Positions 1 through 37,860 of a stretch of 37,860 bases of DNA are shown in pieces. The position numbers and the translations under genes were made by a program. Every line of letters begins with the position of its first letter. Positions within the stretch are counted from its first letter, which is position 1. The notes beneath the pieces were generated by a model. That model worked only from the letters and a program-made list of their open reading frames with translations. It was not told the origin of the DNA and ran no database searches. Origin of the DNA: Oceanobacillus luteolus (GTDB lineage Bacteria > Bacillota > Bacilli > Bacillales > Amphibacillaceae); the NCBI RefSeq assembly GCF_023715655.1, contig NZ_JAMBON010000033.1:1-37860 (forward strand), written 5' to 3'.

Positions 1-11
1 TCCAATAATTT

Positions 12-37
12 CCAGTAAATTCGCATAACTTTACTGG
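12..37. other. Inverted repeat in gene-free left edge
   Basis: CCAGTAAA (12-19) and TTTACTGG (30-37) form a perfect 8-bp stem. A run of six T starts about 17 bases downstream on the plus strand, too far for a normal intrinsic terminator. No coding frame is evident in 1-177. It may be the end of a unit whose gene lies outside the window. Confidence 0.3.
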
Positions 38-177
38 GTTAGTTTAGTGTTGCCTTTTTTAAGGATAATGCACCTTGATAACTGAACAATTATTTATTTA
101 CCTCTTGACATATCACCGCAGGTCTTTGTAAATGCTTTCCATTAAAAACATAGTACCATAACTGACTGCTTTCGATG

Positions 178-213
178 TAAAAAATAGACCGCTGGCAGAT
201 ACCAGTGGTCTAT
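178..213 (-). terminator. Intrinsic terminator after the response regulator
   Basis: On the minus strand a 12-base stem (213-202 with 195-184, one A-C mismatch) with a 6-base loop is followed by six T. It lies 5 bases after the response regulator stop and would end the two-component operon. Confidence 0.85.
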
Positions 214-217
214 AACT

Positions 218-922
218 TTAAGCAATTGCCTTTAACATATATCCAAGTCCAGGATACGTAATGATGTAATCTTGCTTTTCCGCTAATTGGTCTTTCAGCT
301 TCTTTCTAATTCGCGCAATAGCAACCCGTAAATATTCTACATCATCCACATATTGCGCTCCCCATACTTTAGTAAGGATAGTTTCGTGCTGAACCACTTT
401 GTCGATATTTAATGCAAGAATCTCTATTATGGCAAATTCAGTTTGGGTGAGTTTGATTTCCTTATCGTCGATCCAACAGCGTTTACTGCCGATATCGAGC
501 TTCAATTCTCCTGTTTGAACGGTGGAAGTTCCAGCTTCTGATACAATAGGCACTTGGGGACTTGTCCTTCTAAGTACCGCATTTACCCGGGCGAAAAGTT
601 CATCGAGTGAGAACGGCTTTGTTAAATAATCATCGGCTCCCAAGTTTAATCCTCGGACTTTATCTTGGGGATTACCTCTTGCTGTCAGCATGATGATCGG
701 TACATTGGAAAATTTCCTCACTTCTTCTAAAACGAAAAATCCATCCATTTCCGGCATCATAATATCGAGTAAGATTAAATCGGGACTGTGGAGGTCGAAT
801 TCTTCAAGTAATTCTTTTCCTGAGCTTGCTGTGACTACTTCATAGCCAACGGATTTTAAATTGGCAGCCACAAAACGTAATATTTTTGCTTCATCATCAA
901 CGACGCAGATTTTTTGTTTCAT
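218..922 (-). CDS. OmpR/PhoB-family response regulator
   Basis: A 234-residue two-component response regulator that should bind DNA as a phosphorylated dimer. The receiver domain covers about residues 4-118, with the acidic pair D9-D10, phospho-acceptor D53 (LLDIMMPEMDG), T80 and K102 (TKPF). A winged-helix trans_reg_C domain covers about 135-232 and ends in the usual YITYPGLGYML hairpin. The start codon overlaps the stop of the upstream kinase frame (ATGA, 919-922), and the ribosome site AAGGAGGT sits inside the kinase 3' end, so the two are translationally coupled. Length is normal. The partner kinase is frameshifted in this sequence, so the regulator may be orphaned unless that shift is an error. 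No target genes can be named; the signal would be set by the kinase Cache domain. Confidence 0.93.
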   Translation of the reverse strand: MKQKICVVDDEAKILRFVAANLKSVGYEVVTASSGKELLEEFDLHSPDLILLDIMMPEMDGFFVLEEVRKFSNVPIIMLTARGNPQDKVRGLNLGADDYLTKPFSLDELFARVNAVLRRTSPQVPIVSEAGTSTVQTGELKLDIGSKRCWIDDKEIKLTQTEFAIIEILALNIDKVVQHETILTKVWGAQYVDDVEYLRVAIARIRKKLKDQLAEKQDYIITYPGLGYMLKAIA

Positions 923-1842
923 TTGTTGACCTCCTTACCTACATGTGGAAAATAAAGTGTGAATGTACTGCCCGTATCGACAGAACTCTCTACGTTGATT
1001 TTTCCTTGATGTGCTTCCATTACCCCTTGGACAATGGCTAAACCGAGACCGGTGCCACCTGAACGTCTCGTCGCAGTAACATCAACTTGGTAAAAACGAT
1101 TGAAAATGCGTTCGATATGTTTTTCATCAATCCCTATCCCGTTGTCTGAAACGGAAATGATGATATATTCCTCATTCTTCCTTAGTATGATTTCAACTTC
1201 TTTATGTACTGCGTCATTATAACGCAGTGCATTGGTGAATAAATTAAGCAGCACTTGTTGGACTCTTTCTTTATCTGCATAAAATACGGCTTTTCCTTCC
1301 ACTTCATTATGAAACTGGAACGTAGCATCTTCCTGTAGAACGGGCGGAATACGGTCGATTGATTCTTGTATTACTTTATCCGCATGGATTTGTCGGGGTT
1401 CGATGTACATCGTGCCTGACTCAATCTTGGAAATATCCATCCAATCATTTACGAGCTGCTGGATCCGTTCAATATCCTCGAGCACCCCTTCTAGAAGCTC
1501 CTGTTTAAACTCCGGTTCCCAATCGACATCATTCCGTAACAATGTCTCCACGCTGCCTTTGATGGTTGTGATTGGAGTTTTGAATTCATGGGAAGTAAGT
1601 GAGATGAGATTATCCTTCAACGTATCAATCTCTACTTCCTTTGTAATATCTTGAATCAACAGGCCAAAACCAATTTGTTCTTCCTCAGACGTCACGGAAA
1701 AACGGTGAAGTAAATAAAATTGATCCTTCCCAGATTCCAGTTTATTTTTAAGCTTGAGTTCTCCGCCTTCATTAAAGAAGCTATCCAGTTCTTCCTGGGT
1801 TACATCAAAAGAAGTGAGCAGCCGTTCTGAAACATCTTCCAA
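919..1842 (-). CDS. Sensor histidine kinase, C-terminal part (frameshifted from 1800-3167)
   Basis: This frame carries the catalytic half of the kinase: the end of a PAS domain (to about residue 70), a HisKA domain with H-box LTSHEFKTPI containing the phospho-accepting His, and a HATPase_c domain with N-box (LLNLFTNALRYN), G1 (SDNGIGID) and G2 (GGTGLGLAI). It has no membrane segment, and the frame can start only at a TTG (1842) without a convincing ribosome site. The preceding frame (1800-3167) stops in mid-PAS and overlaps it. Adding one C to the C-run at 1853-1864 (minus strand) would join the two into a protein of roughly 750 residues. I read this as one broken gene or a sequencing indel, not a free-standing soluble kinase. 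It overlaps the response regulator by 4 bases. Confidence 0.85.
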   Translation of the reverse strand: MEDVSERLLTSFDVTQEELDSFFNEGGELKLKNKLESGKDQFYLLHRFSVTSEEEQIGFGLLIQDITKEVEIDTLKDNLISLTSHEFKTPITTIKGSVETLLRNDVDWEPEFKQELLEGVLEDIERIQQLVNDWMDISKIESGTMYIEPRQIHADKVIQESIDRIPPVLQEDATFQFHNEVEGKAVFYADKERVQQVLLNLFTNALRYNDAVHKEVEIILRKNEEYIIISVSDNGIGIDEKHIERIFNRFYQVDVTATRRSGGTGLGLAIVQGVMEAHQGKINVESSVDTGSTFTLYFPHVGKEVNK

Positions 1843-3167
1843 TGTTTTTGAAGGGGAGGGAGGGCCTCGTTTTCAATGACTTTGAGGAAAAATTCATTTA
1901 CATAACGGATTTGCTTTTTATTATCCAATAGCATAATTCCTTCAAACATACTTTCAAGAACTGCTGATAATTCAGCGTGTTTGAATCGAAGCTCTGTATT
2001 CTTATTTTCCAAGTTGATTGTTCTTTCCCTCACGCGTTTTTCCAATTCGGTATTCAGCTTCATTAGTTTTTCCCGGTTGTAATCAATTTCTTCCATCATC
2101 CCATTAAAATGGATGAGTACTTCATTCATTTCTGACGGGCCGGAAATTTGTGCGGCCAATTGGAAGGGTTCATTCTTTTTATAGCTGGCGGTGTAGCTAT
2201 GAATATAGTGAAGCAGTTTATGTATGGCGCTTTCCAGACGGTTTGTCAATAGCAGGCTCGTGATGATTACGATTGCACCAGTCAATAATGCAACGAGAAT
2301 GACCGCGAATATGGAATCTAAAAATTCACCAATAATCGCTATGACAGGGCTGGAAATCCAAACGGTCCAACCGAGTGATTCAATTTTTCCGTAGGTGATA
2401 AATTTTCGCTCGTCACCATCTTTAATCGTAAAGCTTCCGGATGTTTGATTGCCTTCAATATGGTTTACAATTTCATTATTTGATAGATTGACCAGTTCTC
2501 TAGCGGTATCGATATCGGGATGGACAATTGCGTTATTTTCCCGATCAAGCACAATTGTTTTGCTCGTGTCATCATTGATCCGATTGCTTGTATAACTGTC
2601 CAACTCGTTCAAGTCAAGGGCCCCGAGAAGATAACCTTGCATGTTTCCTTGGTCATCGAATATAGGGGAGACGATGGCAACAAGAAGCAGGTCCGTCCCG
2701 CCCCTTCCATGAAAGGCCGGAGAAATCACACTAGTTTGTTTATCAATCAATTCCTGATAATAACGACGATCACTGAAATTATAATTTTCTTCAATGACTC
2801 CATTTGTCAGCACTTCGGGGTAGAAAAGCATTGCTTGTCCTTCAGGGTCCCCGATATATATATTAACAAAGCCGGGGTAGTGTGCTTTGATTTCGCTTAA
2901 GTCTTGCTGAATCGAAGCGAAATCCCCTTCAGAGACGTCATCAGAAATTTGATAGGACATCGTTTCAATGATACGGGCATGAGTGTCGACATAATTATCG
3001 ATATAATCTTCCATGAATGTCGTAAGTGCGATTTGATTGCTCTGTTTTTCATTCACTAGGGAATAGAGCTGATAAATTTGAAAGCTTCCGAGAATGATGA
3101 TGGAGGTGATTCCAATGATAAGGAATGATAGGATAAGCTCTCTTTTAAAAGATTTATTTTTCTTCAT
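1800..3167 (-). CDS. Sensor histidine kinase, N-terminal part (dCache-HAMP-PAS)
   Basis: This is the sensory half of the kinase. TM1 is at about residues 10-32. An extracellular double-Cache domain (about 35-270) carries the usual FSDRRYYQELI and AIVSPIFD segments. TM2 (about 280-306) is followed by a HAMP domain, a coiled coil (about 360-395) and the beginning of a PAS domain. The frame runs out at about residue 430 in a non-homologous tail that ends at a TAA. The real continuation lies in the frame of 919-1842. Start ATG at 3167 has ribosome site AAGGAGAAG at good spacing. Cache sensors of this type usually bind small extracellular metabolites such as organic or amino acids; the ligand cannot be read from sequence. 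The break lies at GGGGAGGGAGGG (1853-1864, plus strand). Confidence 0.85.
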   Translation of the reverse strand: MKKNKSFKRELILSFLIIGITSIIILGSFQIYQLYSLVNEKQSNQIALTTFMEDYIDNYVDTHARIIETMSYQISDDVSEGDFASIQQDLSEIKAHYPGFVNIYIGDPEGQAMLFYPEVLTNGVIEENYNFSDRRYYQELIDKQTSVISPAFHGRGGTDLLLVAIVSPIFDDQGNMQGYLLGALDLNELDSYTSNRINDDTSKTIVLDRENNAIVHPDIDTARELVNLSNNEIVNHIEGNQTSGSFTIKDGDERKFITYGKIESLGWTVWISSPVIAIIGEFLDSIFAVILVALLTGAIVIITSLLLTNRLESAIHKLLHYIHSYTASYKKNEPFQLAAQISGPSEMNEVLIHFNGMMEEIDYNREKLMKLNTELEKRVRERTINLENKNTELRFKHAELSAVLESMFEGIMLLDNKKQIRYVNEFFLKVIENEALPPLQKHWKMFQNGCSLLLM

Positions 3168-3196
3168 GTCTTCTCCTTGATGTAATATGTATATTG

Positions 3197-3235
3197 AAAA
3201 AGATGATTCCTGACTTCAGCAGAAATCATCTTTTT
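3197..3235 (-). terminator. Intrinsic terminator after ypmS
   Basis: A perfect 12-base stem (AAAAAGATGATT with its complement, 3197-3208 and 3224-3235) overlaps the ypmS stop. The minus strand gives TTTTT within the 3' arm. It separates ypmRS from the kinase gene. Confidence 0.75.
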
Positions 3236-3885
3236 GGGGTAGGAATCATATTCCACGTTTCAATACCCAATGTTTCATAAGGTACGCGAATTCGGAATGC
3301 TAAATTATTCGCCTCCAAATCAATGGTTTCAACAGCAAGCTCGAAGTTACTTCGTATATCCATATCGGTGATGGCGATATAAATTTCTTCATCATCCGGA
3401 TTGACCGTCACCCATTCGGGCATCGGCAAGTATCTTTCCAGATATTCCATGATTCTTTTATTCGGCAGCTGCAATAATCCTAATGATATCGACCGCTGTT
3501 TTAGAATAATATCTCCATTTTCCACAACAAATGGTTCGAAATGCATCGATAGTGGAACCGTTGTGGAAAAAACAGGAAGTTCCCCAATGAGATGAACATC
3601 TTCCTCCAGTTCAATCCGGTATTTATGTTCCGTGTTCACCGTTAAATGTTCAATATAAGCATTGATTAAGTTGTTTAAGTTTTCCTTTGACGTCCGTACG
3701 ATAAATTCCGAACTTTCTTTTTCTATATCTACCGAGCGATGTGGGAGTTCGACTTCCTCCGCTGGCCAAAAAATAAAGCTGACAACTAGTAAGAAAATAG
3801 CTATATTGATCGCCAAAATAAAGAAGAAGCCGTTTTTCCAATTTATTTTATCTCTATGTTTATTCAATCTAGACATAATTGTCAT
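3226..3885 (-). CDS. ypmS: YpmS/DUF2140 family membrane-anchored protein
   Basis: A 219-residue protein with one N-terminal membrane segment (about residues 18-40, NGFFFILAINIAIFLLVVSFIFW) and an extracytoplasmic domain of alternating strands typical of the DUF2140/YpmS family. A conserved-looking stretch at about residues 150-175 runs through a long amphipathic region to NPDDEEIYIAITDMD. No catalytic motif is visible and the biochemical role of the family is unknown to me. Start ATG at 3885 overlaps the stop of ypmR by 4 bases (ATGA), so the pair is translationally coupled, as expected from the ypmR-ypmS order in B. subtilis. The second Met (3876) would also have acceptable spacing to the AAGAAGG site. 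Confidence 0.85.
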   Translation of the reverse strand: MTIMSRLNKHRDKINWKNGFFFILAINIAIFLLVVSFIFWPAEEVELPHRSVDIEKESSEFIVRTSKENLNNLINAYIEHLTVNTEHKYRIELEEDVHLIGELPVFSTTVPLSMHFEPFVVENGDIILKQRSISLGLLQLPNKRIMEYLERYLPMPEWVTVNPDDEEIYIAITDMDIRSNFELAVETIDLEANNLAFRIRVPYETLGIETWNMIPTPKR

Positions 3886-4772
3886 CCTTCTTCTTCTTCT
3901 TTAGAAATGTATTCCAGCACACGTTCAGCCATCAAGTAATACCCGGCATAATTCGGGTGGAAATTATCATCTGCAAAAATCGGATTTTCGTTGTCGGCAA
4001 ACAAATCGTCAATCGGGATGAACGTGACATTTTCCATTTCCATCGTTAAGTCGCTGCCTGTTGTATTCCAAGCATTGACAATTTGATTCAATTCCTCAAT
4101 GTCTTGGAAGTATTTTTCGAAAGGGTTATAGATTCCAAGCAGGTAGATTTCGGCATTCTCGTTGATGCTCTGTATCTTTTCTAAAATTTGTTTGAGCCTT
4201 TCCTCGTAGCGAGCCTGTTCATCAATAAACACATCAATCTCTAAATTTGTAAAGTGTTCTCTGGTGACTTTCAAAATATCGTTTGCACCGATTGTAATGA
4301 GTACAAGATCAGCATCTTCCAATTCTTCCATAATTTCAGGCTGGTCCAATCTTCTTAAAAGCTGATCCGAGCGGTTTCCAGGCAGACCGAGGTTTTCAAA
4401 AGTGGCCACATGTCTGTTCTGGTTGAGAGTACGCTCCAAGATGCCGACATACCCGCCGCCTTCTGTCGCATCGCCGACTCCTCGAGTAAGCGAATCTCCA
4501 ATTGCTACGATTTTCACTTCACGCTGGAAAATACGATCCAACGTTTCTTGAAAGACAGTAGATACCCGTTCTGTTAAACTATTTTCTTGTTGGACATCTT
4601 CTTCTGTTTCTTCTTCCTCAGGTTGTATCTCTTCCATAACTTGTTCCTCATCTTCTTGAGGAATCAAAGGCTGTTTGAGTACCGCTTTCTGATTATCTAT
4701 ATAATAAATTATTCCAATAGCAATAAGAATGGTTATCAAAAACATAAATAATAATTTTTTCAATGTCATCAC
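3882..4772 (-). CDS. ypmR: YpmR-like membrane-anchored SGNH/GDSL hydrolase
   Basis: A 296-residue SGNH-fold lipase/esterase. An N-terminal membrane anchor (about residues 5-24) is followed by a very acidic linker (about 39-65, rich in E and Q) and the hydrolase domain from about residue 86. Block I is GDSLTRG (Ser94), block II has Gly around GLPGNRS, block III is GAND (about 162-165) and block V is DDNFHP (D269, H272), so the catalytic set is complete. The active site would face outside, so an envelope ester substrate is likely, but none can be named. It is the first gene of the ypmR-ypmS pair. The start is unclear: GTG 4772 or ATG 4769, both very close to an AGGTG site. Confidence 0.87.
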   Translation of the reverse strand: MMTLKKLLFMFLITILIAIGIIYYIDNQKAVLKQPLIPQEDEEQVMEEIQPEEEETEEDVQQENSLTERVSTVFQETLDRIFQREVKIVAIGDSLTRGVGDATEGGGYVGILERTLNQNRHVATFENLGLPGNRSDQLLRRLDQPEIMEELEDADLVLITIGANDILKVTREHFTNLEIDVFIDEQARYEERLKQILEKIQSINENAEIYLLGIYNPFEKYFQDIEELNQIVNAWNTTGSDLTMEMENVTFIPIDDLFADNENPIFADDNFHPNYAGYYLMAERVLEYISKEEEEG

Positions 4773-4974
4773 ACCTAAATTCTGTCTAATACTAGTATAA
4801 CTTGTTTTGTCCTCAACTACTATTTCTTATTTACCCTATTATTTTGAACGTAAAAAGTAAATGTTAAACTTATAAATATGGAATGTGGGTTGGTGAATAG
4901 GGGAATGGGAGAATTTCAGTCAGAAAACATTTAATGACTTCCTGGATTGCTTAAAATTTGGAAGGTGCTGTGTG

Positions 4975-5100
4975 TTTCTTTTCCTGAATCGCTAGAATTA
5001 AATCTGACAGGGGAAGATAAGCAGTATTTCTTTTCCCGAAACACTTGGATTATAGTAGATATTATTTAAGTCTGATGAGGTAAGGCACCTGATCCGAAAC
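4975..5100. repeat. Degenerate family-2 52-bp repeat between ypmR and metY
   Basis: Within the gene-free stretch 4773-5171, TTCCTGAATCGCTAGAA begins at 4981 and TTCCCGAA begins at 5033, exactly 52 bases apart. The 52 bases between align by eye at about 70% with the tandem unit at 23352-23670 (TTCCCGRATGGGCTGGAA, then TAAATC, then GGGAARATAA). A still weaker copy may start near 4939. The rest of 4773-4970 shows no gene and no clear signal. Confidence 0.55.
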
Positions 5101-5170
5101 TTTGTATCATTAGCTTATTCAGGGACAACCATTGCCTATGCAGAAAAATCTCATCATGAAAATTTATTGG

Positions 5171-5206
5171 AACAAAAAAGAACCAAGTGCACATAGCACT
5201 CGGTTC
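5171..5206 (-). terminator. Intrinsic terminator after metY
   Basis: An 11-base stem (GAACCGAGTGC with GCACTTGGTTC, one G-T pair) with a 5-base loop at 5180-5206 is followed on the minus strand by TTTTTTG. It lies 15 bases after the metY stop. Confidence 0.9.
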
Positions 5207-5221
5207 CTCGTTACTTCTCAA

Positions 5222-6910
5222 TTATAGTTTTACTGTTTCCTTCACTAACTTACTGCCACGAACTCGATCTAATTCATCGGCAATAGATTTGTCTTGAATG
5301 ACTTGGATTCCAGCGGCTTTTACATTTTCTACAGCTGCATCAGCCACTTTATTTTCAACCCATAGTACTTTTCCTTGTTTGTTAATTAGCTGTTCAATTG
5401 TTTCTTTCGGAAGTTCTTGAGCATTCACTACTAATGCATCAAGGACATCAACGTCATCTTCAATAGAAACGACTTGGAATCCGTAGTTTGCAAGTTTTTT
5501 CTTCGTCGCTTCTTCTACTCCTGACACAGCAACTGTTTTTTGTCTTAATTCCTCAGAGCGGTCAAATGGAGAGTGAAGCAACCATTTCACGACGTCTTCT
5601 TCAGTAGTCTTGATTTGTGGTTCTTCTCCAGTAGCTATTGCAATTGCTTTGTCCAGTTCAACTAAGATATCTTTTGGTGATTCGAGACCAATTGATAGAC
5701 GGATTAGTTCAACCGGTGTACCGTTCTTCTTCAAATCTTCATCCGATAGCTGTTGTTGTGTAGTAGAAGCTGGGTGAATGATGAGAGATTTTGAATCTCC
5801 AACGTTAGCTACATGTGACCATAGTTTAATATTATCAATTACTTTACGGCCAGCTTCACGTCCACCTTTGATGCCGAATGTCACAACTGAACCACCGCCA
5901 CGGATCAAGTATTTTTTCGCTAGGTTGTATGAAGGATGCCCTTCTAGACCTGGGTAGTTTACCCATTCTACTGCAGGGTGGTTATTCAAGTAAGAAACAA
6001 CTTCCTTCGTATTCTCGATATGACGATCAATACGTACTTGTAACGTTTGTAGACCAAGGAAGAAATTATGCGCGCTTTGTGCACTTAATGTGAAACCAAT
6101 ATCCCGTAAAAGGGTAACACGTAATTTTAATGCATAAGCTACAGCGCCAAGATCTGCATAGCGTACACCTTTATAGCTTTCGTCTGGTGTTGTAAATTCA
6201 GGGAATTTTGGACTATCCCAGTTAAAACGACCACCATCAACAACGACGCCACCAACATTTGTACCGTGTCCACTGATCCACTTTGTGGCAGAGTGGACAA
6301 CGATGTCAGCACCCCAGCTGATTGGTTTTGCGTTAAATGGTGTAGCGAATGTGTTATCAATGATCAAAGGAATTCCGTTCTCATGAGCGATTTCAGCAAC
6401 TGCTTCAATATCGAATACGTTAAGGCTTGGGTTCGTAATCGTCTCACCGAAAAGTGCTTTCGTTTTATCTGTAATTGCTGCGCGGAAGTTTTCTGGGTCC
6501 GAACCGTCAACTAGTTTTACCGTAACTCCATATTTTGGAAGCGTGTTGACGAAAAGATTGTACGTACCACCGTATAGGTTCGCGTCCGCAACAATTTCAT
6601 CACCAGCAGTAGCGACGTTAAGGATTGCGAAAGTAATGGCAGCCATTCCTGAAGAAGTTGCTACAGCTGCGACCCCATCCTCAAGCTCAGCGATACGCTT
6701 TTCAAAAGCGTCAACTGTTGGGTTCATAATTCTAGAGTAGATGTTTCCTGTCTCTGCTAAACCGAATAAATTTTGCGCATGCTCCGTATCACGGAAAACA
6801 TAAGCGGTAGTCTCATAGATTGGAAGTGCTCGAGCACCTGTTGTTGGATCAGGCTCCTGACCTGCGTGTAATCCTAGTGTTTCTGAATCGAAAAAATTGA
6901 ATTCTGACAT
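5222..6910 (-). CDS. metY: O-acetylhomoserine sulfhydrylase (MetY) with C-terminal CoA-binding-like domain
   Basis: A PLP enzyme of the Cys/Met metabolism family that makes homocysteine from O-acetylhomoserine and sulfide. The catalytic part is about residues 1-430: TTAYVFRD, NIYSRIMNPT, phosphate-binding SSGMAA, IIDNTFATP (D185), the PLP lysine in HSATKW (K210), and RLSIGLE at the end. Such enzymes usually finish near 430. This one runs on to 562. The extra part (about 458-550) reads like a CoA_binding_2/YccU-type Rossmann domain: KTVAVSGV at its start, KVLWVENKVAD and AAGIQVIQDKSIADEL near its end. The glycine-rich ligand loop is degenerate. I chose ATG 6910 because it has AAGGAGGAA at good spacing; an in-frame upstream start lacks one. 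A SAM-I riboswitch controls it. Function of the tail is unknown. Confidence 0.92.
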   Translation of the reverse strand: MSEFNFFDSETLGLHAGQEPDPTTGARALPIYETTAYVFRDTEHAQNLFGLAETGNIYSRIMNPTVDAFEKRIAELEDGVAAVATSSGMAAITFAILNVATAGDEIVADANLYGGTYNLFVNTLPKYGVTVKLVDGSDPENFRAAITDKTKALFGETITNPSLNVFDIEAVAEIAHENGIPLIIDNTFATPFNAKPISWGADIVVHSATKWISGHGTNVGGVVVDGGRFNWDSPKFPEFTTPDESYKGVRYADLGAVAYALKLRVTLLRDIGFTLSAQSAHNFFLGLQTLQVRIDRHIENTKEVVSYLNNHPAVEWVNYPGLEGHPSYNLAKKYLIRGGGSVVTFGIKGGREAGRKVIDNIKLWSHVANVGDSKSLIIHPASTTQQQLSDEDLKKNGTPVELIRLSIGLESPKDILVELDKAIAIATGEEPQIKTTEEDVVKWLLHSPFDRSEELRQKTVAVSGVEEATKKKLANYGFQVVSIEDDVDVLDALVVNAQELPKETIEQLINKQGKVLWVENKVADAAVENVKAAGIQVIQDKSIADELDRVRGSKLVKETVKL

Positions 6911-7034
6911 TGTAAATTCCTCCTTGTTATTTGGCAAGATATGTTTTCTTGTCTAGCTACCTTCTGCGAAAGCACCTGCTTGGATTGCTTTCAAGAAAGG
7001 TGTTTCCGTTTTTTATCTGGCAAGGGAGGGGAAT

Positions 7035-7063
7035 TAAAAAAGCCCCCTTCCTAAGAAGAGGGC
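7035..7063 (-). terminator. Riboswitch-controlled terminator before metY
   Basis: A 9-bp stem (GCCCTCTTC with GAAGGGGGC) with loop TTAG, followed on the minus strand by six T. It lies about 25 bases after the SAM aptamer and is the expected expression platform: SAM binding would favour this terminator. Confidence 0.9.
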
Positions 7064-7087
7064 GTATAGTTTTCTATACCATTCCTC

Positions 7088-7205
7088 CTCTTATCTTCCA
7101 GATCTGGTCGATCTGTAGGATTTAGCACCATTAAAAGTAAGTCGTGCTTACTTCAAGGTTGCCGGGCTTCATCGGGCCTAGTCCCTCCGCCGCTCTTGAT
7201 AAGAG
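7088..7205 (-). promoter_or_regulatory. SAM-I (S-box) riboswitch aptamer
   Basis: Read on the minus strand, this matches the SAM-I core. P1 forms between CTCTTATC (7205-7198) and GATAAGAG (7095-7088). The first side is followed by AAGAGCGGCGGAGGGACT, GGCCCGATGAAGCCCGGCAACC (shown in two overlapping conserved blocks) and, before P1 closes, AATGGTGCTAAATCC. The next gene is metY, a classical S-box target. High SAM should cause early termination at 7035-7063. Confidence 0.97.
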
Positions 7206-7218
7206 ATTAATTGTTTAA

Positions 7219-7255
7219 GATTTTCAAATTGACACTGTTGCTGTATTTGAAAATC
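7219..7255. other. Perfect inverted repeat in the metY leader
   Basis: GATTTTCAAAT (7219-7229) and ATTTGAAAATC (7245-7255) are exact complements over 11 bases with a 15-base loop. The element lies between the promoter and the SAM aptamer, so it would be transcribed in the leader. It has no U-tract. It could be an operator, an RNA stem that stabilises the leader, or chance in AT-rich sequence. Confidence 0.6.
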
Positions 7256-7274
7256 TTTTATAAATTTACTGATG

Positions 7275-7304
7275 ATTATAACGCTTTACTTTGACCAATG
7301 TCAA
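7275..7304 (-). promoter_or_regulatory. Sigma-A promoter of the metY transcript
   Basis: TTGACA (7304-7299), 18-base spacer, TATAAT (7280-7275) on the minus strand. Both hexamers are exact consensus. Transcription would begin near 7268 and run through the inverted repeat and the SAM-I aptamer. Confidence 0.88.
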
Positions 7305-7339
7305 CCCTTTTAATATTTATTAAAAATAATTAATGTTTT

Positions 7340-8245
7340 CTACGCATTTGCTCGATGTTTAGCGGGGTGGTGGTAAACCGAGTTCAAATATAGTATTAAT
7401 GCCGACCAAATAAATAAGAATGCGATAAAATTATCTGTTGAAAAAGGTTCATGATAAACGAATACCCCTAAGAAAAACATAATCGTCGGTGCGATGAACT
7501 GTAAAATACCTACCATCGATAAAGGAATCGTCTTTGCCCCCTTGGCAAATAATAAAAGTGGGATGGCCGTGATGATTCCAGCGCCGAATAACAAGAGATT
7601 TGTCGATGAGAAGACAGGTGAAAAAGTAAAACTGTTTGATGGTAAAAGATACAGATAACCAAGTGCAATAGGTGTAATAATCATCGTTTCAATCGTAAGT
7701 CCATGCGTTGCGCTTATATTGATTTTCTTTTTAAGCAATCCGTATATTGCAAATGTCAATGCAAAAACAAGTGAAATCCAAGGAAAAACTCCGCCGCGGA
7801 TAGTCAGGTAAAGAACACCAACAATAGCAAGCAAGAATGCGATCGTCTGCTTTCCAGTTACCTTTTCCCGCAGTACGACGATGCCTAGGAAAATACTCAT
7901 CAACGGATTAATGTAATAACCGAGACTTGCCTGAAGTACATAATCATTGCCTACTGCCCAAATAAATAAAAACCAATTCGTTGAAATGAGGAGAGAAGCA
8001 GTTGTAATCCCTAATAAATCTTTTGGATTTTTAAATAATTTACCGCATTCCTTCAGGAAGGAGCGGAACTGTTTAATGACTAGTAATAAAAAAATCATGA
8101 AAACGAAAGACCATACAATCCGATGTGCCAATACCTCCATCGGATTTACATTTCCAAGGAACTTCCAATACATCGTCAAAAATCCCCAAAGTAAATAAGC
8201 ACTGAAAGCATACAAAGTGCCCAATCTCATTTCCTTCGTTTCCAA
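7340..8245 (-). CDS. rarD: RarD-type EamA/DMT-family permease
   Basis: A 301-residue integral membrane protein with about ten hydrophobic segments in two EamA halves. The N-terminal LYAFSAYLLWGFLTMYWKFL and AHRIVWSFVF, and IWAVGNDYVLQASLGYYINPLMSIFLG in the middle, are typical of the RarD branch (named for chloramphenicol-sensitive RarD in E. coli). The substrate of RarD proteins is not established. The start is uncertain: TTG 8245 follows GATGGAG with almost no spacing, while ATG 8230 follows GAAGG, also close. It lies upstream of, and on the same strand as, metY but metY has its own promoter. I see no strong terminator directly after the stop. Confidence 0.85.
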   Translation of the reverse strand: METKEMRLGTLYAFSAYLLWGFLTMYWKFLGNVNPMEVLAHRIVWSFVFMIFLLLVIKQFRSFLKECGKLFKNPKDLLGITTASLLISTNWFLFIWAVGNDYVLQASLGYYINPLMSIFLGIVVLREKVTGKQTIAFLLAIVGVLYLTIRGGVFPWISLVFALTFAIYGLLKKKINISATHGLTIETMIITPIALGYLYLLPSNSFTFSPVFSSTNLLLFGAGIITAIPLLLFAKGAKTIPLSMVGILQFIAPTIMFFLGVFVYHEPFSTDNFIAFLFIWSALILYLNSVYHHPAKHRANA

Positions 8246-8360
8246 ACTCCATCAAACCCTTCTTTGTCTATATATTAAAATAATAGTAGAATTAATTTTT
8301 TAAAAAGGCAAATGATTGAGAATCGATTTTATTGGAATCTAACAATCTATACCCATTTCA

Positions 8361-8374
8361 GGAAAACGCTTTCA
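8361..8374 (+). promoter_or_regulatory. cre-like site upstream of the gamma-lyase gene
   Basis: The 14 bases GGAAAACGCTTTCA match the CcpA consensus TGWNANCGNTNWCA at all but the first position. The site lies in the divergent region between rarD and the methionine gamma-lyase gene, about 125 bases before the lyase start. It suggests carbon catabolite control. The surrounding 8246-8499 holds no gene. Confidence 0.5.
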
Positions 8375-8499
8375 TTATTGAGTTTATTGAAGTAAAATAA
8401 TATGTAACAGTATTTATCAGATAGCTTGATTTACCGCTTGCTGGGATATGCATATGTTGGTATAAGAGAGTATTTGTCATGAAAAAAGGGGGAAGGGAC

Positions 8500-9684
8500 A
8501 TGACAAAAAATCATAAACGATTTGAAACGGCTGTAATTCATGAGGGGTATGACGAAAAGGAGATGCTTGGGAGCTTGGCTGTACCGCTTTTCCAAACGTC
8601 CACTTATGTTTTTGATACTGCAGAACAAGGGGAGAGGCGTTTCCATGGCACAGAGGAAGGCTATATTTATTCGCGCCTCGGTAATCCGACTGTACGTGTG
8701 TTGGAAGAACGGATTGCGCGATTGGAGAATGGTGAAAAAGGTTTGGCTTTTGCTTCGGGAATGGCTGCCGTCTCTGCGGTGCTGCTGTCCTTAACAAAGG
8801 CAAATGATCATGTGCTATGCTCAGCCGGTTTATATGGATGTACCTTTGGTTTACTCATGATGATGAAAGAAAAATATAATATCACCTCTGATTTTTCCAT
8901 GATGGACTCCAAGGAAGAAATTCGATCTAAAATCAAGCCCGAAACTTCAGTGATTTATGTAGAAACCCCGATTAATCCGACGATGAAACTGATTGATTTA
9001 GAGCTCGTTGTGGAAGTGGCGAAAGAATATAATATTCCTGTTGTTGTAGATAACACGTTTTCTACCCCTTACTTGCAGCGCCCGCTCGATATCGGCTGTG
9101 ATGTAGTCCTCCACAGTGCGACAAAATATATTGGCGGACACGGGGATGTCATTGCAGGGCTAGTGGTAGGTAAAGAAGAATTTATTGAAAATATGGCAAT
9201 GACCACACTTAAAGATATTGGAGGAATCATGTCTCCATTCGATGCTTGGCTGCTGCTGCGGGGGTTAAAAACACTTCCAGTTCGAATGGATCGCCATAGT
9301 GAAAACGCATCGAAAATATATGAAAAGTTGAGAGAACATCCGCAAGTAGGGAAAATCTATTTTCCTGGTGACCCGAATTCTGCAGATTATTCGATTGCGG
9401 AGAAACAAATGAGTCAAAATGGTGGGATGATTTCGTTTGAAGTGAAAGGGACGAAACAAGATGCCCAGGAATTTATGAATCGCCTGCAATTTATCAAAAT
9501 CGCCGTCAGTCTCGGCGATGCTGAAACCTTGATCGAACATCCGGCGACAATGACACATGCCGTTGTACCAGAGGAGTCCCGGTTGGAGATGGGCATCTCG
9601 GACCAATTAATTCGGCTCTCTGTAGGGCTCGAAGCTTGGGAAGATATCTGGGAAGATTTGGAGCAAGCATTAGACGTTGTATAA
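8500..9684 (+). CDS. Methionine gamma-lyase-like PLP enzyme
   Basis: A 394-residue Cys/Met metabolism PLP enzyme. Motifs: FQTSTYVFDT, YIYSRLGNPT, FASGMAA, VVDNTFSTP (D184), PLP lysine in HSATKYIGGHGD (K209) and RLSVGLE. The stretch LYGCTF places a Cys (C114) after the active-site Tyr; that Cys is a hallmark of methionine gamma-lyase, which splits methionine to methanethiol, ammonia and 2-oxobutyrate. Cystathionine gamma-lyase or a broad sulfhydrylase remains possible. I chose ATG 8500, preceded by GGGGGAAGGG at good spacing, over the in-frame ATG 8479. It is monocistronic, bounded by a cre-like site upstream and a strong terminator downstream. About 35-40% identical by eye to metY on the other strand, so the two are paralogues with opposite roles. 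Confidence 0.85.
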   Translation: MTKNHKRFETAVIHEGYDEKEMLGSLAVPLFQTSTYVFDTAEQGERRFHGTEEGYIYSRLGNPTVRVLEERIARLENGEKGLAFASGMAAVSAVLLSLTKANDHVLCSAGLYGCTFGLLMMMKEKYNITSDFSMMDSKEEIRSKIKPETSVIYVETPINPTMKLIDLELVVEVAKEYNIPVVVDNTFSTPYLQRPLDIGCDVVLHSATKYIGGHGDVIAGLVVGKEEFIENMAMTTLKDIGGIMSPFDAWLLLRGLKTLPVRMDRHSENASKIYEKLREHPQVGKIYFPGDPNSADYSIAEKQMSQNGGMISFEVKGTKQDAQEFMNRLQFIKIAVSLGDAETLIEHPATMTHAVVPEESRLEMGISDQLIRLSVGLEAWEDIWEDLEQALDVV

Positions 9685-9691
9685 AACGCCG

Positions 9692-9731
9692 AACATCTTA
9701 TCCATGGGGATAAGATGTTTTTTCTTTTTTA
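9692..9731 (+). terminator. Intrinsic terminator after the gamma-lyase gene
   Basis: A perfect 12-bp stem (AACATCTTATCC with GGATAAGATGTT, loop ATGG) is followed by TTTTCTTTTTT. It begins 8 bases after the stop. Confidence 0.95.
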
Positions 9732-9783
9732 GGAGGGGTACTAAGATACGAGTGATGATAAGCGGGTTGGCTTATGTACTTGG

Positions 9784-10301
9784 ATGACGTGGAAGTGCTT
9801 CTATTGTATATTTTGAACTCGTATTTCTTCGCTTTCTGACAAGAGGATGTTTCTATTGCACGTTTCTGGTTGAAATTTTTTCTTTTCCTGACAAGAGGAA
9901 GCTCCTATTGCACGTTTCAGTGTAAGATTCTTTCTCTTTCTGACAAGAGGATGTTTCTATTGCACGTTTCTGGTTGAAATTTTTTCTTTTCCTGACAAGA
10001 GGAAGCTCCTATTGCACGTTTCAGTGTAAGATTCTTTCTCTTTCTGACAAGAGGATGCCTCTATTGCACGTTTCTGGTTGAAATTTTTTCTTTTCCTGAC
10101 AAGAGGAAGCTCCTATTACACGTTTCCGGGTAAAATCCATCTCTTTCCTTACAAGAGAGCCTTTCTCTTGTTCGTTTTGAGCTAATATTTCTTTGCTTCC
10201 TGACAAGAGAACACTTCTATTGCACACTTTGAACTTAATTTTACTCTTCCAGACAAGATACTCCTCCATATTGATTTGCCTTTTTACGAAAGAAAGGCAT
10301 A
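9784..10301 (-). repeat. Family-1 tandem array, 52-bp period, about ten units
   Basis: The landmark CTGACAAGAG or a close variant starts at 9836, 9888, 9940, 9992, 10044, 10096, 10148 and 10200, always 52 bases apart, with degenerate units at 9784 and 10250. Inside the array, units at 9836/9940/10044 are nearly identical to each other, as are those at 9888/9992/10096, giving a 104-bp higher-order unit; outer copies are decayed. On the minus strand the conserved part reads GAAACGTGCAATAG, then about 8 variable bases, then CTCTTGTCAG; the rest of the unit varies more. The same family occurs in plus orientation at 26945-27415. Because 52 is not a multiple of 3, the array is unlikely to be coding. 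The gene-free stretch 9732-10753 holds this array, then a leader region. Confidence 0.92.
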
Positions 10302-10399
10302 ACTATTGTTATGAAGCGAATTCTAATGTCACGAGCACTTGAAAAAGGTTGTCCGTACTCCAAGAACTGTGAAATGGAGCTTTAGTCACGCTGGAAAAT

Positions 10400-10427
10400 T
10401 TATCTTAAAGTAGGATTATGCTATAGT
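10400..10427 (+). promoter_or_regulatory. Possible extended -10 promoter for the cls leader
   Basis: TGCTATAGT (10419-10427) is an extended -10 with TTATCT 16 bases upstream. If used, the cls transcript would carry a leader of about 320 bases. Another candidate -10 is TATAAT near 10471, without a clear -35. Weak call. Confidence 0.3.
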
Positions 10428-10554
10428 AATGGTAGATAATGGGGTGCGTGAAGACTTGTTTTGTGGGCGATATAATCACGAATGACCCAGCTTTTATAAA
10501 TATTTTTTATAACTTCGGCCAAGCGACTAGTAAATCAATTTTCTATACATATTC

Positions 10555-10720
10555 CAGGTTGCTTTGTGAGGAGTGATGTAACAAGACGAGCATTTACTAC
10601 AGCCAGACTTCCTCGGTCCCTTAACAAGATAAGCCATGAATTTCTTATCTGAAAGTGACGCAAGGAAAGTCTGGATGTTGTTAAACGGGAGCCTACGCTT
10701 TTATGCGGGGCCCATTTTTT
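10555..10720 (+). ncRNA. Structured leader before cardiolipin synthase, unassigned
   Basis: Three helical elements follow each other. First, TGCTTTGT (10560-10567) pairs with ACAA (10581-10584) and AGCA (10589-10592) around a purine-rich loop. Second, CCAGACTTCCT (10603-10613) pairs with AGGAAAGTCTGG (10663-10674, one bulged A), enclosing a nested AGATAAG/CTTATCT hairpin (10627-10633, 10644-10650) and two unpaired strands. Third, a GC-rich hairpin (10687-10713) runs into ATTTTTT, terminator-like, some 35 bases before the gene. This is the layout of an aptamer plus expression platform. I could not match it to SAM, TPP, FMN, lysine, cobalamin, c-di-GMP, c-di-AMP, Mg, Mn or T-box cores. A 29-codon ORF without a good ribosome site starts at 10636. 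Confidence 0.45.
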
Positions 10721-10753
10721 ACTGAAATTTGAATGATGAAGAGGGCGACAAGG

Positions 10754-12190
10754 ATGACTTTAACTACGATCTTATTAAGTATTATCTTGATAGTAAACAT
10801 AATTCTTGGAATTTCCATTGTCTTTTTAGAGAGAAAAAATGCCTCTTCGACTTGGGCATGGTTGATGGTTTTGTTATTCGTTCCAATCGCCGGGTTCTTT
10901 CTCTACTTAATATTCGGTAAACCGATCAGCAATGGTCGAATATTTGTATGGGATACGAAAAGCCGATTAGGTTTAAAAGCAGCTGTCCAAGGTCAATTGC
11001 GGGAAATTGAAGATGACAAACTCGAATACAGTGATGAGGATATGAAGCGGTATCAGAGTTTGATCTACCTGAACTTAAGGACGGATAATTCGCTATATTC
11101 CCAAAATAACGATGTCGATATTCTTCTCGACGGGAAAGAGAAATTTGATCGACTGCTGCAGGATATGCGACGGGCCAAAGATCATATTCATTTGATTTAT
11201 TATATTGTCCGGAATGATGAACTGGGGACGAAGCTTGCTGATGTGTTGATCAAGAAGGCGAATGAAGGGGTGACTGTTCGTTTTCTGGTTGATGCGATGG
11301 GCTCGAGACGGCTAGGAAAAAAATATAAAAAGCGTCTCCGAGCAGCAGGCGTGCAAATTGAGGAATTTTTCCCAGCTAAGGTCATTAATTTTAAAATCAA
11401 TTATCGTAACCACCGAAAGCTTGCCATTATTGATGGAAAAGTTGGGTATATTGGTGGCTTTAATATCGGTGACGAATATTTGGGTAAAGATAAAAAGTTC
11501 GGTTACTGGCGGGATACTCATCTGAGAGTGAAAGGTTCTGCGGTCGAAAGTATGCAGACAAGGTTTATCCTCGATTGGAATCAGGCTTCTAAAGAAGAGA
11601 TTCTGTACGAAGACCGATACTATCAATCGGAAAGAGCGGGGAATGCTGGAATGCAGATTGTTTCCAGTGGACCGGATCAACAATTAGAGCAAATCAAAAA
11701 CGGTTATATTAAAATGATCATGGAAGCGAAAGAGTCCATTTATATTCAGACCCCTTACTTCATCCCGGATGAAAGTGTGCGGGATGCCTTGCAGATTGCT
11801 GCATTATCTGGTGTGGATGTGAAGGTGATGATTCCAAATAAACCGGATCACCCATTTGTCTACTGGGCAACACTATCTCATAGTGGGGACTTATTGCAAG
11901 CGGGCGGGGAAGTATATATTTACCAAAACGGCTTTCTACATGCAAAAACGCTCATCGTTGACGGGAAGATTTCCACAGTTGGAACTGCGAACATTGATAT
12001 GCGGAGCTTCCAACTCAATTTTGAAGTGAATGCTTTTATATATGATAAAGAAATTACGCAAGAGCTCTTACAAGCGTTTAATGATGATATTCGCCGTTCT
12101 ACGCAAATGACGAAAAAATTATACGAAAAACGTTCCATCGGAATTCGTATTAAAGAATCTGTATCTAGACTACTATCACCAGTTTTATAA
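10754..12190 (+). CDS. cls: Cardiolipin synthase (ClsA type)
   Basis: A 478-residue membrane phospholipase-D-fold enzyme that joins two phosphatidylglycerols to cardiolipin and glycerol. Two N-terminal membrane segments (about residues 3-24 and 34-54, with ERKNASSTWAWLMVLLF typical of the Firmicutes enzyme) are followed by two PLDc domains, each with an HKD motif: NHRKLAIIDGKVGYIGGFN near residue 220 and LHAKTLIVDGKISTVGTAN near residue 395. The start ATG 10754 has AGAGGG at 8 bases and matches the usual N-terminus; the ATGATG at 10733 has no ribosome site. The gene ends 10 bases before the thioesterase gene, so the two form an operon. The leader upstream is structured and may control expression. 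Confidence 0.93.
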   Translation: MTLTTILLSIILIVNIILGISIVFLERKNASSTWAWLMVLLFVPIAGFFLYLIFGKPISNGRIFVWDTKSRLGLKAAVQGQLREIEDDKLEYSDEDMKRYQSLIYLNLRTDNSLYSQNNDVDILLDGKEKFDRLLQDMRRAKDHIHLIYYIVRNDELGTKLADVLIKKANEGVTVRFLVDAMGSRRLGKKYKKRLRAAGVQIEEFFPAKVINFKINYRNHRKLAIIDGKVGYIGGFNIGDEYLGKDKKFGYWRDTHLRVKGSAVESMQTRFILDWNQASKEEILYEDRYYQSERAGNAGMQIVSSGPDQQLEQIKNGYIKMIMEAKESIYIQTPYFIPDESVRDALQIAALSGVDVKVMIPNKPDHPFVYWATLSHSGDLLQAGGEVYIYQNGFLHAKTLIVDGKISTVGTANIDMRSFQLNFEVNAFIYDKEITQELLQAFNDDIRRSTQMTKKLYEKRSIGIRIKESVSRLLSPVL

Positions 12191-12200
12191 GGAGGACATT

Positions 12201-12719
12201 ATGAAAGCAAAACCTTGTTCTGATTCACTAGCAATTAAAACGACCCATGTTCAGCCGCCGGATACGAACTTCCACAACACATTATTTGGTGGAAAGTTAC
12301 TCGCCCATATTGATGACTTGGCTGCAATCGCGGCGATCAAGCATTGCCGGAATCCCGTCGTTACCGCTTCGATTGATTCGGTGGATTTTCTCACCCCAGT
12401 GAGGGCGGGCGATGCAATTTTAATTGAAGCCTTTGTTACGTGGACAAGAAATACATCCATGGAGGTTTTTGTAAGAGTCATTACGGAAAACCTTGTGACG
12501 GAGGAGAAGAAGGTTTGTAATACTGCTTTTCTTACCTTTGTAGCAATCGATGAAAATGGCAAACCGACACCGGTTCCACCGGTTTATCCAGAAACGGATT
12601 ATGAAAAATCACTTCATGAATCTGCACCAGAGCGTGCTGAACAACGTGATTCCCGACGGAAGAAATCAAAAAACTTTGCAAAGGAAATCGGTGCAGATTA
12701 TATTTGGGACAGAAGATAG
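12201..12719 (+). CDS. YkhA-like hotdog acyl-CoA thioesterase
   Basis: A 172-residue cytoplasmic protein of the BACH/YkhA group of hotdog-fold acyl-CoA hydrolases. NTLFGGKLLAHIDDLAAIAA carries the conserved Asn and Asp of the helix that lines the active site, and TASIDSVDFLTPVRAGD and the following strands complete one hotdog unit (about residues 10-125). The C-terminal 45 residues are charged and probably disordered. Ribosome site AAGGAGG is ideal. It follows cls by 10 bases and is followed by a terminator, so cls and this gene form a small lipid-related operon; the thioesterase could adjust acyl-CoA pools for membrane synthesis, which is inference. Confidence 0.88.
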   Translation: MKAKPCSDSLAIKTTHVQPPDTNFHNTLFGGKLLAHIDDLAAIAAIKHCRNPVVTASIDSVDFLTPVRAGDAILIEAFVTWTRNTSMEVFVRVITENLVTEEKKVCNTAFLTFVAIDENGKPTPVPPVYPETDYEKSLHESAPERAEQRDSRRKKSKNFAKEIGADYIWDRR

Positions 12720-12744
12720 CACTTGTTTCAATGGAATAACATTC

Positions 12745-12780
12745 AAGGGGGACGCAAAATTACTTGCGTTCCTTTTTTTT
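12745..12780 (+). terminator. Intrinsic terminator of the cls operon
   Basis: AAGGGGGACGCAA pairs with TTGCGTTCCTTT (loop of 6), followed by a run of T to 12780. It lies 26 bases after the thioesterase stop. Confidence 0.92.
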
Positions 12781-12857
12781 AACAATATGAAACACATAGA
12801 TGTGCTTACTTCCCGAAAAATTCATCCTTTCGTCTATCTGTTAGCTGTTTTCCACCC

Positions 12858-12886
12858 TTGCAATCTACTATGAAAACGCTTATAAT
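12858..12886 (+). promoter_or_regulatory. Sigma-A promoter of the hut operon
   Basis: TTGCAA (12858-12863), 17-base spacer, TATAAT (12881-12886). Transcription should start near 12893, giving a leader of about 165 bases before hutH. A cre-like site overlaps the spacer and -10. Confidence 0.82.
12871..12884 (+). promoter_or_regulatory. cre-like site over the hut promoter
   Basis: TGAAAACGCTTATA matches TGWNANCGNTNWCA except at position 13 (T for C). Its place across the -10 box would let CcpA block RNA polymerase. Catabolite repression of hut is established in B. subtilis, which supports the call. Confidence 0.65.
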
Positions 12887-12940
12887 GAATATAATAAATA
12901 TTCTAAAATTATTAGCAACTCCACCAAACGAGGTGTTCCT

Positions 12941-13003
12941 ATGATGCTCTGGCAATCAACATCTATCCAACCCATACGAGGAGGCTATGGTTTCAAACCA
13001 TAG
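12941..13003 (+). CDS. Possible 20-residue hut leader peptide
   Basis: ATG 12941 is preceded by GAGGTG at 5-7 bases. The ORF reads MMLWQSTSIQ then PIRGGYGFKP and stops at TAG 13001-13003. The stop lies in the 3' arm of the terminator hairpin 12979-13009, so a translating ribosome would open that hairpin. There are no His codons, so this is not a classical amino-acid attenuator. No homologue is known to me, and it could be a chance ORF; the good ribosome site and its position argue for a role. Confidence 0.35.
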   Translation: MMLWQSTSIQPIRGGYGFKP

Positions 13004-13013
13004 CCTCCTTTTC
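12979..13013 (+). terminator. Terminator/attenuator in the hutH leader
   Basis: A very strong hairpin: 15 bases (12979-12993) complementary to 12995-13009, practically a 13-bp stem with loop TTCAA, followed by TTTTCGTTTG. It lies between the hut promoter and hutH, about 45 bases before the start. In B. subtilis a terminator in the hut leader is overcome by HutP with histidine. No hutP gene is present here. Confidence 0.8.
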
Positions 13014-13057
13014 GTTTGTCTCTTTAGCATAGTGAAGTAATGCCGTGGAGGTGTAGA

Positions 13058-14571
13058 ATGATTCGGTTAACAGGGAATACATTAACACTAGACGATGTTC
13101 ATCAAGTTGTTTTCTCGGGGCAAAAGGTGCAGCTTGACCTACAGGCGAAAGTGAATATAGAGAAAAACAGACAAACAGTGGAAACATTTCTCAAAGAAAA
13201 GAAAATCATGTACGGCATTAATACCGGCTTTGGAAAGCTGAGTAATATTTTAATCGATGAAGTTGATCTGGAACAGCTGCAAATCAATTTGCTCCATTCC
13301 CATGCTTGTGGAGTCGGGGAGCCTTTTTCTGAAGAAGTCAGTCGGGCGATGTTATTGCTTCGGGCAAATGCATTGGCTTGCGGCTTTTCAGGAGTACGGC
13401 CTGCTTTAATTGAGAGAATGCTAGATTTATTAAATGCCGGAATTCATCCAGTTATCCCGGCGCAGGGCTCTCTCGGTGCAAGCGGCGACTTGGCTCCGTT
13501 AGCTCATTTAGCTCTGCCGTTGATTGGGAAAGGGGAGGTTTTCTACCAGGGAAAACGTATAGCCTCACAAAACGCGTTACAACAAGCGAACCTTCAACCG
13601 ATTAAATTGAAGCCTAAAGAAGGACTCGCACTCATCAACGGAACGCAGGCGATGACAGCTGTTGGTGTCCTCTCGTATTTGGAAATGGAAAAAATGCTGT
13701 ATCAAAGTGAGCTCATTGCCGCCTTGAGCTTTGAAGGATTACAAGGGATCATCGATGCATTTGAACCTGCAATTCATCACGTGCGGGGGCACAAAGAGCA
13801 AATCGAAGTTGCTGCTAGGATGTGCAAGATTCTTCAAGGAAGCAAATTGACTACAAAACAAGCCGAACTACGAGTACAGGATGCATACTCTCTTCGTTGC
13901 ATTCCCCAAGTGTTAGGGGCATGTTGGCAAACACTGCATTATGCGAAGGAAAAGTTGGAGATTGAAATCAATGCAGTAACCGACAACCCGATTATTTTTA
14001 CGGATGAGAAGAAGATTTTATCTGGTGGAAACTTTCATGGAGAACCGATAGCATTTGCAATGGATTTTTTGAAGCTTGGAATCGCTGAAGTAGCTAACAT
14101 TTCCGAACGGCGGATTGAGCGGCTCGTCAACCCACAATTAAATGACTTGCCGGCTTTCTTAAGTCCGAACCCAGGTCTCCAGTCAGGAGCGATGATTTTA
14201 CAGTACAGTGCGGCATCCCTGGTATCCGAAAATAAGACATTGGCTCATCCTGCAAGTGTTGATTCCATTCCGTCGTCCGCCAATCAGGAGGATCATGTGA
14301 GCATGGGAACGACTGCAGCAAGACATGCCTACATGATGATCCAAAATACGAGGAACGTCCTAGCCATCGAGTTAATCTGTGCACTCCAAGCATGTGAGTA
14401 CCGTGGTGTCGCCAATATGGCGAAGACAACGAGAAAGTTTTATAAAAGAGCGAGGAACATCATTCCGAGCATGATAAAAGATCGCATCTTTGCTGAAGAT
14501 ATTGCCCGCGCTGCACATTGGTTGAAGGAAGCTGATGATAGTTATGTATCTGAAAGGTGGGAGAATACAAA

Positions 14572-14575
<4 letters not shown>
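13058..14575 (+). CDS. hutH: Histidine ammonia-lyase
   Basis: A 505-residue cytoplasmic enzyme that deaminates L-histidine to trans-urocanate, first step of the Hut pathway. It has [11 protein letters not shown] (active-site Tyr52), the Ala-Ser-Gly triad that forms the MIO cofactor (A141-S142-G143 in [12 protein letters not shown]), and later conserved blocks such as [22 protein letters not shown] and [15 protein letters not shown]. Length is normal for the family. Start ATG 13058 has GTGGAGGTG at good spacing; an in-frame ATG at 13040 lacks one. It is the first gene of hutHUIG and its stop overlaps the hutU start by 4 bases (ATGA). A promoter with a cre-like site and a leader terminator lie upstream. 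Confidence 0.97.
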
Positions 14576-18415
<3,840 letters not shown>

Positions 18416-18416
18416 T

Positions 18417-18446
18417 AAAAAAGACAGGTGAGTGCACCTGTCTTTT
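18417..18446. terminator. Bidirectional terminator between hutG and the HxlR gene
   Basis: AAAAGACAGGTG and CACCTGTCTTTT (12-bp perfect stem, loop AGTG) lie between two converging genes. T-runs border it on both strands (TTTTG on plus, TTTTTTATTATG on minus), so it should serve both. Confidence 0.9.
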
Positions 18447-18447
18447 G

Positions 18448-18795
18448 TTACTTAACTTTATCCGCTTGCTCTGCTTCTACTTCTTCTTTTGTAACATGTT
18501 TATCTGCCCAACTTTGAATTTCGCGAATGACCGGCTCCAACGCACGGCCTTTATCTGAAAGTGAGTATTCAATCCGAACCGGGAACTCGGAGTATATTTT
18601 ACGTTCGACGATACCTTCTTTTTCGAGCATCTTCAAGCGATCAGAGAGCAATCTGCCACTAATAGGTAAATCAGCTTCCATTTCTGAGAAACGCTTCGTC
18701 CCTTTTAGTAATTCGAATAAAATCAAGCCTACCCAACGTGTGCTTAGTAATCCCATAGCCTTTTCAAAACGTGGACATAAGATTTCCTCCATCAT
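18448..18795 (-). CDS. HxlR/DUF24-family regulator with N-terminal redox Cys
   Basis: A 115-residue winged-helix repressor of the MarR/DUF24 group. The N-terminus MMEEILCPRFEKAMGLLSTRW aligns by eye with YodB and CatR of B. subtilis, whose single N-terminal Cys senses quinones, diamide and hypochlorite; here it is C7. The C-terminal cysteines of YodB are missing, so it would be a one-Cys type working by S-thiolation or inter-subunit linkage. The recognition helix lies around SGRLLSDRLKMLEKEGIVER. The site GAGGTGAT is a near-perfect anti-16S match; ATG 18795 (spacing 5) or ATG 18792 (spacing 8) is the likely start rather than GTG 18801. Palindromes typical of operators lie just upstream. Target genes are unknown; the neighbouring aminopeptidase is transcribed divergently. 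Confidence 0.88.
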   Translation of the reverse strand: MMEEILCPRFEKAMGLLSTRWVGLILFELLKGTKRFSEMEADLPISGRLLSDRLKMLEKEGIVERKIYSEFPVRIEYSLSDKGRALEPVIREIQSWADKHVTKEEVEAEQADKVK

Positions 18796-18851
18796 GATCA
18801 CCTCACTCTATTTAAATCAAATGAAAAGGAATAACAGTAATTACAAAAAGT

Positions 18852-18914
18852 AACTATTTATAGTTTAACATAAAATTACCCTTCTAGTAAACAGTGTAAC
18901 CACTATTTATCAGT
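18852..18914. promoter_or_regulatory. Two operator-like palindromes upstream of the HxlR gene
   Basis: AACTATTTATAGTT (18852-18865) is a palindrome with perfect 6-base arms. A related degenerate copy, CACTATTTATCAGTT, starts at 18901, about 48 bases away on the same face. They lie 57-120 bases upstream of the DUF24 regulator, where an autoregulatory operator is expected. The short symmetric ACTAT/ATAGT form resembles boxes of this family. The rest of 18915-19113 holds no gene. Confidence 0.5.
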
Positions 18915-19113
18915 TCTAAATGCCTCGGTTAAGTAAGTTTTTCTTCTTTTTAAAAAAGTAAATAGTTGGTGAATTCATCGTTTTGTGAAATAATAGGGCT
19001 TAGACGGTGTATCTTTCAGTAAAATTCCTATTCTGAATAGATGGAGGAGAGTACCCTGATTCACTAAAGTGTAATTTCGTATGATAGAAATTGATCCAAT
19101 TGGAGGTTAAAAG

Positions 19114-20358
19114 ATGGCGACAATACAATTACAAGAAAAATATGCAGAACTAGCTTTACGTACAGGTGTCAATTTACAAAAAGGCCAGGCCTTGATGATT
19201 AATGCTCCGCTTGAAGGTGCAGACTTCACAAAAATTATAGCAAGAAAAGCATATGAACTAGGTGCAAAAGACGTTCATATCAACTGGGTGGACGATGAGC
19301 TGACATTATTAAGATACCAGCACGCTCCAGATGAAGTGATCGGTTCCTTCCCGGAATGGCGGGTCAAACTTCATGATGAGTTTGCGGAAGATGGAGCGGC
19401 AATCCTTCATATTCGTTCGACCAACCCTGATTTATTAAAGGATATTGACCCTGCACGTGTTGCAATGGCTAACAAAGCTGCAGCAGAAGCAATGGTGAAT
19501 TTCCGCCAGTATACGATGAATGACCGAATTCCTTGGTCCATTATTTCTATTCCATCGAAGGATTGGGCACAAAAGATTTTCCCTGATAAATCGCCAGAAG
19601 ATGCAGTGGCGAGCTTATGGGAAGCTATCTTGAAAATTGTCCGTGTAGACCAAGAAGACCCAGTTGCGGCATGGAAAGAACATAATGCAACATTGAAGAC
19701 AGCTCGTGAAGTATTGAATGATAGAAACTATAAAAAATTAATATTAAAAGCGCCTGGAACCGACCTGGAATTGGAGCTTCCTGAGGGGCATATTTGGAAG
19801 GGCGGTTCAGCCTTTGCCGAAACTGGGGTAGAATTTAACCCGAACATTCCTACCGAAGAAGTATTCTCCTTGCCGCATAAGTACGGCGTAAATGGGACAG
19901 TATCAAGCACAAAACCACTTAATTATGGTGGCAGCTTAATCGACAACTTCCAGTTGACGTTCAAAGATGGCGCAGTAGTGGACTTTAAAGCAGAAGTCGG
20001 TGAAGAAGTGCTGAAACATTTACTTGATTCCGATGAAGGTGCCCGCCGTTTAGGAGAAATCGCGCTTGTTCCAGACGAGTCGCCAGTTTCCCAATCCGGC
20101 TTGATTTTCTATAACACGCTGTTTGATGAAAATGCTTCGGTGCACATCGCTCTTGGTAAAGCTTATCCAACCAACTTGGAAGGCGGATCCAGCATGTCAG
20201 AAGAAGAACTGGATAAACATGGTGTGAATGACAGCCTCATCCACGTGGACTTCATGATTGGATCTGACAAACTTGATATCGATGGTGTGAAGCAAGATGG
20301 TACGACAGAGCCTGTATTCCGTAATGGGACTTGGGCACTGAACATTAAAGGTGAATAA
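19114..20358 (+). CDS. ampS: M29-family aminopeptidase (AmpS/aminopeptidase T type)
   Basis: A 414-residue cytoplasmic metallo-aminopeptidase of clan MQ that removes N-terminal residues from peptides with a two-metal centre. The catalytic C-terminal half shows the usual ligands: Glu in NIPTEEVF, Glu in ALVPDESPVS, His and Tyr in SVHIALGKAYP, and His and Asp in LIHVDFMIGSDKLDIDG. The N-terminal half (about 1-190) is the Rossmann-like domain of the family. Length is normal. ATG 19114 follows TTGGAGGTTAAAAG. Its promoter may be TTGGTG-18-ATAATA near 18967. It stands alone between the DUF24 regulator (divergent) and a terminator. Confidence 0.92.
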   Translation: MATIQLQEKYAELALRTGVNLQKGQALMINAPLEGADFTKIIARKAYELGAKDVHINWVDDELTLLRYQHAPDEVIGSFPEWRVKLHDEFAEDGAAILHIRSTNPDLLKDIDPARVAMANKAAAEAMVNFRQYTMNDRIPWSIISIPSKDWAQKIFPDKSPEDAVASLWEAILKIVRVDQEDPVAAWKEHNATLKTAREVLNDRNYKKLILKAPGTDLELELPEGHIWKGGSAFAETGVEFNPNIPTEEVFSLPHKYGVNGTVSSTKPLNYGGSLIDNFQLTFKDGAVVDFKAEVGEEVLKHLLDSDEGARRLGEIALVPDESPVSQSGLIFYNTLFDENASVHIALGKAYPTNLEGGSSMSEEELDKHGVNDSLIHVDFMIGSDKLDIDGVKQDGTTEPVFRNGTWALNIKGE

Positions 20359-20365
20359 TAATTTA

Positions 20366-20402
20366 AAAATCCACAAGCTGTTATGCTTGTGGATTTTTTT
20401 CT
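20366..20402. terminator. Bidirectional terminator between ampS and the PH-domain gene
   Basis: AAAATCCACAAGC pairs with GCTTGTGGATTTT over 13 bases (loop TGTTAT). Runs of T follow on both strands. It ends ampS (plus) and the recQ-PH operon (minus). Confidence 0.92.
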
Positions 20403-20420
20403 TTTGGATAGGGTGTCATC

Positions 20421-20804
20421 CTAGTCGATGATATACTCATTAATCAAGTGGTAAGTGCGCAACAATAGTTCGTCCATATTTTTGTCCTTCATAAATTTCA
20501 GTTCAATGTTGATACCACCTGACAGGGTCAAATTGATTTCCGAATCAAGATCTAATCTGCCTGCCGTCTCGATGGAATAAGTTGAGATATTTTTATATGG
20601 AATAGAGTAATATTCCACTTTTTTCCCTGTCAATCCTTGCTTATCAGCAATCAGAATCCTTTTGTCTGTAAAGACGGCAATATCTCTTATCGTCTTCACG
20701 CAAAATACAACCTGTTCTTTGCCTGATAAAAATTTTTCCATCTTTTCATTAAGCGGAACTTCATGATAAAAAGTAAATACTTTTTTTGGTGTAAGATCAG
20801 TCAA
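20421..20804 (-). CDS. Bacterial PH-domain protein (bPH_1 type)
   Basis: A 127-residue protein that is essentially one bacterial pleckstrin-homology-like domain: strands such as VKTIRDIAVFTDKRILIAD, KKVEYYSIPYKNISTYSIE and SEINLTLSGGINIELKFM, then a C-terminal helix. No membrane segment or signal peptide. Members are small cytoplasmic proteins of unknown role. The start is TTG 20804, with GGAGG at 7 bases. It begins 15 bases after the recQ stop, so it is co-transcribed with recQ; a functional link is not evident. Confidence 0.8.
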   Translation of the reverse strand: MTDLTPKKVFTFYHEVPLNEKMEKFLSGKEQVVFCVKTIRDIAVFTDKRILIADKQGLTGKKVEYYSIPYKNISTYSIETAGRLDLDSEINLTLSGGINIELKFMKDKNMDELLLRTYHLINEYIID

Positions 20805-20819
20805 TTCAACCCCTCCAGT

Positions 20820-22967
20820 TTACATCATTCCATTTTTCACTAAAACGGCTTTGATCATTGTATAACTATAATCTTCTGGCAAAGCTTTCTTCAATGGCTT
20901 TAGTTTATCTTCATCCAACTCTTCTCGCATTGCGAGTACTTCCGCTTCTTCCTCGGCGTTGAAGAATAGATTCCAATTCATTTCATGTCCTTCTTTATAA
21001 GCTTTGAAAAGGTGATTCTCAATCGTCATCGCTGAAAAGTCACGAGCTTCAGCAATTTCCTTTATCGTTTTGCCTTCTTGGAAAAGCTTATAGCTTACAA
21101 GGTGGCTCGGCCCATCGTCTTCCGTTCTTTTCTTTCTTGCTACTGGTTTAGCGTTCCCAAAGATAGGTATTCGCTTCGGTACTTTTGGATTGCGTTCACG
21201 CCAGTCTTGTATCAATGCCAAGAAGTCTTCACCATATTGCTCGTATTTCACTTCACCGATTCCTTTGATGTCCAACATTTCTTCTTTCGTCTGTGGGAAG
21301 TAGCGGCTAAGCTCTTTCAATGTGGCATCAGAGAATAATACATAAGGCGGCACTTGTTTCTCATCGGCAATTTCCTTACGCAGTGCACGCAGCTCGGAGA
21401 AAAGATCTTCATGATAATCCGCATCTTCCGTCGTTGGAATAGGCGCCGTAAACATTTCCACTTTGCGCTCACCTTTTAAAACAGGTACGGAATGCTGATT
21501 CAACCTGATGATCGGAAAACGTCCTTCTTCAATGGCGAGTAAATTTTCGGCAATTAAAAAGTGGATCATCTCCGTTATTTCCTTTTCCGTATAACGGGAA
21601 AGCAGTCCATAGGTGGAAAGCTTTTGAAGTCCGAATTGGATAATCTTCTTATCTCTCGATCCTTTTAATACTTTTGCTGTCAGTGTCACACCGTAGCGTT
21701 CTTCCATCCGCTTCACGCATGACAGGATCATTTGTGCCTCTTCGGTTATATCCACCTTTTCCTGAAGTTCGGTACAATTACTGCAACGGTCACAGGTCGT
21801 CTTCGTAACCGTATCATCGAAGTACTCGAGAATATGATTTGCGAGACAACTATGGGTGTGACAGTAGTTGATCATGGCTTGCAGTTTACGGTATTCATTT
21901 TGTTTTGCTTGATCATCCATTTGCGATTGTTCAATTAAAAATTTCTGCAGCTGGATATCTTGCGGGGAGAACAGCAGTATACAATCACTTGGCTCACCAT
22001 CACGTCCGGCTCTTCCAGCTTCTTGATAGTAGGACTCAATGTTCATCGGCATCGCATAATGCAGAACGAAACGAACGTTTGATTTATCTATCCCCATCCC
22101 GAAGGCGTTTGTTGCAATCATGACATTCACTTCGTCGTGAAGGAAGGCGGCTTGAGCTTCTTTACGTTTCATTTCGGAAAGCCCGGCATGATACTTCGCA
22201 ACGGAAAAACCACGTGCTTTCACCAATTCATAGAGACTATCCGCCTGTTTCCTCGTAGCTGTATAAATAATTCCTGCTTCATCCCGATGTTCGGTCAAAA
22301 AGTTCCGGATATACGTCATTTTGTCTTTACCTTTAACAACGTGGAAAGAAAGGTTTTCCCTGGCAAAGCCGGTATTGACCGTATGTTGGTCATCGACTGC
22401 GAGTAAGGATTGGATATCTGCAATAACCTCTTCTGTTGCGGTCGCTGTCAACGCAATGAAAACAGGGATATTCCCGAATTCTTTCAGACGAGGAACAATC
22501 GAACGGTAACTTGGTCTGAAATCATGTCCCCATTGGGAAATACAATGTGCCTCATCAAAGGCGACGAGGGAGATATTGATCCGCTTCATCAAGTTCGTAA
22601 AACGGAAAGATTCGAACCGCTCTGGCGCAACATAGACAAATTTATAGCGCCCACTAGCAATCTCCTGCATCCGCAAGTCTTGTTCTTCATTGGATAGGGA
22701 ACTATTTACAAAAGTCGCAGGAATTCCAAGGGACTGAAGCCCATCCACTTGATCCTTCATTAAGGAGATGAGAGGAGAGATGATAATTGCAGTGCCTTGC
22801 ATGGATAATCCGGGGATTTGATAGATAAGAGATTTACCTCCACCCGTAGGCATGACAGCGAGCGTGTTATGTAAGTTTAAAATATGCGAAATCGCTTCTT
22901 GCTGCCCAGGGCGAAATGCTTCATAACCAAAGTAACTTTTTAAAATGTTTTTTTCCTTTACTAGCAT
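20820..22967 (-). CDS. recQ: ATP-dependent DNA helicase RecQ
   Basis: A 715-residue 3'-5' DNA helicase for recombinational repair. Motif I is TGGGKS (41-46), motif II DEAH (138-141) followed by the aromatic-rich loop CISQWGHDFRPSY, motif VI lies around QEAGRAGRDGEPS. The RQC part has a Zn site of four Cys (CHTHSCLANHILEYF and CDRCSNC), then a winged helix. An HRDC domain occupies about 520-600 (LFSELRALRKEIADE). A further 100 residues resemble a C-terminal helix-turn-helix (HTH_40-like) module, KLFQEGKTIKEIAEARDFSAMTIENHL. This long form is common in Bacillales. Start ATG 22967 has AAGGAG at 8 bases. A PH-domain gene follows in the same operon. Confidence 0.95.
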   Translation of the reverse strand: MLVKEKNILKSYFGYEAFRPGQQEAISHILNLHNTLAVMPTGGGKSLIYQIPGLSMQGTAIIISPLISLMKDQVDGLQSLGIPATFVNSSLSNEEQDLRMQEIASGRYKFVYVAPERFESFRFTNLMKRINISLVAFDEAHCISQWGHDFRPSYRSIVPRLKEFGNIPVFIALTATATEEVIADIQSLLAVDDQHTVNTGFARENLSFHVVKGKDKMTYIRNFLTEHRDEAGIIYTATRKQADSLYELVKARGFSVAKYHAGLSEMKRKEAQAAFLHDEVNVMIATNAFGMGIDKSNVRFVLHYAMPMNIESYYQEAGRAGRDGEPSDCILLFSPQDIQLQKFLIEQSQMDDQAKQNEYRKLQAMINYCHTHSCLANHILEYFDDTVTKTTCDRCSNCTELQEKVDITEEAQMILSCVKRMEERYGVTLTAKVLKGSRDKKIIQFGLQKLSTYGLLSRYTEKEITEMIHFLIAENLLAIEEGRFPIIRLNQHSVPVLKGERKVEMFTAPIPTTEDADYHEDLFSELRALRKEIADEKQVPPYVLFSDATLKELSRYFPQTKEEMLDIKGIGEVKYEQYGEDFLALIQDWRERNPKVPKRIPIFGNAKPVARKKRTEDDGPSHLVSYKLFQEGKTIKEIAEARDFSAMTIENHLFKAYKEGHEMNWNLFFNAEEEAEVLAMREELDEDKLKPLKKALPEDYSYTMIKAVLVKNGMM

Positions 22968-23026
22968 CCTTTACGCTCCTTCCATTATGAATAATCCTAC
23001 CATATTTTTGATAGGTTGTAACGATA

Positions 23027-23056
23027 GAAAAAGAGTGAAGCATTTGCCTCACTCTT
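23027..23056 (-). terminator. Intrinsic terminator after the coiled-coil gene
   Basis: On the minus strand AAGAGTGAGGC pairs with CTTCACTCTT (one bulged base, short loop), followed by TTTC. It overlaps the stop codon at 23049-23051 and lies 60 bases before recQ. Confidence 0.75.
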
Positions 23057-23234
23057 CGCCCAGTTCCTCAAGCTGTTTCCGTACTTCCGCAATCTCTCCT
23101 TCTAATCGGATCAATTGCTCTTCTGCTGAAGAAACCCTGCCTTTAACATATTCCAATTTATCCATATCACCTTGAATTCGAACATAATCCGATTTCAACT
23201 CATCTAATTTAGCCAAAAGTTTATCACGGTTCAT
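23049..23234 (-). CDS. Small coiled-coil protein, function unknown
   Basis: A 61-residue, highly charged protein with heptad spacing of Leu/Val/Ile over almost its full length (KLLAKLDELKSDYVRIQGD, EEQLIRLEGEIAEVRKQLEEL), so probably a coiled-coil dimer. No Cys, no membrane segment. Start ATG 23234 has GGGGGAGAAAGTGA upstream, and a terminator follows, so it is a real independent gene. I do not recognise the family. Its 5' flank is the family-2 tandem array (23345-23700). Confidence 0.7.
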   Translation of the reverse strand: MNRDKLLAKLDELKSDYVRIQGDMDKLEYVKGRVSSAEEQLIRLEGEIAEVRKQLEELGEE

Positions 23235-23344
23235 TCACTTTCTCCCCCTTTTAAAAGCCCTACCAACTATTGTAATACGGAACTCGCTTAATTCCTAGGG
23301 AAAAAGGTTAGCCTTTTGAATGGCGGTTTAGAGTGTGGCGCTGA

Positions 23345-23692
23345 AGTTATTTTCCCGTATGGGGTGAAAGTAAATTGTATCGGGAAAATAACTGTTGTTT
23401 ACTTTCCCGGATGGGCTGGAAATAAATCACTTCGGGAAAATAACTGTTGTTTACTTTCCCGGATGGGCTGGAAATAAATCACTTCGGGAAGATAACTGTT
23501 GTTTACTTTCCCGAATGGGCTGGAAATAAATCACTTCGGGAAGATAACTGTTGTTTATTTTCCCGAATGGGCTGGAAGTAATTCGCTTTGGGAGAATAAC
23601 AGGTGTTTACTTTCCCAAATGGGGTGAAAATAAATCACCATGGGAAAGCATCTGGTGCTTATTTTCCCATATGGGATGACAGTAAATCCATC
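23345..23692. repeat. Family-2 tandem array, 52-bp period, about seven units
   Basis: TTCCC landmarks start at 23352, 23404, 23456, 23508, 23560, 23612 and 23664: seven copies exactly 52 bases apart. The four central units are almost identical. In parts, a unit reads TTCCCGGATGGGCTGGAA, ATAAATCACTTCGGGAA, RATAACTGTTGTTTACT. TTCGGGAA and the next TTCCCGAA are perfect complements, so each unit can form an 8-bp hairpin with an 18-base loop. The sequence is unrelated to family 1, but the period is the same. A decayed copy occurs at 4981-5095. The array fills the space between the coiled-coil gene and the AI-2E permease gene. Confidence 0.92.
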
Positions 23693-23708
23693 AGGAAGAT
23701 ACGTGTCA

Positions 23709-24809
23709 TTAAAACAACGCATCTTCCTTATTTCTTTTAGAGTCCACATAAGTTTCATAGAAATGAACAATAATCGTCCGTACCACCGCGTAGAATGGAA
23801 CTGCGAAAAGGATTCCGAGAAAACCAGCAATGCTTCCCGCGGCAAGAATCACTGTAATGATCGTGAGCGGGTGAAGGTTCAGTGCTTGGCCCATCACATT
23901 TGGTGAGATTAAGTTACTTTCAATCTGCTGAGCGACGATCATAATAATCGATATCCATATCAGATTCCACGGATCTTGGATACCTCCAATAATAAGTGCT
24001 GGTGTAACAGCGATGAATGGTCCAAGGTAAGGAATGACATTCGTCACCATTCCAAATAACGCTAGAGCTAATGCATAATCTAGTCTGATAATAGAATATC
24101 CAATAAATAAAAGTATCCCGACAAAGAAGCTGACAATCAGCTGCCCTTGGATAAAGGCAGTCAGCACGTTATTTATTTTCATTAAAAGGCTGCGGATGTT
24201 GGCAGCTTTTTTTGGTTTGAAGAATTTGGTGATGAATGGTATTAATTTCTCACCATCTTTCAGCATGAAGAACAGGAAGAATGGGATTAACACCATTCCA
24301 GCTGCAATGCTGAGGACCTGTCCAATTAATCCGCCGAGAAAAGCAAAGATATAGTTGATGATCTCCTCAATATGTGAAGGGATATTATTCACAAAGTCGT
24401 TGATTGTTCCGACGACTTGATCGGGGATATAAACATAATTCGTTTCCCAATATTGTATGAACTCTTGGATTACCTTTACCATGGCGGGAATTCCGTTCAT
24501 GATATTTGTTGTTTGCTCACGTAGTATCGGCCAAATATAGATGATAAATAACGACGCGGCGATTAAGATGATAATGAAGACAAGAATGATCGCGATGATC
24601 CGATGAATTTTAAACCGTTCAAAAAAACGCATAAGCGGCCTAGTCAGATAGTAAAGGATACCTGCACCAATAATTGGAAATGCGACAGCTCCAATCAATT
24701 GGAAGACAGGGATAAATATAAAATTAGTGGCTGAGACTAATAAAATCAATAGAAATATAAGTATTAGCCCAATTAATATTTCAAAAAATCGTTTGTTTTT
24801 CAATTGCAT
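23709..24809 (-). CDS. AI-2E family permease
   Basis: A 366-residue integral membrane protein of the AI-2E (formerly UPF0118) family. An N-terminal pair of membrane segments (about residues 8-50), a third at about 65-90, an extracytoplasmic helical stretch (about 90-150) and a C-terminal block of four or five segments containing NVIPYLGPFIAVTPALIIGG, the family signature, and NLHPLTIITVILAAGSIAGFLGILFAVP. Members have been linked to autoinducer export or Na/H exchange; substrate cannot be decided here. ATG 24809 has GGAGAG upstream; an in-frame GTG 24827 is an extension without a site. A hairpin (23693-23728) around the stop may be a weak terminator. Divergent from pgcA. Confidence 0.88.
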   Translation of the reverse strand: MQLKNKRFFEILIGLILIFLLILLVSATNFIFIPVFQLIGAVAFPIIGAGILYYLTRPLMRFFERFKIHRIIAIILVFIIILIAASLFIIYIWPILREQTTNIMNGIPAMVKVIQEFIQYWETNYVYIPDQVVGTINDFVNNIPSHIEEIINYIFAFLGGLIGQVLSIAAGMVLIPFFLFFMLKDGEKLIPFITKFFKPKKAANIRSLLMKINNVLTAFIQGQLIVSFFVGILLFIGYSIIRLDYALALALFGMVTNVIPYLGPFIAVTPALIIGGIQDPWNLIWISIIMIVAQQIESNLISPNVMGQALNLHPLTIITVILAAGSIAGFLGILFAVPFYAVVRTIIVHFYETYVDSKRNKEDALF

Positions 24810-24954
24810 CTCTACTCTCCGTTCCACACAATCGATTGGTGGTTTTATTTTTATTATAATCGATTATAATAGTATATGCTGTTATTATTATTAACCGAAA
24901 ATGAAAAATTAATTCAAGTTTAATAGAATAAAAGATAATGTCATGATAGTATTT

Positions 24955-25125
24955 TTATATACATACGAATAGTGGAAGCGCTCATTCGAAGAAAATCCGG
25001 TCGTCGTGTTGAATTCTGGTCGACGGAGCCCCGCACTTCGCAAATCTGCACGGACAAACAGTCCATTCATAGAGCCTGATTTTGCCGAAGTTGGACGTGG
25101 CTTTTACTTATATACATACTAATAG
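24955..25125 (+). repeat. 18-bp direct repeats bracketing a structured GC-rich segment before pgcA
   Basis: TTATATACATACGAATAG (24955-24972) and TTATATACATACTAATAG (25108-25125) differ at one base and are 153 bases apart. The second copy leads directly into the pgcA ribosome site. The DNA between is richer in GC than its flanks. It can form CGTCG/CGACG (25002-25006, 25021-25025) and a nested element: AGCC (25027-25030)/GGCT (25099-25102), CACTTCG (25034-25040)/CGAAGTTG (25086-25093) and GGAC (25052-25055)/GTCC (25061-25064), then TTTTAC. It has no ORF. It may be a leader RNA or a small inserted element. Confidence 0.5.
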
Positions 25126-25135
25126 GGGGAACGAA

Positions 25136-26875
25136 ATGGCTAAAAATTGGGAAGCAGTATACGAGAAATGGCTTAATTTTGAAAACCTGGATGTCAGTCT
25201 GAAAGCTGATTTGGAGGCTATTAAGTCAGATCCGAAAAAACTGGAAGATGCGTTTTATCAAGAGCTGACATTCGGAACAGGTGGTATCCGTGGAGTACTT
25301 GGACCTGGAACAAACCGTATGAATATTTATACCGTACGTAAAGCGGTGAATGGCCTAGCCAAGCATTTGTTGGAACATGTAGTGAACGCAAAACAGCGTG
25401 GAGTGGCAATTGCTTACGATTCACGATATATGTCACAAGAATTTGCGATTGAAGCGGCCAAAGTTCTTGGTTCATACGGTATTCGTGCTTCTGTGTTTTC
25501 CTCACTACGGCCGACTCCAGTGCTTTCCTATGCGGTACGCTACTTGAGTGCAGCAGCTGGAATCATGATTACGGCCAGTCATAATCCGCCGGAGTACAAT
25601 GGGTTGAAGGTCTATAACGAAGAAGGTGGACAAATCCTTTTGGAGGAAGCAGAGCAAATTACTGCGGCCATTCAGGCAACAGGTGATGAACTGCTCGTTC
25701 CTGTGCGAGATCAAAAAGAGCTTGAAGATGAACAACTTCTTCGATGGATTGGTGAAGAAGTAGATCGTGCTTATCTCGAACATTTACAAGGCATAACAAA
25801 AATGGAACCGTCCGTACTTGAAGAAGAAAAAGATCTAAAGATTGTTTACACACCACTTCATGGAACAGGAACAAATCTTGTATCAAGAGGCTTTGCACAA
25901 TTGAATTTCCCTCACGTAACGCTTGTTGAAGAACAAACTGTAGCTGACCCGGAATTTTCAACGGTAGAATCACCGAACCCGGAAGAACATCAGGCATTCA
26001 AGCTTGCAATCGAATATGGGGAAAAAGTTGATGCCGATATTTTACTTGCGACAGACCCGGATGCAGACCGTCTTGGCGCTGCAGTGAAAAATAAAGATGG
26101 GGAATATGTCGTCCTTACTGGAAACCAACTCGGTTCCTTATTATTGGATTACATTCTTTCCCATAGTGATATGAACGTTTACCGCAATGCCCGAATGATC
26201 AAAACTGTAGTTACAACTGAGTTCGGCCGTGCAATTGCCGATTCTTATGGAGTAGAAACAATTGAAACGTTAACTGGTTTTAAATATATTGCAGAAAAAA
26301 TCGCCAACTTCCAATCAACAGGTGAAACTTTCATGTTCGGCTATGAAGAAAGCTATGGCTACCTCGCGAGTGGATTCACGCGTGATAAAGATGCTGTTCA
26401 AGCGTCCATGCTCGCAGCAGAAATGGCTTATTATTGGAAGAGTCAAGGGAAATCGGTACTTGATGCTTTAGAAACTTTATTTGAAAAACATGGATATTTC
26501 CTTGAAGGATTAACTTCTTTAAAACTTGAAGGAAAAGAAGGTTCGGAGCAAATTGCGTATATCATGGAAGAAATCCGTGAACGTCCAATGAAGGAAATTG
26601 CAGGCATGAAAGTGGTGACGGTCGAGAATTATGTCACCAGCGAACGTACGGATGTTGCAACAGGTGATGTTGAAATAATCAACTTACCAAAAGAAAACAT
26701 GATGAAATTTATCCTCGAGGATCAGGCTTGGGTTTGTTTCCGTCCATCCGGCACAGAACCCAAGATCAAATATTATTACGGTGTTTGCGGTAACAGCAAT
26801 GAAGATAGCGCAGAAAAATTACAATCAATCAAAGAGGCATTAGATGCAGTGATTGCCGGAATTTTAGAGAAATAA
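25136..26875 (+). CDS. pgcA: Phosphoglucomutase/phosphomannomutase (PgcA type)
   Basis: A 579-residue alpha-D-phosphohexomutase that interconverts glucose 6-phosphate and glucose 1-phosphate, feeding UDP-glucose, glucolipid and teichoic acid synthesis. The catalytic Ser is S148 in TASHNPPEYNGLKVY, the Mg loop is DPDADRLG, the sugar-binding loop is GYEESYGYL and the phosphate-binding loop is RPSGTEPK. The N-terminal FGTGGIRGVLGPGTNRMN is also typical. I chose ATG 25136 with GGGGGAACGAA upstream; the in-frame start at 25082 would translate the repeat-bordered leader. Length matches PgcA of Bacillus. It is monocistronic with a terminator. Confidence 0.95.
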   Translation: MAKNWEAVYEKWLNFENLDVSLKADLEAIKSDPKKLEDAFYQELTFGTGGIRGVLGPGTNRMNIYTVRKAVNGLAKHLLEHVVNAKQRGVAIAYDSRYMSQEFAIEAAKVLGSYGIRASVFSSLRPTPVLSYAVRYLSAAAGIMITASHNPPEYNGLKVYNEEGGQILLEEAEQITAAIQATGDELLVPVRDQKELEDEQLLRWIGEEVDRAYLEHLQGITKMEPSVLEEEKDLKIVYTPLHGTGTNLVSRGFAQLNFPHVTLVEEQTVADPEFSTVESPNPEEHQAFKLAIEYGEKVDADILLATDPDADRLGAAVKNKDGEYVVLTGNQLGSLLLDYILSHSDMNVYRNARMIKTVVTTEFGRAIADSYGVETIETLTGFKYIAEKIANFQSTGETFMFGYEESYGYLASGFTRDKDAVQASMLAAEMAYYWKSQGKSVLDALETLFEKHGYFLEGLTSLKLEGKEGSEQIAYIMEEIRERPMKEIAGMKVVTVENYVTSERTDVATGDVEIINLPKENMMKFILEDQAWVCFRPSGTEPKIKYYYGVCGNSNEDSAEKLQSIKEALDAVIAGILEK

Positions 26876-26894
26876 TATAGTGAGTTTTAGTCTC

Positions 26895-26936
26895 ATCCTT
26901 CATGTCTAGGTTTCCTTGGGCATGGAGGATTTTTTT
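26895..26936 (+). terminator. Intrinsic terminator after pgcA
   Basis: ATCCTTCATG (26895-26904) pairs with CATGGAGGAT (26921-26930, one G-T), followed by TTTTTT. Confidence 0.88.
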
Positions 26937-26944
26937 AATAAAGT

Positions 26945-27415
26945 TGTTCATGTTGAGAATGATAGAAAGCTGAATTTGCACAGTAACAGTGGTTGTCTTG
27001 TCGCGAGAGAGGGGATTTAAAGCTTATAATGAGCAATAGAAAGTTTCTCTTGTCACGAAAGATGGGAAACTAAACTCGAAATGTACGATAGAAGCGTACT
27101 CTTGTCATGAAAGACGGGAAAATAAGTTAGAAAAGTACAATAGAATATTCTCTTGTCATGAAAGACGGGAAACCAATCTAGAAACGTACCATAGAAGCGT
27201 TCTCTTGTCACGAAAGGCAGGAAACCAAGCCCGAAACGTACTATAGAGCGTCTCTCTTGTCACGAAAGACAGTAAACTAACTTCGAAACATACCATAGAA
27301 CACTGCTCTCGTCACAAAAGACGGAAAACCAAGCTGAAAACATACAATAGAAACTGTCTCATGTCACGAACATAAGTAATCAGTCTCCAAAAGCACAATA
27401 ACAATTCACAATGGC
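26945..27415 (+). repeat. Family-1 tandem array, 52-bp period, about nine units
   Basis: The landmark CTTGTCA (or one-base variants) starts at 26997, 27049, 27101, 27152, 27204, 27256, 27308 and 27360: seven intervals of 52 bases, one of 51. In parts, a unit reads GAAACGTACNATAGAAGCG, TTCTCTTGTCACGAAAGAC, GGGAAACCAAGCTC. The first and second parts match the minus strand of the array at 9784-10301, so the two loci carry the same family in opposite orientation. Copies here are more evenly diverged, with no clear 104-bp order. The array lies between the pgcA terminator and the promoter of the Mn riboswitch; 27416-27490 shows nothing else. Confidence 0.9.
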
Positions 27416-27490
27416 ATAAAACTATTTTATTTGGGAAAAGTATAATATCTATTAAACATGAAAATATTTTTCCTTGTATTGGTTAGGAAA

Positions 27491-27520
27491 TTGACATTTA
27501 GCCGAGAATAGTGTTAAATT
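27491..27520 (+). promoter_or_regulatory. Promoter of the Mn riboswitch-terC transcript
   Basis: TTGACA (27491-27496), 18-base spacer, TAAATT (27515-27520); start near 27527, just before the aptamer. A TATAAT at 27525-27530 could be an alternative -10 but lacks a -35. Confidence 0.65.
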
Positions 27521-27533
27521 AGCTTATAATATT

Positions 27534-27660
27534 CCTAAAGGGGAGTAGCTGTACAATCTAAGTCGTCATTACGAGATTAACATCTCCGGCTTAATTGGCA
27601 ACGTACGTTTGTTGTTAGCGAGACCTTTACCACTACAGGTAAAGGTCTCTTTTTATTTTT
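27534..27660 (+). promoter_or_regulatory. yybP-ykoY manganese riboswitch with terminator
   Basis: The aptamer shows the family core: AAAGGGGAGTAGCTG at its 5' side, CGTCATTACGAGA, CTCCGGCTTAA, TTGGCAACGTACG, GTTTGTTGTTAGCGAGACC at the 3' side. The expression platform is a 12-bp stem (GAGACCTTTACC 27620-27631 with GGTAAAGGTCTC 27638-27649) followed by TTTTTATTTTT. The 5' arm of the terminator overlaps the 3' side of aptamer P1, so Mn binding should hold the arm and permit read-through. The gene downstream is terC-like, the standard target. Confidence 0.95.
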
Positions 27661-27664
27661 TTGT

Positions 27665-27692
27665 GGCCTTTACTGTGTAAAGGCCATTTTTT
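27665..27692 (+). terminator. Second terminator after the Mn riboswitch
   Basis: GGCCTTTAC (27665-27673) and GTAAAGGCC (27677-27685) form a perfect 9-bp stem with loop TGT, followed by ATTTTTTG. It comes 15 bases after the first terminator and shares its CCTTTAC/GTAAAGG core. Confidence 0.82.
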
Positions 27693-27728
27693 GTGGTCAA
27701 TAATAGCAGGAGAAGGAGTGTGTGCCGA

Positions 27729-28520
27729 ATGGGTACGGAATTAATTTTAGAATACTTATGGGTATTGATCGTTCTGATTGGACTAGAAGGTCTATTGGCG
27801 GCGGATAATGCTCTTGTCTTAGCCATCATGGTTAGGCATTTACCGGAAAAACAGAGAAAACGGGCACTATTTTATGGACTAGCAGGGGCCTTTGTCCTAC
27901 GGTTTGGTTCTCTATTTGTTATTTCATTCTTGGTGGAACTATGGTGGATTCAAGCGCTTGGAGCTATCTACTTACTAGGAATTGCAATTAAGAACCTGTA
28001 TGATCGCTTCAAGAAGAAGGAACCGGATGCTGATGATGTTAATCTGGAGAAAGCACCGCTTAAAGAAGCTTCACCAAAAGAATTTTGGCTGACTGTATTA
28101 AAAGTCGAATTTGCCGACCTTGCCTTTGCGGTCGATTCGATTCTTGCAGCTGTAGCCCTAGCCGTTGCATTACCGCCAACTGGCTTGGGAGAGATTGGAA
28201 GTTTAGATGCAGGTCAATTTGCAGTCATCTTCGCAGGTGGTATGATTGGGATTATCATAATGCGTTTTGCAGCGAATATTTTTGTGGGACTGCTTGCAAA
28301 ACGGCCGGGCTTGGAAGTCGCAGCTTTCCTTATTGTTGGTTGGGTAGGTGTGAAACTCGCCGTACTCACGCTTGCACATAAAGATGTTGCCTTAATACCG
28401 GAGGCATTCCCACATTCAACTGGCTGGAAGCTGACATTCTATATCGTACTTGTTCTCATTGCCGTCATTGGCTGGTTCTCATCAAAGAATCAAAATGTGG
28501 ACGAGAAACCATTAGGCTAA
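27729..28520 (+). CDS. TerC-family Mn-related membrane protein (YkoY/MeeY type)
   Basis: A 263-residue TerC protein with about seven membrane segments. The family blocks with conserved acidic residues are visible: LEGLLAADNALVLAIMVRHLP in the first segment and VEFADLAFAVDSILAAVAL in the middle, the latter likely forming the metal path. TerC proteins of B. subtilis (MeeF, MeeY) export Mn to metallate secreted enzymes, and yybP-ykoY riboswitches respond to Mn, which fits. A cytoplasmic loop at about 85-115 is charged (DRFKKKEPDADD). ATG 27729 has GGAGAAGGAG about 10 bases upstream; an in-frame start at 27693 would extend into the leader and is not supported. Confidence 0.92.
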   Translation: MGTELILEYLWVLIVLIGLEGLLAADNALVLAIMVRHLPEKQRKRALFYGLAGAFVLRFGSLFVISFLVELWWIQALGAIYLLGIAIKNLYDRFKKKEPDADDVNLEKAPLKEASPKEFWLTVLKVEFADLAFAVDSILAAVALAVALPPTGLGEIGSLDAGQFAVIFAGGMIGIIIMRFAANIFVGLLAKRPGLEVAAFLIVGWVGVKLAVLTLAHKDVALIPEAFPHSTGWKLTFYIVLVLIAVIGWFSSKNQNVDEKPLG

Positions 28521-28524
28521 ACAC

Positions 28525-28562
28525 AAAGAACGATGGAATTTATTCTGTCGTTCTTTTTCTTT
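28525..28562 (+). terminator. Intrinsic terminator after terC
   Basis: AAAGAACGA (28525-28533) pairs with TCGTTCTTT (28548-28556), followed by TTCTTTTG. Loop of 14 bases. Confidence 0.75.
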
Positions 28563-28622
28563 TGAGCAAAACACTAAGCATCTGAGAAAATTAGTGCTAC
28601 AATCTGAGTTGAGGTGATTACT

Positions 28623-29063
28623 GTGGCAGAACATCATTTTTATTTGAAAGCAGATTGGCCAGGTGGTCGAAATAGTGTCGGTCATATTGATGCAGGGAAT
28701 TTGAAAGCACAAATTTCCATACCACCGGAAATGGATGGACCGGGAGTTGGAACGAATCCTGATGAAATGTTGCTAGGGGCTGCAGCGACGTGCTATGTTA
28801 TCACACTTGCAGCAATGATTGAGCGGGCAAATCTCCCGTTGAAAGAAATGTCCCATGATGCGGAGGCCATTGTCGATGTGACAGAAGGGGTATTTACATA
28901 TAAAAAAATTATCCATAAGCCTACCGTGGTTTTACAGCAATCCGCTTCAGACAAAGATCATCGGAAGCTGAAAGTTCTCGTTGAGAAAGCAGAAAAGAGT
29001 TGCATGATTTCCCGCGCGATACAGGGGAATGTTGAGCTCGAACTACAACCGAATTTGAGTTAA
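28623..29063 (+). CDS. OsmC/Ohr-like peroxiredoxin
   Basis: A 146-residue OsmC-fold protein, expected to reduce organic hydroperoxides. The first Cys lies in PDEMLLGAAATCYVITLAAMIERA and the second in EKAEKSCMISRAIQGNVELE, matching the peroxidatic and resolving Cys positions of OsmC proteins. No signal peptide. Start GTG 28623 has GAGGTGAT at 8 bases (anti-16S match); an upstream in-frame GTG at 28614 overlaps that site and is not plausible. It stands alone between two terminators. The reductant and exact substrate are unknown. Confidence 0.87.
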   Translation: MAEHHFYLKADWPGGRNSVGHIDAGNLKAQISIPPEMDGPGVGTNPDEMLLGAAATCYVITLAAMIERANLPLKEMSHDAEAIVDVTEGVFTYKKIIHKPTVVLQQSASDKDHRKLKVLVEKAEKSCMISRAIQGNVELELQPNLS

Positions 29064-29068
29064 TGAAT

Positions 29069-29098
29069 GATTCCCTATTGTATGATGGGAATCTTTTC
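29069..29098 (+). terminator. Intrinsic terminator after the OsmC gene
   Basis: GATTCCC (29069-29075) pairs with GGGAATC (29087-29093), extended by partly paired bases, followed by TTTTCTTTT. Confidence 0.8.
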
Positions 29099-29286
29099 TT
29101 TTATAAAACTGTACGCTTTAATTCTTGGTAATTGGGAATATAGTCTATGGATGGTGGGAAGCTAAGCATATTAAAAATATTTAACTAGTATAATATGTTG
29201 TTGCACAAAATCGTAATTCATAGTATATTTTATATCGGACTAAATCTATAGGGATTATAGTAAATATAAAATGGGAGGAATAAAAG

Positions 29287-30681
29287 ATGGATAGTGTCTT
29301 TATAATTATAAATATTATCGTCTTCTTAGTTGTTATTGGTTTGCTATATACCATGCAAAAAAAACACGTTTCCTTTGCGAAGCGAGTATTTACTGCAATG
29401 GGAATCGGAATTGTGCTAGGTGCTATTTTACAAGCTGTTTATGGAGTGGGATCCGATATACTGACAGGTACGTTGGATTGGTATAGTATTGTCGGTAGTG
29501 GATATGTACGACTCTTAATGCTCATCGTCGTACCACTCGTCATGGTTTCCATCATCCGTGCGATCATCAATTTGGAGAAAACGAAAGAGCTCGGAAAAAT
29601 GGCCGGTTGGGTTATTGGAATTCTAATCGGTACAACAATGATTGCAGCTGTCGTCGGTATTGGTTCCGCACTTCTATTCGATTTAAGTGCCGACCAGATT
29701 GAAGCCGGTCAAGCTGAAAATGAGCGGGCGGCATCGATCGAAGAACGTTATGCAAGTATTGAGGATCAGACAACACCACAACGAATTTTAGAGTTTATCC
29801 CCAATAATATTTTCCTTGATATGACAGGAGAACGTCCAACATCTGTAATCAGTGTGGTTATCTTCTCTCTTATCGCAGGAGTGGCAGTACTTGGGGTCAG
29901 AAGAAAACAACCAGAGCAGGCAGAACTGTTTGTAAAAGGTGTCAATGCGATTTATGCCGTCGTCATGCGGATTGTTACGTTGATTCTCCGTTTAACGCCA
30001 TATGGGGTACTCGCACTCATGATAAATATGGTTGCTAATACAAACTATGCTGGGGTACTGGAGCTTGGTAAATTCGTGCTCGCTTCCTATGCAGCATTAA
30101 TTACAATGTTCATTATTCACCTACTCCTCGTGGGCGGGTTTGGATTGAACCCAGTAACATATGTGAAAAAAGCATTCCCGGCACTTGCATTTGCTTTCAC
30201 TTCACGTTCTAGTGCGGGAACGATTCCAATCAATATCCAAGCGCAGAAAAATGGTCTTGGAGTTGATGACGGAACAGCGAATATTTCCGCGTCATTCGGT
30301 GCAACGATGGGGCAAAATGGCTGTGCTGGAATTTACCCAGTAATGCTTGCCGTTATGATTGCGCCAACGGTAGGTATTAATCCATTAGCATTGGATTTCT
30401 TAATTCCATTAATCCTCATTACTGCAATCAGTTCATTTGGTGTAGCAGGAGTTGGTGGCGGTGCAACATTTGCAGCGATTATCGTCCTTTCATCCATGGG
30501 TCTTCCAGTAGGTCTAGCTGGATTGTTGATCTCTGTAGAAGCACTTATTGATATGGGACGTACAGCGCTTAACGTAAATGGTTCTATGGTTGCCGGAACA
30601 CTGACATCCAAAATTCTTGGCGGTCACGATGCAGATAAATTCAACGATAAAAACTCAGTAGCTGACCAAGCGACTGTTTAG
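29287..30681 (+). CDS. tcyP: L-cystine:Na+/H+ symporter TcyP
   Basis: A 464-residue member of the DAACS (dicarboxylate/amino acid:cation symporter) family, closest to TcyP (YhcL) of B. subtilis, the major L-cystine importer. About eight membrane segments plus two re-entrant loops: FTSRSSAGTIPINIQAQ carries the Ser-rich hairpin, and GATMGQNGCAGIYPVMLAV is the substrate-binding segment in place of the NMDGT of glutamate carriers. VEALIDMGRTALNVNGSMVAG is the C-terminal signature. Ribosome site GGGAGGAATAAAAG is ideal. TcyP genes are commonly repressed by CymR, and an AT-rich stretch (29215-29270) upstream could hold such a box, though I cannot define it. Monocistronic with a strong terminator. 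Confidence 0.93.
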   Translation: MDSVFIIINIIVFLVVIGLLYTMQKKHVSFAKRVFTAMGIGIVLGAILQAVYGVGSDILTGTLDWYSIVGSGYVRLLMLIVVPLVMVSIIRAIINLEKTKELGKMAGWVIGILIGTTMIAAVVGIGSALLFDLSADQIEAGQAENERAASIEERYASIEDQTTPQRILEFIPNNIFLDMTGERPTSVISVVIFSLIAGVAVLGVRRKQPEQAELFVKGVNAIYAVVMRIVTLILRLTPYGVLALMINMVANTNYAGVLELGKFVLASYAALITMFIIHLLLVGGFGLNPVTYVKKAFPALAFAFTSRSSAGTIPINIQAQKNGLGVDDGTANISASFGATMGQNGCAGIYPVMLAVMIAPTVGINPLALDFLIPLILITAISSFGVAGVGGGATFAAIIVLSSMGLPVGLAGLLISVEALIDMGRTALNVNGSMVAGTLTSKILGGHDADKFNDKNSVADQATV

Positions 30682-30685
30682 CACA

Positions 30686-30714
30686 AAAGCGTAAGCGCCC
30701 GTTTAGCGCTCCGC
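30686..30714. repeat. Possible remnant of a dispersed Bacillales intergenic element
   Basis: AAAGCGTAAGCGCCCGTTTAG followed by CGCTCCG resembles the edge of a short GC-rich element (AAGCGGAAGCGCC-type) that I recall from many Bacillaceae intergenic regions. Only one edge is present. It lies between the tcyP stop and its terminator. The rest of 30770-30932 shows no gene. Confidence 0.35.
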
Positions 30715-30739
30715 AACTTGAGTTATTGAAACAAAACCA

Positions 30740-30769
30740 AAACCGCCTTACAAACTAAGGCGGTTTTTG
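30740..30769 (+). terminator. Intrinsic terminator after tcyP
   Basis: AAACCGCCTTA (30740-30750) and TAAGGCGGTTT (30756-30766) form a perfect 11-bp stem with a 5-base loop, followed by TTG after a run of five T. Confidence 0.92.
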
Positions 30770-30932
30770 ATTGCAATTATTTTACATGATCGGCAAACTT
30801 GTCATCTGTTTTACAAAATCCTAACAAAAGGATGAAGTTCTTGCATCATCCACATTTATTCCACATTGTCAGGGTACAATTAAATTATCGATTGCTAGCT
30901 GACTATGATATTAAACAGAAGGATGGAGAGCA

Positions 30933-31928
30933 ATGGAAAGAAATGCGTATTTTGATAATGCGAGAGTAGTTTTGATTTTTCTAGTTGTGTTCGGTCATAT
31001 TATTCAACCATTCATTACAGAATCCACAGGAATGAACACGTTATATATGTGGATCTATATGTTTCATATGCCGGCATTTATTTTAGTATCAGGATTTTTC
31101 GCCAAGGGAGCTGGGGACAGCGGGTATATATGGAACCTTGTGAAAAAGCTGATCATGCCATATCTTATATTCCAGATCATTTACACGGGTTATTATTTTC
31201 TGATAGGAAAACCTGACTGGCAGGCTGGATTATTTTATCCTCACTGGTCCCTATGGTTTTTATTCAGTTTATTTGGCTGGCATATCTTATTGATTTTCTT
31301 CAAAAAGCTAAAGCCGGGTTACAGTATTGGTTTAGCTTTATTGATAGGTATTGGTGTCGGCTACTTCAGTGAAATTGGCCATACGTTTAGTCTGTCAAGG
31401 ACGTTCGTATTTTTCCCGTTCTTCCTCATTGGCTATTGGCTGACGGAAAAGCAGCTGATGCTTGTGAAAAGGAACATCGTGAAACGCGTAGGTTTAATAG
31501 TGATGGCAGTTTTCGCACTATTAATCTATTATCTGCCAGAAATCAATACAGGCTGGCTGTTGGCATCTAAATCGTATGGGGATTTAGGCGTCGAATGGTA
31601 TGGAGGTTTCGTACGCTTGCTTGTGTATGGATTATCCAGTCTTATGGTAATCAGTATCCTTGCGTGGATTCCTTCCTCGAACATCAAAGGAGTCACTTAT
31701 CTTGGAGCCAGAACACTTTATGTGTATTTATTACACGGATTCTTTATCCAATACTTCCGCCAGGCAGAGTTATTTACGGTTGATGGTTTTCTGGATGTGA
31801 TCGGACTTGCGGCGATTTCAGCAGGCCTAGTCTATCTACTATCTTCCAAGCCTGTCTTGGGGATTTCTCAACCGCTCATCGAAGGAAGAGCGACTTTACT
31901 GAAGCGAAAATTAGAGCAGTGGACTTAA
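30933..31928 (+). CDS. Acyltransferase-3 family membrane protein
   Basis: A 331-residue polytopic protein (about ten membrane segments) of the acyltransferase-3 family, similar in layout to fucose-4-O-acetylase-like and YkrP-like proteins. The N-terminal block YFDNARVVLIFLVVFGHIIQPF carries the conserved His that family members use for acetyl transfer, and YMFHMPAFILVSGFFAKG is the second family block. The substrate is probably a cell-surface polymer, but cannot be identified. ATG 30933 has AAGGATGGAGAG upstream. The gene stands alone; its stop lies inside the loop of a terminator hairpin. Confidence 0.85.
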   Translation: MERNAYFDNARVVLIFLVVFGHIIQPFITESTGMNTLYMWIYMFHMPAFILVSGFFAKGAGDSGYIWNLVKKLIMPYLIFQIIYTGYYFLIGKPDWQAGLFYPHWSLWFLFSLFGWHILLIFFKKLKPGYSIGLALLIGIGVGYFSEIGHTFSLSRTFVFFPFFLIGYWLTEKQLMLVKRNIVKRVGLIVMAVFALLIYYLPEINTGWLLASKSYGDLGVEWYGGFVRLLVYGLSSLMVISILAWIPSSNIKGVTYLGARTLYVYLLHGFFIQYFRQAELFTVDGFLDVIGLAAISAGLVYLLSSKPVLGISQPLIEGRATLLKRKLEQWT

Positions 31929-31945
31929 GATCCCTGCTCTTTTTT
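31913..31945 (+). terminator. Intrinsic terminator overlapping the acyltransferase stop
   Basis: AGAGCAG (31913-31919) pairs with CTGCTCT (31934-31940), followed by TTTTT. The stop codon lies in the 14-base loop. The following stretch 31946-32080 holds no gene. Confidence 0.8.
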
Positions 31946-32081
31946 GCCTAAAAGCCCAAATCCAGCTGAGAATGGCCCAAGTTCACATAAAAATTGCCGT
32001 GGAATAAGCCCCAAGTTCATAATGGAGATGATTACTAAATGGAACAAACACCGCTCCATTTTCAGGAATCATGAATAACAT

Positions 32082-32128
32082 AAAAAAACCAGGATGTCCA
32101 AAGGAAACTGCCTTTGTATGTCCTGGTT
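32082..32128 (-). terminator. Intrinsic terminator after the YjiH gene
   Basis: A stem of 18 bases (32128-32111 with 32104-32087, two mismatches, 6-base loop) is followed on the minus strand by TTTTTTTA (including the end of the stem). It lies 9 bases after the stop. Confidence 0.92.
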
Positions 32129-32136
32129 TTCCGTGT

Positions 32137-33483
32137 TTAAAATAAGAAATGTGCAATTAAAGTGATGATTGGTAACGTAATGATCGTACGTAATAAGAAA
32201 ATGAAAACCAAATCAAGGAAGGTAACTGGGATTTTCGACCCTAACAGTAATCCTCCGACTTCTGACAAGTAAATCAATTGAGTGACAGATAATGCTGCGA
32301 TAATGAATCGTGTCATTTCAGATTCAATGCCAGAACCGATGATTGCTGGCAGGAACATATCAGCAAAACCAATTAATATCGTTTCAGATGCTTCTTTTGC
32401 ATATGGTACTTGCATCAGTTCTAGCAATGGAATAAATGGTGCTCCAATCCAGCTGAAAAATGGTGTGTATTCTGCAATAATTAGAGCGATTAATCCGAAA
32501 GCCATAACGACTGGAGCAACACCCATCCACATATCTAATATATTTTGAAAGCCTTCTTTAAAGAATTTAAATACATTCGTTTCTGTTTTTGAACGTTCCA
32601 ACGCGTTTTTCAATCCAAAGGTAACTGAATTATATCCTTGAGGGATAGATTCATCGATGGGCTCAGTGCTCTCATTGATATAGTCGTCTTTTTTGCGTGA
32701 AAGTGGTGGTATTCTTGGCATAATGATCGCTGCAACGAATCCAGCAAATACAATCGTCAAATAATAAGGGACAAACATATGCTGCAGACCAACTTCTGCT
32801 AAAACAACTAAAGAAAATGTAATCGATACAATCGAGAATGTAGTACCAATTACGGTAGCTTCCCGTTTCGTGTAAAAACCTTCTTCATACTGTTTACTTG
32901 TGAGTAGTACCCCAATTGTTCCATCACCGACCCAAGATGCAAGTGCATCAATGGAAGAGCGACCTGGAAGTCTGAATAATGGGCGCATCACTTTTGTCAT
33001 CAATGCTCCAAAGAACTCCAATAAACCGAAGTTCGTGAGGAGCGGTAAAAATAAACCGGCGAACAGGAACACTGTGAATAATGTATGCAATAATCCATGC
33101 AATAACGTTCCACCCGTATCACCGCTGTAAAACATCTCATGGCCAAGCTCAAAGTAAACCATGATTGCAAAAACTGCGGCTACTACACGGGTAATTGTCC
33201 AGAACAGGGAAGTTGTGAACAATCCTTGGAAGAAAGGAGTTTTCGCATAGGCTTTTCCTTTCGTCGCAAATCCAAGTAGAGTTAAGATTGCTGTAATGAC
33301 GATGATCAGCATCATGATGAGCGACAAATAAGGAGCTAGCCCATCTTCTACAAGCCCTGCTAAAAATGCAATTGGAATGGTTGTACCATCAGCGACCGAA
33401 ATAGGCGTAATAAATAGTAGAATTCCAATTATAGATGGGATAATAAATAATAAATAGTTCTTTAATGTATATTCTTTTAACAT
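32137..33483 (-). CDS. YjiH-family protein with nucleoside-recognition (Gate) domains
   Basis: A 448-residue polytopic membrane protein with about ten segments. It has two Gate-like regions: one around GRSSIDALASWVGDGTIGVLLTSKQYEEGFYTKREA (about residues 175-215) and one around ILIGFADMFLPAIIGSGIESEMTRFIIAALSVTQLIYLSEVGGLLLGSKIPV near the C-terminus. This is the YjiH arrangement. Gate proteins are thought to transport small molecules, but the substrate of YjiH is unknown. ATG 33483 has GGAGGATTTAATC upstream; an in-frame TTG at 33498 overlaps that site. It stands alone with its own terminator. Confidence 0.87.
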   Translation of the reverse strand: MLKEYTLKNYLLFIIPSIIGILLFITPISVADGTTIPIAFLAGLVEDGLAPYLSLIMMLIIVITAILTLLGFATKGKAYAKTPFFQGLFTTSLFWTITRVVAAVFAIMVYFELGHEMFYSGDTGGTLLHGLLHTLFTVFLFAGLFLPLLTNFGLLEFFGALMTKVMRPLFRLPGRSSIDALASWVGDGTIGVLLTSKQYEEGFYTKREATVIGTTFSIVSITFSLVVLAEVGLQHMFVPYYLTIVFAGFVAAIIMPRIPPLSRKKDDYINESTEPIDESIPQGYNSVTFGLKNALERSKTETNVFKFFKEGFQNILDMWMGVAPVVMAFGLIALIIAEYTPFFSWIGAPFIPLLELMQVPYAKEASETILIGFADMFLPAIIGSGIESEMTRFIIAALSVTQLIYLSEVGGLLLGSKIPVTFLDLVFIFLLRTIITLPIITLIAHFLF

Positions 33484-33654
33484 GATTAAATCCTCCAATA
33501 TTCAACGTACTGCATAATTATACAGCCGTCCGGAAAAACATGCAATAGGTTATCTTATTTTCCATTAATTCTCACTTCTTGACTTTAAGATTTGTTTATG
33601 TGAATAGGATAAGATAAGGTGAAATTAGGGAAGATGTAAGTAGAGGTGGTCCAT

Positions 33655-35307
33655 TTGCGCAAACTGTTTAAGTATAATTTTCTATATCGCTACTTAGTTA
33701 TCGTCTCACTAACGCTTAAATTTATTTTTAGAATTTACCTTTTCTTATTTATTCATTCAGTTTGGGATGAACAAACGAATGAAAAGTGGAACATACTCCT
33801 TGCAAAATTGGCAAGAGATTATCGGAAAAAAGCCGAACGACTTGGTGGTGTGTTGATCAAAGTCGGGCAATTTTTAAGTACGAGAAAAGACTTTCTTCCT
33901 GATGTCTTCATTGAAGAGTTGAGTGAATTGGTCGATCACGTCCCGCCGATGCCTTTTGAATATGCGGAAAAAATTCTCCAGGAAGACTGGGGAGAAAATA
34001 TTTATGAACATGTGAATTATATTAAAAAAGAATCCGTCGCCTCTGCTTCCATCGGGGAAGTATATTATGGAGTTTTGAACAATGGCAATGAAGTCGCGAT
34101 CAAAGTAAGGCGCCACCGTATTGAAGAAATTTTCCATAAAGACTTTGTCGCCATGCGGATGGTATTTTGGATCCTCAAAGTGTTTACCACCTTCGGGAAA
34201 AAAGCTGATTTAAAAGCACTTTATAACGAGCTTGTCACAGTGATGGAGCGGGAGCTTGATTACAAAAAGGAAGTGGAGTTTGGCAAGTACTTTAAAGAAC
34301 GTTATGCCGATATGGAAAACATTCATATCCCTGAATTTTATGAAGAATACTCTACCAAACGTGTGATTGTGATGGAGTGGATTCATGGGGAAAAGATTAC
34401 GAATGCAGCATTTTATCGGGAGCACCGGCTGAACAGGCAAGTCATCTCGAAAGCGCTATTTGATTTTTATGTGGACCAATTTTTAAATCCTGGTAAATTC
34501 CATGCCGATCCGCATGCAGGTAATATTCTTTTGCAACAGGATGGAACAGTTGCCATCATCGATTTCGGGATGGTTGGAGAAATTAAGAAACAAGATACGG
34601 AATACTTCAAGCTGCTCGTTCAAGGATTCATCATAGATAATTACGATATTGTCGTCGATGCTTTAGATAAAATGAACTTCCTTCTCCCGAATGCAGACAA
34701 GAAAAAAATTAAAGAAGTCATGCGTGATGCTGTAGAGTTATACTCGGATGGGTCGTTAAAGAATTTAAACAGCCAAACGATCAACCAGTTATTTGATGAA
34801 GTGACGGAAATGGTGCAAGAACAGCCGATTCAGCTTCCGGCGGACTATGCGTATCTACTTCGTGCCATATCCATCGTCGTTGGCATCCTCTTTGCGATAA
34901 ATCCTGATATAGATATCGTGAAATGGGGTAAAGATAGAATAAGGGATTGGTTTGGAAAGTCGAGTATTATCGAATCGGTGGCGAAACAGTACGTGAAGAA
35001 TGCAACCGACCCACTCCTTTCTTATCCAAGGGCCCTGTTGAATTTTCTTGAAAGCGGGGAGCGCGACCGGGTATGGGATAAGGAAAAGTTCCATATTAAA
35101 ATGAAACACCAATACTATCTACTGCTTGAGACATTTTCTTTTATAATGGTAGTATTAGGGATAATAATTGGTATTTATAGTTTCTCTATGGATGTAGTCT
35201 TTATCCGTTACTTCGGTTGGAGTATCGCCGGTATTTTTTTCATTTTATTGAATATCTTATTATTGTTCCATCGTAGAATGATTAAGAGTAAAAAATCAAA
35301 AACGTAA
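33655..35307 (+). CDS. ABC1/UbiB (AarF/COQ8) family atypical kinase
   Basis: A 550-residue membrane-attached member of the UbiB family, ATPases or kinases that support isoprenoid-lipid metabolism. Motifs: KxGQ in LIKVGQFLSTR (69-72), the Ala-rich loop as VASASIGEVY (about 128-137), the nucleotide Lys in VAIKV (K150), the catalytic FHADPHAGNILL (about 282-293) and the metal DFG in AIIDFGMVGEI (303-305). One hydrophobic stretch near the N-terminus (about 12-35) and two at the C-terminus (about 490-540) should anchor it. Start: TTG 33655 has GAGGTG at 8 bases; the in-frame GTG 33646 lies within that site. A phasin-like gene follows after 57 bases. Confidence 0.9.
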   Translation: MRKLFKYNFLYRYLVIVSLTLKFIFRIYLFLFIHSVWDEQTNEKWNILLAKLARDYRKKAERLGGVLIKVGQFLSTRKDFLPDVFIEELSELVDHVPPMPFEYAEKILQEDWGENIYEHVNYIKKESVASASIGEVYYGVLNNGNEVAIKVRRHRIEEIFHKDFVAMRMVFWILKVFTTFGKKADLKALYNELVTVMERELDYKKEVEFGKYFKERYADMENIHIPEFYEEYSTKRVIVMEWIHGEKITNAAFYREHRLNRQVISKALFDFYVDQFLNPGKFHADPHAGNILLQQDGTVAIIDFGMVGEIKKQDTEYFKLLVQGFIIDNYDIVVDALDKMNFLLPNADKKKIKEVMRDAVELYSDGSLKNLNSQTINQLFDEVTEMVQEQPIQLPADYAYLLRAISIVVGILFAINPDIDIVKWGKDRIRDWFGKSSIIESVAKQYVKNATDPLLSYPRALLNFLESGERDRVWDKEKFHIKMKHQYYLLLETFSFIMVVLGIIIGIYSFSMDVVFIRYFGWSIAGIFFILLNILLLFHRRMIKSKKSKT

Positions 35308-35329
35308 GCGACATGGGGTTTAGCATAAC

Positions 35330-35341
35330 AGGTTATAACCT
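35330..35341. other. 12-bp perfect palindrome before the phasin-like gene
   Basis: AGGTTATAACCT is its own complement and sits in the 57-base gap between the ubiB and phasin-like genes, 23 bases before the latter. It could be an operator. At this length and AT content chance is possible. Confidence 0.4.
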
Positions 35342-35364
35342 ATTTCTTATAAAAGGGGGTGTAA

Positions 35365-35670
35365 ATGATGAGTGATTACTTAAGGAAAGGTTTCTTGCTT
35401 GGGTTAGGTGCTGCACTTGCCGGCAAGGAAAAATTAGAAAAAAAGTTGGATGAACTTGTTTCAAAAAATGAAATTTCTAAAGATGAAGCTAAACAGATGA
35501 TGAATGAATTCATTAATAAAGGCGAGAAGAAAACCGAAGAATGGACAATGAAATCAGAAGAACAAAAACGTAAAGCAGCGGAAGAGCTTGGCCTGGCAAC
35601 GAAAGAAGACATTGCATCTCTTCATGCGCGTATAACCGATTTAGAGTCAAGGCTAGGTAATAATGAGTAG
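35365..35670 (+). CDS. Phasin-like small helical protein
   Basis: A 101-residue protein, almost wholly helical and charged. The N-terminus LRKGFLLGLGAALAGKEKLEKKLDELV is the pattern seen in short phasin/PHA-granule-associated-like proteins of Bacillales, followed by a long amphipathic helix and a C-terminal coiled coil (IASLHARITDLESRL). It may coat a hydrophobic surface or act as a membrane-associated scaffold. Ribosome site AAAAGGGGGTG; ATG 35365 or ATG 35368. It follows ubiB and is closed by a strong terminator, so the two probably share a transcript. Function not established here. Confidence 0.75.
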   Translation: MMSDYLRKGFLLGLGAALAGKEKLEKKLDELVSKNEISKDEAKQMMNEFINKGEKKTEEWTMKSEEQKRKAAEELGLATKEDIASLHARITDLESRLGNNE

Positions 35671-35677
35671 ATTATAG

Positions 35678-35713
35678 GAGAACTGGATGAATCGTCATTC
35701 AGTTCTCTTTTTT
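35678..35713 (+). terminator. Intrinsic terminator after the phasin-like gene
   Basis: GAGAACTGGATGA pairs with TCATTCAGTTCTC (13 bases, one G-T pair, loop ATCG), followed by TTTTTT. Confidence 0.95.
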
Positions 35714-35724
35714 CAGAAAAGTTC

Positions 35725-35753
35725 TTGAAAAAGCAAAAGATGTGCTCTATAAT
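35725..35753 (+). promoter_or_regulatory. Sigma-A promoter of the 54-residue ORF
   Basis: TTGAAA (35725-35730), 17-base spacer, TATAAT (35748-35753). It lies 43 bases before the TTG start of the small gene. Confidence 0.8.
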
Positions 35754-35795
35754 ATACATAATGATGGAACCTTGTGGTAGAGGGGGTAGTAAAGC

Positions 35796-35960
35796 TTGAA
35801 AGATTATGAGAAATTTTGCTTGGAAACGGCAGAAAAACTTGGCAGAACGCTGGAGCAAAAGGAACTGGATTTTTTATGCTGGCTTTACAATCGTCATGTG
35901 GAAGAACAAAAAACAAAGGAAACCCTCAATATAAATATTTCAATACGGCAGCAGCACTAG
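35796..35960 (+). CDS. Small protein of 54 residues, unknown function
   Basis: TTG 35796 is preceded by GAGGGGGTAG at good spacing, and a consensus promoter lies just upstream. The product begins (M)KDYEKFCLETAEKLGRTL and continues with EQKELDFLCWLYNRHVEEQ, a charged helical protein with two Cys, and ends in NINISIRQQH. A terminator hairpin follows immediately. The set promoter, ribosome site, ORF and terminator make it a likely gene although short and TTG-started. I do not recognise the family. It sits between the phasin-like gene and ywdI. Confidence 0.6.
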   Translation: MKDYEKFCLETAEKLGRTLEQKELDFLCWLYNRHVEEQKTKETLNINISIRQQH

Positions 35961-35983
35961 TAATATACTAGGGCTTTTTTTTG
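35950..35983 (+). terminator. Intrinsic terminator after the small ORF
   Basis: CTAGTA and TACTAG (loop ATA), extended by AGC/GCT, followed by eight T. The hairpin overlaps the stop codon at 35958-35960. Confidence 0.8.
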
Positions 35984-36041
35984 TGTAAAAATATGTGCGT
36001 GATATAATTATAGTAACCTATAATCGGGAGTGAAATAAATC

Positions 36042-36335
36042 ATGCAGAATGAAACGATTTTAAATAAAATGCAGAAAGAACTACATTCAGCAAAAGCAGC
36101 TGAACATGATCGAAAAGCTTTTCTGCAGCATATTAATCATATCAAATTGTTATGTGAACTGTTTCTTGAGGAAGATTCGAAGCCTGCACCTTCAGCAGAA
36201 AGTGCACACACTTCTTTTACAGAACAGGAAATAAAAGCGATGCTCGGAGAAAAGAAGAGTAGCGTAATAGAGACAAAACCGTCCCCCACCATCAATCATG
36301 ATGGAGCAAATGGCGATTCAATTTTTGACTTTTAA
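36042..36335 (+). CDS. ywdI: YwdI-like (DUF5327) protein
   Basis: A 97-residue soluble protein. The N-terminal helical part (ILNKMQKELHSAKAAEHDRKAFLQHINHIKLLCELFLEE) and the polar tail ending in GDSIFDF match YwdI of B. subtilis as I recall it, and the downstream ywdK supports the synteny. Ribosome site CGGGAGTG. No catalytic motif is visible and the role is unknown. It ends 13 bases before ywdK, so the two form an operon. Confidence 0.8.
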   Translation: MQNETILNKMQKELHSAKAAEHDRKAFLQHINHIKLLCELFLEEDSKPAPSAESAHTSFTEQEIKAMLGEKKSSVIETKPSPTINHDGANGDSIFDF

Positions 36336-36348
36336 AGGAGACAGAGAG

Positions 36349-36717
36349 ATGAAAATATTATTATTAGCGGGAGTTATCAACGGATTTTTGGCAGTTGCTT
36401 TAGGAGCCTTTGGGGCTCACGGATTGGAAGGGAAGTTGACTGAAAAGCAACTAGACACATGGGGAAAAGCTGTTGACTATCAAATGTTCCATACCGCAGC
36501 AATTCTTGCGGTTGGATTGTTGATGACAAAATTCCAGGCGGCAAGTCTGACGTGGGCAGGTTGGCTGTTCCTTGCCGGCATTATCATTTTTTCAGGAAGT
36601 TTGTATATCTATTCCACCACAGCAATCCGGACGTTTGCGATGATTACTCCAATCGGTGGAGTGTGTTTCCTGATCGGCTGGGTTCTGCTCGGTACAGCAA
36701 TTGTTAAATACTTATAA
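36349..36717 (+). CDS. ywdK: DUF423 membrane protein (YwdK)
   Basis: A 122-residue protein with four membrane segments and the DUF423 signature LGAFGAHGLE (about residues 19-28) followed by YQMFHTAAILAVGLL. ITPIGGVCFLIGWVLLG closes the family pattern. ATG 36349 has AAAGGAGACAGAGAG upstream, better than in-frame Mets within ywdI. Its stop overlaps the stop of the convergent gene 36712-36966 by 6 bases. Function unknown. Confidence 0.9.
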   Translation: MKILLLAGVINGFLAVALGAFGAHGLEGKLTEKQLDTWGKAVDYQMFHTAAILAVGLLMTKFQAASLTWAGWLFLAGIIIFSGSLYIYSTTAIRTFAMITPIGGVCFLIGWVLLGTAIVKYL

Positions 36718-36966
36718 ATGAAAAATGAATATAGTCGTCAGAATAACGATCAAGGCTGCGCGGACTAATTGCTTGATGCCTTGCATGTTGCGATAAGTAG
36801 TAAATTGATGACTATATGCGTCACAAGCTAAACTAAGAGCAAGCATATAAAGTGAAAAAAAAAGAAAGAAAAGGGAACCATTAAAAAGGGAAATGAAGCC
36901 AAGCACAATCGACAATCCTAACGTAATGAGCTCAAGCTGTAAAATCCTTTCATAGGTATGCCGCAC
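36712..36966 (-). CDS. Small membrane protein, unknown function
   Basis: An 84-residue protein with two or three hydrophobic segments (about residues 11-30, 31-50 and 65-84) and a polar middle (DAYSHQFTTYRNMQGIKQ). GTG 36966 has AAAGGGGGC at 8 bases; the in-frame start at 37002 would read through a terminator hairpin and is unlikely. It lies downstream of gerQ on the same strand and convergent to ywdK. I do not recognise the family. Confidence 0.65.
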   Translation of the reverse strand: MRHTYERILQLELITLGLSIVLGFISLFNGSLFFLFFSLYMLALSLACDAYSHQFTTYRNMQGIKQLVRAALIVILTTIFIFHL

Positions 36967-36990
36967 AAGGTTCGCCCCCTTTATAGGATG

Positions 36991-37027
36991 AAAGGATGGC
37001 AAATGGATAAATTGCCATCCTTTTTTC
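36991..37027. terminator. Hairpin between gerQ and the small membrane gene
   Basis: AAAGGATGGCAA (36991-37002) and TTGCCATCCTTT (37012-37023) are perfect complements. The T-run is good on the plus strand (TTTTTTCT) and short on the minus strand. It could stop read-through from ywdK and reduce transcription from gerQ into the small membrane gene. Confidence 0.75.
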
Positions 37028-37040
37028 TATTAAACAGTGT

Positions 37041-37499
37041 CTATCTCGGTGGAAATTGAGAGAATTGCTGGCTGGATTGTCCGAAAGGCAAGTTGTAATT
37101 AATTTCTTCATTGAACGTGACATAATCCAAATAAACCATCAATAGTAGTACGCGACGACCTGTTCCTTCCTCACTTAAGATAATATGGTCTCTTCCCGCA
37201 GCTTCAATAACCCCAGTGAATGACCGGCTATTATTTCCTTCAAAGGTCATATAAACAGTTGCCGTTTTACCAAGATTCAAGCGTAAAATATTTTCAATAT
37301 AAGATTGCTCTAGCGGCAGCATACCTTGACCTCTAGCAGTTTGTTGTTGCTGCTGTTGCTGTTGTGCCATAGGTGTCATTTGTCTGAAAGGGTATGTTGG
37401 ATAATAGGAGTAGAATGGTTGTGGATAATATGTGCTTTGCTGTTGCTGATGACCATAAAAACTTTGCTGCTCTTGATTCACATCTTTTTCCTCACTCAC
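37041..37499 (-). CDS. gerQ: Spore coat protein GerQ
   Basis: A 152-residue inner spore-coat protein needed to place the cortex hydrolase CwlJ; in B. subtilis it is cross-linked by transglutaminase. The N-terminal half is low-complexity and Gln/Tyr/Pro-rich (FYSYYPTYPFRQMTPMAQ, then a run of nine Gln with one exception), offering cross-link sites. The C-terminal half is the conserved GerQ domain: YIENILRLNLGKTATVYMTFE, FTGVIEAAGRDHIILS, VLLLMVYLDYVTFNEEINY. Start GTG 37499 has GAGGAGG at 8 bases; in-frame extension to 37610 is not supported. A sigma-E-like promoter lies at 37677-37705. Shows that the organism is a spore-former. Confidence 0.93.
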   Translation of the reverse strand: MSEEKDVNQEQQSFYGHQQQQSTYYPQPFYSYYPTYPFRQMTPMAQQQQQQQQTARGQGMLPLEQSYIENILRLNLGKTATVYMTFEGNNSRSFTGVIEAAGRDHIILSEEGTGRRVLLLMVYLDYVTFNEEINYNLPFGQSSQQFSQFPPR

Positions 37500-37676
37500 A
37501 TGTAAAACCTCCTCGTCTTTACAAAAGAATACAATACGGTAGACTGTTGGCCAGTGTGCAACTAGCCATACTAAACGCCGTTTAATCCTGAAGCAAGCAA
37601 TCAGAAACAAGGTTATTTTCCATTTATCATGCTTGCCAGTTGGACTTTACTCTTCAGATGTATCATTCACTAATTA

Positions 37677-37705
37677 TATGTATGTCATTTGGGCGAAATG
37701 ATGAC
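37677..37705 (-). promoter_or_regulatory. Sigma-E-like promoter for gerQ
   Basis: On the minus strand GTCATCAT (37705-37698), 13-base spacer, CATACATA (37684-37677) closely matches the sigma-E consensus GTCATATT-13/14-CATACAAT. Expression in the mother cell fits a coat gene. The leader to the GTG start would be about 170 bases and shows no clear element. Confidence 0.7.
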
Positions 37706-37818
37706 AAAAAACCTTCCATCTTTTCATTTAAGATTAGACTAACACAATAAAATGAGACAATAAAAAACACCTTCGAAATGGTATAATCAAACCAATACTA
37801 ATTCGGAGGTGTTTTTGC

Positions 37819-37860
37819 GTGGGCAAAAACGTTTATTCTAGTGAAGTTAAATGGGCGGTT
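37819..37860 (+). mobile_element. Start of an IS3-type transposase gene (cut by window end)
   Basis: Start GTG 37819 has CGGAGGTG at 7 bases. The 14 codons read (M)GKNVYSSEVKWAV, which matches the N-terminus of IS3-family OrfA-type helix-turn-helix proteins in Bacillales as I remember it. The element probably begins near 37753 (TGAGACAATAAAAAACACC). A TATAAT at 37782-37787 has no good -35, as seen at left ends of IS3 elements whose promoter is completed in the circle junction. The rest lies outside the window. Confidence 0.65.

Follow-up and report, generated by a model that had tools for sequence, protein, structure and literature searches.

Intergenic tandem arrays with a common 52-bp period in Oceanobacillus luteolus and some related Amphibacillaceae

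Arrays of the window and their surroundings

The window, which is the whole stretch of DNA analysed here (37,860 bp), is contig C133 of the 4.0-Mb genome of O. luteolus, which is assembled in 206 contigs. At the phosphoglucomutase-like gene of the window the nearest named relatives are Oceanobacillus indicireducens and O. alkalisoli (82-83% protein identity). Three tandem arrays and one decayed remnant are present (Table 1). The first array is flanked by a methionine gamma-lyase gene and a cardiolipin synthase gene; an 82-aa open reading frame (ORF) on the minus strand overlaps it. The array at 26945 lies between the phosphoglucomutase-like gene (scoring below curated cut-offs) and a gene for a YkoY-family membrane protein, and the array at 23345 ends 8 bp from the stop of a minus-strand gene for an AI-2E family transporter.

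Table 1. Repeat arrays of the window and motifs of the four sequence families of the genome
Feature	Position in window	Strand	Units, core or motif
F1 array	9784..10301	+	about 9-10 units, each 52 bp; core TTCNTGACAAGAGANNNNCTCTATTG, linker of free sequence
F1 array, opposite orientation	26945..27415	-	about 8-9 units
F2 array	23345..23701	+	about 7 units; core on minus strand GGGAAAGTAA-N7-TTATTTTCCC
F2-like decayed two-unit remnant	4979..5095	+	one 52-bp interval (4979/5031)
F1 family			motif TGACAAGAG..CTCTATTG
F3 family			motif TTCGTGCAC..; linked to F1
F2 family			motif TTTCCCGAA..TTCGGGAAAATAA
F4 family			motif CACGTGAG..; loosely held together

The preliminary description of this DNA had reported a spacing of 52 bp in nearly every interval of two unrelated repeat families. 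The spacing was recovered in all arrays, with the earlier counts (7/7, 7/8, 6/6 and 1/1) off by one interval: landmarks are 52 bp apart in 7/8 intervals at 9784-10301 (the last being 50 bp), in 6/7 at 26945-27415 (one being 51 bp), in 6/6 at 23345-23700 and in the single interval of the remnant. A lag scan of the window flagged 645 positions at lag 52 and 20 at lag 51, with nothing at any other lag from 48 to 56, and Tandem Repeats Finder (TRF) agreed with the 52-bp period of the window arrays. A chance origin was rejected, as no position was flagged at any lag from 30 to 110 in 60 shuffles of the window (3-mer blocks). The arrays at 9784 and 26945 form a single family in reversed orientation (69% identity). 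The view that this family and the one at 23345 are unrelated stands at the sensitivity used, because their pair scores (8 and 9 for the window units, 5 to 14 genome-wide) fall within the range of shuffled units (95% point 11.5, 99% point 16).

The intergenic position described earlier was confirmed to the extent that no ORF of at least 100 aa overlaps any window array. For this reason, and because 52 is not divisible by three, a coding repeat was rejected. Two of the three arrays bear out the earlier statement that they follow terminators (terminator-like hairpins lie at 9691-9720 and at 26895-26930); for the array at 23345 no such hairpin was found within 23150-23800. At the Rfam gathering score no match was obtained at the arrays; the sole match in the window was a SAM riboswitch at 7088-7205.

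Periods in the genome and in its relatives

The genome was sampled over 486 kb in stretches taken by contig number. A scan independent of TRF gave a period of 52 for 10/10 arrays whose period is not divisible by three, plus one array each of 39 and 42. Outside the window 12 loci were found with a TRF score of at least 80, nine of them with a base period of 52; of the other three, one was read as 38 (TRF also fits 52) and two were coding-like (39 and 42). One array of period 52 (L128) is covered to 82% by an ORF of at least 100 aa. Among 21 arrays with a unit consensus (from the sample and from search matches), picked under a filter of 50-54 bp, 19 had units of 52 bp and two of 51 bp; array C54a gave no unit consensus and was left out. 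The arrays of the genome fall into about four sequence families with one common pitch.

Arrays of 51-52 bp with sequences unlike those of the present genome occur in O. salinisoli, O. indicireducens, Lentibacillus, Aquibacillus and Gracilibacillus, and a second class of arrays in the relatives has a period of 20-21 bp. One sample of the relatives consisted of 80 homologous loci of 11-22 kb (1.67 Mb), picked by a gene and not by repeats. The periods not divisible by three were 20 (4 arrays), 40 (3), 41 (1) and 52 (10), and those divisible by three were 15 (1), 21 (8), 33 (3), 36 (1), 39 (1), 42 (8), 51 (5) and 60 (2). In 993 kb from 12 genomes picked for bearing arrays, the corresponding values were 40 (1), 41 (2), 52 (9), 71 (2) and 104 (1), and 21, 24, 36, 54, 81 and 99 (one each), 42 (3) and 51 (3). 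Arrays of 33, 36, 39 and some of 42 lie within open frames. Another 11 genomes (five of the genus and six of the order), sampled over 700 kb, yielded no array of 51-52 bp; their arrays had periods of 55, 70, 15, 21, 81 and 87 (one each) and 42 (2). Within O. indicireducens a family with GACCCCAATGTCCC has TRF periods of 32, 36 and 46.

Where arrays of this kind are present they show a strong preference for the pitch, but many of the sampled genomes have few or none of them. The sharing of one period by unrelated repeats extends well past the window, both to the 10/10 arrays of the genome sample and to the 52-bp arrays of the relatives. Neither a broad spread of periods nor homology between F1 and F2, the two outcomes that the preliminary description had named as counting against it, came out; the 52-bp rule is, however, not universal.

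Anatomy and strand polarity of the units

Regarding the F1 units of the genome, columns 1-15 and 20-26 are mostly conserved with a free loop between them; the linker (columns 33-52) has a pairwise identity of 0.1-0.4 and equal length, so that the unit total stays at 52 (seven groups were compared, representing six arrays, one of which was read on both strands). Arrays of O. salinisoli and of Lentibacillus have part of the linker in common, and in Aquibacillus salsiterrae GTCCGAAT-N9-ATTCGGAC was seen by eye in two arrays with unlike linkers. Whole-genome searches for the cores yielded 47 matches for F1, 54 in Lentibacillus and 243 in O. salinisoli, against 0, 2 and 0 for the respective backward-pattern controls. 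Gaps of less than 700 bp between neighbouring cores agreed with a multiple of 52 to within 1 bp in 35/35 cases for F1, 43/45 for Lentibacillus and 77/78 for O. salinisoli, the last from the 100 matches listed out of 243. An inverted repeat above the level of shuffled units (p<0.05) was present in 22 of 40 array consensuses, including that of the window F2 array; none was significant in the two F1 arrays of the window and 16 further consensuses of the 40 tested.

Relative to GC skew the core is found more often on the opposite strand, in 9/11 arrays of F1 and F3 (p 0.07), 8/9 of Lentibacillus (p 0.04) and 8/10 of O. salinisoli (p 0.11). Pooled over the three genomes, 25/30 arrays are opposite to the skew (two-sided p 3e-4, the families having been chosen after looking). 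The polarity is family-dependent, since F2 runs along the skew in 5/5 arrays and F4 in 5/8. Some skews were taken from 3 kb only or from elsewhere on the contig. The 9/11 count includes C120a; C140 was left out of the strand count because its assignment to F1 rested on a score without meaning (9), and the F1 clusters on C54, C98, C11, C184:159, C151 and C125 (skew unmeasured or weak) were uncounted. Of the 22 clusters listed for O. salinisoli, the 11 on C12, C15, C45, C56 and C67 (skew unmeasured) were also uncounted. C2 and C3 entered the count as a single cluster. The strand tendency relative to GC skew is a lead in which gene direction and replication direction are not separated.

Candidate explanations and known systems

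The unit length of bacterial tandem repeats is usually thought to differ by locus. As length is here kept across unlike sequences and several genera, a ruler is implied, which could be either the geometry of binding or a copying machine; to our knowledge neither kind of ruler has been described for a bacterial chromosome. The 52-bp intergenic arrays hint that something in the cell may read or build repeats by their length.

On the sequence evidence, the best reading is that spacing and not sequence is kept in putative phased binding arrays, and a candidate architectural or phased-binding role fits best. The arrays would be phased rows of putative sites, often dyad (inverted), for sequence-specific DNA-binding proteins, a tentative explanation to which we give somewhat less than an even chance. 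A protein dimer would bind each core, and neighbouring dimers would need to sit on the same face of the helix about five turns apart, so that the pitch would be selected; the 20-21 bp class would correspond to two turns. Selection would remove units of the wrong length, and sequence could turn over together with the protein. As arithmetic, the earlier equation of 52 bp with five turns of the helix (10.4 bp each) is sound, and it is only approximate for the 51-bp arrays and for the 20-21 bp class. Several observations are consistent with phased sites: families of different sequence have one period, the F1 core is conserved beside a linker free in sequence but not in length, about half of the consensuses contain an inverted repeat, arrays are gained or lost from one sister species to another, and in three genomes the core shows a strand tendency. 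The single length change in 14 hand-picked unit pairs, a partly circular test described below, also speaks for them. Against them, several families in one genome would need several proteins of one geometry, or one protein blind to sequence. Other periods also exist (51 in some families, 55, 70 and 71, and 32/36/46 in O. indicireducens), the 700 kb from 11 genomes lack 51-52 bp arrays, and the linkers of O. salinisoli and Lentibacillus show some conservation between arrays. A broader proposal, which is possible but doubtful, is that many Amphibacillaceae chromosomes carry a satellite-like system of dozens to hundreds of polar intergenic units, conserved only in pitch (about five turns, with a sister class of two turns) and read by putative fast-evolving proteins that would organise the chromosome or mark strand direction.

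The chief rival of phased binding is a copying mechanism that sets the length, and both predict the same maps. An enzyme would recognise the core, or a hairpin on single-stranded lagging DNA, and copy it together with a fixed neighbouring stretch, giving a period near 52 irrespective of the linker. Such a machine, which we consider unlikely on the whole, would explain the common core, the locus-specific linker, the constant period and the strand bias together. It also accords with the turnover of the arrays: gene order is common to the window, O. indicireducens and O. alkalisoli, and the arrays at 23345 and 26945 are absent from both relatives, so that arrays arise or vanish fast. (In O. indicireducens the slot of the 9784 array contains an assembly gap together with an unlike repeat, and the O. 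alkalisoli locus stops short of the slot.) However, the similarity between units of one genome ranges by degrees from near identity to hardly any, a pattern that resembles copies diverging over time more than fresh capture, and Aquibacillus sediminis has 51-bp and 52-bp arrays side by side.

Common descent by itself, in which one old 52-bp array spread and diverged and the period was inherited without selection, is improbable. It is favoured by the link between F1 and F3, by the weak sharing of F2 with O. indicireducens and by 48 of 1178 cross-genome unit pairs that score higher than the 99% point of the shuffled set, against 11.8 expected, but most cross-family and cross-genome pairs are at null level with length unchanged. 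F1 was searched for in 28 Oceanobacillus genomes including the present one (E<=0.001) and occurred in this genome alone (1/28); F2 was found in one of 50 named genomes (O. indicireducens, best E 0.004), and F4, among 6 genomes, in its own only. A point against descent alone comes from unit length: 14 within-family pairs with 148 substitutions showed one length change where a rough model expected about nine (chance of at most one, about 1e-5), the pairs being hand-picked and several of them sharing an array. The expectation was taken from noncoding gap:substitution ratios between the window and two sisters (53:430 and 76:523). Consensus units had been pre-filtered at 50-54 or 49-56 bp, which makes the pair test partly circular; of all 119 pairs listed, 14 differ in length. 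Because of the filter and the shared arrays, the unfiltered scan of periods is the safer evidence.

Somewhat more improbable still are mobile hairpins of the REP/REPIN kind, moved by a Y1 (RAYT-type) transposase and clustered in tandem. The strand bias would fit single-strand transposition. Y1_Tnp genes were found in 10/10 array-bearing genomes tested, and GTAG is present inside the core in 5/5 consensuses of O. salinisoli. According to PMC3733652, REP elements are extragenic, palindromic, present in many copies and able to cluster in tandem, which resembles the present units (extragenic, with a significant inverted repeat in 22 of 40 consensuses); spacers of REP dimers are there variable, mostly 20-100 bp, with GTAG or CGTC tags. 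The arrays differ from this in a fixed pitch of 51-52 bp across unlike cores, and the idea was rejected on spacing, which varies in REP elements, as 155/158 core gaps pooled over three genomes deviate by no more than 1 bp from a multiple of 52 (100 of the 243 O. salinisoli matches being used). Neither tag is common to any of the families F1-F4: GTAG occurs in 0/6 consensuses of F1, 1/5 of F3, 1/5 of F2 and 1/5 of F4 (31% of shuffled units), CGTC in 3/6, 0/5, 1/5 and 2/5, respectively, and GTAG in 0/6 of Lentibacillus. Two of the seven Y1 loci of the genome were read, with no array beside either; the long Y1 gene has none within the 1.9 kb read, and at the second locus (L008) the sole match was one of 24 bp to W1 (E 0.005). 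Genomes that showed no 52-bp array in the small sample taken have Y1 genes too. Transcribed RNA hairpins acting in 3' untranslated regions are very improbable. In their favour, G-U pairs improve the pairing of some F2 and F4 hairpins on one of the strands (by eye). Against them, F1 stands in both orientations between same-direction genes (the 9784 and 26945 arrays), F2 lies in divergent and convergent gaps (simple ORF calls), and terminator-like hairpins precede two of the window's three arrays.

Among other known systems, bacterial minisatellites (VNTR) are tandem and homogenised inside the array with diverged ends, and their period is normally locus-specific, whereas here it is constant between loci. 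Plasmid iterons and partition-site repeats are direct repeats in tandem, spaced by whole turns of the helix and bound on a single face; the present arrays differ from them in occupying many loci of one chromosome. Unlike CRISPR arrays, which have unique spacers, the arrays inspected unit by unit have linkers that repeat within the array. No report of 52-bp intergenic arrays in Bacillaceae was found among the open-licence papers listed, as judged by their titles and the opening lines of their abstracts. Regarding eukaryotic satellite DNA, sequence turns over between species and unit length (the nucleosomal length) is often held, according to PMC8122249. The arrays described here differ in being short, intergenic and scattered over a bacterial genome, with no known length-setting particle, and share with satellites the rule that length is kept and sequence is free.

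Interruption of the arrays

Two intergenic tandem arrays of about 52 bp period in the O. luteolus genome (on L005 and L007), each at a contig end, were seen by eye to be interrupted by the same sequence, which resembles an insertion-sequence terminus with a start codon after it; downstream of the L006 array, a stretch judged by eye to be somewhat like this sequence was found. Insertion sequences may use the arrays as landing sites.

Features located (L numbers, sequence stretches of this genome or its relatives, local coordinates)
Feature	Position	Strand	Remark
Array	L005:1531-1655		cut at end of contig C54
Array	L007:1580-1704		cut at end of contig C186
Array	L006:1812-1920		similar stretch follows
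Y1-type transposase gene	L279:475-1038		187 aa
20-21 bp arrays	L042, L055, L088, L038, L085 and others
SAM riboswitch	window 7088-7205	minus	upstream of gene scoring as O-acetylhomoserine sulfhydrylase

Y1-type transposase and short-unit arrays

The gene directly adjoining that of the Y1-type transposase is presumably ComM-like; an array was sought at this locus and none was found within the 1.9 kb read. A number of Amphibacillaceae also carry intergenic arrays of a second class, built of 20-21 bp units whose sequences differ by eye between genomes.

The block at 12714-18435

Window positions 12714-18435 form a 5.7-kb block; in the near relative O. indicireducens the genes that flank it are separated by about 0.4 kb. 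Because the block contains a urocanase gene and an amidohydrolase gene, its gene content suggests a histidine-use island.
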